Shown here in pieces: positions 1-64,000 of a stretch of 64,000 nucleotides of DNA (position 1 is the first letter of the stretch; each line of letters starts with the position of its first letter). Position numbers and translations under genes: made by a program. Below the pieces are notes generated by a model. The model saw only the letters and a list, made by a program, of their open reading frames with translations. It searched no databases and was not told the origin of the DNA. The DNA is from Tabrizicola sp. Its GTDB lineage: Bacteria; Pseudomonadota; Alphaproteobacteria; Rhodobacterales; Rhodobacteraceae. The stretch is taken from positions 62,001-126,000 of the forward strand of contig NZ_JAUCZH010000007.1 in the NCBI RefSeq assembly GCF_030373185.1, in the 5' to 3' direction.

Positions 1-1203
1 GTTATGGTTCCCGCCCTTGGCGAATCCGTGTCCGAGGCGACCGTATCCACCTGGTTCAAGAAACCGGGCGACGCGGTGAAACAGGACGAAATGCTGTGCG
101 AGCTTGAGACCGACAAGGTCTCTGTCGAGGTGCCAAGCCCGGTTTCGGGCGTCCTGGCTGAGATCATCGCCCCCGAAGGCTCGACCGTGGCCGCGAATGC
201 CCGCCTTGCCATCGTGACCGAAGGCGCCGCAGCCGCCGCGCCCGCACCCAAGGCCGAAGCCGCACCGGCACCAGCGCCCGCCCCTGCGGCCAAGGCCGTG
301 GAAGACGCCCCCAGCGCCAAGAAGGCGATGGCCGAAGCGAACCTCACCGCCGACCAGGTGCAAGGCACCGGCCGTGATGGCCGCATCATGAAGGAAGACG
401 TGGCCCGCGCCGTCGCAGGTGCAGCTGGCGCCGAAGCCGCCGCTGCGGCCCCCGCCCCGGCCCCGGCTGCCCTGCCCCGTGCGCCCGTCCCAGCCGACGA
501 CGCCGCGCGTGAGGAACGGGTCAAGATGACCCGCCTGCGCGCCACCATCGCCCGCCGCCTGAAAGACGCGCAAAACACCGCCGCGATGCTCACGACCTAC
601 AACGAGGTCGACATGTCCGGCATCATGTCCTTGCGCAACGAATACAAGGACGCCTTCGAGAAAAAGCACGGCGTCAAGCTTGGCTTCATGTCCTTCTTCG
701 TCAAGGCCTGCACCCATGCCCTGAACGAGGTGCCAGAAGTCAACGCCGAGATCGACGGCCAGGACGTGGTCTACAAGAACTACGTCCACATGGGCGTCGC
801 CGTCGGCACCCCCTCGGGCCTCGTCGTCCCCGTGGTGCGCGATGCCGACCAGATGGGCTTTGCCGCCATCGAAAAGAAGATCGCCGAGCTTGGCCTCCGC
901 GCCCGCGACGGCAAACTGAGCATGGCCGAGATGCAGGGCGGCTCCTTCACCATCTCCAACGGCGGCGTCTACGGCTCGCTGATGTCCTCCCCAATCCTCA
1001 ACCCCCCGCAATCCGGCATCCTCGGCATGCACAAGATCCAGGACCGCCCGGTTGTCGTCGGCGGCCAGATCGTCATCCGCCCGATGATGTACCTCGCCCT
1101 CAGCTACGACCACCGCATCGTGGACGGCAAAGGCGCGGTGACGTTCCTGGTGCGGGTAAAGGAAGCGCTGGAGGATCCGCGTCGGCTGCTGATGGATTTG
1201 TGA
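1..1203 (+). CDS. odhB: 2-oxoglutarate dehydrogenase E2 (dihydrolipoyllysine succinyltransferase), 5' truncated by window edge
   Basis: Lipoyl domain ([13 protein letters not shown]...[12 protein letters not shown]), Ala/Pro linker, E3-binding domain, catalytic domain ending in [33 protein letters not shown]. Confidence 0.95.
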
Positions 1204-1211
1204 GGGGGAGT

Positions 1212-1259
1212 CGGGGCACGCCCCGACCTACGTCAATGCGTAGGGCGGGGCGTGCCCCG
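1212..1259. repeat. Long imperfect palindrome (REP-like), possible terminator of odhB
   Basis: CGGGGCACGCCCCGACCTACG / tcaatg / CGTAGGGCGGGGCGTGCCCCG: 21-bp arms with one mismatch; each arm also contains its own inner palindrome. Confidence 0.75.
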
Positions 1260-1288
1260 CCGCTTTCCTGATGTGAAAGGGAGTTGAA

Positions 1289-1729
1289 TTGGACCTCAAA
1301 GACTTCATCAAGGAAACAGTTATTGGCCTGGTCGAAGCGACCCAAGAACTGCAGGAGCAATTCGAGAAGGACGGCGTAATCATAAACCCGCCGGTGTCTC
1401 TGCAAGAGCGCGACCTCTATGAACACTCCGACATCCGGCACCGCTATCGCAGAGTTGAAGTTATTGAGTTTGATGTCGCCGTAACTGCTTCATCGGAAAG
1501 CACAGGTGGCGGAAAAGCCGGATTGAAAGTCTTAGCCTTTGAAGCTGGCGCTGATGGTCGACACACGCGTCAAAATGAACAAGTTAGTCGCGTAAAATTT
1601 TCGGTCCCACTCGTGCTCTCTCCAGCGTCAATAGAGGGCGAAAACAAGGAAGCGGCAAAGAAAGCTGCTGAAGATCAGTCTGCTCGCATGCGGAACCCGG
1701 GCCGTGGTGACAGTTGGTTAAGACGCTGA
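1289..1729 (+). CDS. Conserved hypothetical protein, possibly trypco2-like
   Basis: TTG start with AAGGGAG upstream; DLKDFIKETVIGLVEATQE N-terminus and IEFDVAVTASSESTGGGKAGLKV...SRVKFSVPLVL core resembling a widespread conserved hypothetical family. Confidence 0.65.
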   Translation: MDLKDFIKETVIGLVEATQELQEQFEKDGVIINPPVSLQERDLYEHSDIRHRYRRVEVIEFDVAVTASSESTGGGKAGLKVLAFEAGADGRHTRQNEQVSRVKFSVPLVLSPASIEGENKEAAKKAAEDQSARMRNPGRGDSWLRR

Positions 1730-1829
1730 CACGATCCGCAAAATCAGCAACCCCCACCCCGGACCCCAAATGACCCACCCCACCCCCACCGCCGCGACAC
1801 GCGCCTCCTCTCCCCCTCGTGGGGAAGGG

Positions 1830-2243
1830 ATGGGGGCGGGGGGCCTCGCGCTGGCCTTTACCCTCGCCCTCACCACCCCCGCCCTCGCCCAGATCATCCC
1901 CACCGGCACCCCCGCCGCCGATATTCTCCTGTCGCAAGCCATAACCGAACAGCGCGTCTTCCTGACCTGCTCATCGCTCGACAGCCTTTCCCACCCCCTG
2001 ATCACCCAGGGCTGGCAGGCCGACGCCGCCGCCGCCATCGCCACCCTGACCGCCAACAACGTCGCGCCCGAGGCCATTGCCGCCTTCACCGAGGCCGCCC
2101 GCCCCGAAAACCTCCTGCCCGCCGACGACACCCCGTTCGCGGATGTCAGGCAGTTCTGCGACGCCCATCCCGATTGGCAAACAACGCTTTACCAGTTCGG
2201 CTTCACCCTCCTTGATCGGACCCTGCCAAAGGCCTTCGAATGA
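1830..2243 (+). CDS. Small exported hypothetical protein
   Basis: Signal peptide ALAFTLALTTPALAQ; ATGA overlap with next gene; start chosen at 1830 because upstream codons look repeat-derived. Confidence 0.55.
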   Translation: MGAGGLALAFTLALTTPALAQIIPTGTPAADILLSQAITEQRVFLTCSSLDSLSHPLITQGWQADAAAAIATLTANNVAPEAIAAFTEAARPENLLPADDTPFADVRQFCDAHPDWQTTLYQFGFTLLDRTLPKAFE

Positions 2244-2635
2244 CCCCCGAACTCAGCGCCCTCGCCCTCGCCGGTCTGCTGCAGGCCGTGCAATTCGTCC
2301 TTTTCGCCACACCCGCGAACATCGAGCTTGGCGTCGGCTACACCTCCGGCCCCCGCGACCGCCCGCCGTCACGGCAGCTTTCCCCCCTCACCGGCCGCCT
2401 GCAACGCGCGATGAACAACCATTTCGAAGGGCTGATCCTCTTTACCCTCGCGGTCGTCGTCGTGACCCTCGGCAACCAGTCCACCCAAGTCACCCAAATC
2501 GCCGCCTGGGCCTATCTTGGCGCGCGCGTCCTTTACGTCCCCGCCTATGCCCTCGGCCTGCGCCCTTGGCGTACCGCAATCTGGACAGTAGGCTTTTTCG
2601 CGACTCTGACGATGATCATCGCGGCGCTTGTCTGA
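2240..2635 (+). CDS. MAPEG family membrane protein
   Basis: RxxxRPxxxSPLTGRLQRAMNNHFEGLILFTLAV pattern and four hydrophobic segments. Confidence 0.8.
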   Translation: MTPELSALALAGLLQAVQFVLFATPANIELGVGYTSGPRDRPPSRQLSPLTGRLQRAMNNHFEGLILFTLAVVVVTLGNQSTQVTQIAAWAYLGARVLYVPAYALGLRPWRTAIWTVGFFATLTMIIAALV

Positions 2636-2730
2636 CGTCCTTGACGCCCCGCGCGTAGAGACGGAAGCAAGACGCCAGCAAGACGGAATGAAGATCGCCG
2701 GAACCCGGCAAATGTTAAGGAAAACGACCC

Positions 2731-4119
2731 ATGGCAAGCTTTGACGTGATCTATATCGGCGCCGGCCCCGGCGGCTATGTCTCGGCCATCCGCGCCGCGC
2801 AACTGGGGCTGAAGGTCGCCGTTGTCGAGGGGCGCGAGACGCTGGGCGGCACCTGCCTCAACGTCGGCTGCATCCCGTCAAAGGCACTATTGCACGCGAC
2901 CCACCTTCTCCACGAAACCCATGAAAACTTTGCGAAAATGGGCCTGATCGGGGCTTCGCCCAAGGTCGATTGGGCCAAGATGCTTGGCTACAAGGATGAT
3001 GTCGTCGGCCAGAATACCAAGGGGATCGAGTTCCTGTTCAAGAAGAACAAGGTTACCTGGATCAAGGGCTGGGGCAGCATTTCCGCGCCCGGTCAGGTCA
3101 AGGTCGGCGATGAGGTTCACGAGACGAAAAACATCGTGATCGCAACGGGTTCCGAGGCTTCCAGCCTCCCCGGTGTCACCGTCGACGAAAAGACCGTGAT
3201 CACCTCCACCGGCGCCCTGACCCTGCCAAAAATCCCGAAAACCATGGTCGTGATCGGCGCAGGCGTCATCGGGCTTGAAATGGGCTCCGTCTACGCCCGG
3301 CTTGGCACCGAGGTGACCGTCATCGAATACCTTGACGCCATTACCCCCGGCATGGACGCCGACCTTGCCAAGACTTTCCAGCGCATCCTGTCAAAACAAG
3401 GGCTCAAGTTCATTCTTGGTGCCGCTGTCCAGGGCGTCACGACGGGCAAGAAGGGGGCGACCGTCGCTTACAAACTGCGCAAGACCGACGCTGAGGCCAG
3501 CCTTGAGGCCGAGGTTGTACTGGTCGCCACGGGACGCAAACCATATACCTCTGGCCTCGGGCTGGAGGCTTTGGGGGTTGAGATGCTGCCGCGCGGCCAG
3601 ATCAAGACCGACGCGCATTTCCAGACCAATATCAAGGGGATATACGCTATCGGAGACGCCATTGTCGGCCCGATGCTTGCGCACAAGGCCGAAGACGACG
3701 GCATGGCCGTTGCAGAAATTCTCGCTGGCAAGCACGGGCACGTTAACTATGGGTTAGTCCCTGGCGTGATATATACAACCCCCGAGGTGGCCAATGTGGG
3801 GAAAACCGAAGAACAACTGAAAGAAGAAGGCATCGCCTACAAGGCAGGCAAGTTTCCCTTCATGGGCAACGCCCGCGCCAAGGCGGTGTTTCAGGGCGAC
3901 GGCTTCGTCAAGATTCTCGCCGATGCCAGTACCGACCGCATTCTGGGCGCACACATCATCGGCCCGATGGCCGGAGACCTGATCCACGAGATTTGCGTTG
4001 CAATGGAATTTGGCGCGTCAGCGCAGGATGTGGCGCTGACATCCCACGCGCATCCGACCTATTCCGAGGCCGTGCGCGAAGCAGCCCTGGCCTGCGGTGA
4101 CGGCGCGATCCACGCCTGA
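2731..4119 (+). CDS. lpdA: Dihydrolipoyl dehydrogenase
   Basis: FAD motif [33 protein letters not shown] redox motif, [16 protein letters not shown]-terminus. Confidence 0.97.
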
Positions 4120-4129
4120 AACTGGACCA

Positions 4130-4162
4130 GCCCCAAGAATCTTCGATGAAAATTCTTGGGGC
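4130..4162 (+). terminator. Palindromic hairpin downstream of lpdA
   Basis: GCCCCAAGAAT-cttcgatgaaa-ATTCTTGGGGC, perfect 11-bp arms, between convergent lpdA and pirin genes. Confidence 0.75.
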
Positions 4163-4189
4163 CGCCTGACGGAATCGTGCGAGCCCCGG

Positions 4190-5101
4190 TCAGTGTGCGG
4201 GCTTGATGAATGTCCCGTTGCGCAGTTCCGCAAAGGCCTGCCGCAGTTCGGCTTCCGAGTTCATCACGATCGGCCCAGCCCACGCGACCGGCTCTTCTAT
4301 CGGCGCGCCTGAAATCAGTAGAAACCGCACCCCATCCGGCCCCGCCTTCACTGTGACTTCATCTCCCGCACCAAAGCGCACCAGCGTCCGGTTGCCCGAA
4401 AGGTCGCGAATATTGACCTCTTGTCCCCGCACTTCCTTTTCCAACAGCACGCCTTCGGGCCGGGCAGCGTCACGGAAATTTCCAGCACCTTCAAACACAT
4501 AAGCAAAGGCCCTGCGCCGCGTATCCACCTTGAAGACCTTCTGCTTCCCCGCTGGCACAAAGATATCCAGATACTGCGGATCGGCTGCAATCCCCTCGAC
4601 CGGGCTTTTCACCCCACGATAATCGCCGATGACCACGCGGATGCTGGTGCCGTCATCCTCGAACCGCTCGGGCAGTTCCTGGCCCGGAATATCCTGATAG
4701 CGCGGATCGGTCATCTTGAGAGCGCGCGGCAGGTTGCCCCACAATTGGAACCCATGCATCCGTCCCATCGCATCGCCCTTCGGCATTTCCTGATGCAGGA
4801 TACCCCGCCCGGCGGTCATCAATTGCAGCGAGCCCGGCCCAAGGATGCCCCGGTTGCCAAGCGAATCGCCATGTTCGACCGTGCCGGCAAGGACATAGGT
4901 GATCGTCTCGATCCCGCGGTGGGGGTGCCACGGAAACCCCGCCATGTAATCGCGCGGGCGATCCCCCCGGAAATCGTCAAACAAAAGGAACGGGTCTGCC
5001 TCGGTCGGATCCTGAAACCCGAAGGCGCGGTGCAGATGAACGCCGGCGCCCTCGACATGGGGCTGCGCGCGGCGGGTCTCGATCACGGGGCGAATGGACA
5101 T
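4190..5101 (-). CDS. Pirin family protein
   Basis: MSIRPVIETRRAQPHVEGAGVHLHRAFGFQ...DPFLLFDDFRGDRPRDYMAGFPWHPHRGIETITYVLAGTVEHGDSLGN. Confidence 0.92.
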   Translation of the reverse strand: MSIRPVIETRRAQPHVEGAGVHLHRAFGFQDPTEADPFLLFDDFRGDRPRDYMAGFPWHPHRGIETITYVLAGTVEHGDSLGNRGILGPGSLQLMTAGRGILHQEMPKGDAMGRMHGFQLWGNLPRALKMTDPRYQDIPGQELPERFEDDGTSIRVVIGDYRGVKSPVEGIAADPQYLDIFVPAGKQKVFKVDTRRRAFAYVFEGAGNFRDAARPEGVLLEKEVRGQEVNIRDLSGNRTLVRFGAGDEVTVKAGPDGVRFLLISGAPIEEPVAWAGPIVMNSEAELRQAFAELRNGTFIKPAH

Positions 5102-5237
5102 GGGCTGTCTCCTGAATTGCTGTTGCCGCAGAAGATGGGGGCAAGAGAGCGAGCCGCCAAGGCGCGTTTCCGGGCGGTCCCTGTGCAAAAATGCACGAAG
5201 CCCTTACCCGGCCGCTCCGCTTTGTCTGGCAGGATGC

Positions 5238-5600
5238 TTAAAACAAGCCAAGAATCGTCGGCGCCAGCCCTGACTGCGCAAGAAACACGCCCAGGACAAG
5301 ACCGCCGGGCAGGCTGGCCAGCAAAGCAAGCGGTTTGCGGGCCGCAGGATAAGACACCGCTGCGGGCCGCACCCCACCTGGGAAGACGCGGGCGAACAGC
5401 CTGTCTAGCAGCCCATCGAACAGGAAAAACAACAGCACTGCTCCGCCGCAAATCACTAGAAGCATCAGGGCAAATAGCCAGGCTCCGTCCAGGACAAGCC
5501 CTGCAAGGCCGTTGGCGGCCAAGCCCAGAAGCACGCCAATCACGACCAGAAAGGCCGCGTTGATCCAATCACCTATTCCCATGCTGCGCCTTGCGCTCAT
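5238..5600 (-). CDS. Hypothetical membrane protein
   Basis: Three hydrophobic segments; start taken at MSARRSMGIGDW (alternative start at 5582). Confidence 0.6.
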   Translation of the reverse strand: MSARRSMGIGDWINAAFLVVIGVLLGLAANGLAGLVLDGAWLFALMLLVICGGAVLLFFLFDGLLDRLFARVFPGGVRPAAVSYPAARKPLALLASLPGGLVLGVFLAQSGLAPTILGLF

Positions 5601-5773
5601 GCGATCATACCCCAAGTCTGCGCCACGTCGTTTGTCTTCATGTGTGCCAGGATAACAGGCTTCCCCCGCTTTGCCAGCGCCGACGGACCGGACAAGGCAA
5701 GGCCTGCGGGCATTCCTATACAAACCCCTAACGCCCGCAACCAACCCATTGATTTCACTTACCCCACCGCCTT

Positions 5774-5788
5774 TGTCCACAGTGGACA
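5774..5788. promoter_or_regulatory. Palindrome adjacent to GntR gene, candidate operator
   Basis: TGTCCAC-a-GTGGACA perfect inverted repeat directly after the GntR stop codon and about 170 bp upstream of the 5600 gene. Confidence 0.4.
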
Positions 5789-6439
5789 CTATCCCGCCAG
5801 ATGCCGCAGCCCTTGCGTGACATCCGTCCGTACAGCCAGCCTCAGGCCGGGTTCATCTCCTGCCTTGAGCGCGGCCAGGATCATCCGATGGTGCTGCGGT
5901 GGCTCCCTCCGTTTCACCCTCGCATAGACAGCCCGCATCGTGGGGCCAAGTTGCAGCCAGACTGTTTCACACATTGCCAACATCGCCGGGGTCTGGGCGC
6001 GCAGGTAAAGCGTGCGGTGAAACTCAAGGTTGGTGCGGACATAACCGACGGCATCCCCCTTCACCGCGGCCTCGCCGTTCAGCATGTTGATCGCGGCAAG
6101 CCGTTCGATCAGCGCAAAATGGGCGCGCGGCAAGGCGCGGGCGGCCATCTCCGGTTCCAGTAGGGCGCGGATCGCGGCAAGTTCCTCGATCCGTTCGGGC
6201 GTCAGTTCAGGGGTGGAGATCCGGCCCGAAGACGACAGCGTCAGCGCGCCCTCAGCCACCAGCCGCCGCACCGCTTCACGCGCGGGGGTCATCGACACGC
6301 CATAGGTCTTGCCAAGCCCGCGCAGGGTCAGTGACTGGCCGGGGTCCATCTCGCCATGCATGACCTGCTGGCGCAGCGACCGGTAAAGCCGCTCATGCGC
6401 TGCGGCGTTGGGGTCGGTGGGGCGGGGCGTGATCGGCAT
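5789..6439 (-). CDS. GntR family transcriptional regulator (FCD subfamily)
   Basis: Winged HTH (LRGLGKTYGVSMTPAREAVRRLVAEGAL) plus FCD-type helical C-terminus. Confidence 0.9.
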   Translation of the reverse strand: MPITPRPTDPNAAAHERLYRSLRQQVMHGEMDPGQSLTLRGLGKTYGVSMTPAREAVRRLVAEGALTLSSSGRISTPELTPERIEELAAIRALLEPEMAARALPRAHFALIERLAAINMLNGEAAVKGDAVGYVRTNLEFHRTLYLRAQTPAMLAMCETVWLQLGPTMRAVYARVKRREPPQHHRMILAALKAGDEPGLRLAVRTDVTQGLRHLAG

Positions 6440-6472
6440 GGGGCCAAGGGAAACACCCCCGGCGTCTGGGGG

Positions 6473-7165
6473 TCAATCCTGAAAGCGCATCCGGTGCAGC
6501 GCCTGCCCATGGCCGTGCAGCCAGTTCCGTTCAGCCTGCCAGCCGGGATAGATGCGGCTGACCACCGCCCAATAGGCGGGGGAATGGTTCATCTCTACCA
6601 GATGCGCCACCTCATGCGCGGCTACATAATCCAGTACCGACGCCGGGGCCATGATCAGCCGCCACGAATACATCAGGCGGCCATGAGGCGAACAAGACCC
6701 CCAGCGCGACCGGGTGTCCCGCAAGGCAAGGCTGGAATAGCTTCGCCCCACCAACCCCGCATAATGGGAGGAGGCGCGGGCCAGCCGGTCACGCGCCAGC
6801 ACCTTCAGCCATGCCGCCACCCGCGCGCCAGCCGAGGCAGGGTCACCCGGCACCAGAAGCTGATCGCCCTCGGCCCGGATCGCCCGCCCGGTTCCAGGGG
6901 CCAGCAGCATCTCGCGCCCTTCCACCGGGACCAGCGACCCGATGCCTATGGATCGGACGGCAGAATCAGGCATCGCCTCCAGCGTTTCGCGCAGCCAGCC
7001 CTCGTGACCGCGCAGGAAAGCCATCGCCTCTCCCTCACGCGCACGCAGCGGCATGGAGAGCGTGACCTTGCCATCCAGCCGCGAAACCCGCAGCGAGAAT
7101 CGCCGCGCCGATGCCACGCGTTTCAGATGCACCTCAACCGGCGGCGAGCCTGGCAGAACCGGCAT
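6473..7165 (-). CDS. YgjP/SprT-like metallopeptidase (DUF45)
   Basis: AHEVAHLVEMNHSPAYWAVV zinc-protease motif; RWGSCSPHGRLMYSWRLIMAP. Confidence 0.9.
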   Translation of the reverse strand: MPVLPGSPPVEVHLKRVASARRFSLRVSRLDGKVTLSMPLRAREGEAMAFLRGHEGWLRETLEAMPDSAVRSIGIGSLVPVEGREMLLAPGTGRAIRAEGDQLLVPGDPASAGARVAAWLKVLARDRLARASSHYAGLVGRSYSSLALRDTRSRWGSCSPHGRLMYSWRLIMAPASVLDYVAAHEVAHLVEMNHSPAYWAVVSRIYPGWQAERNWLHGHGQALHRMRFQD

Positions 7166-7281
7166 GAAAACCCCTTGATCTTTCGCCCGAGAATAGCCAT
7201 CTGCGGCGCTGCACGAAAGGCTTTGACAGTCGCCCGCGCCTGTGGCAAGCGACCTTTTTCCGTTACCCACCACCCGAAGGG

Positions 7282-7623
7282 ATGACCATGCCCAAAGCAG
7301 AATGGGGCACGAAGCGTATCTGCCCGACGACAGGCAAGCGCTTTTACGACCTGAACCGCAGCCCGATCGTCAGCCCCTACACGGGCGAGGTCGTGGATAT
7401 CGAATCTGTCCGCCGCAAGATGGCCGCCTCGGTCATTTCGCGCGCGGTTCCCGAAAAGGACGAAGATGTCCTGGTCGAGGATCTGGAAGCCGAAGACGAT
7501 CTCCTGGCGGATGCCGTCGCTGACGACACCGAACTGGACGATGATCTTCTGGAAGACGACGCCGACGACAACGTTTCGCTGGACGATCTGGCGGATGTCG
7601 CAGGCGACGAGGAAGAGGTCTGA
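7282..7623 (+). CDS. TIGR02300 (FYDLN acid) family protein
   Basis: KAEWGTKRICPTTGKRFYDLNRSPIVSPYTGE and highly acidic C-terminus. Confidence 0.93.
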   Translation: MTMPKAEWGTKRICPTTGKRFYDLNRSPIVSPYTGEVVDIESVRRKMAASVISRAVPEKDEDVLVEDLEAEDDLLADAVADDTELDDDLLEDDADDNVSLDDLADVAGDEEEV

Positions 7624-7730
7624 GGCAGGCCGCCGGGACCAGCGCGGGGGAATGAAAAATCCCCTTGCACCCCCCGGCGACCTAACCTACATACCCGGCA
7701 TCGCGGCGGCAACGTCGTGGTTTCTCCGGT

Positions 7731-7806
<76 letters not shown>

Positions 7807-7824
7807 AAGAGAAACTGATGAAAG

Positions 7825-7849
7825 AAGGGCGGTTCTGACCGCCCTTTTT
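7825..7849 (+). terminator. Rho-independent terminator of tRNA-Ala
   Basis: AAGGGCGG-ttctga-CCGCCCTT followed by T-tract. Confidence 0.9.
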
Positions 7850-7912
7850 CATTTTGCGCCACGCGCTTGCACATTCAGGGGGCAGCCTTGTCCAGACAGT
7901 CAGGCCCCATGA

Positions 7913-10900
7913 TCACTCGGCCGGGCTTGCCGCGCGACCCCGCCCGTTCGCGGCCTTCCACGCCCGGCGCTTCGTGCGTTGCCAGAACCACGGGCGTGGG
8001 TTGTCGGCGCGGGTGACCAGCATAAGAAGCGACGGGATGATGACCAGCGTCAGCACCGTGGCGAAGGTCAGCCCGTAGACGATGGCACTGGACAGCGCGA
8101 TCCACCACTGGGTTGACGGGGCGCCGATTGTCACCTCGTGGTTCAGAAGTTCAAGGTTCAGACCAAAGGCAATCGGCAGCACGCCCAGAATCGCCGTCAG
8201 CGCGGTCAGAACCACGGGCCGCGCCCGTTCGCGGCAGGTTTGCAGAATCGCCTCGATCTTCGGGCGGCCCTCACGGCGCAGGGTGTCAAAGGTGTCGATC
8301 AGCACGATGTTGTTGTTCACCACCACCCCTGCCAGAGCGATGACGCCGATTCCGGTCATGACCACGCTGAACGGCTGGCCCATGATCATCAGGCCCAACA
8401 AGACACCGATGGTGGACATGATCACCGCCGACAGCACCAGACCGACCGAGGTAAAGCTGTTGAACTGCGCCAGAAGCACGACAAAGATCAGGAAGATCGC
8501 CGCACCAAAGGCCTTGGACAGGAAGGCCATCGCCTCGGCCTGTTCCTCATCCTCGCCCGCCAGTTTCCAGCGGATGCCCAGCTTGTCCAGCTCTGCCGCC
8601 TGCAGGGCTGCCGTCACCGCAGCGCGCACGCCATCGGCCTGCACGCCTTCCCGGATACCCGCCTGCACGGTGACAGTGCGCGCGCCGTCAAGCCGGGTCA
8701 GCGTGCCGGTGGTGGGTGCCGCGCTTCGGGTGACAAAATTGGAAATCGGGACCGACCCTTCCGCCGTCTGGATCCGCAACTGATCCAGCGCCGAAATGGT
8801 GCGCAGGTCGGCAGGCAGGCGCAACACGATATCCACCGCATCGTCCGATCCGGCAGGGCGGAAATCGGAAAGCTTCAGCCCTCCGGTGACCAGCTGCACC
8901 ATCGCCCCCACGGTCGAGGGTGAAATGCCATGGCGCGCGGCGGCGGCACGGTCAACCTGCAACTCCCAGTCCACACCGGGCGGCGGCAGGCCGTTCGAGA
9001 TGTCGATGACATCCGGCACCGTTGCCAGCCGGTCGGCCACCGTGCGGGCCACGTCGTTCAGATAGGTCGGGTCGGCTGCGGAAAGCTGGATCTGGATCGC
9101 CTTTCCGGTGGGCGGCCCGGCCTGCGGCACGGAAACCTCGATCTCGACGCCGGGGATGCCGACCATCGCCTCGCGCAGGTCGGCAAGGATGGCGTTTGCG
9201 TTCTTTCTTTCGCGCCAGTCCAGGAATTCATACTGGATGGTGCCGATCACATCCGGGGCCAGATCGACCCCGCCACCACCACCCCCACCCGTGCGAGTGT
9301 AGACGGTGGCAATGCCGGGCCAGCCAAGGATCCGCGCCTCGGCCTGCGCCACAAGCGCATCCTTTTCCTGAATTGACAGGTTGCCGCGCGCCTTGACGTA
9401 AAGAAGGCCGAACTCCGGCTCTACATCGGGGAAGAACTCGGCCCCCTTGCCGTATTGCGTATAGGCGTAAGGCACTGACACCAAAAGCCCAAGCGCCAGA
9501 AACAGCACGATGACCGGATGCCGCACGGCCTTGCCGACCAGCCACATATAGGCCCCGTCCCTGTGCTGCGGCGGGTGCTTGAACGGCTTGGCTATCAGCG
9601 CGCCAAGGGTCGGCACGAAGATCAGCGCATAGATGAGCGAGGCGGAAAGCGTGACGATCAGGGTGATCGGCAGGTATTTCATGAACTCGCCCACGATGCC
9701 CGGCCAGAACAGCAGCGGCGAAAAGGCTGCAACCCGCGTTGCCGTGGCGGCCGTCACCGGCCCCGCCATCCGGTGCGAGGCCAGCGCGAAGGCCTCACGT
9801 TTGCCCATGCCTTCCGACATCCGGCGTTCGGCAAATTCGGTGACGATGATGGCGTCATCCACCAGCATCCCCACCGCAAGGATCAGCGAAAAGAGGACGA
9901 CGATATTGACCGTATAGCCCCAAAGCGACAAGGCCAGCATCCCCATCAGGAACGAGGCCGGAATGGCCAGCCCGATCAGAAGCGAGGCCCGGGCCGACAG
10001 CGCGTACAGGATGACGATGAAGACAAGGATGACCGCCGTCAGCACCGAATTCTGCAAATCGAACAGCAGTTGGCGCACGTCCTTGGACTTGTCCTGACTG
10101 AAGCCGATTTCGGTGCCTTCGGGCAGCAGGGCGCGGAATTCCTCGGTGATGGCCTTCACCTGATCGACGGTCTCGATCAGGTTGGCACCGCTGCGCTTTG
10201 ACACCTCGATCGCCACGGCGGGCGCGCCGTCAAGCCGGGTCACGGTTTCGGCTTCCTTGAAGGTCGGCAGGATCGAGGCAATGTCGCGCACCCGGACCAC
10301 CGCCGTTCCGGTCGAGATCACCGGCAGGTTGGCCACATCGGCGGCGGTTTCCAGCAGAGACGGCACCTTGATCGCGTAGCGCCCCATCGCCCCTTCCAGT
10401 GCGCCAGCGGCAACAAGCTGGTTTCCGGCGGCAAATCCGGCAATCAGGATATCGGGGCGCAAGCCATAGGTGGCCAGCTTGCCGGGGTCGATCACCACCT
10501 CGACCAGATCATCGCGCACACCTTGCAGGTTCGCGTTCAGGACCGATGGCAGATCTTCGATCCGGTCGCGCAATTCCCTCCCTGCCTGCGCCAGCACCCG
10601 TTCCGGCACATCGCCGGAAAGGGTGATGACCAGAATCGGAAACTCGGACAGGTTCACCTCATTGACGCTGGGTTCGTCCACCCCTGCCGGCAATTCGGGC
10701 CGCGCCTGCGCCACCTTGTTCCTGACATCGTCCAGCGCCTTGCCCAGATCGGCGCCGGCCTGAAACTCGATCAGCACGTTGCCGCCGCCCTGATAGGCGG
10801 TAGAGGTCATCTTCTTGATGCCGCTGATCGACTTCAGTGCCGATTCCATCGGGCGCAACAGCAGCCGTTCGCTGTCCTCGGGCGAGATGCCATCATAGTG

Positions 10901-11047
10901 CAGGCTGACGTAAAGGATCGGAATCTGGACATCCGGTTCCGCCTCTTTGGGGATGTTCACATAGGCCATCGCCCCGGCGATCATCAGAAAGATCAGAACC
11001 GAAAGCGTCAGCCGCGCGTTGGCGATGGCGGTCTCGACGATCTTCAT
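7913..11047 (-). CDS. RND efflux permease (AcrB/HAE1 type)
   Basis: 1044 aa, VVNNNIVLIDTFDTLRREG, ALTAILGVLPIAFG, duplicated RND architecture. Confidence 0.96.
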   Translation of the reverse strand: MKIVETAIANARLTLSVLIFLMIAGAMAYVNIPKEAEPDVQIPILYVSLHYDGISPEDSERLLLRPMESALKSISGIKKMTSTAYQGGGNVLIEFQAGADLGKALDDVRNKVAQARPELPAGVDEPSVNEVNLSEFPILVITLSGDVPERVLAQAGRELRDRIEDLPSVLNANLQGVRDDLVEVVIDPGKLATYGLRPDILIAGFAAGNQLVAAGALEGAMGRYAIKVPSLLETAADVANLPVISTGTAVVRVRDIASILPTFKEAETVTRLDGAPAVAIEVSKRSGANLIETVDQVKAITEEFRALLPEGTEIGFSQDKSKDVRQLLFDLQNSVLTAVILVFIVILYALSARASLLIGLAIPASFLMGMLALSLWGYTVNIVVLFSLILAVGMLVDDAIIVTEFAERRMSEGMGKREAFALASHRMAGPVTAATATRVAAFSPLLFWPGIVGEFMKYLPITLIVTLSASLIYALIFVPTLGALIAKPFKHPPQHRDGAYMWLVGKAVRHPVIVLFLALGLLVSVPYAYTQYGKGAEFFPDVEPEFGLLYVKARGNLSIQEKDALVAQAEARILGWPGIATVYTRTGGGGGGGVDLAPDVIGTIQYEFLDWRERKNANAILADLREAMVGIPGVEIEVSVPQAGPPTGKAIQIQLSAADPTYLNDVARTVADRLATVPDVIDISNGLPPPGVDWELQVDRAAAARHGISPSTVGAMVQLVTGGLKLSDFRPAGSDDAVDIVLRLPADLRTISALDQLRIQTAEGSVPISNFVTRSAAPTTGTLTRLDGARTVTVQAGIREGVQADGVRAAVTAALQAAELDKLGIRWKLAGEDEEQAEAMAFLSKAFGAAIFLIFVVLLAQFNSFTSVGLVLSAVIMSTIGVLLGLMIMGQPFSVVMTGIGVIALAGVVVNNNIVLIDTFDTLRREGRPKIEAILQTCRERARPVVLTALTAILGVLPIAFGLNLELLNHEVTIGAPSTQWWIALSSAIVYGLTFATVLTLVIIPSLLMLVTRADNPRPWFWQRTKRRAWKAANGRGRAASPAE

Positions 11048-12159
11048 GGCGTGGCACCCTGGGTGGCACCCGGCGCCGGGGCAACCGCGACTGTCTCGCC
11101 GTTGCGCACAAGATCCTGCCCGGCAACGATGATGCGCAGACCCTCGGGAATACCCCTGACCACAAGGCCATCGGGCGTGTCATCCATGATGGACACGGCG
11201 GCAAAGCCCGCGATGTTGTCAGGGCCGATGACGCGGACACCCAATTCACCGGTTTCCGCCAGCGTAATGACCGACCGCGGCACGACTACGGCGCGGGCAG
11301 GGGCGGCGGCCAGCAGCACCGCGGCCGTCATGCCGGAGGGCAGCGCATTGCCGGGGTTCGGCAGCGCGATTTCGACCGGAAAGGTCCGGGTCTGCGCCGA
11401 GGCCTCGCGCGACACCAGCCGGACGGTGCCTTCCATCTCGGTCCCGTTCACCAGCCGGACCCGGGCCTTGGACCCGACCGCAATTGCGCCGACGTCAACC
11501 TCGCTGACCTCTGCCGTCACAAGGATCGGATCAAGTGACAGGATCGTGGCCACCGGGGTGCCGGTCTGCACCCATTCGCCCAGTTCTACCTGCACCGCAT
11601 CAACGATACCGGGGAAGGGGGCCTTCAGTTCCAGCAAATCCATCGCCGCCGTCGCGCGGGCCAGTTCGGCGGCAGCGGCGTCGCGGGCGGACCGGGCGTT
11701 GGTCAGCTGAATCTCGGGCGTGTTGCCGCCCGCGAACAGCCGTTCGGCCAGTTCCAGCTCGCGTTCGCGCTGGGCAAGGGCAATCTCGGCAATCTCTGCC
11801 TGCGCCACGGTTTCCGGGCCTTCCAGCGTCAGGACAACCGTCCCCTGTTCCACCGTGCCGCCCTTGACCAGCCCAAGCGAGGCGATCACCCCGTCAGCGC
11901 GCGCGGCCAGCGCCACCCGCTTGTCGGCTGCGGTGATGCCGGAAAGGCGGATGGTGCGGGTGTGGTCGATGAACACCGGATCAACGGCCGCGACCGTGCG
12001 CAGGACGGGTTTCCTGTCGGCCACCGGCACCGTATCAGTAGGGGATTCCGGACCAGCCGTCCCTTGCGCACTGCCGACAGAGGAGAATTCCCCGGTTGCG
12101 ATCCATGCGCCAGCGGCGGCCAGAACACAGAATGCGGCGATGCGATGGAACCTGAACAT
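11044..12159 (-). CDS. RND efflux periplasmic adaptor subunit (MFP)
   Basis: HlyD/AcrA-like; ATGA overlap with permease; start at MFRFHRIAAFCVLAAAGAW signal peptide. Confidence 0.9.
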   Translation of the reverse strand: MFRFHRIAAFCVLAAAGAWIATGEFSSVGSAQGTAGPESPTDTVPVADRKPVLRTVAAVDPVFIDHTRTIRLSGITAADKRVALAARADGVIASLGLVKGGTVEQGTVVLTLEGPETVAQAEIAEIALAQRERELELAERLFAGGNTPEIQLTNARSARDAAAAELARATAAMDLLELKAPFPGIVDAVQVELGEWVQTGTPVATILSLDPILVTAEVSEVDVGAIAVGSKARVRLVNGTEMEGTVRLVSREASAQTRTFPVEIALPNPGNALPSGMTAAVLLAAAPARAVVVPRSVITLAETGELGVRVIGPDNIAGFAAVSIMDDTPDGLVVRGIPEGLRIIVAGQDLVRNGETVAVAPAPGATQGATP

Positions 12160-12538
12160 GGCGGATTTTTCTCGGTATGTGATTGATAAAACGTATTTCA
12201 TCGCCGTCATGCCGGTTCTGCGACGACGTGGCATCCGGCTCCGACCCGTTCCCAGGATCGCGGCGAATTGATACGCCCATAAGGTGAAAACGTCCAGACA
12301 AGCGACACGGCGCCGCATTCGGCAGCGCCGAGCCGTGTTTTCCGGCCTCTCCAGCCTTTCGCTTGACTTCAGGCGTGAAAGGCCCCATGTGCGCCCAGTC
12401 CGAAGGCCGTGCCGCGTGAGCACCGAAAGCCCCGGACATCTGGTTCCCAAATTCACGCAGGGGCGCCGCTTGCGGCACGGTCACGGGCATTGGCCCGGGG
12501 CGAGGGTCGCAGGCCCTTTGTCGATACGGGACCACCCA

Positions 12539-13891
12539 ATGACCACTTTTGCCGAACTCGGCCTTTCGCCAGCTATTCTGAAGGCGCTGGAAAAGACCAC
12601 ACTCAAGACACCCACGCCCATTCAGGCGCAGGCCATTCCCCATATCATGCAGGGCCGTGACCTGATGGGTCTGGCCCAGACCGGCACCGGCAAGACGGCG
12701 GCATTCGGCCTGCCACTTCTGCACCGGCTTCTGGACCTTGGCCACCCACCGGGACCAAAGAACGTGCGCGCGCTGATCCTTGCGCCGACGCGGGAACTGA
12801 TCGGTCAGATCAAGGACAACTTCGAGGTTTTCACCAAAGGCACCGCCGTCAAGGTGACGATGGTTGTCGGCGGCGCTTCGCTTTTCAAGCAGGCACAGGC
12901 GCTGTCGAAAGGCACCGACATTCTGGTGGCCACCCCCGGCCGTCTGATCGACCTTCTGGAACGCGGCGATGTCAGCCTTGAAAAATGCGCCTATCTGGTG
13001 CTGGACGAGGCTGACCACATGCTGGACATGGGTTTCATCCATTCCCTGCGCAAGATCGCCAAGCACATCCCGCTGAAGCGCCAGACCCTGCTGTTCTCGG
13101 CCACCATGCCGAAGGACATCTCGGAAATCGCCGATACCTATCTGCGTGACCCGATCAAGGTTCAGGTCGCGCCCCCCGGCAAGCCGATCGAGCGGATCGT
13201 GCAGGGTGTCTACTTCATCCCCAACGGTGACAAGGCGCGCTTGTTGGAAACTTACCTGAAAAAGCACCCGGGCGAGCAGGCACTGGTCTTTGGCCGCACC
13301 AAGCACGGGTCGGAAAAACTGTGCAAGCTTCTGGCGACATGGGGCTTCAAGGTCGGCTCGATCCACGGCAACAAGAGCCAGAACCAGCGCGACCGCACGC
13401 TAAGCGAATTCCGCGGCGGCGAACTTGACGTGCTTGTCGCAACCGATGTGGCCGCGCGCGGCATCGACATCCCCACCGTGCGCCATGTCTACAACTTCGA
13501 CCTGCCGAACGTGCCGGAAAACTATGTCCACCGCATTGGCCGCACCGCGCGCGCTGGGGCGGAAGGGACGGCCGTTGCCTTCTGCGCGCCCGCCGAGATG
13601 GGCGAATTGCAGGCAATCGAGAAGCTGTTGAAAAAGCCGATCCCGGTGCTGGGTGGCGCGCCGTGGTCTGCGGAAATGGTGGCTGCGGCCCCGAAGCCGG
13701 GGCAAAACCGTGGCCAGCGTCCCGGTGGGCGCGGCGGTCAGAAATCCGGTGCGCAGCCTCCGGCCAAGCCGCAGGGTCAGCGTCCGGGTGGCCAGAAGCC
13801 GCGCAGCGGAGGTGGGGCAAAGCCGCAGGGTGGCAGCTTTGCACCGCGTCGGGCCGAAGGCGGCGGCGGAGCAAAGCGCCGCCCGGGCTGA
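12539..13891 (+). CDS. DEAD-box RNA helicase (RhlE-like)
   Basis: AQTGTGKTAAF, DEAD, SAT, HRIGRTARAG motifs; basic Gly/Arg/Lys/Pro C-terminal tail. Confidence 0.95.
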   Translation: MTTFAELGLSPAILKALEKTTLKTPTPIQAQAIPHIMQGRDLMGLAQTGTGKTAAFGLPLLHRLLDLGHPPGPKNVRALILAPTRELIGQIKDNFEVFTKGTAVKVTMVVGGASLFKQAQALSKGTDILVATPGRLIDLLERGDVSLEKCAYLVLDEADHMLDMGFIHSLRKIAKHIPLKRQTLLFSATMPKDISEIADTYLRDPIKVQVAPPGKPIERIVQGVYFIPNGDKARLLETYLKKHPGEQALVFGRTKHGSEKLCKLLATWGFKVGSIHGNKSQNQRDRTLSEFRGGELDVLVATDVAARGIDIPTVRHVYNFDLPNVPENYVHRIGRTARAGAEGTAVAFCAPAEMGELQAIEKLLKKPIPVLGGAPWSAEMVAAAPKPGQNRGQRPGGRGGQKSGAQPPAKPQGQRPGGQKPRSGGGAKPQGGSFAPRRAEGGGGAKRRPG

Positions 13892-13901
13892 GACAGGATC
13901 A

Positions 13902-13922
13902 GAGGCGGGTTCAGCCCGCCTC
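13902..13922. terminator. Hairpin shared by convergent genes
   Basis: GAGGCGGG-ttcag-CCCGCCTC between helicase and the minus-strand regulator. Confidence 0.75.
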
Positions 13923-14363
13923 TTCCTCAAGGTTCAGTTTCATTTCAAGAATGACCTGCTGAATGGCCAGCGTCTCTCGCAAGAGACGTCTGGCCTCGTT
14001 GGCCGAGATCTTCCCGTCGCCAATTGCCTGATTGTATTCCGCCATCAGCATGCCAAAGCGCTGTGCGAGGGCGACCACATCCTGATTTACGCCCCTGGAC
14101 GAAGCATTCCGTTTTTCGGCGTCATAAGACAGTGTAATCCCGCGCAGATCGGCCAAGGCCACAGTCACATGCGGAAATCGGCTTGCCGCTTCCAGCGCGG
14201 CAACGACATCGACCGGCATGAAACGGTCATCATGTTCTTCGCTATCAGAGTAATAGCGCCCCAAAGTGGCTTTCGACCGGCCAGTAAGCTCGCAGGCGGC
14301 CTCGATCCCGACATCCTTGACCAGCGCTTCGGTGTGTTTCTTCAGATAAGACGCAACTGACAT
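13911..14363 (-). CDS. Small HTH-like regulatory protein
   Basis: AACELTGRSKATLGRYYSDSEEHDDRFMPVDVVAALEAAS N-terminal HTH-like segment; start at 14363. Confidence 0.65.
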   Translation of the reverse strand: MSVASYLKKHTEALVKDVGIEAACELTGRSKATLGRYYSDSEEHDDRFMPVDVVAALEAASRFPHVTVALADLRGITLSYDAEKRNASSRGVNQDVVALAQRFGMLMAEYNQAIGDGKISANEARRLLRETLAIQQVILEMKLNLEEEAG

Positions 14364-14731
14364 AGGCCACTCCAACTCGGCACCTCGACGATCGAAGCCG
14401 GGGAAACACATTCCGATTTTCCCATTAACCATCTGGCAAAGCATTGTCATTCATAAAGAGGTTCCGGCCAGACCGGAACGTTGACGAGTATGCCGATGTC
14501 CCCAGCATCGGTTTTTTTGGGCTCCGCCGCAGAGGCTCGACCATGCCAGACCCGCGGCAACAGCTCCAGTGCGGCGGACCCGGCTTGTTCACCAGTGCGA
14601 CGCCTGCTTGCGTCAGTTGTCAGTTTGCCGGGTCCGCAGACCCATCCCGTCGAGGTGTATTCGCCCATTGCCAGGCGCAACACGCCTTCGGCTTGCGCCG
14701 CACCCCGGCAATGGGCTAGGGCATCGGTGCC

Positions 14732-15310
14732 ATGGCCAAGCTGTATTTCCACTTCTCCACCATGAACGCGGGGAAATCGACCTCGCTTCTTCAGGCGTCG
14801 CACAACTATCGCGAGGGGGGGATGGTGACCTATCTCATCACCGCGCAGTTCGACAACCGCGCCGGCGAAGGCCGCATTGCCAGCCGGATCGGGATAGGCG
14901 AGTCGGCCGATACCTTTGCGCCGGGCGAAGACCTGTTTGCCAAGCTCAAGGCGCGGTTTGCGGCTGGCAAGGTTGCTTGCGTCTTCATCGACGAGGCGCA
15001 GTTCCTGTCGAAAGAGCAGGTCTGGCAACTGGCCCGCGCGGTGGATGATCTGGGCGTACCGGTCATGGCTTACGGGTTGCGGGTGGATTTTCAGGGCAAC
15101 CTCTTTCCCGGTTCAGCCGCCCTTCTGGCCTGGGCCGATGAAATGCGCGAGGTCCGCACGATCTGCCATTGCGGCAAGAAGGCCACGATGGTGGTGCGCA
15201 AAGGCCCTGACGGGAAGGCTTTGAAGGACGGCGATCAGGTGGTGATCGGCGGCAACGAAACCTACGTCTCGCTTTGCCGCCGTCACTGGCGCGAAGCTGT
15301 GGAAGACTGA
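14732..15310 (+). CDS. tdk: Thymidine kinase
   Basis: FHFSTMNAGKSTSLLQASHNY, FIDEAQFL, AYGLRVDFQGNLFPGS. Confidence 0.95.
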   Translation: MAKLYFHFSTMNAGKSTSLLQASHNYREGGMVTYLITAQFDNRAGEGRIASRIGIGESADTFAPGEDLFAKLKARFAAGKVACVFIDEAQFLSKEQVWQLARAVDDLGVPVMAYGLRVDFQGNLFPGSAALLAWADEMREVRTICHCGKKATMVVRKGPDGKALKDGDQVVIGGNETYVSLCRRHWREAVED

Positions 15311-16206
15311 CGCGCGATCAGCACTCCGGCAAGGGCGATCAGCCCCATGCCACCGATGGCCAACCAGGTAAGCTGTTCGCCCCAAAGCGCAAATCCCCAG
15401 GCCGCCGATGCCGGCAGGATCACATATTCAAACACCGACACGCGCGAAGCATCTGCGATCTGGTAGGCCTTGATGATCATCGCGACCCCCAGAAGCGACC
15501 CCGCAGCCTGCACGAAAGTCCACCACAGGAAGGTAGCCGTCGGCCAGACCGGCCCACGCTGCAAAAATCCCTCGGCCCCGGCCGGCACGGCAAGTGGAGC
15601 AAGGGTCAGAACTGCCATCCCGATCAGGCCCAGCACCCCAAGCATGCCGAAGAAGCCGGCGACCATCGTCTCGGCCGTCTCTCCGGCGCACCATTCGCGG
15701 GTTGCGATGTTGCCCATCGCGTAAAGCGCCCCGGCGATGACCGGCAAAAGTGCTGCAAAGGATGCGCCCGACATCGCTTCGGGGCCAAGCACCATGACGA
15801 CCCCGGCAAAACCGACGGCGACAGCCAGCGTCTGAAGGCCCCTGATCGGCTGTCCATAACCGAACCGCTGGATCAGAAGCACGAAGATCGGCGCGGTGAA
15901 AAGGCCTGCCGCCACCTGCGCCACCGGCAGAAAGGCCAGCGCCCCGAAATAGATCAGCATCGCCAAACCATGGATGGCCGACCGGGCAAAGACTGCCTTG
16001 AATCGACGCGGGCGCAGGCGCAGGCCAAGCGGCACCGCCAACAGGGCCAGAAGCACCACCGCCATCGCCGTGCGGGTGGCATGAAACTGCCACAGCCCCG
16101 CATCCTCGGCGATCACGCGCACATAGTTGTCGGTAAAGGCGATCACGCAGGCATAGATCAGGACGGCGCCTGCCGCTGCCAACGTTCGGTTCGGACGTTC
16201 GGTCAT
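15283..16206 (-). CDS. EamA/DMT superfamily transporter
   Basis: About ten hydrophobic segments in two EamA repeats; start at MTERPNRT. Confidence 0.88.
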   Translation of the reverse strand: MTERPNRTLAAAGAVLIYACVIAFTDNYVRVIAEDAGLWQFHATRTAMAVVLLALLAVPLGLRLRPRRFKAVFARSAIHGLAMLIYFGALAFLPVAQVAAGLFTAPIFVLLIQRFGYGQPIRGLQTLAVAVGFAGVVMVLGPEAMSGASFAALLPVIAGALYAMGNIATREWCAGETAETMVAGFFGMLGVLGLIGMAVLTLAPLAVPAGAEGFLQRGPVWPTATFLWWTFVQAAGSLLGVAMIIKAYQIADASRVSVFEYVILPASAAWGFALWGEQLTWLAIGGMGLIALAGVLIARQSSTASRQ

Positions 16207-16392
16207 GTCTGCTTGCCTGTCATGGAGACTTGATGCCCTTGCAAGATGGCCTGTGCCTGCCTGAAGGCGACGCATTGCCGGAAGAACCGGTCGCGGATTG
16301 GCAAGGATGCGGCATGGCACAGCTTGGGTGATTGTGAAGATGATCCGCAAGGGCTAGACTGCCCGGCAAAACAGGCAGAGATCCCGCAGCCG

Positions 16393-17415
16393 ATGACGGC
16401 GCTGAAAAAGTATCAACGGCTGGAATGCTCGGGCCTGTGGCGCGAGACACCGCAGGACCAGCGCCGTGAGGTGGAGGTGCGCTTTGGCGAAGCGACCTTG
16501 ATCCTGATCGACCCGAAAAGCGGAACGGCGCTGAGCCACTGGTCGCTGCCTGCGATCGAACGGCTGAACATGGGTGAGGAGCCGCCAGTGTTTGCCCCGG
16601 GGGCGGACTCGGGCGAGAGCCTTGAGTTGACGGATCCCGACATGGTGGCCGCACTTGATGCGGTGCGTGCGGCGGTAAAGGCCGCGGTTGCGCGGCCGGG
16701 CCGCTTGCGTGGCTTGTTTCTTGGCGGCATGACCCTTGTGGTTCTGGCAGGTGGGGCGTTCTGGTTGCCTGGCGCGCTTGTCACGCATACCGCATCGGTT
16801 GTGCCTGCGGCGCAGCGGGCGGAAATCGGCCAGCGCGCCCTGGACGATCTGGCACGCGTGACAGGTGCGCCATGTGACAACCAACTGGGCCTGGAGGCGC
16901 TTGCCCGTCTGGCCGAAAGGGTTTTCGGCCCGGTCGACACTCCCATTCTTTATGTTATGCCCGAGGGCGTGGACTCGCCGCTTCACCTGCCGGGCGATGT
17001 GATCGTGCTGCCACGGCGCCTGTTGGAGCAGGCCAACGGGCCGGAAGCCGCTGCCGGGGCTGCCCTTGTAGAGCGGCTGCGAGCCCGGGCGCGCGACCCG
17101 ATCATCCCGCTTCTGGAACATGCCGGCCTTCGCGCAACCTTCCAGCTTCTGACAACCGCGGGTCTGCCCGACGAGGCGCTGCGCGGCTACGGCGAGGCAA
17201 GCTTGCGCGCCGCCCCGATGGCAATGGCCGATTCCACCTTGATTGCAGCTTTCGAGTCCGCCCAGATTCCGGCCACGCCCTTTGCAATGGCGGTGGACCC
17301 GGAAGGCAAGCTGATGGCAGGACTTGCGGCGGGCGACCCTTACAAGGGTCTGTCCCCCACCCCATTGATACCCGATGAATCCTGGGTGGCCCTGCAAGGA
17401 CTGTGCGACGGCTGA
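16393..17415 (+). CDS. Hypothetical membrane-anchored protein
   Basis: Single TM (GLFLGGMTLVVLAGGAFWLPGALV); intact ORF from 16393. Confidence 0.65.
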   Translation: MTALKKYQRLECSGLWRETPQDQRREVEVRFGEATLILIDPKSGTALSHWSLPAIERLNMGEEPPVFAPGADSGESLELTDPDMVAALDAVRAAVKAAVARPGRLRGLFLGGMTLVVLAGGAFWLPGALVTHTASVVPAAQRAEIGQRALDDLARVTGAPCDNQLGLEALARLAERVFGPVDTPILYVMPEGVDSPLHLPGDVIVLPRRLLEQANGPEAAAGAALVERLRARARDPIIPLLEHAGLRATFQLLTTAGLPDEALRGYGEASLRAAPMAMADSTLIAAFESAQIPATPFAMAVDPEGKLMAGLAAGDPYKGLSPTPLIPDESWVALQGLCDG

Positions 17416-17479
17416 CATTGGCTTGCCCGCAAGGCACCGGGCCTGACAGATCCGCGCCACGGCGACCCTTGGAAGCAGG

Positions 17480-17995
17480 TCAGGGTCCGGTTACAGAGGC
17501 CCCAGAGAATCCGGCGCTGCGCAAGGCGCGTTGTGCAGCTGCCGCGGCTGCCGCGCTGTCGAATGGCCCCGCAAATATCTGCTCCATGGGCCTGATTGCG
17601 CCCTCGGCCCGCCGCCGCGCAACGGGATACCCGATGGCCTCGACCCGCGCCGCAGCTCTGTCGGCATTGGCCTTGCGGGAATATCTTCCGACCACAACCA
17701 GATAGCCGCCTGACCCTGCCTTTGCCGTTTCCGAGCCGGGAACGCCGCCACCTTCGACAGTATTGCCGCAGATCGCCAACCCGGTTCGGGTGACCCGCGG
17801 CACCCATATCGTCGCTTCCGCCTCACCCGCCCGCAGGAACAGACAGCCCTTGCTGTCCATATACTGCTGCCCGCGAAAATCGGCCGGCGGAAGTTCGGCT
17901 GGAACGACCCGATCCTGCGCCTGCCCCGCAGAAGCAAGAAGCAGCAGCCCCAAGCTCACCAAAGACGTGATCCAGCCCTGCTTTGCCGCCCGCAT
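17480..17995 (-). CDS. SPOR domain-containing exported protein
   Basis: Signal peptide; YLVVVGRYSRKANADRAAARVEAIGYPV...IFAGPFDSAAAAAAAQRALRSAGF. Confidence 0.8.
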   Translation of the reverse strand: MRAAKQGWITSLVSLGLLLLASAGQAQDRVVPAELPPADFRGQQYMDSKGCLFLRAGEAEATIWVPRVTRTGLAICGNTVEGGGVPGSETAKAGSGGYLVVVGRYSRKANADRAAARVEAIGYPVARRRAEGAIRPMEQIFAGPFDSAAAAAAAQRALRSAGFSGASVTGP

Positions 17996-18007
17996 CGCCC
18001 TTCTACC

Positions 18008-18640
18008 CTATTTCGTGCCGAACATCCGGTCCCCGGCATCGCCAAGGCCCGGCACGATATAGCCATGATCGTTCAGGTGGCTATCCACTGCCGCGGTCAC
18101 GATCGGCACATCGGGATGTGCATCTTTCATGCGGGCAATGCCTTCGGGTGCCGCCAAGAGGCACAGAAAGCGGATCTGCCTTGCCCCAGCCTTCTTCAGC
18201 AACGAAACAGCTGCGGCGCTGGAATTTCCGGTGGCAAGCATCGGATCAACCACGATGCTGATCCTGTCCTCCATATGGTCTGGAAGCTTGCAGTAATATT
18301 GCACGGGTTGCAGCGTTTCAGGGTCACGGTAAAGGCCGACAAAGCCCACCCGCGCCGCCGGGATCAGCTCCAGGATCCCGTCCAGCAACCCGTTGCCCGC
18401 CCGCAAGATGCTGATCAGCGCCAGCTTCTTGCCCTCGATCACCGGGGCGTCCATTTCTTCCAGCGGCGTTTCGATCCGGCGCGTGGTCATCGGCAGTTCG
18501 CGGGTAACCTCATAGGCCAGCAAAAGGCTGATCTCACGCAGAAGCCTGCGGAAACTGGCAGTCGAGGTGTCCTTGTCACGCATCAGGCTCAGCTTGTGCT
18601 GGACCAGCGGGTGCGACACGACGGTCAGGTGATCCAGCAT
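18008..18640 (-). CDS. upp: Uracil phosphoribosyltransferase
   Basis: [60 protein letters not shown]. Confidence 0.96.
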
Positions 18641-18643
18641 TGC

Positions 18644-19621
18644 TCAGGCCTCCAGCAGTTTCGCGATTCTGGTTCTGGTATCGGCATCACAGAAGGCCGC
18701 GTCAAGCGACTGACGGGCGATGCGCCGGAATTGCCCTTCATCCCAGTCAAAGGCGCGGTGCAGTTCTTCGTATTCCCGCGCCATCGTGGTGTGAAAGAAC
18801 GGCGGATCGTCGGTCGAGACGGTGACCTTCACCCCCCGACGATCCAGTTCGGCAATCGGGTGATCGCGGAAGGTCGGGTAAAGGCCAAGCGCCACGTTCG
18901 ACCCCGGACAAACCTCCAGCACCGTGCCGCGCTCTGCCAGTTCGTCCACCAGCGCCAGATCTTCGATGGCGCGGACACCGTGGCCAATCCGCTCCACTTC
19001 CAGATCGTGCAGCGCCGCCCGCACGCTTTCCGGCCCGCCCCATTCCCCGGCATGGGCGGTCAGACGCAAGCCCGCCTCCCGGGCGCAGTCGAACGACCAG
19101 CGGAAGTCCTTGGGCTGACCAACCTTCTCATCTCCCGCGATCCCGAAACCCACGATCCAGCTTCCAGCCGTATCGGCCGCACAAAGTGCCGTTTCTCGTG
19201 CTTTGTCCGGCCCAAAGTGTCGTATGCAGGTAATTATACCGCGTAATGTGATACCCATTTGCCTTTCTGCCTGATCCGCAGCCTCGCGGATGGCATGCAG
19301 ATATTCGCGCCACGCCCCCATGTCGCGCCCACCGCAGAAGTCGGGCGACAGAAAGGTCTCGGTATAGACGACCCCGGATGCAGCCGAGGCTTCAAGCACC
19401 GCAAGGGTCAGGCGATGGTAGTCCTCCGGCGTCTGCAAAGCCGAGGTTGCCGCCTCATAGACCTTCAGGAAATCCCAGAAATCCAGGTACTTGTAGTGGC
19501 CGCGTTCATCGAAGATCCCGGCTATGTCCAGATGCTTCTCCTGCGCCAACCTTCGGATGAAGGCGGGCGGTGCCGCCCCCTCCAGATGCAGATGCAACTC
19601 GACCTTCGGCAATCCAATCAC
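18644..19621 (-). CDS. add: Adenosine deaminase
   Basis: GLPKVELHLHLEGAAPPAF, HAGEWGGPESV, STDDPPFFHTTM; GTG start at 19621. Confidence 0.93.
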   Translation of the reverse strand: MIGLPKVELHLHLEGAAPPAFIRRLAQEKHLDIAGIFDERGHYKYLDFWDFLKVYEAATSALQTPEDYHRLTLAVLEASAASGVVYTETFLSPDFCGGRDMGAWREYLHAIREAADQAERQMGITLRGIITCIRHFGPDKARETALCAADTAGSWIVGFGIAGDEKVGQPKDFRWSFDCAREAGLRLTAHAGEWGGPESVRAALHDLEVERIGHGVRAIEDLALVDELAERGTVLEVCPGSNVALGLYPTFRDHPIAELDRRGVKVTVSTDDPPFFHTTMAREYEELHRAFDWDEGQFRRIARQSLDAAFCDADTRTRIAKLLEA

Positions 19622-19665
19622 GCAACACTCCTGACTTGCTCTTTTGACAAATACTCCACAGGGGT

Positions 19666-19687
19666 CCGGGGGTTGTGAAACCCCCGG
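19666..19687. repeat. GC-rich hairpin inside the nucleoside-salvage operon
   Basis: CCGGGGGTT-gtga-AACCCCCGG between deoB and add. Confidence 0.65.
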
Positions 19688-19694
19688 CGACTGG

Positions 19695-20891
19695 TCACAG
19701 AAAACTCCGCCCTGGTCCCTGTGACGCCACCCCCAGATGCGCAGCCACCGAGGCCCCCACATCCACGAACCCCCGCAAGCCCACGTCGCGCCGACCGGCC
19801 CCCCAGCCAACCACCGGCACCCTCTCGCGTGTATGTTCCGTGCCACGAAAGGTCGGATCGTTGCCATGATCCGCGGTGAAGATCGCAAGATCGCCGGGCC
19901 GCAACGTGGCAAGGAACCGGGGGATAGCAGCGTCGAACCATTCCAGCGCGCGGGCATATCCAGCCACGTCGCGGGGATGGCCATAAAGGCTGTCGAATTC
20001 CACGAAGTTCGCAAAGGTCAAGGAACCGGGCTCTGCTTCGGCTCCCAGCCCCAGCAGGTGTTCGAAAAGGTCAGCATCGCTTTTGCCTTTGTGCAGCTTG
20101 CTGATCCCACGCATGGAAAAGATGTCGCCGATCTTGCCCACCGCATGCGTCATCCGGCCTGCGTCTTGCGCCCAATCGAGCAAGGTCGGCGCGGGTGGCG
20201 CTATGGCGAAATCCTTGCGGTTCGCGGTGCGCCTGAAATCATCGCAGGTTCCGGTGAAAGGCCGCGCGATGACCCGGCCAACTTTCCTTGCATGCAAGCT
20301 GGGCGCCAGATCGGCGCAAAGTTTCAGCAGACGTTCCAGCCCGAACGCCTCTTCATGCGCAGCAATCTGAAAGACGCTGTCGGCGCTGGTGTAACAGATC
20401 GGCCAGCCGGTCCGCAGGTGTTCTTCGCAATGGTCGGCGATGATCGGCACGCCCGAGGCGTGGCAGTTGCCAAGGATGCCGTCTGTCCCGGCAAGACGGC
20501 AGACTTCGGCCACCAGATCAGGTGGAAATGCGGGCGTGGTGGTCGGGAAATAGGTCCAGTCCCATGGCACCGGCACACCCGCGAGTTCCCAATGCCCCGA
20601 TGGCGTATCCTTGCCCCGGCTGATTTCCGTGGCGGCTCCCCAAAGGCCCTCTGGCACCGCATCGAGCCCCGGCACGTCGGCCCCCGAGGCCAGCCGGATC
20701 GCCGCCCCCAGCCCCAGCCGGTCAAGGTTCGGCAGCTTCAGAAACCCGGACCGCCCAGCATCGGCCTGCCCCATGGCACAGGCTTGGGCGATATGGGCCA
20801 GCGTGTTGGCACCTTCGTCGCCAAAGTCCGCAGCGTCGGGCGCACCGCCGCAGCCTACCGAATCCAACACGATCAGAAACGCGCGGGGCAT
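19695..20891 (-). CDS. deoB: Phosphopentomutase
   Basis: MPRAFLIVLDSVGCGGAPDAADFGDEGANTL; TADHGNDPTFRGTEHTRERVPVV. Confidence 0.96.
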   Translation of the reverse strand: MPRAFLIVLDSVGCGGAPDAADFGDEGANTLAHIAQACAMGQADAGRSGFLKLPNLDRLGLGAAIRLASGADVPGLDAVPEGLWGAATEISRGKDTPSGHWELAGVPVPWDWTYFPTTTPAFPPDLVAEVCRLAGTDGILGNCHASGVPIIADHCEEHLRTGWPICYTSADSVFQIAAHEEAFGLERLLKLCADLAPSLHARKVGRVIARPFTGTCDDFRRTANRKDFAIAPPAPTLLDWAQDAGRMTHAVGKIGDIFSMRGISKLHKGKSDADLFEHLLGLGAEAEPGSLTFANFVEFDSLYGHPRDVAGYARALEWFDAAIPRFLATLRPGDLAIFTADHGNDPTFRGTEHTRERVPVVGWGAGRRDVGLRGFVDVGASVAAHLGVASQGPGRSFL

Positions 20892-22201
20892 CAGGCGATC
20901 CTTTTCTGGATCAGGGCAGGTTCTTCGGGCATGTCGTCAGCAATCACATAGGCCGCCTGAACCGCCCTGACCGCCGCCCGCGCCGCGTCTTCCGTGGCGG
21001 CGTGGACCATGGCCAGCGGCACCCCTGCCCCCGCCTCTTCACTAATTCCGGCAAGGTCGGACAGGCCGACAGACGGGTTCACCCGGTCACCCTCGCGCAG
21101 GCGCCCGCCCCCCAGATGCACGACCGCGAGGCCCAATGCCTCGCCGTCAATCCGGGCAACGAAACCATCCGCCAGCGCCGGCACTTCCAGCACCACCGGG
21201 GCCGACGGCAGCCGGTCCGGCCAGCGTTCCACAAAATCGGCAGGCCCGCCCTGCGCTGCGACCATCCGGCCGAAAATCTCGGCAGCGGCACCTGATTGCA
21301 GGGCTTCGGCAATGCGACCTTCACCGTCCGCGGGGTCCGCCGCCAGCCCGGCCAAGGCCAGAGCCTCACCGCCCAAGGCCACCGTCAGATCCCAAAGTGC
21401 CGTGTTGACGGAGGTGCCGGTCAGCGTCTCCATCACCTCGATCACCTCAAGCGCGTTGCCCGCTGCGGTGGCCAAGGGTTGCGACATGTCGGTGATCAGC
21501 GCGCTGGTCATGCAGCCCGCCCCTTGCGCCGTCGCCACCAGCGCGCGGGCCAGGGCCTCGGCCCGTTCGGGCGTTTTCATGAAGGCACCGGACCCGCATT
21601 TCACATCCAGCACCAAGGCCTCCAGCCCCGCAGCCAGCTTCTTTGACAGGATCGAGGCGGTGATCAGGTCGATACTCTCCACCGTCCCCGACACATCGCG
21701 GATCGCGTAAAGCCGCCGGTCAGCGGGGGCGAGGTCGGCGCTGGCGGCAACGATGGCGCATTTCACCTCGGCCATCTGCTTGCGCAGCGCATCTTCCGTC
21801 AGCCCGGTGCGAAAGCCCGGGATCGCCTCCAGCTTGTCCAGCGTGCCGCCGGTATGGCCAAGGCCGCGCCCCGAGACCATCGGCACATAGGCCCCGCAGG
21901 CCACCAGCGCGGGTGCCAGCAAAAGCGAGGTGCAATCCCCGATCCCGCCCGTGGAATGCTTGTCCGCCACCGGGCCGGGCAAGTCCCACGCCATCACCTT
22001 GCCGCTGTCTCGCATCCCACGCGTCAGGGCGACGCGGCCTTCCTCGTTCAGCCCCTTCAAAAGCACCGCCATTGCAAAGGCCCCGGCCTGCGCATCGGTC
22101 ACCGCGCCCGAGGCAAGGCCTGCTGCAAACCAGCGCAACTCATCGCGTGAAGGCTGCCCCCCGTCGCGGACCCGGGCGATTATGCTTCGCGCGTCGGTCA
22201 T
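20891..22201 (-). CDS. deoA: Thymidine phosphorylase
   Basis: DKHSTGGIGDCTSLLLAPALVACGAYVPMVSGRGLGHTGGTLDKLE. Confidence 0.96.
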   Translation of the reverse strand: MTDARSIIARVRDGGQPSRDELRWFAAGLASGAVTDAQAGAFAMAVLLKGLNEEGRVALTRGMRDSGKVMAWDLPGPVADKHSTGGIGDCTSLLLAPALVACGAYVPMVSGRGLGHTGGTLDKLEAIPGFRTGLTEDALRKQMAEVKCAIVAASADLAPADRRLYAIRDVSGTVESIDLITASILSKKLAAGLEALVLDVKCGSGAFMKTPERAEALARALVATAQGAGCMTSALITDMSQPLATAAGNALEVIEVMETLTGTSVNTALWDLTVALGGEALALAGLAADPADGEGRIAEALQSGAAAEIFGRMVAAQGGPADFVERWPDRLPSAPVVLEVPALADGFVARIDGEALGLAVVHLGGGRLREGDRVNPSVGLSDLAGISEEAGAGVPLAMVHAATEDAARAAVRAVQAAYVIADDMPEEPALIQKRIA

Positions 22202-22590
22202 GTCCGGTCCATATGCGCGGCGGTAAAGACGCCGGGCAGAAGGTCGGCCACGGTCATGACCTTTTGCTTGCCATCAATGGTGCATAGGGTGACGCGCACA
22301 TCCTGTGCTGCAAATTCCGCGATCTTCTGGCGGCAGCCACCGCAGGGGGGCACAGGGTCAGGACTGTCGGCAATCACCAGAACCTCGGCGATTGCCGTAT
22401 CCCCCGCCGCGATCATCGCTGCAATCGCACCGGCTTCGGCGCAGGTGCCTTCGGGGTAGGCCACGTTTTCCACGTTGCACCCCACATGCACCGTTCCAAT
22501 GGTGGACCGCAGGGCCGCCCCCACCTTGAACCGCGAGTAGGGCGCATAGGCCCGTTCTCTGACCGCCGTCGCCGCCTGCAAAAGCGCCAT
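22198..22590 (-). CDS. cdd: Cytidine deaminase
   Basis: AYAPYSRFKVGAALR, CAEAGAI, PDPVPPCGGCRQKIAEF zinc motif. Confidence 0.95.
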   Translation of the reverse strand: MALLQAATAVRERAYAPYSRFKVGAALRSTIGTVHVGCNVENVAYPEGTCAEAGAIAAMIAAGDTAIAEVLVIADSPDPVPPCGGCRQKIAEFAAQDVRVTLCTIDGKQKVMTVADLLPGVFTAAHMDRT

Positions 22591-22600
22591 GCCACTCTCC

Positions 22601-22616
22601 CTGACCATTTGGTCAG
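22601..22616. promoter_or_regulatory. Candidate operator of the cdd-deoA-deoB-add-upp operon
   Basis: CTGACCA-tt-TGGTCAG perfect palindrome directly upstream of the cdd RBS (GGAGAG). Confidence 0.55.
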
Positions 22617-22650
22617 AGTGTGGGCCGTGCGCGGCGTTTCTGCAAGCGGA

Positions 22651-23751
22651 TCAAAGCACCCGGGTCGGCGGATTGCCGGGCAGCGTCACTTCCAGAAGCT
22701 CAAGGTCAGGCGTGGCGTCGCTGTAGCGGGTGGCCATCCCCGGCGGGATCACAAAAGCATCGCCGGGCGACAGGCGGTAAGGGTCTTTGCCTTCGCCTTC
22801 CAGCGTCATGCCACCAGACATCACGAAGCTGAACAGGATATCGCCGTCATGCACCGTCCATGGCGCGGGGCCAGTGGGTCGCGCCACCATGACCGAGGCA
22901 ACCCCGCGCGTGTTCGCGTTGATCGATGTATCCCGCGCCTTGAACCCCGGAATGCGGAACGGGTGGAACAGCCCCTGCGCGCCGATATCATGCACGAAGC
23001 GCTGGCCGTCCCATTCCCGGTCGGGGCGGAAATGCGGGGTGGGCAGCGTCATCTCATGGTCGATCTCGGTCACATGTTCGGCCGGAACGCCGATTTCCAC
23101 CACCTGCACGCCTTCGGAATGCAGCACCTTGTGGCGGATGCCGGGTGGCTGGATGAAACAGTCGCCCGCATGGATGCGGCGCACATCGCCTTGATCTTCA
23201 TAAAGAACATCCACCCAACCGGCGACGCAGAAGATCAGCTGGAACCCGACCTTGTGGAAATGCACCATGTCCGGCACCGGGCCATCCGGCACGCGGATAT
23301 GGCTTGCGATCATCGCGCCACCAAGGCGGGTGGGGATCAGATCCCGATACTCCATCCCGGCGCGACCGATCACCCAAGGGGCCTGATCGGCAAGGCGGCG
23401 GACGACGAAGGCATGTTCGGTCTTTGGCAGGACAAGGGGCGGGTTCAGTTCGTCAATCTCGACCCGGGTGCCGTTGGGGGCGGTCAGAACGCGCTGGCCA
23501 TCGGCAAAGCCTTCGGGGTCTTCGGTCAGGATACGGATCGTGCCTGGGGCCTCTTTCGCGCCCTTCTCGATCCGCAGCCGCAGGCCGTGGCCGGACAGCA
23601 CCGCCACCTCGGGGTTATCCGCTGGATAGATCATGTCCAGCCTCATCTTCAGTGTCCTGGTAAAGAACGGCAGATCGTCGCGCAGCTCGTTCGTCGGCAG
23701 ACGCAGTTCGGCGCGTGTTTCAATCTGTGTTTCTGGCCGTGTTTCTGGCAT
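22651..23751 (-). CDS. Bicupin, homogentisate 1,2-dioxygenase-like protein
   Basis: Two cupin regions (HFHKVGFQLIFCVAGWVDV...HAGDCFIQPPGIRHKV; WTVHDGDILFSFVMSGGMTLE...PGDAFVIPPGMATRYSD). Confidence 0.75.
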   Translation of the reverse strand: MPETRPETQIETRAELRLPTNELRDDLPFFTRTLKMRLDMIYPADNPEVAVLSGHGLRLRIEKGAKEAPGTIRILTEDPEGFADGQRVLTAPNGTRVEIDELNPPLVLPKTEHAFVVRRLADQAPWVIGRAGMEYRDLIPTRLGGAMIASHIRVPDGPVPDMVHFHKVGFQLIFCVAGWVDVLYEDQGDVRRIHAGDCFIQPPGIRHKVLHSEGVQVVEIGVPAEHVTEIDHEMTLPTPHFRPDREWDGQRFVHDIGAQGLFHPFRIPGFKARDTSINANTRGVASVMVARPTGPAPWTVHDGDILFSFVMSGGMTLEGEGKDPYRLSPGDAFVIPPGMATRYSDATPDLELLEVTLPGNPPTRVL

Positions 23752-23849
23752 GGCATTCCCCGTGCTATGTCGGCATGGTGATCGGCACCGCAACGATTTG
23801 CAAGCTGCGCAGGAAACGGCTTCAATCGATGCAGCATTGGCAGGGCAAG

Positions 23850-23877
23850 AAAACTGGTTTAACCCTAAACCAGTTTT
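23850..23877. promoter_or_regulatory. 28-nt inverted repeat upstream of maeB
   Basis: AAAACTGGTTTA-accc-TAAACCAGTTTT, perfect 12-bp arms, immediately 5' of the maeB RBS. Confidence 0.7.
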
Positions 23878-23890
23878 TCGGGAGGGGTAG

Positions 23891-26170
<2,280 letters not shown>

Positions 26171-26208
26171 AATCAGCGGGGGTGGTCCACACCGCCGCCC
26201 CCGTGCAG

Positions 26209-26297
26209 TTTGCAAACCGGGGCTGTTTCCAAGCCCCGGCAGGTGTCCATCGTCAACTTTGCAAATACTGACGGCCGCAAAGGGCAAATTCTGCAAA
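26209..26297. promoter_or_regulatory. Cluster of TTTGCAAA-type motifs upstream of propionyl-CoA synthetase
   Basis: TTTGCAAA at 26209-26216 and 26258-26265, TCTGCAAA at 26290-26297, extra GCAAA at 26277 and 26284. Confidence 0.6.
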
Positions 26298-26392
26298 TAT
26301 TCCCTCCGGCGTTTCCGGTAACAGCGTTGCGCGATTGCAGTATCCTGCCGTAACAACGCTGTCAGGGAGACCGGCTGTCGGGGGAGGACGCG

Positions 26393-28285
26393 ATGACTTA
26401 TGCGCAGATGTACGGGCAATGGCGGGACGATCCCGAAGGCTTCTGGCTTGCCGCCGCCGGTGCGATCGACTGGGTGAAACCGCCCACCCAGGCCCTGAAC
26501 TCCAGTCGCGCGCCCTTGTATGAATGGTTCACCGACGCCACAGTCAACACCTGCTGGAACGCGGTGGACCGCCATGTCGAAGCAGGTCGCGGCGCGCAAG
26601 CCGCGATCATCCATGACAGCCCCGTCACCGGCACCAAGCACGTCATCACCTACGCCGAGTTGCAGGACCGCGTGTCCCGCCTTGCCGGGGCGCTGAAGGC
26701 AAGGGGCGTTGCCAAGGGTGACCGGGTGATCATCTACATGCCCATGGTTCCCGAGGCGCTGGAGGCGATGCTGGCCTGCGCCCGGCTTGGCGCGATCCAT
26801 TCGGTCGTGTTCGGCGGCTTTGCGGCCAGCGAACTTGCCGTGCGGATCGACGACTGCACACCCAAAGCGATCATCGCCGCCTCTTGCGGGATCGAGCCGA
26901 ACCGCGTCGTTCACTACAAACCCCTGCTTGACGCTGCCATCGACATGGCCAGCCACAAACCCGACTTCTGCGTGATCTTTCAGCGCGAGCAAGAGGTCGC
27001 CAAGCTGATCCCGGGCCGCGATCTGTCGTGGCATGAATTCCAGTTTGGCGTCGAAACCGCCGAATGCACCCCCGTCGAGGGCAATCATCCGGCCTATATC
27101 CTTTACACCTCCGGCACCACCGGCGCGCCCAAGGGCGTCGTGCGCCCCACCGCCGGGCATCTGGTGGCGCTCAACTGGACCATGCGCGCGATCTACAACT
27201 GCGGCATTGGCGATGTGTTCTGGGCGGCGTCCGACGTGGGTTGGGTCGTTGGTCACAGCTACATCTGCTATGCGCCGCTGATCGCCGGCTGCACCACGGT
27301 GGTCTATGAAGGCAAACCCGTCGGCACCCCCGACGCCGCCGCCTTCTGGCGCGTGATCTCGGAACATAATGTCCGCAGCTTCTTTACCGCCCCCACCGCC
27401 CTGCGGGCGATCAAGCGTGATGACCCCGAAGGCAAGCTGGTCAGCCGCCACCCGATGCCAAACCTGCAAGCCCTTTTCCTTGCCGGTGAACGCGCCGACC
27501 CCGACACGATCGAATGGGCGCAACGGCACCTGAACGTGCCGGTCATCGACCACTGGTGGCAGACCGAGACCGGCTATGCCATCGCCGCCAACCCATTGGG
27601 CATCGAACAGCTTCCGGTCAAGATCGGTTCCCCCTCGGTCCCCATGCCCGGATTTGACGTGCAGGTTCTGGACGAGGGCGGCCATCCGGTTTCCCCCGGC
27701 ACTCTGGGTGCCATCGCCATCAAGCTGCCCCTGCCCCCCGGCACCCTGCCAACCTTGTGGAACGCCGAGGACCGCTTCATCAAGAGCTACCTTAGCCATT
27801 TCCCCGGCTATTACGAGACGGGCGATGCAGGCTACGTTGATGCGGACGGCTACCTTTACATCATGGCGCGCACCGATGACGTGATCAACGTCGCCGGACA
27901 CCGGCTGTCCACCGGTGCCATGGAAGAGGTGCTGGCGGGTCACAAGGACGTGGCCGAATGTGCGGTGATCGGGGTGGCCGATGCGCTCAAGGGCCAGTCG
28001 CCCTTGGGGTTCTTGTGCCTCAACAAGGGATCGGGTCGCGACCATGCCGATGTGGTGCGCGAATGCGTGGCCCTGATGCGCGAAAAGATCGGCCCTGTCG
28101 CCGACTTCAAGCGCGCCGTGGTGGTGGACCGGTTGCCCAAGACCCGGTCCGGCAAGATCCTGCGCGGCACCATGGTCAAGATCGCCGACAACCAGCCATG
28201 GAAGATGCCTGCCACGATCGACGACCCTGCCATTCTGGATGAAATCACCGAGGCGCTGCAAAGCCTTGGTCTGGCGCAAAGCTGA
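26393..28285 (+). CDS. prpE: Propionyl-CoA synthetase (PrpE-type acyl-CoA synthetase)
   Basis: MTYAQMYGQWRDDPEGFWLAAAGAIDWVKPPTQAL; YTSGTTGAPKGVVRP; KTRSGKILRGTM. Confidence 0.9.
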   Translation: MTYAQMYGQWRDDPEGFWLAAAGAIDWVKPPTQALNSSRAPLYEWFTDATVNTCWNAVDRHVEAGRGAQAAIIHDSPVTGTKHVITYAELQDRVSRLAGALKARGVAKGDRVIIYMPMVPEALEAMLACARLGAIHSVVFGGFAASELAVRIDDCTPKAIIAASCGIEPNRVVHYKPLLDAAIDMASHKPDFCVIFQREQEVAKLIPGRDLSWHEFQFGVETAECTPVEGNHPAYILYTSGTTGAPKGVVRPTAGHLVALNWTMRAIYNCGIGDVFWAASDVGWVVGHSYICYAPLIAGCTTVVYEGKPVGTPDAAAFWRVISEHNVRSFFTAPTALRAIKRDDPEGKLVSRHPMPNLQALFLAGERADPDTIEWAQRHLNVPVIDHWWQTETGYAIAANPLGIEQLPVKIGSPSVPMPGFDVQVLDEGGHPVSPGTLGAIAIKLPLPPGTLPTLWNAEDRFIKSYLSHFPGYYETGDAGYVDADGYLYIMARTDDVINVAGHRLSTGAMEEVLAGHKDVAECAVIGVADALKGQSPLGFLCLNKGSGRDHADVVRECVALMREKIGPVADFKRAVVVDRLPKTRSGKILRGTMVKIADNQPWKMPATIDDPAILDEITEALQSLGLAQS

Positions 28286-28401
28286 ATTGGATCAGAACTC
28301 ACCGGACACTGGACAGAAGGCCCCGTCTGCGGCAATCATTGCATTATGCAAAGGGCTTTCGCATTTCGCATGACGGACCGGCAAGGCTGCGGGGTGGCCT
28401 C

Positions 28402-28917
28402 ATGACGTCCGATCCTCGCTCCATTGCCTTGGCTGACCTGCGCAAGGCGATCCTGGCGCTTGCCCCACGGCTGCAAGGCACCGATGACCTGGCAGATCTT
28501 TCCCAGTTGCAGGCTGCGACCGACCGTCTTTCCCAAAGGGCAAGGCCTGCCGCCTCGGGCCTGCGCGACTATGACCCACAGCGCTTTCAGCGTCTGCTTG
28601 AACTGACCGGTCCAAGGATGGCCGGCACCTTGCTGGCCCATCTTGTTGACGACCTTTCCAACTGCCGCACCATCATGCTGGCCGGGGCAGACCCCGCCGA
28701 CTGGACCGCTCTGCGTGAAGGCACGCATGTTCTTATCTCGCTTGCGGGTTCGGTCGGGGCGCTTTCGTTGCAAGCTCTGGCCGAAACGCTGAATGCTGCC
28801 GCGCACAGACAGGACAGCAGCACCGTGAAGGCGCTTGTGCCTGACCTTCTGGCGGAACTTGAAGCACTTATCGACCTTGTCCGCGCCACCCCTGCACCTG
28901 CGAAGATCAGATCATGA
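28402..28917 (+). CDS. Hpt domain-containing phosphotransfer protein
   Basis: Helical protein with THVLISLAGSVGALSLQALAETL, an Hpt-like His motif; ATGA overlap with downstream response regulator. Confidence 0.7.
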   Translation: MTSDPRSIALADLRKAILALAPRLQGTDDLADLSQLQAATDRLSQRARPAASGLRDYDPQRFQRLLELTGPRMAGTLLAHLVDDLSNCRTIMLAGADPADWTALREGTHVLISLAGSVGALSLQALAETLNAAAHRQDSSTVKALVPDLLAELEALIDLVRATPAPAKIRS

Positions 28918-30335
28918 GATCACCCGGCAGCGCACGCACCCCGCTTTTGCTGATCGAGGATACGATTTCCTTGCAGATGGTCTATCGCTCGATCCTGTCT
29001 TCGGCCGGGTTTCGCGTTTCCGTCGCCGGGTCGGCTGCAGAGGGGCTGGCCCAGTTTCAGGCCCTGAAACCTGCGGTGGTGCTACTGGACCTGATCCTGC
29101 CAGATCGGGACGGGCTGGACCTGATGCAGGAATTCCTGACCCAGCAACCCGACACCGCCGTGATCGCCATAACCGCAAACGGTTCGGTCAACCGGGCGGT
29201 TGAGGCGATGCGTGCCGGTGCGCATGACTTTCTGGTCAAGCCGTTTGACGAGAACCGCTTTCTCAGCGCGGTCCAGAATGCCCTTGCCGAAAGGTCGGCT
29301 CGCCAGACCGAATCCCAGTCGGTAGCCGCGCTCTCGGAACGCCCGGCTTTGGCCGACACTTCTGGCTTCATCGGATCATCCGAAGCGATGCGTCGAATTC
29401 ATGGCACCATCGCCTCGGTCGCGCGGTCGATGGCCACCGTCTTCATTACCGGCGAAAGCGGCACCGGCAAGGAGTTGTGCGCCCTTGCCGTGCACGCCAA
29501 TTCTGCCCGCGCCTCTGGCCCCTTCATCGCGCTGAACTGCGGCGCCATCCCGCAAGATCTGCTGGAATCCGAAGTTTTCGGCCATATGAAGGGCAGCTTC
29601 ACCGGCGCAATCTCGGACAAGCCCGGCGCAGCCACAGCGGCGGATGGCGGGACGCTTTTCCTTGACGAGATCTGCGAGATGGCCCCGGCGCTGCAAACCA
29701 AGCTGCTGCGGTTCCTCCAGACCTCGACCGTTCAACCCGTTGGCGCCACCCGGCCCAAGAAGGTCAATGTGCGTATCGTATGCGCCACCAACCGCGATCC
29801 ACTGGATGCGGTCCGTCGCGGTCATTTTCGTGAAGACCTGTACTACCGGCTGTTTGTCGTTCCGATCCACATGCCGCCCCTGCGCGACCGGGGTGAGGAC
29901 GTGATCGAAATTGCGGAAGCCGCCCTGCAACGCTTTGCCGAGGAAGAGGGCCGGGCGTTCCACGGTCTTGACCCCACTGTCCGGGCAATGTTGCCGCGTC
30001 TGCCATGGCCGGGAAATGTTCGCCAGCTTCTGAACGTCATTCGCAACGTGGTGGTTCTGAACGATGGCGGCTGGGTCACGCAGCAGATGTTGCCACCGGG
30101 TGTGGCCAGCGAGCCTGTCGAACGGCAGACCTCTGGCACAGAAGCTGCCGCAGCGCCTGGCGCCGGGCAATTGGAAAGCCTGATCGGCCTGACCCTTGCC
30201 GAAGCAGAACGCCAGTTGATCGAGGCAACTCTGGCGCATCACGCAGGGTCCGTCCCGCGCGCGGCGCGGGTTCTGGATGTGTCTCCCTCAACGCTCTATC
30301 GCAAGATCGAAGGCTGGAAAGCCCGGACTGGATAA
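28914..30335 (+). CDS. Sigma54-dependent response regulator (LuxO/NtrC-like)
   Basis: REC (LLDLILPDRDGLDL), AAA+ (GESGTGKELCA, GSFTGA, GGTLFLDEICEM), Fis-type HTH (RAARVLDVSPSTLYRKI). Confidence 0.92.
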   Translation: MRSPGSARTPLLLIEDTISLQMVYRSILSSAGFRVSVAGSAAEGLAQFQALKPAVVLLDLILPDRDGLDLMQEFLTQQPDTAVIAITANGSVNRAVEAMRAGAHDFLVKPFDENRFLSAVQNALAERSARQTESQSVAALSERPALADTSGFIGSSEAMRRIHGTIASVARSMATVFITGESGTGKELCALAVHANSARASGPFIALNCGAIPQDLLESEVFGHMKGSFTGAISDKPGAATAADGGTLFLDEICEMAPALQTKLLRFLQTSTVQPVGATRPKKVNVRIVCATNRDPLDAVRRGHFREDLYYRLFVVPIHMPPLRDRGEDVIEIAEAALQRFAEEEGRAFHGLDPTVRAMLPRLPWPGNVRQLLNVIRNVVVLNDGGWVTQQMLPPGVASEPVERQTSGTEAAAAPGAGQLESLIGLTLAEAERQLIEATLAHHAGSVPRAARVLDVSPSTLYRKIEGWKARTG

Positions 30336-30382
30336 CGCCGCAGCCCTTGTCGGCACCCGCTTTCCGCCGCCGCCGCTTTCCC

Positions 30383-31141
30383 TCAGGTGAACTGCTCGCC
30401 GATCAGCCGTTCTTCCAGCCCATGCCCGGGGTCAAACATCAGCCGGTGCGTGACCGAAGGTTCAGACCGAACCTCGACGCTGATCACATCGCGGACCGAT
30501 GACCGGCTGTCGGCATCCGCCATCACCGGGCGTTTCGCGGCCTCCAGCACTTCGAAGCGCACGACAGCAGCACTGGGCAAAAGCGCCCCCCGCCAACGCC
30601 GGGGCCGGAACGCAGACATCGCGGTCAGTGCCAGAACATCAGACCCGATCGGCAGGATCGGCCCATGCGCCGAATAGTTGTAGGCCGTGGAACCGGCAGG
30701 TGTCGCCACCAGCGCACCGTCACAAACCAGTTCGTCCAGCCGTTCCCGGCCGTCGATGAAGACCCGCAGTTTCGCCGCCTGCGGCCCCTGCCGCAACAGC
30801 GACACCTCGTTGATCGCCAAGGCCTCGGTCACCTTGCCGCGCGTGTTTTCCGCCCGCATCGACAAGGGGTGGATCACAGTTTCCTCTGCCGCGGCCAGCC
30901 GTGCCGGCAGGTCTTCGGCCGCATAGGCGTTCATCAGAAAACCGATCGTGCCGCAGTTCATGCCATAGACCGGCAACCCCCGGCCCTGCGCCGCGTGCAG
31001 CGTCTGCAACATGAAGCCGTCACCGCCAAGTGCCACGATCACCTCGGCCGTGCGGGCGTCGGCCTGCCCATAGGCTGCCGTCAGCGCAGCATAGGCCGCA
31101 ATCGCCGCCGGAGCCTTGCTGGCTGTGAACCTGATGCGCAC
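30383..31141 (-). CDS. nadK: NAD kinase
   Basis: IVALGGDGFMLQTLH, YGMNCGTIGFLMN, DGALVATPAGSTAYNYSAHGPILP. Confidence 0.95.
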   Translation of the reverse strand: MRIRFTASKAPAAIAAYAALTAAYGQADARTAEVIVALGGDGFMLQTLHAAQGRGLPVYGMNCGTIGFLMNAYAAEDLPARLAAAEETVIHPLSMRAENTRGKVTEALAINEVSLLRQGPQAAKLRVFIDGRERLDELVCDGALVATPAGSTAYNYSAHGPILPIGSDVLALTAMSAFRPRRWRGALLPSAAVVRFEVLEAAKRPVMADADSRSSVRDVISVEVRSEPSVTHRLMFDPGHGLEERLIGEQFT

Positions 31142-31377
31142 GCTTGTGTTCCCCCGGCAAATCTACTGCCATGCCCAGTCTTGGCCGGGTAAGGTGGCGA
31201 ACTCAAGCCCTCCTCCCCGTTCGCCTCGGTCCTCGTCCGGCTTCGCCTTGCCCTGCGACCCTTTTGCCGGGGTAAGAATATTTCGCCTGATCTGCGCAGG
31301 ATGTCGCTTTCTTGCCTTTTCGACAGGCAACCCGTGCTCTAAATAGCCGTCACATCCATCGCCGAGAGGTCCACAGC

Positions 31378-32673
31378 ATGAACGCCCCGCACCGCGACAC
31401 CGGTTTCTTCACCGAATCCCTCGCCTCTCGCGACCCCGAGCTTTTCAGCTCCATCACCTCGGAACTTGGCCGCCAGCGCCATGAGATCGAGCTGATCGCT
31501 TCGGAAAACATCGTCTCTCGCGCGGTGATGGAGGCGCAAGGGTCGGTGATGACCAACAAATACGCCGAAGGGTATCCCGGCAAGCGCTACTATGGTGGCT
31601 GCCAGTTCGTCGACGTGGCCGAAAACCTTGCCATCGACCGTGCGTGCCAGCTGTTTGGCTGCACCTTTGCCAACGTCCAGCCGAACTCTGGCTCTCAGGC
31701 CAATCAGGGCGTGTTTCAGGCGCTGATCAAGCCCGGCGATACCATTCTGGGCATGAGCCTAGATGCCGGCGGCCACCTGACCCACGGCGCCGCGCCGAAC
31801 CAGTCCGGCAAGTGGTTCAATGCCATCCAGTATGGTGTCCGAAAGCAGGATCTGACGCTGGACTATGATCAGGTGCAGGCCCTTGCCACCGAACACCAGC
31901 CGAAGATGATCATCGCTGGCGGTTCGGCCATCCCCCGGATCATCGACTTCGCCCGCATGCGCGAAATTGCGGATTCGGTCGGCGCCTACCTGCTCGTCGA
32001 CATGGCGCATTTCGCCGGTCTCGTGGCTGCGGGCCTCTACCCCAGCCCCTTCCCGCATGCTCATGTCGCGACTACCACCACCCACAAGACCCTACGCGGT
32101 CCGCGCGGCGGGATGATCCTAACCAACGACGAAGCCATCGCCAAGAAGTGCAACTCGGCAATCTTCCCCGGCATCCAGGGCGGCCCCCTGATGCATGTCA
32201 TCGCCGCCAAGGCCGTGGCCTTTGGCGAGGCGCTGAGGCCGGAATTCAAGACCTATCAAGCCCAGGTCATCAAGAACGCGCAGGCGCTTGCGGATGAATT
32301 GATGAAGGGTGGCCTTGATATCGTCACCGGCGGCACGGATACGCACCTGATGCTGGTTGACCTGCGCCCCAAGGGCGTGAAGGGCAACGCCACCGAAAAG
32401 GCGCTGGGTCGCGCGCACATCACCTGCAACAAGAACGGCATCCCCTTCGACACCGAAAAGCCCACCATCACCTCGGGCGTGCGGCTTGGCACTCCGGCAG
32501 GCACCACGCGCGGTTTCGGTGAGGCAGAGTTCCGCCAGATCGCCCGCTGGATCATCGAGGTCGTCGATGGCCTTGCAGCAAACGGCGAAGACGGGAACGG
32601 CGCGGTGGAAGCCAAGGTGAAGGCCGAGGTTGAAGCCCTGTGCCAGCGCTTCCCGATCTATCCGGATCTCTGA
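31378..32673 (+). CDS. glyA: Serine hydroxymethyltransferase
   Basis: [54 protein letters not shown]. Confidence 0.98.
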
Positions 32674-32691
32674 ACCCGACGCTTCACTTCA

Positions 32692-32722
32692 CCGGGCCTT
32701 CTGTCTGAAGCAGGAGGCCCGG
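32692..32722 (+). terminator. Hairpin downstream of glyA
   Basis: CCGGGCCT-15 nt-AGGCCCGG; no clear U-tract. Confidence 0.45.
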
Positions 32723-32759
32723 AAACCGGCTGGACAGACGCATTTTTTCGTGGCGGTCG

Positions 32760-33131
32760 CTACAGATATCCACGCCACGCCAAGAGCGCGATGATCCCGA
32801 GGATCAGCACCAGTACCCCGAAGCCCACCGACGCGAGCATCCCGGCAATGGTGTCACGCCGACGCCCGGCGGGATCAACCGTCATCAGATGCCGCACGCA
32901 GACGTCATAGGAATCAGCCACCTCGCCCATGTCGATCTGGCCAAGCAGCTTTGGGTTCTTCGACTTTTCCGCCGCTGCGGCCAGAAGTTGCGCTGCGTCA
33001 CGCTCTTTCTTCGGCAAAAGCCGCCGACCCCGCCGCAGCTTTGCCGAAAGATCGCGACCGCCGACCTTCAGCCGCTCTTCCATCAGCCCTGCCACTCGAT
33101 CCGCCATTTGCTGGATCGCTACCGCACTCAT
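32760..33131 (-). CDS. Hypothetical protein with C-terminal TM segment
   Basis: Charged N-terminus and TM AGMLASVGFGVLVLILGIIALLAWRGYL. Confidence 0.65.
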   Translation of the reverse strand: MSAVAIQQMADRVAGLMEERLKVGGRDLSAKLRRGRRLLPKKERDAAQLLAAAAEKSKNPKLLGQIDMGEVADSYDVCVRHLMTVDPAGRRRDTIAGMLASVGFGVLVLILGIIALLAWRGYL

Positions 33132-33227
33132 CCCGAAGTCCTCCAGAATCCGAACAAGACCCTACGATCTATTGCGAAATCGTTCAACTGCTCTGGTCCG
33201 ATGCCCGCTGCGCGGTTATGAACAGGC

Positions 33228-33998
33228 ATGCTGAACCAGATCCACCACTCCGCCCGCGAAGCCGAGGTTTCACCAACACTTGTCATCGCGCATGGGCTTT
33301 ACGGGTCGGGCCGGAACTGGGGGGTCATCGCCCGTCGCCTTGCAGACCGGCGCGCGGTCGTGGCAGTCGACATGCGCAACCACGGCGAAAGCCCAAGGGC
33401 GGAAAGCCAGTCCTACCCCGACATGGCCGCCGATCTGGCCGAAGTTGTCCAGAGCCTTGCGCCGCCGGTTGATCTTCTGGGCCATTCGATGGGGGGCAAG
33501 GCCGCGATGCAACTGGCCCTGACCCAGCCGCACCTGATCCGCCGACTGATCGTCGCCGATATCGCGCCCGTCGCCTATACCCACGACCAGACGCGCCATG
33601 TCCATGCAATGGCCGGGCTTGACCTGACACACATCACCACAAGGGCCGAGGCTGACGCCGCACTGGCCAGCGCGGTGGAAGACCCCGCCCTCCGTGCCTT
33701 CTTCCTGCAATCGCTTGACCTGCGGACACGTCCGCCCCACTGGCGGCTGAACCTGCCGGTGCTTGAAGCCGAGATGCCGAAGATCGTCGGCTGGCCAGAC
33801 ACCAAAGGCCGCTTTGACGGTCCCACCCTGTTCCTCACCGGCGCCGAAAGCACCTACGTCCGCCCCGAAAACCGCGAAACGATCCGCACCCTTTTTCCCA
33901 CGGCGCGCTTTGCCAAGATCCCCGGCGCGGGCCACTGGCTTCACGCCGAAAAACCACGCGAGTTCGAAGAGACCGTCCACGTCTTTCTCGAGGCCTGA
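33228..33998 (+). CDS. Alpha/beta hydrolase (YbfF-like)
   Basis: HGLYGSGRNWGVIARRLADRRAVVAVDMRNHGESP; LLGHSMGGKAAMQLAL; GAGHWLHAEKP. Confidence 0.92.
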   Translation: MLNQIHHSAREAEVSPTLVIAHGLYGSGRNWGVIARRLADRRAVVAVDMRNHGESPRAESQSYPDMAADLAEVVQSLAPPVDLLGHSMGGKAAMQLALTQPHLIRRLIVADIAPVAYTHDQTRHVHAMAGLDLTHITTRAEADAALASAVEDPALRAFFLQSLDLRTRPPHWRLNLPVLEAEMPKIVGWPDTKGRFDGPTLFLTGAESTYVRPENRETIRTLFPTARFAKIPGAGHWLHAEKPREFEETVHVFLEA

Positions 33999-34003
33999 CC
34001 CGA

Positions 34004-34177
34004 TCAGCCGATCTCGCGCGCGACCAGCCAACTGACCGGCAGGGCCAGAACCGCACCGGCTGCCGCCGCCGCCACGATCGGCCAAAGTGTTCCAAGACCC
34101 ATGGTCAGGACAAGAACCACCCCCGATCCGGCAAGGGCAGTACCGATCATGGAAAACAGGATCATCATCAGGCGCAT
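34004..34177 (-). CDS. 57-aa two-TM membrane protein (family sometimes labelled 'CTP synthetase' in Rhodobacteraceae)
   Basis: My translation: MRLMMILFSMIGTALAGSGVVLVLTMGLGTLWPIVAAAAAGAVLALPVSWLVAREIG*; absent from the supplied ORF track (below length cut-off). Confidence 0.75.
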   Translation of the reverse strand: MRLMMILFSMIGTALAGSGVVLVLTMGLGTLWPIVAAAAAGAVLALPVSWLVAREIG

Positions 34178-34303
34178 CTGGAAAAACCCTCCGCTTCCGC
34201 TCGCAATGTTTGGATTTTAACAGACCCGAGAAGCCGTGCCTTGATCCTTGTCATGCGACGGCGGATTTTCAGAAGAGCTGGCGGTGCAGGCTGGCTTGCA
34301 GAC

Positions 34304-35431
34304 TCAGGCCGCCGCCAGCGCATTTCGCAGCGCTGTGACTGTTAGGGCCACAGGGTTGCCCTTCATCGACGATGCCATCACCGATGCCTCGACAATCGCC
34401 GCATGCATGTCATGCGTGACCCCAAGCGCCAGCAGATCCGGCAGCCCGGCCCCACGCGCCCAAGCCTGCAACGCCGTGGGTGCCTCGCTTGCAGTGCAGC
34501 CCAGCACATCCGCCAGTATCCCGCACACCTCGTCCAGCCTTGCCCGCGCCGCCCCATCCGCCGCCGCCCGGTTCGCCGCCAGCACCGGCCCCAGCAGCGC
34601 GCCGCAGATCGCGCCATGCGCGGCCCCGGTCATGCCGCCGATCACCCCGGCAAAGCCATGCACCGCCCCAAGCCCCGCGTTCGACAAGGCAAGCCCCCCG
34701 CACAGGCTGGTCCAGGCCAACCTGTCGCGGGCTTCGGCGTCTTCGCCCGCCTCCAGACGCCGCAATGCCGTCAACCCCGGCCCGATCACCGGCCGGGTCA
34801 GCGCGTCGGTGTAGGGCGTTGCCTTGATCGAGACGAAGGGTTCAATCACCTGCGTCACCGCATCAAGCCCCGAGGCCAGAGTGACCGGCCAAGGGCAGCC
34901 GTCCGTCAGCGCCGGGTCCACAATCGCCAGCCGCGCGATCATCCCATCGTCGCGCAAGGATACCTTGCGGCCATGGTCCGGAAGACCGATCACCGCGTTT
35001 TTCGTGACTTCGGCCCCGGTGCCGGATGTCGTGGGCAAGGCGATGAAGGGCAAGGGCGCTGCGGTCAGGGGCAGGGCCTGGCCCACGATCTCAAGATGTT
35101 GCATCGGGTCGCCGGGCGCGGGGATCAGCCCGGCCAGCGCCTTGCCCATGTCCAGCGCAGCCCCGCCGCCAAGCGCCACCACCCAATCCGGCCGGTGCGC
35201 CCGCGCCAGATGCAGCGCGGCCAGAAGGTCCGGCAGGGTCGGCTCTCCACCACATCCGATTGTCAGGACATCCGGCCCCAGCCCAGCCACAAGCCAGCCC
35301 GCCCGCGCCGGGTTCGCGCCATGCACCAACACCCCCCGCGCACCGAATGCCCGGATCAGGCCCGGGGATTTCGCCGCCTCGCCCCGGCCAAACAGGATGC
35401 GCGGCGGGGCCGAAATGGCGAAGGGGGTCAC
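34304..35431 (-). CDS. Iron-containing alcohol dehydrogenase
   Basis: [65 protein letters not shown]. Confidence 0.9.
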
Positions 35432-36924
35432 AGGCTCATCGTGGCGGCAACCGCCTTGCCCCAGCGGGCGTATTTGGCATCCCGGGTCGCGGCATCCATC
35501 TGCGGCTCGAACCGGCGGTCCAGCGCCCAGCCCTTGGCAAATTCTTCCGGTCCACCGGTAACACCAGCCTGCATCCCGGCAAGGAAGGCCGCTCCCAAGG
35601 CGGTCGTCTCTGTCACCTTGGGCCGATCGACGGGGGCGCCAATGATGTCGGACAGGAATTGCATCGTCCAGTCGCTTGCCGTCATGCCGCCGTCCACCCG
35701 CAACACCCCGTCGGCAGCGGCCCCCCAGTCAGCCCGCATCGCCTCCAAGAGATCGCGGGTCTGGTAGCCCACGCTTTCCAGTGCGGCGCGCGCAAACTCG
35801 GCCGGGCCGGAGTTGCGGGTCAGCCCGAACACCGCTCCCCGGCAATCGGGCCGCCAATAGGGCGCGCCTAGGCCGGTAAAGGCGGGAACAAGGATCACGC
35901 CCTGTGCTTCTTCGGCGGCATGGGCAAGGGGCTGGGTCTCACCTGCCTCGCGGATGATCTTGAGCCCGTCGCGCAGCCATTGCACCACGGCCCCCGCAAT
36001 GAAGATCGAGCCTTCCAGCGCATAGGTCGGCTTGCCGTTCAACTGATAGGCGATGGTGGTCAAAAGCCGGTTGGTTGAAGGCACCATGTCCGCCCCGGTG
36101 TTCAGCAGCGCAAAGCAGCCGGTCCCATATGTGGATTTCATCATGCCCGGACTGAAGCAGGCCTGCCCGACAGTTGCCGCCTGCTGGTCACCCGCCACGC
36201 CAAGGATCGGGATCTCGCGCCCGAAAAGATCGGGCCGTGTGACCCCGAAGGATGCGGCGCAATCGCGGACCTCGGGCAAGAGCGCCATGGGGATTTCCAG
36301 AAGCCTGCAGATGTCTTCGTCCCATTCGCCCTTGGCGATGTTGTAGATCAGCGTCCGCGCGGCATTGGTGGCGTCGGTCGCGTGGACCTTGCCGCCGGTC
36401 AGGTTCCAGATCAGCCAGCTGTCCACGGTGCCAAAGGCAAGCTCGCCCCGCTGCGCGCGGGCGCGGGCGCCGTCCACATGGTCCAAAAGCCACTTGATCT
36501 TGGTACCAGAGAAATACGGGTCCAGCAGCAATCCGGTGCGGGCGGTGATCATCGGCTCATGCCCGGCAGCCTTCAGCGCAGCGCAGGTGTCTGCGGTGCG
36601 GCGGTCCTGCCAGACAATCGCGGGGTGGATCGGCTGGCCCGTCTTGCGGTCCCATATCAGGGTTGTCTCGCGCTGGTTGGTGATGCCGATCCCGGCGATG
36701 CCGTTGGCCCCGATGCCTGCCTTTTCTATCGCGGCCCGCGCGGTTCCGGCGACGGTGGACCAAAGGTCGGCTGGGTCATGTTCCACCCAACCGGGGCGCG
36801 GATAAGACTGCGGAAACTCTTCTTGCGCGGACGCGATGGGACGCAGAACGCCAGACTGGCTCGCGTCAAACAGGATCGCGCGGGAAGAAGTGGTTCCCTG
36901 GTCGATGGCAAGGATCTGGGTCAT
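35428..36924 (-). CDS. glpK: Glycerol kinase
   Basis: [20 protein letters not shown]...[44 protein letters not shown]. Confidence 0.97.
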
Positions 36925-37011
36925 GGGTTCGGGCCTGCGAAGACGTGTCCGGCGAAAGGACAGCGGTGACGGGGTGGGAAAATCTGATCAGCGCAACGCT
37001 ACCGCTGGAGC

Positions 37012-37035
37012 GCAAGAATTTTCGAAAATTCTTGC
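37012..37035. repeat. 24-bp perfect palindrome between glpV and glpK
   Basis: GCAAGAATTTTC|GAAAATTCTTGC, same core as the lpdA hairpin. Confidence 0.8.
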
Positions 37036-37097
37036 AGATTTCTTCCAGTAGATTTGGCGCGGGCGGCACCGGATGGCACCGCCCGCCCCTTGGTCGC

Positions 37098-38816
37098 TTA
37101 CTGCCAGGACTTGATCAGCTCGTCATACGAGATCGTTTCGCCTTGCGGCTTTTCGTTCTCAAGCTTGGCCACCGGGGCTCCGGGAGCGTCAAGCCAGACC
37201 TGCGCGTCCTGCGGTTCGTTCATCTTCGGGCCGATGTCGCCCTGAACGCCGGCACGCTCGATCCGCTCCATCACCTTTTCCTGCTCTTCGCACAGCGCAT
37301 CAAGGGCCGCCTGCGGGGTTTTCGCCCCTGACATGGCGTCACCGATGTTCTGCCACCACAGCTGCGCCAGCTTCGGATAGTCAGGCACGTTGGTGCCGGT
37401 GGGCGACCACTGCACCCGTGCGGGCGAGCGGTAGAATTCCACCAGACCGCCAAGCTTCGGCGCACGTTCGGTGAAGGACGGGTGCTGGATGGTGGATTCG
37501 CGGATGAAGGTCAGCCCGACGTGGGATTTCTTCACGTCCACAGTCTTGGACACCACGAATTGTGCATAAAGCCATGCGGCCTGCGCGCGGTCCACCGGGG
37601 TGGACTTCATCAGCGTCCACGAACCCGCGTCCTGATAGCCGACCTTCATGCCGTCCTGCCAATAGGCGCCGTGCGGCGAGGGGGCCATGCGCCACTTGGG
37701 CGTGCCGTCCTCGTTCATCACGGGCAGGCCATCCTTGACCATGTCGGCGGTGAAGGCAGTATACCAGAACATCTGCTGGGCGATCTGGCCTTGGGCCGGA
37801 ACCGGGCCAGCCTCGCCGAAGGTCATGCCCTGGGCTTCCGGCGGAGTGAACCGCTGCAACCAGTCAATCGCCTTGGTCACGGCGTAGACCGCCGCCGCGT
37901 CGTTGGTGGCACCGCCACGCACAACGCAAGACCCGACAGGCTGCGAGTTTTCGTTGACGCGGATACCCCATTCGTCAACCGGCAAGCCGTTCGGCTCACC
38001 GACATCGCCCATACCGGCCATCGACATCCACGCATCGGTGTAGCGCCAGCCAAGCGACGGGTCTTTCTTGCCGTAGTCCATGTTGCCCCAGGCCGAGGCC
38101 GGGCCACCGGCATAGGTCATGTCGCGTCCGGTAAAGAACTCGGCAATGTCCTCATAGGCTGACCAGTTCAGGGGAACGCCAAGGTCATAGCCATAGGCAG
38201 CCTTGAAGTCTTCCTGGGTCTTGGGATCGTTGAACCAGTCATAGCGGAACCAGTAAAGGTTCGCGAACTGCTGGGTGGGAAGCTGGTAAAGCTTGCCATC
38301 CGGCGCGGTGGTGAAGGACGTGCCGATGAAGTCGGCGACATCAAGGTTCGGGTTGGTGACGGCGGCGCCTTCGCCAACCATCCAGTCATCAAGGATGCGA
38401 ACCTGCTGATAGCGCCAGTGGGTGCCGATCAGGTCCGAGTCATTGATATAGGCGTCATAGATGTTTTCGCCCGACTGCATCTGCGTTTGCAGCTTTTCGA
38501 CCACATCGCCTTCGCCGATCAGGTCATGCGTGATCTTGATCCCGGTCATCGCGGTAAAGGCCGGGGCCAGAACCTTGGCCTCGTATTCATGCGTGGTGAT
38601 GGTTTCGGAGACGACCTTGATCTCCATCCCCGCATAGGGGGCGGCGGCGTCGATGAACCACTGCATCTCCGCTTCCTGCTCGGCGCGGGACATCGTTGAA
38701 AGCTCGCCGATTTCGGCGTCGAGGAAGGCTTTCGCCGCCTCGATATCAGCCCAGGCCGGGGCCTGCATGGCCATCAGCGCAAGCGCCATGGCCGTTCCGG
38801 TTTTCCGAAGTCTCAT
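37098..38816 (-). CDS. glpV: Glycerol ABC transporter substrate-binding protein
   Basis: Signal peptide, large SBP (DAYINDSDLIGTHWRYQQVRILDDWM), context inside glp operon. Confidence 0.88.
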   Translation of the reverse strand: MRLRKTGTAMALALMAMQAPAWADIEAAKAFLDAEIGELSTMSRAEQEAEMQWFIDAAAPYAGMEIKVVSETITTHEYEAKVLAPAFTAMTGIKITHDLIGEGDVVEKLQTQMQSGENIYDAYINDSDLIGTHWRYQQVRILDDWMVGEGAAVTNPNLDVADFIGTSFTTAPDGKLYQLPTQQFANLYWFRYDWFNDPKTQEDFKAAYGYDLGVPLNWSAYEDIAEFFTGRDMTYAGGPASAWGNMDYGKKDPSLGWRYTDAWMSMAGMGDVGEPNGLPVDEWGIRVNENSQPVGSCVVRGGATNDAAAVYAVTKAIDWLQRFTPPEAQGMTFGEAGPVPAQGQIAQQMFWYTAFTADMVKDGLPVMNEDGTPKWRMAPSPHGAYWQDGMKVGYQDAGSWTLMKSTPVDRAQAAWLYAQFVVSKTVDVKKSHVGLTFIRESTIQHPSFTERAPKLGGLVEFYRSPARVQWSPTGTNVPDYPKLAQLWWQNIGDAMSGAKTPQAALDALCEEQEKVMERIERAGVQGDIGPKMNEPQDAQVWLDAPGAPVAKLENEKPQGETISYDELIKSWQ

Positions 38817-38905
38817 GTGATTCCTCCCAGAATGTGAGACGTTTGTCGTTCCTTCTGCTCCCGGCCAGGTCTCCTCGCCCGCCCGGTGGCCTTTTTTTGC
38901 CCTGC

Positions 38906-39310
38906 CTAGACCCAGCGGAAGACCGCCACGGCATAGACAAGGGAGACGATCAGCGCGCCCCAAAGCGGCGTGCCGAGGAAAAAGAGCCAGCCCAGATTGA
39001 TGAAGGCCGAGCCCAGAAGCGAAATGAACAGCCGGTCACCGCGCGTGGTCTCGATGCGCAGGATGCCCACGCGCGGGGTTTCGGGAAACCGGATCGCCAG
39101 CAGCGTCATGACCATCAGAAGGCTGGCGATGATCCAGAAGAACAGCGCGACCGGAAAGCTCCACGCCATCCAGAAGCCCGGCACAAGCTGGCCGGTCCAG
39201 TCCTTCACGCCATCGCCGCTGACCGGCACCGCCCAGACAAGAAGCGCAAGGATCGTGGCCATCAGGGCGGCAAGCCCGGCGTAGATCGTGGTCCAGCGGG
39301 TGGTTGTCAT
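38906..39310 (-). CDS. glpU: DUF2160 small membrane protein of glycerol transporter
   Basis: MTTTRWTTIYAGLAALMATILALLVWAVPV...; gene order. Confidence 0.8.
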   Translation of the reverse strand: MTTTRWTTIYAGLAALMATILALLVWAVPVSGDGVKDWTGQLVPGFWMAWSFPVALFFWIIASLLMVMTLLAIRFPETPRVGILRIETTRGDRLFISLLGSAFINLGWLFFLGTPLWGALIVSLVYAVAVFRWV

Positions 39311-40113
39311 CAGACCCTCCCCAGGGCGAAGCCCTTGGCGATGTAGTTGCGGACGAAGTAGATCACCAAGGCACCCGGCACGATGGTCAGCACCCCGGCG
39401 GCGGCCAGCACCCCCCAGTCCATGCCCGAGGCTGACACCGTGCGGGTCATCGTGGCGGCGATGGGCTTGGCGAAGGTGGTGGTCAGGGTGCGGCTGAGAA
39501 GCAGCTCCACCCACGAGAACATGAAGCAGAAGAAGGCCGCGACGCCGATGCCCGACGCGATCAGCGGCATGAAGATCTTCACGAAGAAGCGCGGGAAGGA
39601 ATAGCCGTCGATATAGGCCGTTTCGTCAATTTCCTTCGGCACGCCGCGCATGAAGCCTTCAAGGATCCAGACCGCCAGCGGGATGTTGAACAGACAATGC
39701 GCAAGCGCCACCGCGATATGCGTGTCGATCAGGTTCATCGCCGAATAAAGCTGGAAGAACGGCAGCGCGAACACCGCCGGGGGTGCCATGCGGTTGGTCA
39801 AGAGCCAGAAGAACAGGTGCTTGTCGCCCATGAAGTTGTAGCGGCTGAAGGCATAGGCCGCAGGGAGCGCCACGGTGATGGTGATGACCACGTTCAACGT
39901 GACGTAGATCATCGAGTTGACATACCCCATGTACCACGACGGATCGGTCAGGATCACGATGTAGTTGCGGAAGGTCAGGTCCGCCGGGAACAGCGTGAAG
40001 GATGAGGTGATCTCGGTATTCGTCTTCAGGCTCATGTTGATCAGCCAGTAGATCGGGATCAGCAGGAACAAGAGATAAAGCGTCATCACGATGGCAGAGC
40101 TGCGGATACGCAT
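39310..40113 (-). CDS. glpQ: Glycerol ABC transporter permease
   Basis: MalG-like permease; EAA-type loop LEGFMRGVPKEIDETAYIDGYSFPRFF. Confidence 0.9.
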   Translation of the reverse strand: MRIRSSAIVMTLYLLFLLIPIYWLINMSLKTNTEITSSFTLFPADLTFRNYIVILTDPSWYMGYVNSMIYVTLNVVITITVALPAAYAFSRYNFMGDKHLFFWLLTNRMAPPAVFALPFFQLYSAMNLIDTHIAVALAHCLFNIPLAVWILEGFMRGVPKEIDETAYIDGYSFPRFFVKIFMPLIASGIGVAAFFCFMFSWVELLLSRTLTTTFAKPIAATMTRTVSASGMDWGVLAAAGVLTIVPGALVIYFVRNYIAKGFALGRV

Positions 40114-40985
40114 CAGCGGTTCTCCTCGCGGTCAAGGTTGGTCATGACGGTGTAGAAAACCCATGAGATCAACAGGATGACGCAGTAATACATCAGGCTG
40201 AACGCGGCGGCGGGGCCAAGGTCGAACTGGCCGGTCGCCATCTTCGCAAGGTCGATCGACAGGAAGGTGGTCGAATTTCCGGGACCGCCGCCGGTCAGCA
40301 CGAAAGGTTCCGTATAGATCATGAAACTGTCCATGAAGCGCAGCAGGACAGCGATCAGCAGCACGCCCTTCATCTTTGGCAACTCGATATAGCGAAACAC
40401 GGACCAGCGGGTCGCCTGATCGATCTTGGCCGCCTGATAATAGGCCTGCGGGATCGACTGAAGACCGGCGTAGCACAGCAGTGCGACAAGCGATGTCCAA
40501 TGCCAAACGTCCATCACCACAACCGTGATCCAGGCATCAAGCGGGTCGTTGGTGTAGTTGTAGTCAAACCCCATGGCAGCCAGCGTGTGACCCAGAAGGC
40601 CAATGTCCACCCGGCCGAAGATCTGCCAGATCGTGCCGACAACGTTGAACGGGATCAGCAAGGGCAGCGCCATCAGCACAAGGCAGAAGCTGGCCCAGAA
40701 GCCCTTTTTCGGCATGTTGAGTGCAATGAAGATGCCCAGCGGCACCTGAATTGCCAAAATGATCAACGAAAACAGTATCTGCCGGCCCAGCGCGTCATGC
40801 AGGCGGCTGGAGGTGACCATTTCCTCGAACCACTCCAGCCCGGTCCAGAAGAAGGCGTTGTTCCCGAAGGTGTCGTTTACCGAATAGTTCACCACTGTCA
40901 TCAGCGGCAGGACCGCCGAAAAGGCCACCAGCACCAGCACGGGCAGGATCAGGAACCAGGCCTTGTTGTTCTGGGTCTTTTCCAT
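40113..40985 (-). CDS. glpP: Glycerol ABC transporter permease
   Basis: MalF-like permease; YAGLQSIPQAYYQAAKIDQATRWSVFRYIELP. Confidence 0.9.
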   Translation of the reverse strand: MEKTQNNKAWFLILPVLVLVAFSAVLPLMTVVNYSVNDTFGNNAFFWTGLEWFEEMVTSSRLHDALGRQILFSLIILAIQVPLGIFIALNMPKKGFWASFCLVLMALPLLIPFNVVGTIWQIFGRVDIGLLGHTLAAMGFDYNYTNDPLDAWITVVVMDVWHWTSLVALLCYAGLQSIPQAYYQAAKIDQATRWSVFRYIELPKMKGVLLIAVLLRFMDSFMIYTEPFVLTGGGPGNSTTFLSIDLAKMATGQFDLGPAAAFSLMYYCVILLISWVFYTVMTNLDREENR

Positions 40986-40988
40986 GGC

Positions 40989-42074
40989 TCAGGCCCCCCC
41001 CCGAGTCTCGGCCGGCGCAACACGCCAGTCGTTTGCGTAGACATTCACCTTGCCCGTCGCGAAGCTGACCCGCGCGCCATCTGCCGGAACGCTCATCCCC
41101 TCGGGCAGGATGGCGCTAAATGGTTGGCCCGCCAGTTCGGCGCGCACAATCCGGTGTCGCCCGACATCCTCGACCCTCTTGACCGTCACCGGCAGGCCTT
41201 CATCCGAGATCAGCACATATTCCGGCCGGATGCCGATCTGGGTGCGGCCCGTTGTTGGCCCATAGGCCGCACCCAGTGGCACCGAAACGCCTTGCAGGCG
41301 CGCCTCGGATCCAGCGATTTCGGCGTCCAGGAGGTTCATCCCCGGCGAGCCGATGAAGTAGCCGACAAAGGTATGCGCCGGGGTCTCGAAGAGTTCTTCG
41401 GGCGTTCCCATCTGCACCACGCGACCGTCATGCATGACCACCACCTTGTCGGCGAAAGTCAGCGCTTCGGTCTGGTCATGGGTGACATAGATCATCGTAT
41501 GCCCAAACTCGCGGTGGAGCGATTTCAGCTGGGTCCGCAATTCCCACTTCATGTGGGGGTCGATCACGGTCAGGGGTTCGTCGAACAGAATGGCGTTCAC
41601 GTCCTCGCGCACCATGCCGCGACCAAGGCTGATCTTCTGCTTGGCATCGGCCGTCAGCCCGCGCGCCTTGCGGTCCAGCATCGCCTCCATCCCGATCATC
41701 GCGGCGATCTGGTCGATGCGCCGCGCGATATAGGCGGGGTCCATGCCCCGGTTGCGCAAGGGAAAGGCAAGGTTCTGCCGCACGGTCATCGTGTCGTAGA
41801 CCACCGGAAACTGGAACACCTGCGCGATGTTCCGTTCCGTCGTCTCGGCGTCGGTCACGTCACGCTCGCCGAAGAGGACACGGCCTTGCGACGGGCGCAC
41901 CAGTCCGGAAATGATATTCAGAAGCGTGGTCTTGCCACAGCCCGAGGCACCCAGCAGCGCATAGGCGCCGCCATCTTCCCAGATATGGTCCATTTCCTTC
42001 AGGGCGAAATCGTCCTCGCCCTTGGGATTGGGCAGGTAGCTGTGCGCAAGGTTTGAAAGCGTGATCCGGGACAT
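40989..42074 (-). CDS. glpT: Glycerol ABC transporter ATP-binding protein
   Basis: LLGASGCGKTTLLNIISGL, ISLGRGMVREDVNAILFDEPLTVIDPHMKWELR. Confidence 0.9.
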   Translation of the reverse strand: MSRITLSNLAHSYLPNPKGEDDFALKEMDHIWEDGGAYALLGASGCGKTTLLNIISGLVRPSQGRVLFGERDVTDAETTERNIAQVFQFPVVYDTMTVRQNLAFPLRNRGMDPAYIARRIDQIAAMIGMEAMLDRKARGLTADAKQKISLGRGMVREDVNAILFDEPLTVIDPHMKWELRTQLKSLHREFGHTMIYVTHDQTEALTFADKVVVMHDGRVVQMGTPEELFETPAHTFVGYFIGSPGMNLLDAEIAGSEARLQGVSVPLGAAYGPTTGRTQIGIRPEYVLISDEGLPVTVKRVEDVGRHRIVRAELAGQPFSAILPEGMSVPADGARVSFATGKVNVYANDWRVAPAETRGGA

Positions 42075-43163
42075 TCAGGCCGCCAATGCATAAGGCGCGG
42101 GGGCGGCAAGGCGGCCCGCGGTGTCGAACAGATAGACATGCGCCGGGTCGAGATAGATCGACACCTGCGCCCCGGCGTCCATGGGATGCACGCCGTGGAT
42201 CAGGCCAACCCAGCGGTCCGGCCCGTGGTTCAGGTGGATAAAGGTTTCCGACCCGGTGATCTCGGTTGCCCCGACGGTGCAGCGAAACTCTACCGCGTCG
42301 CCGGAATGGCGGTTCAGCGTGACGTGGTTCGCGCGGAAACCCGCCACGAACTCCCCATCCGGCAGGGCTGCCATCGCGCCGGTGGCAGATGCATGGGCCG
42401 CATCGCCAAAAGTCAGGCGCGCGGCCTCTTTCCGGCAGGACACGAAGTTCATCGGCGGATCGGAAAAGACCCGCGCCGTGGTCGCGTCACCCGGCAGCCG
42501 GTAGACCGATGGCGTCGGGCCGAACTGGGTGACCCGGCCTTCCCAAAGTGTCGCGGTATTGCCGCCCAGCAGAAGGGCTTCTTCCGGCTCTGTAGTGGCG
42601 TAGACAAAGATCGCGCCCGAAGCCTCGAAGATCCGGGGAATCTCGATCCGCAACTCCTCGCGCAGCTTGTAGTCAAGGTTTGCCAGCGGTTCGTCCAGAA
42701 GCACCAGCCCCGCGCCCTTGACCAGCGCCCGCGCCAGCGCGCAGCGTTGTTGCTGGCCGCCCGACAGCTCCAGCGGCTTGCGCGACAGCATCGGCGTCAG
42801 GCGCAGCATGTCGGCGGTTTCGCGCACCGCACGGTCAATCTCGTCCTTCGGCTTGCCCATCAGTTTCAAAGGCGAGGCGATGTTGTCGTAGACTGTCATT
42901 GCCGGGTAGTTGATGAACTGCTGGTAGACCATGGCCACGCGGCGGTCCTGAACCTTGACGCCGGTCACATCGCGGCCTTCCCACAGGATGCGGCCGGCGG
43001 ATGGCTGATCCAGCCCGGCCATCAGGCGCATCAGGCTGGTCTTGCCCGAAAGGGTCGGGCCAAGCAGGACGTTCATGGTGCCGTTCTTCAGCGTCAGTTC
43101 GGTAGGCTGGATATGCACCCTGCCCGCAACCGACCGAGACACCCCTTGCAGTTCAAGCGTCAT
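42075..43163 (-). CDS. glpS: Glycerol ABC transporter ATP-binding protein
   Basis: LLGPTLSGKTSLMRLMAGL, LSGGQQQRCALARALVKGAGLVLLDEPLANLD. Confidence 0.9.
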   Translation of the reverse strand: MTLELQGVSRSVAGRVHIQPTELTLKNGTMNVLLGPTLSGKTSLMRLMAGLDQPSAGRILWEGRDVTGVKVQDRRVAMVYQQFINYPAMTVYDNIASPLKLMGKPKDEIDRAVRETADMLRLTPMLSRKPLELSGGQQQRCALARALVKGAGLVLLDEPLANLDYKLREELRIEIPRIFEASGAIFVYATTEPEEALLLGGNTATLWEGRVTQFGPTPSVYRLPGDATTARVFSDPPMNFVSCRKEAARLTFGDAAHASATGAMAALPDGEFVAGFRANHVTLNRHSGDAVEFRCTVGATEITGSETFIHLNHGPDRWVGLIHGVHPMDAGAQVSIYLDPAHVYLFDTAGRLAAPAPYALAA

Positions 43164-43173
43164 CCCGCCCCCC

Positions 43174-44766
43174 CTATTCCGCTGCCGGACGGATCGCCCG
43201 CGATCCGGCTTCCGCCATGAAGCGGTCAAGCGCCGCGATCTGATCCGCCGTCATCCGCAGCCCCAGCTTTGACCGCCGCCAGACCACATCTGCCGCCATC
43301 GCCGCGTATTCCCGGCTCATCAGCCAGCGCACCTCGGCCTCGGTGAGCGTGGCGCCGAAATCCTGCCCCAGCGCATCGACGGTGCCAGCCTGTCCAAGGA
43401 TCGTGAAAGCCTCGGTCCCATAGGCGCGGATCATCCGGCCCGCCCAATAGGGCGTCAGGAACGGAAACTGCGCGGCCAGCCTTGCGGTCAGCGCAGCCAC
43501 ATCGCCTTGCGGAAAATCGCCGCCCGGAAGCGCCACGCGCGCCGTCCAGGCGGCAGTCGCCTTCGGGAAGAAGGGCGTCAGCTTGGCCAGAGCGGATTCC
43601 GCAAGCCGGCGATAGGTTGTGATCTTGCCGCCAAAGACGTTCAAGAGCGGCGCGCCGTTCTGGTCAAGGCTGAGGACGTAATCCCGCGTCGCCGCTGTGG
43701 CGGACTTGGCCCCGTCATTGTAAAGCGGCCGGACGCCGGAATAGGTCCAGACCACATCATCCTTGGTGACCGGCTTGGCGAAATACTGGGACGCGAAGGT
43801 CAGAAGATAGTCGCGTTCTTCCTCGGTGCAGACCGCCTCTTTCGGGGCGCCGGCATGAACCTTGTCGGTGGTGCCGATCAGGGTGAAGTCCTGCTCATAG
43901 GGGATGGCAAAAATGATCCGCCCGTCGCTACCCTGGAAGAAATAGCAGCGGTCATGGTCATAAAGCCTGCGCGTGACGATATGGCTGCCGCGCACCAGCC
44001 GCACCCCTTCGGTCGAGTTGATGCGCGCGACGTTGCGGATCACATCCTCGACCCACGGCCCCCCCGCGTTGACCAGCGCGCGGGCCTGATGCAACTGGCG
44101 GCCCTGCGGGCCTTCGGTGGTGATCTGCCACAGATCGCCCTGCCGTTCGGCGCTGATCACCCGCGTCCGGGTCATTATCCGCGCGCCCCGCGCAGCGGCA
44201 TCGCGGGCGTTCAGAACCACAAGGCGCGAATCTTCCACCCAGCAATCGGAATATTCAAAGGCGCGGCGAAAGCCTGGCTTCAATGGCTTGCCCGCCGGAT
44301 CGCGGGTCAGGTCAAGGCTGCGGGTCGCGGGCAGGATCTTGCGACCGCCCATCGTGTCATACATGAACAGCCCCAGCCGGATCAGCCACGCCGGACGGCG
44401 ACCCTTGGCCCAAGGCATCACCCAACGCAGAAGCCGAGAGGTGGGCGTATCGCTTTCAAACCGCATCTCAGGCGACAGCGGCAGCACAAAGCGCATCGGC
44501 CAACTGATATGTGGCATGGCGACCAGCAGCGTCTCGCGCTCTTCCAGCGCCTCGCGAACCAGACGAAACTCGAAGTACTCCAGATACCGCAACCCGCCGT
44601 GAAAGAGCTTGGTCGAGGCCGACGACGTCCCCTGCGCCAGATCGCCCTGTTCGGCCAAAGTGACCGACAGACCCCGACCCGTGGCGTCACGGGCAATGCC
44701 GCAGCCGTTGATGCCACCGCCGATGATGAAAAGGTCGCTGACGACCCCTGACTGCGTATCTTTCAA
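43174..44766 (-). CDS. glpD: Glycerol-3-phosphate dehydrogenase
   Basis: DLFIIGGGINGCGIARDATGRGLSVTLAEQGDLAQGTSSASTKLFHGGLRYLEYFEFRLVREALEERE; TTG start proposed at 44766 after GGGGGAGGAA. Confidence 0.93.
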   Translation of the reverse strand: MKDTQSGVVSDLFIIGGGINGCGIARDATGRGLSVTLAEQGDLAQGTSSASTKLFHGGLRYLEYFEFRLVREALEERETLLVAMPHISWPMRFVLPLSPEMRFESDTPTSRLLRWVMPWAKGRRPAWLIRLGLFMYDTMGGRKILPATRSLDLTRDPAGKPLKPGFRRAFEYSDCWVEDSRLVVLNARDAAARGARIMTRTRVISAERQGDLWQITTEGPQGRQLHQARALVNAGGPWVEDVIRNVARINSTEGVRLVRGSHIVTRRLYDHDRCYFFQGSDGRIIFAIPYEQDFTLIGTTDKVHAGAPKEAVCTEEERDYLLTFASQYFAKPVTKDDVVWTYSGVRPLYNDGAKSATAATRDYVLSLDQNGAPLLNVFGGKITTYRRLAESALAKLTPFFPKATAAWTARVALPGGDFPQGDVAALTARLAAQFPFLTPYWAGRMIRAYGTEAFTILGQAGTVDALGQDFGATLTEAEVRWLMSREYAAMAADVVWRRSKLGLRMTADQIAALDRFMAEAGSRAIRPAAE

Positions 44767-44820
44767 CTGGGTTCCTCCCCCGGCGCCAACCTGTCCCAGT
44801 TGCGACGATTCCGTCAATGT

Positions 44821-44936
44821 CTTTTTTCGTTTTGATGCGCTTTTTCCCAAAGCGAACATTATCGCGCAGTTTCTCAACGACATTTCTGCACACGCTGCCA
44901 TTCTTTGCTGCAGAAGCAAACAAACGAAACGTTTCA
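44821..44936. promoter_or_regulatory. Candidate GlpR operator cluster between glpD and glpR
   Basis: Repeated TTTCGTTT/AAACGAAA-type elements and palindrome GAAACGTTTC (44926-44935). Confidence 0.5.
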
Positions 44937-45015
44937 CGCTTTAGAAAGGCGCTGACAGACGCTTCGCATCATGGCAGAACAGAAAACCTGAATGAACGAA
45001 AAGAAAGGATAGCGG

Positions 45016-45777
45016 GTGGCGCTCAACTTCCGTCAGACCGAGATTCTGGAGATTGCCCGCGCCGAAGGCCGCGTGGTGGTTGAAGACCTCTCCCACCGTT
45101 TCGATGTCACCTTGCAGACCATAAGGCGCGACCTGTCCGATCTTGCCGATGCAGGCCATCTGGACCGGGTGCATGGCGGGGCCGTTCTGCGCACCGGGGT
45201 GGCCAACATCGGCTATGAAGCGCGGCGGCGAATGCACGAAGGCGCCAAGGCCGCCATCGCCAAGGCCTGCGCGGCGGCGATCCCCGACAATTGCAGCCTG
45301 ATCCTGAACCTTGGCACCACGACCGAGGCCGTCGCGCGGGAATTGCTGACCCACCGCAACATCACGGTGATCACCAACAACATGAACGTGGCGAACATCC
45401 TTGTCGCCAATCCGGGCTGCGAAATCGTGGTGGCCGGTGGCGCCCTGCGCCGCACCGACGGTGGCCTTGTGGGCGAACTGACCACCCAGTTCTTCGAGCA
45501 GTTCAAGGTCGATTACGCGGTGATCGGCGTCTCGGCGCTGGACCGCGACGGCGATCTCTTGGACTTCGACCTTGCCGAAGTGCGGGTGTCCAAGGCCATC
45601 GTCCAGCAATCACGCAAGACCTTTCTGGTCTGCGATCACTCCAAGCTGGACCGCTCCGCCCCAGCGCGGCTGGCCTCGTTGTCGGAAATCACCACATTGT
45701 TCACCGACCTGCCCCTGCCGCCCGACCTGATGCGGAAATGCGAGGCATGGGGAACCGCCGTGCAAGTGGCCGAGTGA
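45016..45777 (+). CDS. glpR: DeoR family regulator of glycerol metabolism
   Basis: FRQTEILEIARAEGRVVVEDLSHRFDVTLQTIRRDLSDLADAGHLDRVHGGA; divergent from glpD. Confidence 0.92.
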   Translation: MALNFRQTEILEIARAEGRVVVEDLSHRFDVTLQTIRRDLSDLADAGHLDRVHGGAVLRTGVANIGYEARRRMHEGAKAAIAKACAAAIPDNCSLILNLGTTTEAVARELLTHRNITVITNNMNVANILVANPGCEIVVAGGALRRTDGGLVGELTTQFFEQFKVDYAVIGVSALDRDGDLLDFDLAEVRVSKAIVQQSRKTFLVCDHSKLDRSAPARLASLSEITTLFTDLPLPPDLMRKCEAWGTAVQVAE

Positions 45778-45955
45778 TTGCCCTGTGTTTACGCAGCCCG
45801 GCTTGATGTCCGGGGCGCGAAGGCATCGTGATGCGGGAACACAATGCGGTCATTGGTGGACTTGAGCGAGGAAAGCTCGAACCTCCTTTTCCAAGTTCTT
45901 CAGGACTGGGAGCACCATCTCGCATCATTAGACCTTGAGGGTCTGGGGTGCGGCA

Positions 45956-46672
45956 ATGACCATCACGCGCCATGATTTCAACAAGATAGCCAAAGGCAAG
46001 CGCGAGGCTCCGTTCTCGGTGCGCCTGACCTTTGAAGAGCGCGCCAAATTGGAAGCGGCAGCGAATGGCGTGCCGCTAGCTGCCTACATCAAGGCCAGGC
46101 TCTTTGATGGCGACCTCCCGCAGGTTCGGCGTCGCAACACCAACCCTGTGGAAGACCATCTAGCATTGGGGCGAGTGCTCGCTGCGCTGGGACGCTCAAA
46201 GCGGACAAAGCAAGACCCCAAAGCGATCATGGAAACCATGCAGCAGTGTTGGGCCGGATCGGATAGCGGCCAAGCGTTCGAAACAGCCCTGCGGGAGCGT
46301 GGGTATTTCCTCGCGCGCGGTGATCAGCGCGGCTACGTCGCCGTGGACTGGCGCGGCGAGATCTACTCCCTAAGCCGTACCACCGGAGCCAAGGCCAAGG
46401 ACCTGCAAGCCCGTCTCGGTGACGCGCTCGACCTTCAATCGGTCGAGCAAGCAAAGGCATTTGTCTCGGAGCGTATGACGCCAAAGCTGAAAGCCTGGGC
46501 TAAAGAAGCCGAAGCTCTAGCCGAAAAGCAAAACCTCGCAGCACAGTTTCAGCGCGAGCAGATGGTTCAGCGGCATCGGCACGGTCCGCACCTACTTATG
46601 TCCCATAGATCATGCTCTTGGTTTATGATCCAAAGAACATTTTACTTCATTATGATCCACAGGACATATTGA
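45956..46672 (+). pseudogene. Mobilization gene relic: MobC-like N-terminus fused to relaxase C-terminus-like segment
   Basis: aa 1-~85 MobC-like (FSVRLTFEERAKLEAAANGVPLAAYIKARLFDG...LGRVLAALGRS), then CWAGSDSGQAFETALRERGYFLARGDQRGYVAVDWRGEIYSLSRTTGAKAKDLQARLGD, typical of relaxase C-termini; tail encoded by hip operator repeats. Confidence 0.65.
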
Positions 46673-46695
46673 CAAGGTATGATCCTTAGATCATA
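46597..46695. promoter_or_regulatory. Four 18-bp palindromic operators at exact 27-bp spacing upstream of hipB
   Basis: TATGTCCCATAGATCATG (46597), TATGATCCAAAGAACATT (46624), TATGATCCACAGGACATA (46651), TATGATCCTTAGATCATA (46678). Confidence 0.85.
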
Positions 46696-46719
46696 ATATC
46701 GGATAGAAGGATCATCGTC

Positions 46720-46971
46720 ATGAAACAAATTGCACGCACACCGAAGGACATCGGCCACGCCCTGCGCGCCGCGCGTAAGGCAAAGAAGCTCACTCAGGCG
46801 GAGCTAGCCAGCCGCTCCGGCATCTGGCAGCGCACCGTCTCCACCATCGAGACCAATGCCAGCGGTGCGAAGCTTGACACGGTCTTCGACCTTCTCGCCG
46901 CACTTGACCTCGAAATCCAGATCGTACCGCGCAGCAAGATGAAGCCTGGCGAGCTTGAGGACATCTTCTGA
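46720..46971 (+). CDS. hipB: HipB-type antitoxin, HTH regulator
   Basis: XRE HTH (LRAARKAKKLTQAELASRSGIWQRTVSTIETNASGAKLDTVFDLLAALDLEI); abuts hipA. Confidence 0.9.
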   Translation: MKQIARTPKDIGHALRAARKAKKLTQAELASRSGIWQRTVSTIETNASGAKLDTVFDLLAALDLEIQIVPRSKMKPGELEDIF

Positions 46972-48314
46972 TGGGCCGTAAACGGACTTACGCGCCGCTC
47001 GATGTCTTCATGAACCGCCGCAAGGTCGGGCAGTTCTTCCGCGAGCCTGACGGGGCATTTGCCTTCGACTATGCGCCTGAGTGGCTGGACTGGAGCAACA
47101 CCCTGCCAATCTCGCGCTCCCTTCCGCTGCGAAAGGAGCGCTATGTTGGCCCGCCGGTCATAGCCGTCTTCGACAACCTGCTGCCCGACAATGACGATAT
47201 CCGCAGACGCGTTGCTGAACGCATCGGCGCAGACGGGCTGGATGCTTACAGCCTGCTCGCTCGCATCGGACGGGACTGTGTGGGCGCTTTGCAGTTTTTG
47301 CCGGAAGGCGAAGTCCCAGAGGCTTCAGAAGGCCTGAGCGGTGAGCCCCTGAGCGACGATCAGATCGCCGCCATGCTGAAAGACCTCAAACTTACGCCGC
47401 TCGGCATCCGGCGAGAGAATGACTTCCGGATTTCGGTCGCCGGTGCGCAGGAAAAGACAGCGTTGCTCTTTCATGATGGGCAATGGATCGAGCCCACAGG
47501 CACGACGCCAACAACGCATATTTTCAAGCCTGCCATCGGCAGGCTGCCGAACGGGATGGACTTGACCGACAGTATCGAGAACGAGCATTTCTGCTTGCGG
47601 TTGCTGGCTGGTTTCGGCTTGCCGGTTGCCAGCACCGAGATTGCTACCTTCGCAGACACGAAGGTGCTGATCATTGAGCGCTTCGACCGGCTGCGCACTC
47701 GCGACGGAAGGCTGATCCGCCTGCCGCAAGAGGATTGCTGCCAGGCACTGTCTGTGCCGCCGACGCGCAAATATCAGAATGAAGGCGGTCCTGGGATCGT
47801 CGAAATCTGCGAACTGCTCCAAGGGAGTGACGAGCCGCTCCGCGACCGCGCCAATTTCTTCAAGGCCAATGTGCTGTTCTGGCTGATCGGCGCTACAGAT
47901 GGTCACGCCAAGAACTTCAGCATAGCACTAACACCAGGCGGGCGTTTTACGATGACCCCGCTCTATGATGTCCTCACCGTGCAGCCAACGCTGGAGGCGG
48001 GTCAGCTTCAGATCAAGGACATGAAGATCGCAATGCGGGTGGGCAAAAGCCGCCACTACAAGGTCTCGGAAATTCTGGGGCGTCACTTCATCGAAACAGG
48101 TCTGGCCGCAGGATTTTCGCGCGAGCAACTTGGTCAGATTTTCAAGGAAATCGAAGCAGACGCCGAAAAGGCGTTTGCCGAGGCCTTAGCGCAGATGCCT
48201 GCGGGCTTCCCCGCCGGACTGGTCGAATCCGTCAAGCGCGGGTTCGACCAGAGGATCGCGCGCCTCCTCGGTCAAGTCGGTCGCTGCCTGATAGCGCGCA
48301 AGGTCGAAGAGTAG
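46971..48314 (+). CDS. hipA: HipA-type Ser/Thr kinase toxin
   Basis: FRISVAGAQEKTALLFHDG, HIFKP, RFDRL, LIGATDGHAKNFS, PLYDVL motifs intact. Confidence 0.95.
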   Translation: MGRKRTYAPLDVFMNRRKVGQFFREPDGAFAFDYAPEWLDWSNTLPISRSLPLRKERYVGPPVIAVFDNLLPDNDDIRRRVAERIGADGLDAYSLLARIGRDCVGALQFLPEGEVPEASEGLSGEPLSDDQIAAMLKDLKLTPLGIRRENDFRISVAGAQEKTALLFHDGQWIEPTGTTPTTHIFKPAIGRLPNGMDLTDSIENEHFCLRLLAGFGLPVASTEIATFADTKVLIIERFDRLRTRDGRLIRLPQEDCCQALSVPPTRKYQNEGGPGIVEICELLQGSDEPLRDRANFFKANVLFWLIGATDGHAKNFSIALTPGGRFTMTPLYDVLTVQPTLEAGQLQIKDMKIAMRVGKSRHYKVSEILGRHFIETGLAAGFSREQLGQIFKEIEADAEKAFAEALAQMPAGFPAGLVESVKRGFDQRIARLLGQVGRCLIARKVEE

Positions 48315-48563
48315 CGGATCAACGAAAACCAGATCGCGCAGTACCGGCCAATCCATCAGCCACACATCGGGCCAGGTCCTCGGGTCTAGAAGGTTTTCCG
48401 ATCGTAACTTCTGCCTGTAAAGCCACGCGAGCAGGCACACCATGCGGTCTAGGATCGTCTGGGTCGCCTCTAGGTCCGCCTCGTATTCGCGAAGATAGGC
48501 TCGCTGCTCTTTGCGAAACCTAGCCAGCGCTTCCAGGTCGGGTGGCCCCTCGTCCTCGTTCAT
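48186..48563 (-). CDS. Hypothetical protein overlapping the hipA 3' end
   Basis: ORF MNEDEGPPDLEALARFRKEQRAYLREYEADLEATQ...; antisense to hipA by about 130 bp. Confidence 0.35.
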   Translation of the reverse strand: MNEDEGPPDLEALARFRKEQRAYLREYEADLEATQTILDRMVCLLAWLYRQKLRSENLLDPRTWPDVWLMDWPVLRDLVFVDPLLFDLARYQAATDLTEEARDPLVEPALDGFDQSGGEARRHLR

Positions 48564-48899
48564 GCCCGCACCAACTGGACCACCTCGCCCGAGGTGGCGC
48601 CTGTAGCGAACCGAGACCAAGCGTTCATCAGATCGCCGAACCGCACTTAGGAGGCCTCACTTCAGCAGCCATCCGGGCTGTGGCATCCAAATCCGGTTCG
48701 CACCAAACCTGATAGATGACGGTGAGCTGCAAGGGCCGGTGCCGGTAGCAAATAGCGCTCTCACTGATGCAGACGTGCAGCGGCAGTGGAAATCCGCAGC
48801 AAATGCCCCATGCGCGATACCGGCATTCGGGACTCAGAAATTGCCAGCAAAAGAAATTTCTAACGATTTTAGATATACTTAAGCCTGCCATGGCAGTTC

Positions 48900-48915
48900 T
48901 GGCACGAAATATGCT
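48900..48915 (+). promoter_or_regulatory. Candidate sigma54 (-24/-12) promoter of the P450 cluster
   Basis: TGGCACGAAATATGCT; GG-N10-GC spacing correct, one mismatch to TGGCACGN4TTGCW; 36 nt upstream of the P450 ATG. Confidence 0.7.
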
Positions 48916-48951
48916 CACAGGAAGGAAAGAGGCCAAACCTGGAAGACCGCC

Positions 48952-50157
48952 ATGACCGATGCTCCGCTTGCTGATGCTGCTTACCTAAACGTCGCTGACC
49001 CTGATTTTTCAATCCGCTCTCAACAGGTCAGCGATGCGCGAGCGCGCAATTGGTATGCCCGCACGCCCTATGGCCTTGCAGTGCTGCGCTATGACGAAGT
49101 GCAGAAGATGCTGCGCCATCCGAAACTGCGGCAGGGAAGCCATCTTTGGCCGCAGCACAATGGCGTGACGGACGGCAAGTTCGCGACATGGTGGTGCAAC
49201 ATGCTGCTTTGCGTCGAGGGCGACACGCACGGGCGCCTGCGGCGGATGGCGAACCCGGCGTTCAGCCCCAAGCTGATTGCCGATCTGCAGCCCAAGTTTC
49301 AGGTGCTGGCAAACCGATTGATTGACGCCTTCATCGACCGTGGGACATGTGACTTCATCGCCGAGTTCACCGAACCCTATGCCACGGGGGTGATCTGCGA
49401 CCTGCTTGGCTTGCCGTTTGAGAAATGGCGCGAACTGGCCGATATTGCCGCCGACATGGGGCTGGCGCTGGGGGTGACCTTCAAGCAAGACCTTCCGAAG
49501 ATCGAAACCGCCGTCGCCCGCCTATTCGATTACGCCGAACAGCTGGTGATCGACCGCGAGGCCAACCCGTCCGAAGATTTCATCGGCCTGCTGGTCAAGG
49601 CCAACCGCGAAAATCCGGATCAGCTGTCGCGGCAGGAAATGCTGGACATGATCGTGCTGGCCATCTTTGGCGGCATCGACACCACGCGCAACCAGATCGG
49701 GCTGGCGATGGACATGTTCGTGCAACACCCCGACCAATGGGCGCTGCTCGGCGACCGGCCCGAACTGGCGAAAGCCGCGGTCGAAGAGGTGATGCGCACC
49801 CGCCCGACCACCACCTGGGTCACCCGCGCCGCGACCGAGGATTTCGAATTTCAGGGCCTGAAAATCGCCGAAGGCACCACGCTGCATCTGTGGGGTCAAG
49901 CGGCAGCAATGGACCCTGCGGCGATGGAGAATGCCGAAAGTTTTGACATCACCGCCGCGCGCAAACCGCATTTCGGCTTTGGCGGCGGCACGCATCATTG
50001 CCTTGGCCACTTCATCGCTCGCGGTGACATGACGGCGGCTTTGGCGCTGATGGCGGCCCGGATGAAGAACCCGCGTTTTGCCGGCGAGGTAGTATGGCTG
50101 CCCGATAGCGGCAATACGGGCGCAGTCAGCATGCCGTTGGCTTTCGACAAGGCATGA
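48952..50157 (+). CDS. Cytochrome P450
   Basis: I-helix AIFGGIDTTRNQIG, EEVMR (ExxR), heme loop HFGFGGGTHHCLGHFIAR. Confidence 0.97.
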   Translation: MTDAPLADAAYLNVADPDFSIRSQQVSDARARNWYARTPYGLAVLRYDEVQKMLRHPKLRQGSHLWPQHNGVTDGKFATWWCNMLLCVEGDTHGRLRRMANPAFSPKLIADLQPKFQVLANRLIDAFIDRGTCDFIAEFTEPYATGVICDLLGLPFEKWRELADIAADMGLALGVTFKQDLPKIETAVARLFDYAEQLVIDREANPSEDFIGLLVKANRENPDQLSRQEMLDMIVLAIFGGIDTTRNQIGLAMDMFVQHPDQWALLGDRPELAKAAVEEVMRTRPTTTWVTRAATEDFEFQGLKIAEGTTLHLWGQAAAMDPAAMENAESFDITAARKPHFGFGGGTHHCLGHFIARGDMTAALALMAARMKNPRFAGEVVWLPDSGNTGAVSMPLAFDKA

Positions 50158-50190
50158 TGCGGTGAAATGTCAATAAAACTGGGGTTTTGA

Positions 50191-50379
50191 ATGAAGGTTC
50201 ACGTCGATATGTCGATCTGCCTGCTGCATGGACAATGCGTCATTGCGGCCCCGCAGGTGTTTTCCTTCAATGATGACGGCGGTCTGGTCTGGATTGCCGA
50301 TTGCGACGAAGGCTTGCGCAGTGATGCCGAGGCCGCCGCCGATGCCTGCCCCGAGCAGGCCATAGTGATCGACGGCTGA
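50191..50379 (+). CDS. Small ferredoxin ([3Fe-4S] type)
   Basis: MKVHVDMSICLLHGQCVIAAPQVF...AADACPEQAIVI. Confidence 0.93.
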   Translation: MKVHVDMSICLLHGQCVIAAPQVFSFNDDGGLVWIADCDEGLRSDAEAAADACPEQAIVIDG

Positions 50380-50381
50380 CG

Positions 50382-51587
50382 GTGGGTCCGCGCGTCCTTG
50401 TCATTGGGTCCTCACTGGCCGGGTTGCGCAGCGCCGAGGCGGTGCTGGCGGCACTGCCGGACGCGCGGGTCACGCTGGTAGGCGACGAGCCGCACGCGCC
50501 CTACAATCGCCCGCCCTTGTCAAAGGAGGCATTGGCCGGGCTAGTTGCGGGCGACGCAGGGCTGGACAAGCTAACCTTCCGGCACCGGCTGGACGCAGGC
50601 GCGGTAACGTGGCGGTTGGGGGCGCGGGCGATCTCTGTCGATGCGGCGAACCGTGCCGTTCGGCTGGGCGATGGCGAGGCGCTGCCCTATGACTGGCTGA
50701 TCGCCGCGTCGGGCCTGCGGCCCCGACGGCTGGCCTTTCCGGGGGGCGAGGCGCGGCATGTGCTGCGCGGCATTGACGATGCCCGGCAGCTGGCGGCAGC
50801 GATACGCCCCGGCGCGCGGATGCTTGTGGTCGGTGCCGGGTTCATCGGTTGTGAACTGGCCGCAACGGCGATGAAGCTGGGCCTTTCCGCAAGCGTGATC
50901 GAGCCGGCAGCACAGCCGATGCTGGCGGCTCTGGGGCCAGATGTGGCTGCGGCGATGGCCGGTTTTCATCGGGCGCGAGGGGTGGATCTGCGCTGCGGCC
51001 TATCGGTCACCGGGGATGAGAACGGCGCGCTGATCTTGTCGGACGGCAGCCGGATCGACGGGGATCTGACGGTCGAGTCGGTGGGATCGGTGCCGAATGT
51101 CGAATGGCTATCCGGCGCCGGGCTGGATCTGACGAATGGTGTCTTGTGTGATGCCACGCTGACCGCACTGGGCAGCGACCGCATCCTTGCCGTGGGCGAC
51201 GTGGCGCGCTTTCCGAACGCGCTGTTCGACGCCACGCCACGCCGTGTGGAACATTGGTCGATCCCCGGTCTGACCGCCAGACGCGCTGCCGAAACCATCG
51301 CGGCGCGAACCGCCGGGGCAGAACCGCCAGCGCGCTTTGCCCCGCTGCCCGGCTTTTGGAGTGATCAGCACGGGCTGCGGCTGCAAAGCTTTGGCGCGCC
51401 CGGTCTGGGCGACGAAATTCGGGTGCTGGAAGGCGAGTTGGCCGCCGTTGGCCAATCACCCTGTCTGGTCGAATACCGCCGCGCAGGGCGGCCCGTCGGC
51501 ATCCTTGGCCTTGGTGCTGCACCCGCTGCACTGGCGCAGCACCGCGCGCGCCTTGATCGCGTCTTGAATGAAGCAGTGGCGGCATGA
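50382..51587 (+). CDS. NAD(P)H:ferredoxin reductase (FAD)
   Basis: GTG start; VIGSSLAGLRSAEAV, PYNRPPLSKEAL, LVVGAGFIGCELAATAMKLG, ILAVGDVARFPN. Confidence 0.93.
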   Translation: MGPRVLVIGSSLAGLRSAEAVLAALPDARVTLVGDEPHAPYNRPPLSKEALAGLVAGDAGLDKLTFRHRLDAGAVTWRLGARAISVDAANRAVRLGDGEALPYDWLIAASGLRPRRLAFPGGEARHVLRGIDDARQLAAAIRPGARMLVVGAGFIGCELAATAMKLGLSASVIEPAAQPMLAALGPDVAAAMAGFHRARGVDLRCGLSVTGDENGALILSDGSRIDGDLTVESVGSVPNVEWLSGAGLDLTNGVLCDATLTALGSDRILAVGDVARFPNALFDATPRRVEHWSIPGLTARRAAETIAARTAGAEPPARFAPLPGFWSDQHGLRLQSFGAPGLGDEIRVLEGELAAVGQSPCLVEYRRAGRPVGILGLGAAPAALAQHRARLDRVLNEAVAA

Positions 51588-52924
51588 ACCGCACCGAAAG
51601 GGAGAGTGTGATGACGGACCTGAAGGACGCTCTGGACCGGCTTGGCGCCGAGGTTGTGCATGTGGGGCAGTTCGACCTTGCCTCGGTCTTCCGCGAGCGC
51701 CGCCTGCGCCGGGCACAGTTCGTGCAATGGGCCGAAGACCCGCGCTTTGCCAATGTGATCGCGCATTGGGACATCGCCGACAGTCTGTTCGGCGGCAACC
51801 GGTTCTACACCGAAACGGTGGAAATCGACTCTTCATCGATCCGGCGCAACCCCAGCGAGCCGGGCGCGGTAACGATGATCGCGGAATTGTCCGGCGATGC
51901 AAAAGAGCTGATGCCGCGCCAGGTGCTGCGCCGCCAGATCGAGCGGGCGGCGAAGATGGGGTTCAAGGTGGATGCCGCCTTTGAATTCGAAGTGATCCTG
52001 CTGGACGAAGACGCGCAATCGGTGCGGGCCAAGGGATTTGAAGGCCTGCAGAAATTCGCCCCCGACAACAAATGCTGGTCCGGCACCACGGCCAATGCCG
52101 AAGCCGCCTTCATTGCCGCGTTCGAGGCCGAAGTGCTGGGCCACGACATTGCGCTGCACGGCCTTGGCGTCGAATTGGGGCCGGGCTGTCTGGAAGGCAC
52201 GCTGGCCGCGACCGAAGGGCTGCGCGCGGCGGATGATGCGGCGTTCTTCCGTCTGGCCGCAAGGTCCTTTGCCCGCAAGCACGGCAAGACCGCCAGCTTC
52301 ATGCCCTATCTGGGTGCGGAATATCCCGGCATCGGCGGCCATTGCTGCCTGTCCTTGCGCGATGCGAAAACCGGCAAGAACCTGTTCTCCAGCCCTGATG
52401 GCAAGACCAATGCGCTGGCCGGCCAGTTCATCGCCGGCATGATGGAGATCGTGCCGCAAGCCTTCGCCATGTGTACCAGCACGGTGAACGCCTATCGCCG
52501 TCTGGCTCCGGGCAGTTGGGCGCCGAAATCGCTGACTTGGGCGGAGCATCCCTTTACCGTGGCGGTGCGGTCCGCGCCGCATGCGGGGCCGTCGGCGCGG
52601 CTGGAATTCCGGGTGCCGCCCGCCGATTGCAACACCTATCTGACGCTGGCGATGATGCTGGGTGCCGGGCTGGACGGGATTGAGCGCAATCTGCCCGCCC
52701 CGGCTGCCACCCTGTCCGGTGGGCCGGACCATGTGCCCGAAGGCGCCCAGCGCTTTCCCCGCGACCTTGCCGATGCCGCCGACCGGATGGCCGACAGCGC
52801 CACCGTCCGCCGCATCTGGGGCGATGCCTTTACCGACAATTTCGTGGCCGCCTGCCGCGCCGAATACGCCAGCCTCGCCAAAGCGGTCAGCGCCGAAGAG
52901 CGCGCCCGCTACCTTGAGGCCTAA
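51584..52924 (+). CDS. Glutamine-synthetase-like ligase 1, divergent active site
   Basis: GS catalytic fold features (FEFEVILLDE, STVNAYRRLAPGSWAPKSLTWAEH, RLEFRVPPADCNTYLTLAMMLGAGLDGIE). Confidence 0.88.
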   Translation: MNRTERESVMTDLKDALDRLGAEVVHVGQFDLASVFRERRLRRAQFVQWAEDPRFANVIAHWDIADSLFGGNRFYTETVEIDSSSIRRNPSEPGAVTMIAELSGDAKELMPRQVLRRQIERAAKMGFKVDAAFEFEVILLDEDAQSVRAKGFEGLQKFAPDNKCWSGTTANAEAAFIAAFEAEVLGHDIALHGLGVELGPGCLEGTLAATEGLRAADDAAFFRLAARSFARKHGKTASFMPYLGAEYPGIGGHCCLSLRDAKTGKNLFSSPDGKTNALAGQFIAGMMEIVPQAFAMCTSTVNAYRRLAPGSWAPKSLTWAEHPFTVAVRSAPHAGPSARLEFRVPPADCNTYLTLAMMLGAGLDGIERNLPAPAATLSGGPDHVPEGAQRFPRDLADAADRMADSATVRRIWGDAFTDNFVAACRAEYASLAKAVSAEERARYLEA

Positions 52925-52945
52925 GAGACAACAGGGAGAAAAACA

Positions 52946-54424
52946 GTGCATACCGACACCGACTATCACCGCGATATCGAAGCCCCCGGCCGGGCTGAAC
53001 TGGTCAATCGCGTGCGTCAGAAGATCGACGCCATGGGGATCGACTATATCTATTACCAATACATCTCGATCACCGGACGGGTGATGGGCAAGGCCGCCCC
53101 GGCGCGCCACTGGGAGACGCAGGCCCGCAAGGGGGTGCAGACCTGGATGGGCGGCGTGGCCAACGTAACGCCGGATTTCAAGGGCAATCTGATCGGTTTC
53201 GATTCCAACGCGATGGAATGCATCGCGCTGCCGGACCCCGATACGTTTTGCCAATTGCCTTGGGACAAGCGGATCGCCCGTGTCTTTTGCACGCTGTATT
53301 ACAGCCTTGAAGACTACACCTCTCCCGGCCAGTATTACGAACATGATACGCGCGGAAACCTGAAGCGGTTCGACCAGCAGTTCCGGGCCGATCACAACGG
53401 CCTGCACCTGCGGGTTGGGCTGGAACCGGAAATGGTCTGGCTGACGCCCAAGGATGGCGAAGTGCGCCCCTATGACGGCATCACCGAGCCTTTCGCCTAT
53501 CACATCGGCCAGTTTGAAAACGCCCGCGAGGTCTGGAAACAGGTGTCAGACTATGCGCTGGCCATGGGTCTGGACATGATTCAGGGCGATTGCGAAGACG
53601 CCCCCGGCCAGATCGAGCTGAACTACCAGTTCGACGACGCCCTGCCCACCTGTGACCGGATGACGACCTATCGCCAGATCTGCGCCGAAGTGGCCCGCCA
53701 GCGGGGCCTGATCGCCTGTTTCATGGCCAAGCCCTTCATGGGCTATGCCGCCAACGGGTGCCATCACAACTGTTCTGTCTGGACCGGCGGATCGCGCGAG
53801 ATGCAGCAGCTGGTGCCCGGCGACTTGCCGGGGATGGAAGAGCTGTTCCACTATTCCAAAGGCGGCGTGAACGAATTTGAGAACAAGGACGGCGGCTGGT
53901 TGCCGACAGAACTGGGCCACCATATTCTGGGTGGCAGCCTGAAACACATTGACGCGCTGACCTGCCTTGGGGCCTCTACCGTCAACAGTTATCGGCGGTT
54001 CAACGATTATGGCCTCTGGGCACCGATCGGGGCCAACTGGGGATTGCAGAACCGCAGTTGCACCATCCGCATCTCTTCGCCCGACCGGTTCGAATTCCGG
54101 GCAGTAGACAGCATGGTCAACCCGCACCTGTTCTGCGGCGCGCTGCTGAAGGCGATGGATGACGGCATCAAGAATAAGATTGACCCCGGCCCCCCCGAAA
54201 CGCGCAATGTTACCACGGTTTGGCAAGCTGGCGAGCCGGTAAAGCTGATTCCCTTGAACCTGCATGATGCGCTGGAGGCCCTGAAGAGGGACGAGGTGGT
54301 CAAATCAGCGCTTCCCGGACGGCTTTATGAGGTGTTCGATGACTACAAGCGCGATGAATGGACCCGGTTCCTGCGCGAAGTCACCAACTGGGACGTCGAG
54401 CGCTATCTGCATTGCGTGCCGTAA
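52946..54424 (+). CDS. Glutamine-synthetase-like ligase 2 (gamma-glutamylamide synthetase / GlnT-like)
   Basis: GTG start with AGGGAG; GLEPEMVWLTP, GDCEDAPGQIELNYQF, GYAANGCHHNCSVW, STVNSYRRFNDYGLWAPIGANWG. Confidence 0.9.
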   Translation: MHTDTDYHRDIEAPGRAELVNRVRQKIDAMGIDYIYYQYISITGRVMGKAAPARHWETQARKGVQTWMGGVANVTPDFKGNLIGFDSNAMECIALPDPDTFCQLPWDKRIARVFCTLYYSLEDYTSPGQYYEHDTRGNLKRFDQQFRADHNGLHLRVGLEPEMVWLTPKDGEVRPYDGITEPFAYHIGQFENAREVWKQVSDYALAMGLDMIQGDCEDAPGQIELNYQFDDALPTCDRMTTYRQICAEVARQRGLIACFMAKPFMGYAANGCHHNCSVWTGGSREMQQLVPGDLPGMEELFHYSKGGVNEFENKDGGWLPTELGHHILGGSLKHIDALTCLGASTVNSYRRFNDYGLWAPIGANWGLQNRSCTIRISSPDRFEFRAVDSMVNPHLFCGALLKAMDDGIKNKIDPGPPETRNVTTVWQAGEPVKLIPLNLHDALEALKRDEVVKSALPGRLYEVFDDYKRDEWTRFLREVTNWDVERYLHCVP

Positions 54425-54457
54425 CAGCCCGCACCGGGCGACAGAAAAGGAGACGAC

Positions 54458-55645
54458 GTGACGCGAACACCCCCCCCCTTCCCGTTCAAGTCGGGCCGGA
54501 TGGTCGATGTCTTGTCATCCGATGGCAGTTTCGTGTCCATGGATGACGCTCAGGCCGCACGTCTTGGGGGCGCGGATCTGGTGGGTCAGCCTTGGGCGCG
54601 GGTCTACACGCTTGAGGCGCGCGAACGTATCGCGGCGCAATTCTCCCTTCTGTCGCCGCTGCCGAGGGTTCTTCCGCTGACCCTGCGGGCGGCAGATGGC
54701 ACGCTGGTGCCCACCACGGCGGTGGCCGAGCTTTTTGACAATCCCGGGCGCGGGCTTTGCCTGCGCCTGTGCAAATGGCCTGCGGGCAGCGATCTGGATG
54801 ATGTGGCCACCCTGGCCGAAGCGAACGAGGTTCTGTCGGGCATCGTCGCGGCATCGGCCGATGCCGGGTGGTGCATGGAATGGGCCGATCCGGTGGATCT
54901 GTCCGCGCCCGAGCATGAGATCGTCCGTCAGGTGTTCGAGAACGGCCCGCGCTGGCGGTTCTGCAATGACGCCATGGCGCGACTTTATCGCACACCGCCG
55001 GGCGCGGATTTCAATGATCGTCCGGTAGCCGAAACCTTTCCCCGCACGCCGGAAAACGAGGATTTCATCCGCCGCCTGATCCGCGCGGATTTCGACATGA
55101 ACGGGTCGCCGTCGCGCGATCTGCGGTATGACGGGCTGTTCATCGACGTGGAAAACGATGTCCGTGGGCATATTCGCGGCAATCGGTTGTTCCGCATGTG
55201 GGGCACGGTCCGCGATGTATCAAAACACATCCGCCGCGAGACCGAACTGCGCGATGAGATTGCCTTTTTGCAGGTGGTGCTGGCCGCCCTTCCCGACCCG
55301 GTGCTGGTGCTGGACAGCGAAGGAAGCATGGTCTTTGCCAACATGGCCGCCGAGGCACTGTTCGAAACCCCTTCAGACCGGCTGAGCCTGCGACGCTTTG
55401 ACGATCTGATCGAAGTGGCAGGATCCTTGGCGGGGCTTTTTGCCGATGCGCGCGTGTCCGCCGTCTCCACCGCCCGAGAGCCTTTTGTCGCGCAAGTGCG
55501 GCTTCCCGGCGGCAGGGTGAAGGTCGAAGGAACGGCCCAGACCTTTGGGATGCGGGGCGATACCCTGCTGGCCGTTTGTCTGCGCCATGTGCCGCGCGCG
55601 GTGGAACGCGGTGCCCGCCTTTCTGCGATTGTGGGGGGCGGATGA
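54458..55645 (+). CDS. Multi-PAS-like sensory protein without recognizable effector domain
   Basis: GTG start; PAS-like segments including RDEIAFLQVVLAALPDPVLVLDSEGSMVFANMAAEALFE; ATGA overlap with next gene. Confidence 0.7.
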   Translation: MTRTPPPFPFKSGRMVDVLSSDGSFVSMDDAQAARLGGADLVGQPWARVYTLEARERIAAQFSLLSPLPRVLPLTLRAADGTLVPTTAVAELFDNPGRGLCLRLCKWPAGSDLDDVATLAEANEVLSGIVAASADAGWCMEWADPVDLSAPEHEIVRQVFENGPRWRFCNDAMARLYRTPPGADFNDRPVAETFPRTPENEDFIRRLIRADFDMNGSPSRDLRYDGLFIDVENDVRGHIRGNRLFRMWGTVRDVSKHIRRETELRDEIAFLQVVLAALPDPVLVLDSEGSMVFANMAAEALFETPSDRLSLRRFDDLIEVAGSLAGLFADARVSAVSTAREPFVAQVRLPGGRVKVEGTAQTFGMRGDTLLAVCLRHVPRAVERGARLSAIVGGG

Positions 55646-57027
55646 GCATGTCACGCCCCCCACAAGCCCTTGACGGCGCCTCGGCCGCCGAGCGTGACCG
55701 GGCGCGGCTTTTGCTGGCAGCGTTTGATGCGTCGCCCGATGGAATCGTGGTGCTGGATCCTGCCGCCCGCGTCGTGCAGATGAACCGCGAAGCTGCAGCG
55801 ATTGCGGGTCTGTCCGCCAAGGGCGTGATCGGCCGGCCGTTGCCCGAGGCGGCCCCCGACAGCCCGCTGAACTGGACGCCTGTTCTGGAGATGCTGGCCG
55901 AGGCGCGCACCGGCGAGGTTATCATCCGGTCCGAAACCATCGGATCAATCTTTGTCACCCTGCGCCGTGTGGCAGAGGTGCCCGGCGCGGTCGTCATCAC
56001 CCTGCGCGATCTTGCGGTGCTGGATCATGCCCGGCGCATGGCTTCGGGGCAGCGCGATCCGGCCAGCTTCACCTCTACGGTCGAACGGCGCTTGCGGCCC
56101 GACTTCTCGCGCCAGCGCCAGCTGTCCCCCTATCTTGACCGGATCATCGCGCGTGGCGAGCGGGCGCTTTTGCAAGGCGCGCGCGTCATCATCACCGGTG
56201 AAAGCGGCGTGGGCAAAACCGAAATCGCCCGCCATCTGCACAGTTTCGTGGCCAATGCGACGGATCCATTTGTGGCCGTCAACTGCGCGGCCATTCCCGA
56301 AAGCCTCTTTGAGACCGAATTTTTCGGCTATGAGAAGGGCGCCTTCACGGGGGCGTCGACCGATGGCAAGAAGGGCCTGATCGAAGCCGCCGAAGGGGGC
56401 ACGCTGTTCCTGGACGAGATCGGCGAAATCCCCTTGACCATGCAAGCCAAGCTTCTGAGCTTTCTGGAAGACGGTCTTTTTCTGCGGGTGGGTTCCACCA
56501 AGCCGCGCCGGGTGAACATGCGCTTTATCTCGGCCACCAACCGCGACCTGCTGCAAATGTCGGAAGACCGCAGCTTTCGCGAGGATCTGTATTACCGGCT
56601 GGCCGTTGTGAACATGCCGATCAAGCCGCTGCGCGAGATGCCGGAACTGCTGGAACATCTGATCGAGCGGTTCCTGACGGCTATCAATCAACGCCGGACA
56701 ACACCGCTGCAAATCTCCGACAGTCTGATGCAGCGGCTGAAGGCCTATCGCTATCCGGGCAATATTCGCGAGCTGGCCAACCTTCTGCAACAGATCAGCG
56801 TTCTGGGCGATCACGAACAGGATTTGCCGCGCCGGCTGCAAAATCCGGTGCAGGTCGCAGATCCGGGCGCGGGCGGGGCGGGTACTCTGCGCGAGCGCAT
56901 TGCCGCCGTCGAGTCAAACATCATCGCTGCCGCAATCAAGGAGCATGGCAGCAAACGCAAGGCCGCGACGGCCCTCGGCGTCGATATCGGAACGATCGTA
57001 AGAAAGACCAAACGAAAAGAGCCCTGA
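55642..57027 (+). CDS. Sigma54-dependent activator: PAS, AAA+, HTH
   Basis: AAFDASPDGIVVLDPAARVVQMNREAAAI (PAS), GESGVGKTEIA, KGAFTGAS, GGTLFLDEIGE, RYPGNIRELANLL, AAIKEHGSKRKAATALGVDIGTIVRKTK. Confidence 0.93.
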   Translation: MSMSRPPQALDGASAAERDRARLLLAAFDASPDGIVVLDPAARVVQMNREAAAIAGLSAKGVIGRPLPEAAPDSPLNWTPVLEMLAEARTGEVIIRSETIGSIFVTLRRVAEVPGAVVITLRDLAVLDHARRMASGQRDPASFTSTVERRLRPDFSRQRQLSPYLDRIIARGERALLQGARVIITGESGVGKTEIARHLHSFVANATDPFVAVNCAAIPESLFETEFFGYEKGAFTGASTDGKKGLIEAAEGGTLFLDEIGEIPLTMQAKLLSFLEDGLFLRVGSTKPRRVNMRFISATNRDLLQMSEDRSFREDLYYRLAVVNMPIKPLREMPELLEHLIERFLTAINQRRTTPLQISDSLMQRLKAYRYPGNIRELANLLQQISVLGDHEQDLPRRLQNPVQVADPGAGGAGTLRERIAAVESNIIAAAIKEHGSKRKAATALGVDIGTIVRKTKRKEP

Positions 57028-57061
57028 ATGGGCCGGGCCTCAACCAACAAAGGAGAACACC

Positions 57062-58099
57062 ATGAAAAGAACATTGACCGCCACCCTTGCCCTGTCCTTG
57101 GCCGCAGGCCCCGTCTGGGCCGAAGGCACCGTGAACGTGCTGACCTGGGAGGGGTATACCGACGCATCCTTCATCGCCAAATTCGAAGAAGACAGCGGCT
57201 GCAAGGTCAGCGCCACCTATGTGGGCTCGAACGACGATTTTGCACCCAAGTTGATGTCTGGCGGCGGCGTCTATGACCTTATCACCCCATCCATCGACAC
57301 CACCGCGCTGATGATCGATCTGGGCGTGGTCGAGCCGCTGGACACGGCCGCCCTTGCCGGCTGGAATGACATCTATCCCAAGTTCCTTGCGCTGGAGGGC
57401 ATCCAGCGGGACGGGGCCTATTACGGGATGCCCTACAGTTGGGGCGCGATTGCCTTCATGTATCGCAAGGATGCCTTCACCACCCCGCCCACCTCGATCG
57501 CGGATCTGTGGAACCCCGAGCTGGCTGGCAAGATCTCGCTTTGGGATGACAAAAGCGCGATCTATGTCGCCGCGCGCAAGAATGGCGATATGGATATCTA
57601 CAACCTGACCGACGCGCAGATCGAAAACGCCAAGGCAGCACTTGTGGAACAAAAGCCGCTGGTTCGGAAATACTGGGCCACTGCCGGAGAGCTGGTTGAT
57701 CTGTACAAGGCGGGAGAGGTTGTCATCTCGAACACCTGGGCGGGCTATCAGTCCAGTCTGCTGGCGGCCGAGGGCATCGAGGTGGTGGAGTTCATCCCGA
57801 CCGAAGGCGCCGAGGGCTGGATGGACGCATGGATGGTGGTGAAGGAAACGCCAAACAAGGAATGCGCCTATAAGTTCCTGAACATGCAATTGTCCGAACA
57901 GGGGCAATGCGGCGTGGCCAATGTGAACGGCTATTCGGCGGTCAATGCGGCGGCGGCCAAGGCCTGCATGTCGCCCGAACAGTTTGCCGCCCTGCATCAG
58001 GATGATCCCGACTATCTGGACAGCCTGTTCATCTGGACCCCGCTTGGCGAACGGTTCGAAGCCTATACCAACGCCTGGAACGCCGTGAAGGCGCAATAG
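57062..58099 (+). CDS. ABC transporter substrate-binding protein (PotD-like)
   Basis: Signal peptide; VNVLTWEGYTDASFIAKFEEDSGCKV; PYSWGAIAFMYRKDAF. Confidence 0.93.
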   Translation: MKRTLTATLALSLAAGPVWAEGTVNVLTWEGYTDASFIAKFEEDSGCKVSATYVGSNDDFAPKLMSGGGVYDLITPSIDTTALMIDLGVVEPLDTAALAGWNDIYPKFLALEGIQRDGAYYGMPYSWGAIAFMYRKDAFTTPPTSIADLWNPELAGKISLWDDKSAIYVAARKNGDMDIYNLTDAQIENAKAALVEQKPLVRKYWATAGELVDLYKAGEVVISNTWAGYQSSLLAAEGIEVVEFIPTEGAEGWMDAWMVVKETPNKECAYKFLNMQLSEQGQCGVANVNGYSAVNAAAAKACMSPEQFAALHQDDPDYLDSLFIWTPLGERFEAYTNAWNAVKAQ

Positions 58100-58112
58100 G
58101 CCGGCAAGACCG

Positions 58113-58146
58113 GGCGGCGGCGGCCCGAATGTGGCACGCCGCCGCC
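58113..58146 (+). terminator. Intercistronic GC hairpin after the SBP gene
   Basis: GGCGGCGGC-16 nt-GCCGCCGCC, perfect 9-bp stem in the only large gap (78 bp) of the operon. Confidence 0.6.
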
Positions 58147-58177
58147 ATCACGACCGACAATTGGGGAACAGGCCGAC

Positions 58178-59275
58178 ATGGCAGCGATCATTGAGCTTCG
58201 GGGGCTCTCGAAGCATTATTCGAAAACCATCATCGGCGTCGACGATGTCTCGCTGTCTGTCGAAGATGGCGAGTTTGTCACCCTGCTGGGGCCTTCGGGT
58301 TGTGGCAAATCCACGTTGCTGCGGATGATCGGCGGCTTTGAAGAACCGACGCAAGGCACGATCCATCTGGCAGGTCGCGACGTGACATGGGAGCCGCCCT
58401 ACCGCCGCGAGGTGAATATGGTGTTTCAGGACTACGCCCTGTTTCCGCACATGACCGTGGGCCAGAACATCGCCTATGGCCTGAAGATGGCCGGTGCCGA
58501 CCGTAAATCCGCGCGCGCCAAGGCCCTTGAGGCGCTGGAGCTTGTGGGGCTGCCCGACAAGGTTGACCAGCGGCCGGACCAGCTTTCTGGGGGGCAGCGC
58601 CAGCGCATCGCGCTTGCCCGGGCGATCGTGCGCAGACCCAAAGTGTTGCTTTTGGACGAGCCGCTGTCAGCGCTGGATGCGCGGATGCGCGACCAGATGC
58701 GGATCGAGCTGAAACATCTGCACGAAAAGGTTGGCATCACTTTCATTATGGTCACCCATGATCAGGAAGAGGCGCTGACCATGTCAGACCGCATCGTAGT
58801 GATGGAGAACGGCCGCGTCGCGCAGGATGGGCAGCCGCAAGATATCTATGATCGCCCGATCTCTCCCTATGTTGCCAACTTTATCGGCACGACGAATTTC
58901 CTGCCTGCCACGGTGACCGATGTGCAGGCGGACCGCGCCACCTTTAACTGCGCCGGGGCGCGGCTGGAGGTGCTGACAGACACACCGCCGCAATCGGGCG
59001 CACGGGTGACGCTGGGCTTTCGCCCGGAAAAGACCCGCCTGCTGGCCGAGGGCGAGACCGCGCCCAACATGCTTGAGGGCAAGATTTCCGAAGTCATTTA
59101 TTATGGTCTTGGCTTGCGCACGGCAATCACGCTGCCCGATGGCGGCAGCCTGTTCATCGACACTTTGCTGACCGATACCCTGCGGCGCAGCGCCATTCCC
59201 AAGACCGGAGCCCCTGCCCGCGCCGCGGTAGAGCCGTGCAACATCTTTGTCTTTGCCGGCGAGGTGCAGGCATGA
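58178..59275 (+). CDS. ABC transporter ATP-binding protein (PotA-like)
   Basis: LLGPSGCGKSTLLRMIGGFEEP, LSGGQRQRIALARAIVRRPKVLLLDEPLSALDARMR. Confidence 0.95.
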   Translation: MAAIIELRGLSKHYSKTIIGVDDVSLSVEDGEFVTLLGPSGCGKSTLLRMIGGFEEPTQGTIHLAGRDVTWEPPYRREVNMVFQDYALFPHMTVGQNIAYGLKMAGADRKSARAKALEALELVGLPDKVDQRPDQLSGGQRQRIALARAIVRRPKVLLLDEPLSALDARMRDQMRIELKHLHEKVGITFIMVTHDQEEALTMSDRIVVMENGRVAQDGQPQDIYDRPISPYVANFIGTTNFLPATVTDVQADRATFNCAGARLEVLTDTPPQSGARVTLGFRPEKTRLLAEGETAPNMLEGKISEVIYYGLGLRTAITLPDGGSLFIDTLLTDTLRRSAIPKTGAPARAAVEPCNIFVFAGEVQA

Positions 59276-60138
59276 CCTTGCTGCGCCGTCACCTTGCAGG
59301 TGTGCTGGTTCTGGGCATTCCCCTGGCTTGGATCGTGATCTTCATGCTGGTGCCCTATGCGATCATCGGCACCTACAGCTTCTGGACCAAGACCTACCCG
59401 ACCTTCCAGCCAGACTTCCAGTTCGGCAATTACGCTACCCTGTTCACCGATCCGCAATATCTGCAGGTTCTTCTGCGCACGCTGAAGATCAGCGCGCTGG
59501 TGTCGGTGGCATCGCTGGCGCTGGCCTATCCCTTTGCTTATTGGCTGGTGTTCCGCTGCCGCTCGGCCGGGGTGCGGACATGGCTTTATATGGCCGTCAT
59601 CGCGCCCTTGTGGGTCAGCTATCTGCTGCGCGCCTATATCTGGAAGACCATCCTTGGCACCGAAGGCATCCTGAATTCGTTCCTGATGTGGGCCGGGTTC
59701 ACCGACGCGCCGTCTGACATCTTTCTGTATAACCAATTCGCGATGATCCTGACGCTGACCTATATCTTCATCCCGTTCATGGTGATGCCGATCTATACCG
59801 CGCTGGAGCGTATTCCGCCGAACCTTGCCGAAGCCTCGGCCGATCTAGGCCAGACCCCGTGGCAAACCTTTCGCAAGGTCACACTTCCCCTGTCCACACC
59901 CGGCATCGCGGCCGGGTTCACCCTGACGTTCTGCCTGTCGTTCGGCGATTTCATCGCCCCGTTTCTGGTGGGCGGGCCGGACGGCAACCTGATTGCCGGC
60001 GTGATCCAGACGCAGTTCGGCTCGGCACTGAACTGGCCGCTGGGGTCTGCCCTGTCCATCGTGATGCTGGTGATCGTGCTGTCGATCGTCTCGCTTTCAG
60101 ACCGGCTGGAACGGTCGTCCCGGATAGGAGCACATTAG
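59272..60138 (+). CDS. ABC transporter permease (PotB-like)
   Basis: Six-TM permease with EASADLGQTPWQTFRKVTLPLSTPGI EAA loop. Confidence 0.93.
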   Translation: MTLLRRHLAGVLVLGIPLAWIVIFMLVPYAIIGTYSFWTKTYPTFQPDFQFGNYATLFTDPQYLQVLLRTLKISALVSVASLALAYPFAYWLVFRCRSAGVRTWLYMAVIAPLWVSYLLRAYIWKTILGTEGILNSFLMWAGFTDAPSDIFLYNQFAMILTLTYIFIPFMVMPIYTALERIPPNLAEASADLGQTPWQTFRKVTLPLSTPGIAAGFTLTFCLSFGDFIAPFLVGGPDGNLIAGVIQTQFGSALNWPLGSALSIVMLVIVLSIVSLSDRLERSSRIGAH

Positions 60139-60139
60139 G

Positions 60140-60949
60140 ATGGCCCGCCGATCCTCTCGCAGTCTGATCTCGCGCTATGGAGCCGATACGGCCTTCATGA
60201 CCTTTGTGGCGCTGTTGATGGCATTTCTCTATGTCCCAATCTGGGTGCTGATCACCTTCAGCTTTTCGTCCTCGCGTTCACTGACCTGGCCCATTCCGGG
60301 TTTCACGCTGGACTGGTATCGCAAGCTGTTCGCCAACGCCGATCTGCAGACAGCGGTCTGGAACAGCTTTTACGTTGCCACCTTTGCCACCCTGCTGGCG
60401 CTGATGGTGGGCGTGGCGGCCGCCATGGCCCTGCACCGCTATGACTTTCCCGGCAAGACGCTGTTTCGCCGCCTGATCCTGTTGCCGATCACGCTGCCCG
60501 GCATTGTGACCGGCATTTCCATGCTGAACATGTTCAGCCTGTTCGGCTTTCCCCTGTCGCTGGAAACCGTGATCTTTGGTCACGCGACGGCGCTTTTGGG
60601 GGTGGTGGTGACGCAGGTCTACGCCCGCCTGCAACGCCTGCCGCGATCGCTGGCCGAAGCGTCCGGAGACCTTGGCGCCACGCCGCTGCGGACGTTTCTG
60701 TATGTCACGCTGCCCAACCTGCGCTCGGCCATCATCGGGGCCGGGTTGCTGTCTTTCGTGCTGTCCTTCGACGAGATCCCCGTTACCTTCTTCCTGACCG
60801 GCCGCGACAATACCCTGCCGATGTATATCTACTCGACCATGCGCCGGGGCGTGACGCCAGAGATCAACGCGGTTGGCACGCTGATCGTGCTGGCATCGCT
60901 GGTGCTGATCGTGATCTCAGTTGTGGTGACACGCGACAAACGGAGTTAG
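60140..60949 (+). CDS. ABC transporter permease (PotC-like)
   Basis: Permease with EASGDLGATPLRTFLYVTLPNLRSAI EAA loop. Confidence 0.93.
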   Translation: MARRSSRSLISRYGADTAFMTFVALLMAFLYVPIWVLITFSFSSSRSLTWPIPGFTLDWYRKLFANADLQTAVWNSFYVATFATLLALMVGVAAAMALHRYDFPGKTLFRRLILLPITLPGIVTGISMLNMFSLFGFPLSLETVIFGHATALLGVVVTQVYARLQRLPRSLAEASGDLGATPLRTFLYVTLPNLRSAIIGAGLLSFVLSFDEIPVTFFLTGRDNTLPMYIYSTMRRGVTPEINAVGTLIVLASLVLIVISVVVTRDKRS

Positions 60950-60957
60950 GGTCCCCT

Positions 60958-61710
60958 ATGCATTTGTGCATCTATGAGGCGGACCGCCCGACGCCTGAAG
61001 ATCAGGCGCGGTTTGGCAGCTATGCCGACATGTTCGAACGCTGGCTGGCACCTGCCTTGCCGCAGGCCCGGTTTTCGCGGGTCTTAGTCGCCGGGGGCGA
61101 AGCGCCGCCCGACCCCGGCGCTGTGGATGCGGTGCTGATCACCGGTTCGCGGGCTGGCGTGCATGACGGCGACCCCTGGATCGCCGATCTGAAGGCCCAT
61201 GTCGTCGCCCTCCGCGCCGCGGGCGTTCCGATGGGGGGAATCTGCTTTGGCCATCAACTGCTGGCCGAGGCCTTTGGCGGTCGTGTAAACCGCGCACCGG
61301 CAGGCTGGACCATCGGCCGACATCTGCATGCCGTTCAACCCGCCGGTCAGGCGCTCTTTGGTGCCACGCCCTTGGCTGCGCTGTCTTTCCATCAGGATCA
61401 GGTGATCGACGCCCCCCCGAGTGCAACAGGCATTCTGTCCTCACCTGCCTCGCCAAATGGCGGCCTTCGCTATGATTTTCCGGCGCTGTCGGTTCAAGTC
61501 CACCCCGAGCTTGACTCCGCTTATGTACGCGGCCTGCTGACCGGCACCGCAGTCACGGTCTTCCCGAAGCCCTTGGTCAAGACGTCGCTGGCCACCTTGG
61601 GCCTGCCGCTTGATGCTGCGGCGCTGGCCAAGGGTTTTGCCCGATTCTATCTGGCAAGCATGGAAAGCGCCTCTGAGAACCTTAAGGACATCGGCAAGCC
61701 AAACGGCTGA
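60958..61710 (+). CDS. Class-I glutamine amidotransferase-like hydrolase
   Basis: GGICFGHQLLAEAFGG nucleophile, VQVHPELDS His/Glu; triad intact. Confidence 0.93.
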   Translation: MHLCIYEADRPTPEDQARFGSYADMFERWLAPALPQARFSRVLVAGGEAPPDPGAVDAVLITGSRAGVHDGDPWIADLKAHVVALRAAGVPMGGICFGHQLLAEAFGGRVNRAPAGWTIGRHLHAVQPAGQALFGATPLAALSFHQDQVIDAPPSATGILSSPASPNGGLRYDFPALSVQVHPELDSAYVRGLLTGTAVTVFPKPLVKTSLATLGLPLDAAALAKGFARFYLASMESASENLKDIGKPNG

Positions 61711-62120
61711 GTTCCTGAGAAAGTCGCGGAAGCAACGGATCGCGCAGAACCGCAGGATGCTATCGGATTGAACGCTGCGCGCCCCTTGAGTCGGTGATCC
61801 TCGCAGCGGGGTTAGCCGTGAAAGCAGAGCTTTCGATACCACCGGAACCGGCGATGGCCTCTCTGCCGCTTTAGGCAGCAAGAAGACATATGGCGGTTCC
61901 AACCAGCTTCACCCCAGTGGCGGGAAGTGGCCACTTTTGCCAATGCTGCTCTGCAGAGTTTGAAAGGATTGACCGGCAGCTTTGGGCCGAAATTGTTGGC
62001 TTGCATTGGCGGCGTATCGCACGCCTACGACCGACGAGGCCGACGGTTACCACTGGCGGAAGTCCGTCTCCTTCGGTGGCAGGCGCACGGAGAGTAGCGT
62101 CACCGCAAAGGCGAGATCCG

Positions 62121-62738
62121 TTACCTGTCCTTGTCGTGTTCACGATTGAATGCGTCGGTGGAATTGCTTCTTGGGTAAGCCACACTTGGCACGGACACGT
62201 TCAAAAACTCACAGAGCGGCTCCCAACCATCGCCGATCGTATGCACAAGCAGACGGTCCGCCGGAATTTCGCGCTTCACGCGCGCCACATTGGCCTCGTA
62301 TTGAGCGATGCAATGGTCGCGCTCCAGATTGCCACCAAAAACCCGCCCACTGATCAGGTCAGAGCCCCGCGGTTGTGGGACTGACGGATCCACCGAGATC
62401 AGCGGCAGAATAGTTTTTTCGAAGCTGCCCCACCAGCTCTCTGCGCTACGATAGGTCAGCAGAACCTTTGCCTCAGGAAAGGCGTCCACAAGTAAGGGCC
62501 AGTACGCGGCGGAAGGCCAGTCAACGCAGGAGCCGTAAGCGCCAAGAAGCTCACCCCAACTAGGAACAGGCTCGGGCCCATCCAGATTTGCGTTCAACTC
62601 CCTCCACAGATCGCGATGCGCATCATCGGCCAAAAGTTCCCGCATGTGATGGCAGGGCCCATATCCCAAGAGGTTCAAGGCCTCGCGCATGGAATCTGTG
62701 CCTGTTCGCCCGAAGCCGGTTCCAATGACCTTGACCAT
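62121..62738 (-). CDS. Sulfotransferase family protein
   Basis: MVKVIGTGFGRTGTDSMREALNLLGYGPCHHMRELL; KVLLTYRSAESWWGSFEKTI. Confidence 0.85.
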   Translation of the reverse strand: MVKVIGTGFGRTGTDSMREALNLLGYGPCHHMRELLADDAHRDLWRELNANLDGPEPVPSWGELLGAYGSCVDWPSAAYWPLLVDAFPEAKVLLTYRSAESWWGSFEKTILPLISVDPSVPQPRGSDLISGRVFGGNLERDHCIAQYEANVARVKREIPADRLLVHTIGDGWEPLCEFLNVSVPSVAYPRSNSTDAFNREHDKDR

Positions 62739-63080
62739 GATCGTCCTTTCGCAAATGAGGCGCACCAAATGGCATTGAGATCTCGGTACTTTTGCCGGTG
62801 AACTTGGCATAAAGGCCAGGATCGGCATCCAGCTCATTTCGATCGTTGTTCGACCTCCGACTAAAGGCGACATTGTTCTGCTACGTCGTCGTCCGAATTC
62901 GCGCCAGTTCGCAGCGAACCACCGTTGTGTGCCGTTCTCGTCAGTTTCGCTTCGAAGTGCACAATCCCGCCGCGACTTGGTCGAATGTCACATTAGTGCA
63001 CGGAGCGGAGCCTTACCGCAGCCTGTCTGAAGGACCGGTCTGGGCCGACCGGCACCTAGCATGCCGGCCGGGGCAGTCGT

Positions 63081-63713
63081 TTACAGGTCGATCCCCTCCG
63101 AGAGAGTTAAGGCGTCCTCAAGATCTACGCCGAGGTAGCGCACGGTGCTGTCCATCTTCGTATGCCCCAGCAGCAGTTGCACGGCGCGCAAGTTCCCTGT
63201 CTTCTTGTATATCTGCGCCACCTTGGTTCGGCGCATGGAATGGGTGCCATACGCGCTCGGCTCGAGACCGAGAGACGAGACCCAGCCACGAACGAGCCGC
63301 GCATATTGCCGAGTAGACAGGTGCGGGCTGCCGTGGAGCCGGCTTGGCCACAGGAACTGAAGGCCGGTCATCTAGGGATCGCTAATCCACCGTTCGAGGG
63401 ACAGGCGGGTGGTCTCGGTGATCTCGAACCGGACCGGCTTGCCCGTCTTGGTCTGCACGATCGATGCGCGCTCTTTCACGTGCCCAGCCGCGAAAACGTC
63501 AGTGACCCGGATGCTCACCAAGTCGCAGCCCCTGAGCTTGCTGTCGACGGCCCGGTTGAACAGCGCGAGGTCGCGCGCGCTGTCTGCCATCTCGAGGCGA
63601 ACCCTGATCGACCAGACATGCCGGGGCAGCAGCGGCCGCTTCTGACCGATGATGCGGCCCTTGTTCCAGGCGACGCGGTCAGGACGGAGGGCAGGAAGAA
63701 GATCAATGGACAT
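63081..63713 (-). pseudogene. Tyrosine recombinase/integrase interrupted by a single in-frame TAG
   Basis: MSIDLLPALRPDRVAWNKGRIIGQKRPLLPRHVW...LERWISDP*MTGLQFLWPSRLHGSPHLS...GTHSMRRTKVAQIYKKTGNLRAVQLLLGHTKMDSTVRYLGVDLEDALTLSEGIDL; both halves in the same frame. Confidence 0.9.
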
Positions 63714-64000
63714 AGGAGTACCTCCTGTCCACCAAGCCCTCCCTTCTTCGGTCATGCCGACAGCAACAGGATACCATGCTAGTGGCGTCGAGTCGTAGCG
63801 TCGGGCGGAAAGCAGCCGTTCGCCCTATCGCGATAGAGTGGCCTCTCACCTCAATTGCGGTCATTCGACGTGGTGCCGATCGCTGGTCGCGTTTTCCAAG
63901 TCGAAGCTGCTGAACAACAGCCGACCGCTTGCGCCATGTCGGGGTCAATCCAACGGATACATCGGCCGTGGCACGCGATGAAACGGCAAGCGTCGCAGGT

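Follow-up and report, generated by a model that had tools for sequence, protein, structure and literature searches.

We identified a run of twelve adjacent genes, very probably one operon, in the window, i.e. the whole 64,000-nucleotide stretch of Tabrizicola sp. DNA analysed here. Its make-up suggests an operon under sigma54 control that serves to break down a small cationic amine, most probably a secondary or cyclic one of the pyrrolidine, piperidine, morpholine and piperazine class, and amine catabolism by gamma-glutamylation together with a P450 is well supported by inference from the sequence. On re-check all twelve genes were found on the plus strand in the order originally predicted, with exactly the same gaps of 33, 2, -4, 21, 33, -4, 34, 78, -4, 1 and 8 bp. 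The first encodes a cytochrome P450 (48952..50157; Pfam p450, heme motif FGFGGGTHHCLG) which is CYP151-like and belongs to the lineage of the mycobacterial pip/mor-type P450s. It is followed directly by genes for its class-I redox partners, a small ferredoxin of [3Fe-4S] type (Fdx, 50191..50379; C-x2-H-x2-C...CP motif, Fer4_13/15) and an NAD(P)H ferredoxin reductase (FdR, 50382..51587; Pyr_redox_2 and Reductase_C), and by two glutamine synthetase (GS)-like ligases, GS1 (51584..52924) and GS2 (52946..54424), both carrying Gln-synt_C. Next come a PAS-domain protein with no output domain recognised (54458..55645) and a sigma54 transcriptional activator of PAS-AAA+(sigma54)-HTH architecture (55642..57027, ATG at 55642; Sigma54_activat), of which the former is the probable sensor partner. 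A PotD/PotF-like substrate-binding protein (SBP, 57062..58099; polyamine-type SBP match), a PotA-like ABC ATPase (58178..59275; PotA-like profile match) and two ABC permeases, permease 1 (59272..60138, ATG at 59272; BPD_transp_1) and permease 2 (60140..60949), make up the importer. The last gene (60958..61710) encodes a class-I GATase-like protein with its Cys in GGICFGHQ and the His-x-Glu in VQVHPE, a probable gamma-glutamyl hydrolase; a search for a terminator 3' of this gene found none. Domains were called with Pfam and NCBIfam, except that permease 2 was identified by BLAST through the same gene in relatives, 76-88% identical at syntenic loci.

Upstream of the P450 gene lies a sigma54 (-24/-12) promoter, TGGCACGAAATATGCT, at 48900..48915 on the plus strand, the single match in the window where 0.12 were expected. 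A similar site precedes the P450 gene in 30 of 34 loci with the PAS/sigma54 genes and in none of 31 without them, against a background rate of 1.2% of random 150-mers; the promoter is thus conserved only where the sigma54 activator gene is present. A candidate upstream activator site, GATGC-N6-GCAGC, was noticed at 48766..48781 (strand not assigned), 134 bp before the -24 element. The corresponding GATGC-N6-GCATC element, with at least 9 of 10 matches at -225..-110, was found in 18 of 33 sigma54-type loci, a support which is partly circular and amounts to 14 of 25 in the held-out rows, and it occurred in 1 of 31 other loci and 1.9% of random stretches. Apart from this element, nothing beyond the -24/-12 site stood out as conserved in the promoter region.

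A survey of co-occurrence in other genomes bore out the cluster as a conserved unit. The order from the P450, ferredoxin, reductase, GS1, GS2, PAS and sigma54 activator genes through the SBP and ATPase to permease 1 is kept in at least 20 other genomes, and because of this conservation the arrangement is not a product of chance; four further loci with the same gene order are interrupted by contig ends. Culturable relatives with the operon include Gemmobacter aquatilis and Thioclava marina. A GS-like gene adjoins the P450 in 76 of the 80 loci sampled, and a small number of related P450s have no GS nearby (loci L045, L118, L123, L126 and L133). Other loci combine the GS1-GS2 pair and the importer with an oxygenase of PhyH type or with a P450 fused to a diflavin reductase.

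Among 297 Mycobacterium genomes, 33 carry a homologue of the P450, in every case 52-59% identical to it. In all 15 mycobacterial loci inspected the P450 is surrounded by GS, C26 (PuuD-type) hydrolases, an amino-acid permease and a GntR/FCD regulator, often with a ferredoxin and an aldehyde dehydrogenase (ALDH) beside it, an arrangement known from the pip/mor loci for secondary amines; the association of GS-like genes with mycobacterial P450s, put forward in the original prediction, is therefore real. Those loci (CYP151 PipA, MorA) share with our cluster the P450 lineage, the [3Fe-4S]-type ferredoxin and the adjacent GS-like gene. They differ in having a single GS (about 40% identical to GS2) where our cluster has two, C26 hydrolases where it has a class-I GATase, an amino-acid permease where it has an ABC importer, and a GntR/FCD regulator where it has PAS/sigma54 control. 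The P450 is also 56% identical to that of Gordonia pGKT2, which is named CYP151C; a link to the RDX P450 XplA on the same plasmid was considered and judged incidental. The homologous P450 systems act on piperidine, pyrrolidine and morpholine (PMC9477822).

From these data we infer a pathway in which the ABC importer would take the amine up, and the P450, fed by the ferredoxin and reductase, would hydroxylate the carbon beside the nitrogen, leading to ring opening or dealkylation. At the expense of ATP, GS1 and GS2 would join glutamate to the nitrogen and so protect it in a gamma-glutamylamide. An ALDH would oxidise the resulting gamma-glutamyl amino-aldehyde, and the GATase would free glutamate and an amino acid. 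We lean somewhat towards the P450 acting before glutamylation, because free morpholine is reportedly what the homologous MorA oxidises when supplied with its ferredoxin and reductase (in the part of PMC9477822 that cites Sielaff and Andreesen 2005). By that account, glutamylation, which the original prediction placed ahead of the P450, need not come first. If it did, GS1 and GS2 would make the gamma-glutamylamide, the P450 would hydroxylate the conjugate and the GATase would free the oxidised amine, a scheme known for isopropylamine, aniline and 1-naphthylamine which would alter the order but not the kind of pathway. We consider this order a serious contender, though the less probable one. It is favoured by the occurrence of the GS1-GS2 pair with a PhyH-type oxygenase replacing the P450; the substrates of PhyH enzymes are often carboxylates. 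In the ipu, atd and npa systems, which have been characterised, glutamylation likewise comes first, which argues against a P450-first order: plasmid pTC1 has GATase, P450, Fdx, FdR and IpuC in one run, and the aniline and 1-naphthylamine systems require the ligase ahead of the oxygenase (PMC11335346). Against it, besides MorA, stands the lineage of our P450, which is that of the mycobacterial family and only 27% identical to the pTC1 P450.

The importer bears on the nature of the substrate. The SBP retains the PotD amine-site residues W34, Y37, D168, W229, W255, D257 and Y293 and has lost E36 and E171 of PotD. A Puu-like polyamine pathway with the P450 in place of PuuB would account for the PotD-like importer, the GS-like ligases, the GATase and the PuuC-like ALDH of relatives, and the E. 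coli Puu pathway does share the logic of a gamma-glutamyl cap, aldehyde oxidation and hydrolysis. We nevertheless regard such a pathway as improbable, considering the loss of E36 and E171, the placement of GS1 and GS2 in clades apart from PuuA (in a tree with long branches), and the tie of related P450s to cyclic secondary amines, primary polyamines needing no P450. The cluster differs further from the Puu system in using an ABC importer for PuuP and a class-I GATase for the C26-type PuuD; with no PuuA orthologue, PuuB, C26-type PuuD or PuuC-like ALDH in the window, membership of the Puu pathway was rejected. A small secondary or cyclic amine appears a likelier substrate than a polyamine, one of the options originally proposed. 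That the cluster holds a complete pathway is not supported: a PuuC-like ALDH gene, whose product is 49% identical to E. coli PuuC, lies between permease 2 and the GATase in 14 of 17 relatives (13 of 16 distinct strains) and is absent from the window's operon, where the junction (60950..60957, plus strand) is empty. The best ALDH candidates elsewhere in this genome are 41-45% identical, and one of them may supply the missing step.

In the two ligases, E129, E131, E212, E220, H269, E357, R321 and R344 are kept in every GS1 and GS2 row, while the ammonium-site residues D50, S53, Y179 and E327 are lost in all 41 GS1 rows and all GS2 rows, and both proteins show the residue pattern of GoaS/gamma-glutamyl-amine ligases (metal/ATP residues kept, D50/E327/Y179 lost). 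The same W or F at position 327, with Y179 likewise replaced, is seen in the tested amine ligases PauA7 and GlnA4 (PMC6529630); GS2, with E327 changed to W and Y179 to A, matches PauA7. In GS1 R339 is replaced by F, which makes GS1 the less certain of the two to be active. The predicted model of GS1 superposes on the 1-naphthylamine GS 8wwv with a TM of about 0.84. The NCBIfam GGputSyn cut-off is uninformative here, since even E. coli PuuA scores below it. One published reading of the GS genes next to pip-type P450s is that they only re-assimilate, through glutamine synthesis, the ammonia released by the P450 pathway (PMC9477822). For GS1 and GS2 this seems very unlikely: the ammonium site is lost with the metal/ATP residues kept, on which ground glutamine synthesis was rejected, both miss the NCBIfam glutamine synthetase cut-off, and the genome encodes seven further GS genes. 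A biosynthetic operon for a secondary metabolite, with a P450 and amide ligases, is hardly credible. The one hint of it is that Streptomyces has a more distant P450 (45% identity) within a biosynthetic cluster of ectoine-like type; against it stand the dedicated importer, sigma54 control, the ALDH and hydrolases of relatives, and the lack of genes for a carrier, transferase or exporter. P450-linked gamma-glutamylation served by a dedicated importer and controlled through sigma54, the core of the original prediction, is supported by the lost ammonium site, the PotD residues and the conserved unit.

The combination is less novel than had been implied. The isopropylamine (ipu) locus on pTC1 of Paenarthrobacter aurescens TC1 already joins P450, ferredoxin, reductase, glutamylamide ligase and GATases in one run, although its P450 (27% identical) and annotated IpuC (33% to GS1, 24% to GS2) are too distant to be called orthologues, and the two loci are apparently independent assemblies. 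The scheme was also known in mycobacterial pyrrolidine, piperidine and morpholine degraders; what is added here is the pair of tagging enzymes and the swapping of the oxygenase in relatives. Work from 1999 reportedly noted a GS-like gene beside a piperidine P450 and left its role unexplained, and we found no experimental account of that role in the literature searched. With an operon in which two ligases, an importer and a promoter are conserved, along with a PuuC-like ALDH in relatives, this role becomes directly testable. The operon connects the breakdown of amines by P450s with gamma-glutamyl chemistry in more than one phylum. It also provides a family of enzymes that may act on morpholine, piperazine, azepane and other cyclic amines, compounds widely used in industry.

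A further relative, on plasmid p2 of Paracoccus sp. TOH, presumably a piperazine degrader, shares P450, GS1, GS2, GATases, PAS protein and sigma54 activator, and carries the ALDH which our operon lacks; it differs in having the P450 fused to a diflavin reductase, its own rpoN and glyA, and an MFS transporter in place of the ABC importer. The GoaS-type ligases AtdA1, NpaA1, PauA7/PA5508 and GlnA4 likewise have a GS fold with the ammonium site lost, but those characterised act singly, on aromatic amines, ethanolamine or polyamines, whereas here GS1 and GS2 form a linked pair. We may speculate that the two are a joint secondary-amine ligase, possibly a mixed oligomer, within a fixed core which has an interchangeable oxygenase and one conserved sigma54 switch. 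The operon would then exemplify one pathway core combined with several oxygenase types. The variants seen are a P450 with its ferredoxin chain, a self-sufficient P450-diflavin fusion and a PhyH-type dioxygenase.

In the window (G000:C7:62001-126000, from a 3.6 Mb genome) the 12 genes of the operon were found exactly where the original prediction placed them, on the plus strand and with every gap as predicted, and domain scans matched its gene labels. The heme motif of the P450 is intact, the ferredoxin carries the C-x2-H-x2-C...CP signature seen in [3Fe-4S] ferredoxins that serve P450s, and the GATase retains its Cys and His-x-Glu. Since a HipA-like gene (HipA_C and Couple_hipA; 46971-48314, same strand) lies immediately upstream, and downstream the first gene recognised encodes a sulfotransferase on the opposite strand, the ends of the operon are clear.

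A search of genome contigs with a P450 alignment yielded 80 loci, 76 of which have a GS-like (glutamine-synthetase-like) gene near the P450. Both ligase genes, GS1 and GS2, are present in 38 loci, every one alphaproteobacterial; the order from P450 through ferredoxin, reductase, GS1, GS2, PAS protein, sigma54 activator, SBP and ATPase to permease 1 is intact in 20 loci, with 4 more cut by contig ends. The hosts include Gemmobacter, Thioclava, Salipiger, Sinirhodobacter, Antarcticimicrobium, Caenispirillum and Pacificispira. Both the P450 and the GS trees place Caenispirillum, a member of a different order, within or next to the Gemmobacter group, and therefore the whole cluster has moved together. 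It belongs to the accessory genome; the P450 was absent from the one genus-mate tested, just one other genome in a class sample of 385 yielded a close P450, and Ruegeria and Paracoccus carry plasmid-borne copies.

Active-site residues of GS1 (51584-52924) and GS2 (52946-54424) were read by alignment to E. coli GlnA (41 and 77 rows, respectively). E129, E131, E212, E220, H269, E357, R321 and R344 are kept in every row, and R359 is replaced by K in most actinobacterial and all Pseudomonas-type GS2. D50, S53, Y179 and E327 are lost in both ligases, position E327 being W in GS1 and proteobacterial GS2 and F in actinobacterial GS2, and position Y179 being C in GS1 and A in GS2; position R339 is F or Y in GS1. 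The amine ligases PauA7 (W296, A147) and GlnA4 (F331) show the same kind of residue change (PMC6529630). The predicted GS1 structure (pLDDT 85) shows the full GS fold; its closest structural matches are M. mazei GS and the 1-naphthylamine GS. GS1 forms one clade and GS2 of P450 loci another, both separate, albeit on long branches, from E. coli PuuA as well as the remaining GS genes of this genome. Pseudomonas loci pair a P450 of proteobacterial type with a GS of actinobacterial type, and thus the P450-GS partnership was re-made at least once. At one locus (L154, 9740-14493) a GS2 homologue without a P450 has as neighbours a gene that, from its sequence start, resembles a class-II GATase, and additional genes similar to glutamate synthase.

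The closest proteins to the SBP are of the PotD/PotF type. Its 25 close homologues all conserve the PotD residues W34, Y37, D168, W229, W255, D257 and Y293 and have E36, Y85 and E171 altered, a pattern that fits a cationic amine without spermidine's terminal primary amines. A sigma54-type element, TGGCACGAAATATGCT, lies at 48900-48915 (0.12 expected in the window); matching sites within 150 bp of the P450 were found in 30/34 activator-bearing loci, 0/31 loci without activator and 1.2% of random stretches. About 130 bp further upstream, a palindromic GATGC-N6-GCATC, a candidate activator site, recurs in 18/33 loci (14/25 held-out), as compared to 1/31 other loci and 1.9% of random stretches.

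GATases at least 44% identical occur in 17 genomes, or 16 strains (G046 and G937 being the identical strain), and in 14 of these genomes (13 strains) a PuuC-like aldehyde dehydrogenase (ALDH) gene, 49% identical to E. coli PuuC, precedes the GATase. Salipiger, Defluviimonas and Salinihabitans, like the window, pass from permease 2 to GATase without it. The best ALDH matches in the window genome reach 41-45%, and therefore either this function must come from another part of the genome or the pathway has a different ending in this strain. Dongia, Aestuariivirga and one related Rhizobiales strain lack any close GATase.

An actinobacterial counterpart, a P450 of 52-59% identity, was found in 33/297 Mycobacterium genomes. 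All 15 loci read contain a GS (about 40% to GS2), C26 (PuuD-family) hydrolases, an amino-acid permease, a GntR/FCD regulator and a PDC sensor, with ferredoxin and ALDH each detected in 7; this layout is that of the piperidine (pip) locus. M. smegmatis pipA is piperidine-induced, morpholine is oxidised by MorA with its ferredoxin and reductase, and GS neighbours of the Gulosibacter homologues are overexpressed on molinate, the neighbouring GS being read by those authors as ammonia assimilation (PMC9477822). On Gordonia pGKT2 (L040, 16328-18769) a GS2 homologue and a FAD/NAD reductase-like stretch form one ORF, adjoining the P450 and another P450 gene. On a Streptomyces plasmid (L059, 11914-14669), adenylation genes and genes resembling ectA, ectB and ectoine synthase surround a P450 of 45% identity and its ferredoxin and reductase, which may serve there to make a cyclic amine or amidine.

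Relatives of GS2 (at least 50%) were found in 39/385 alphaproteobacterial genomes, and the P450 is missing from nearly all of these; where GS1 is adjacent too, the importer (SBP 49-61%) and sometimes the PAS/sigma54 genes are shared. At four loci in P450-less alphaproteobacteria a PhyH-family (Fe/2-oxoglutarate type) oxygenase gene directly follows GS1-GS2 (L149, 11522-12385; L151, 6532-7404; L152, 11772-12638; L153, 8021-8881), an apparent oxygenase swap, and P450-linked and PhyH-linked copies are interleaved in the GS2 tree, which has few rows. In Paracoccus sp. TOH (plasmid p2) and in Rhizobium-type loci the CYP151-like P450 is self-sufficient, forming a single protein with a flavodoxin/FAD/NAD diflavin reductase (L039, 14983-17892; L084, 9677-12862), and the TOH cluster includes its own rpoN.

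All parts of the cluster fit a route in which an amine would be alpha-hydroxylated to an amino-aldehyde, its nitrogen being capped by glutamate before or after hydroxylation, whereupon the aldehyde would be oxidised and the glutamate removed. Glutamylation may come first, as the isopropylamine (ipu), aniline (atd) and 1-naphthylamine (npa) systems (PMC11335346) and the PhyH swap beside GS1-GS2 suggest; the morpholine (mor) precedent favours the P450 step first, with glutamylation after. The gene combination, implied to be new in the original prediction, already exists for isopropylamine in pTC1 (GATase, SDR, GATase, P450, ferredoxin, reductase, ipuC; L236, 2242-10377). The pTC1 locus is only distantly related in sequence to the window operon (P450 27%, ligase 33%), and is apparently an independent assembly of the same functions. 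The novelty here lies in the dual-ligase form with its own importer and sigma54 control, in its spread, and in an apparently interchangeable oxygenase.
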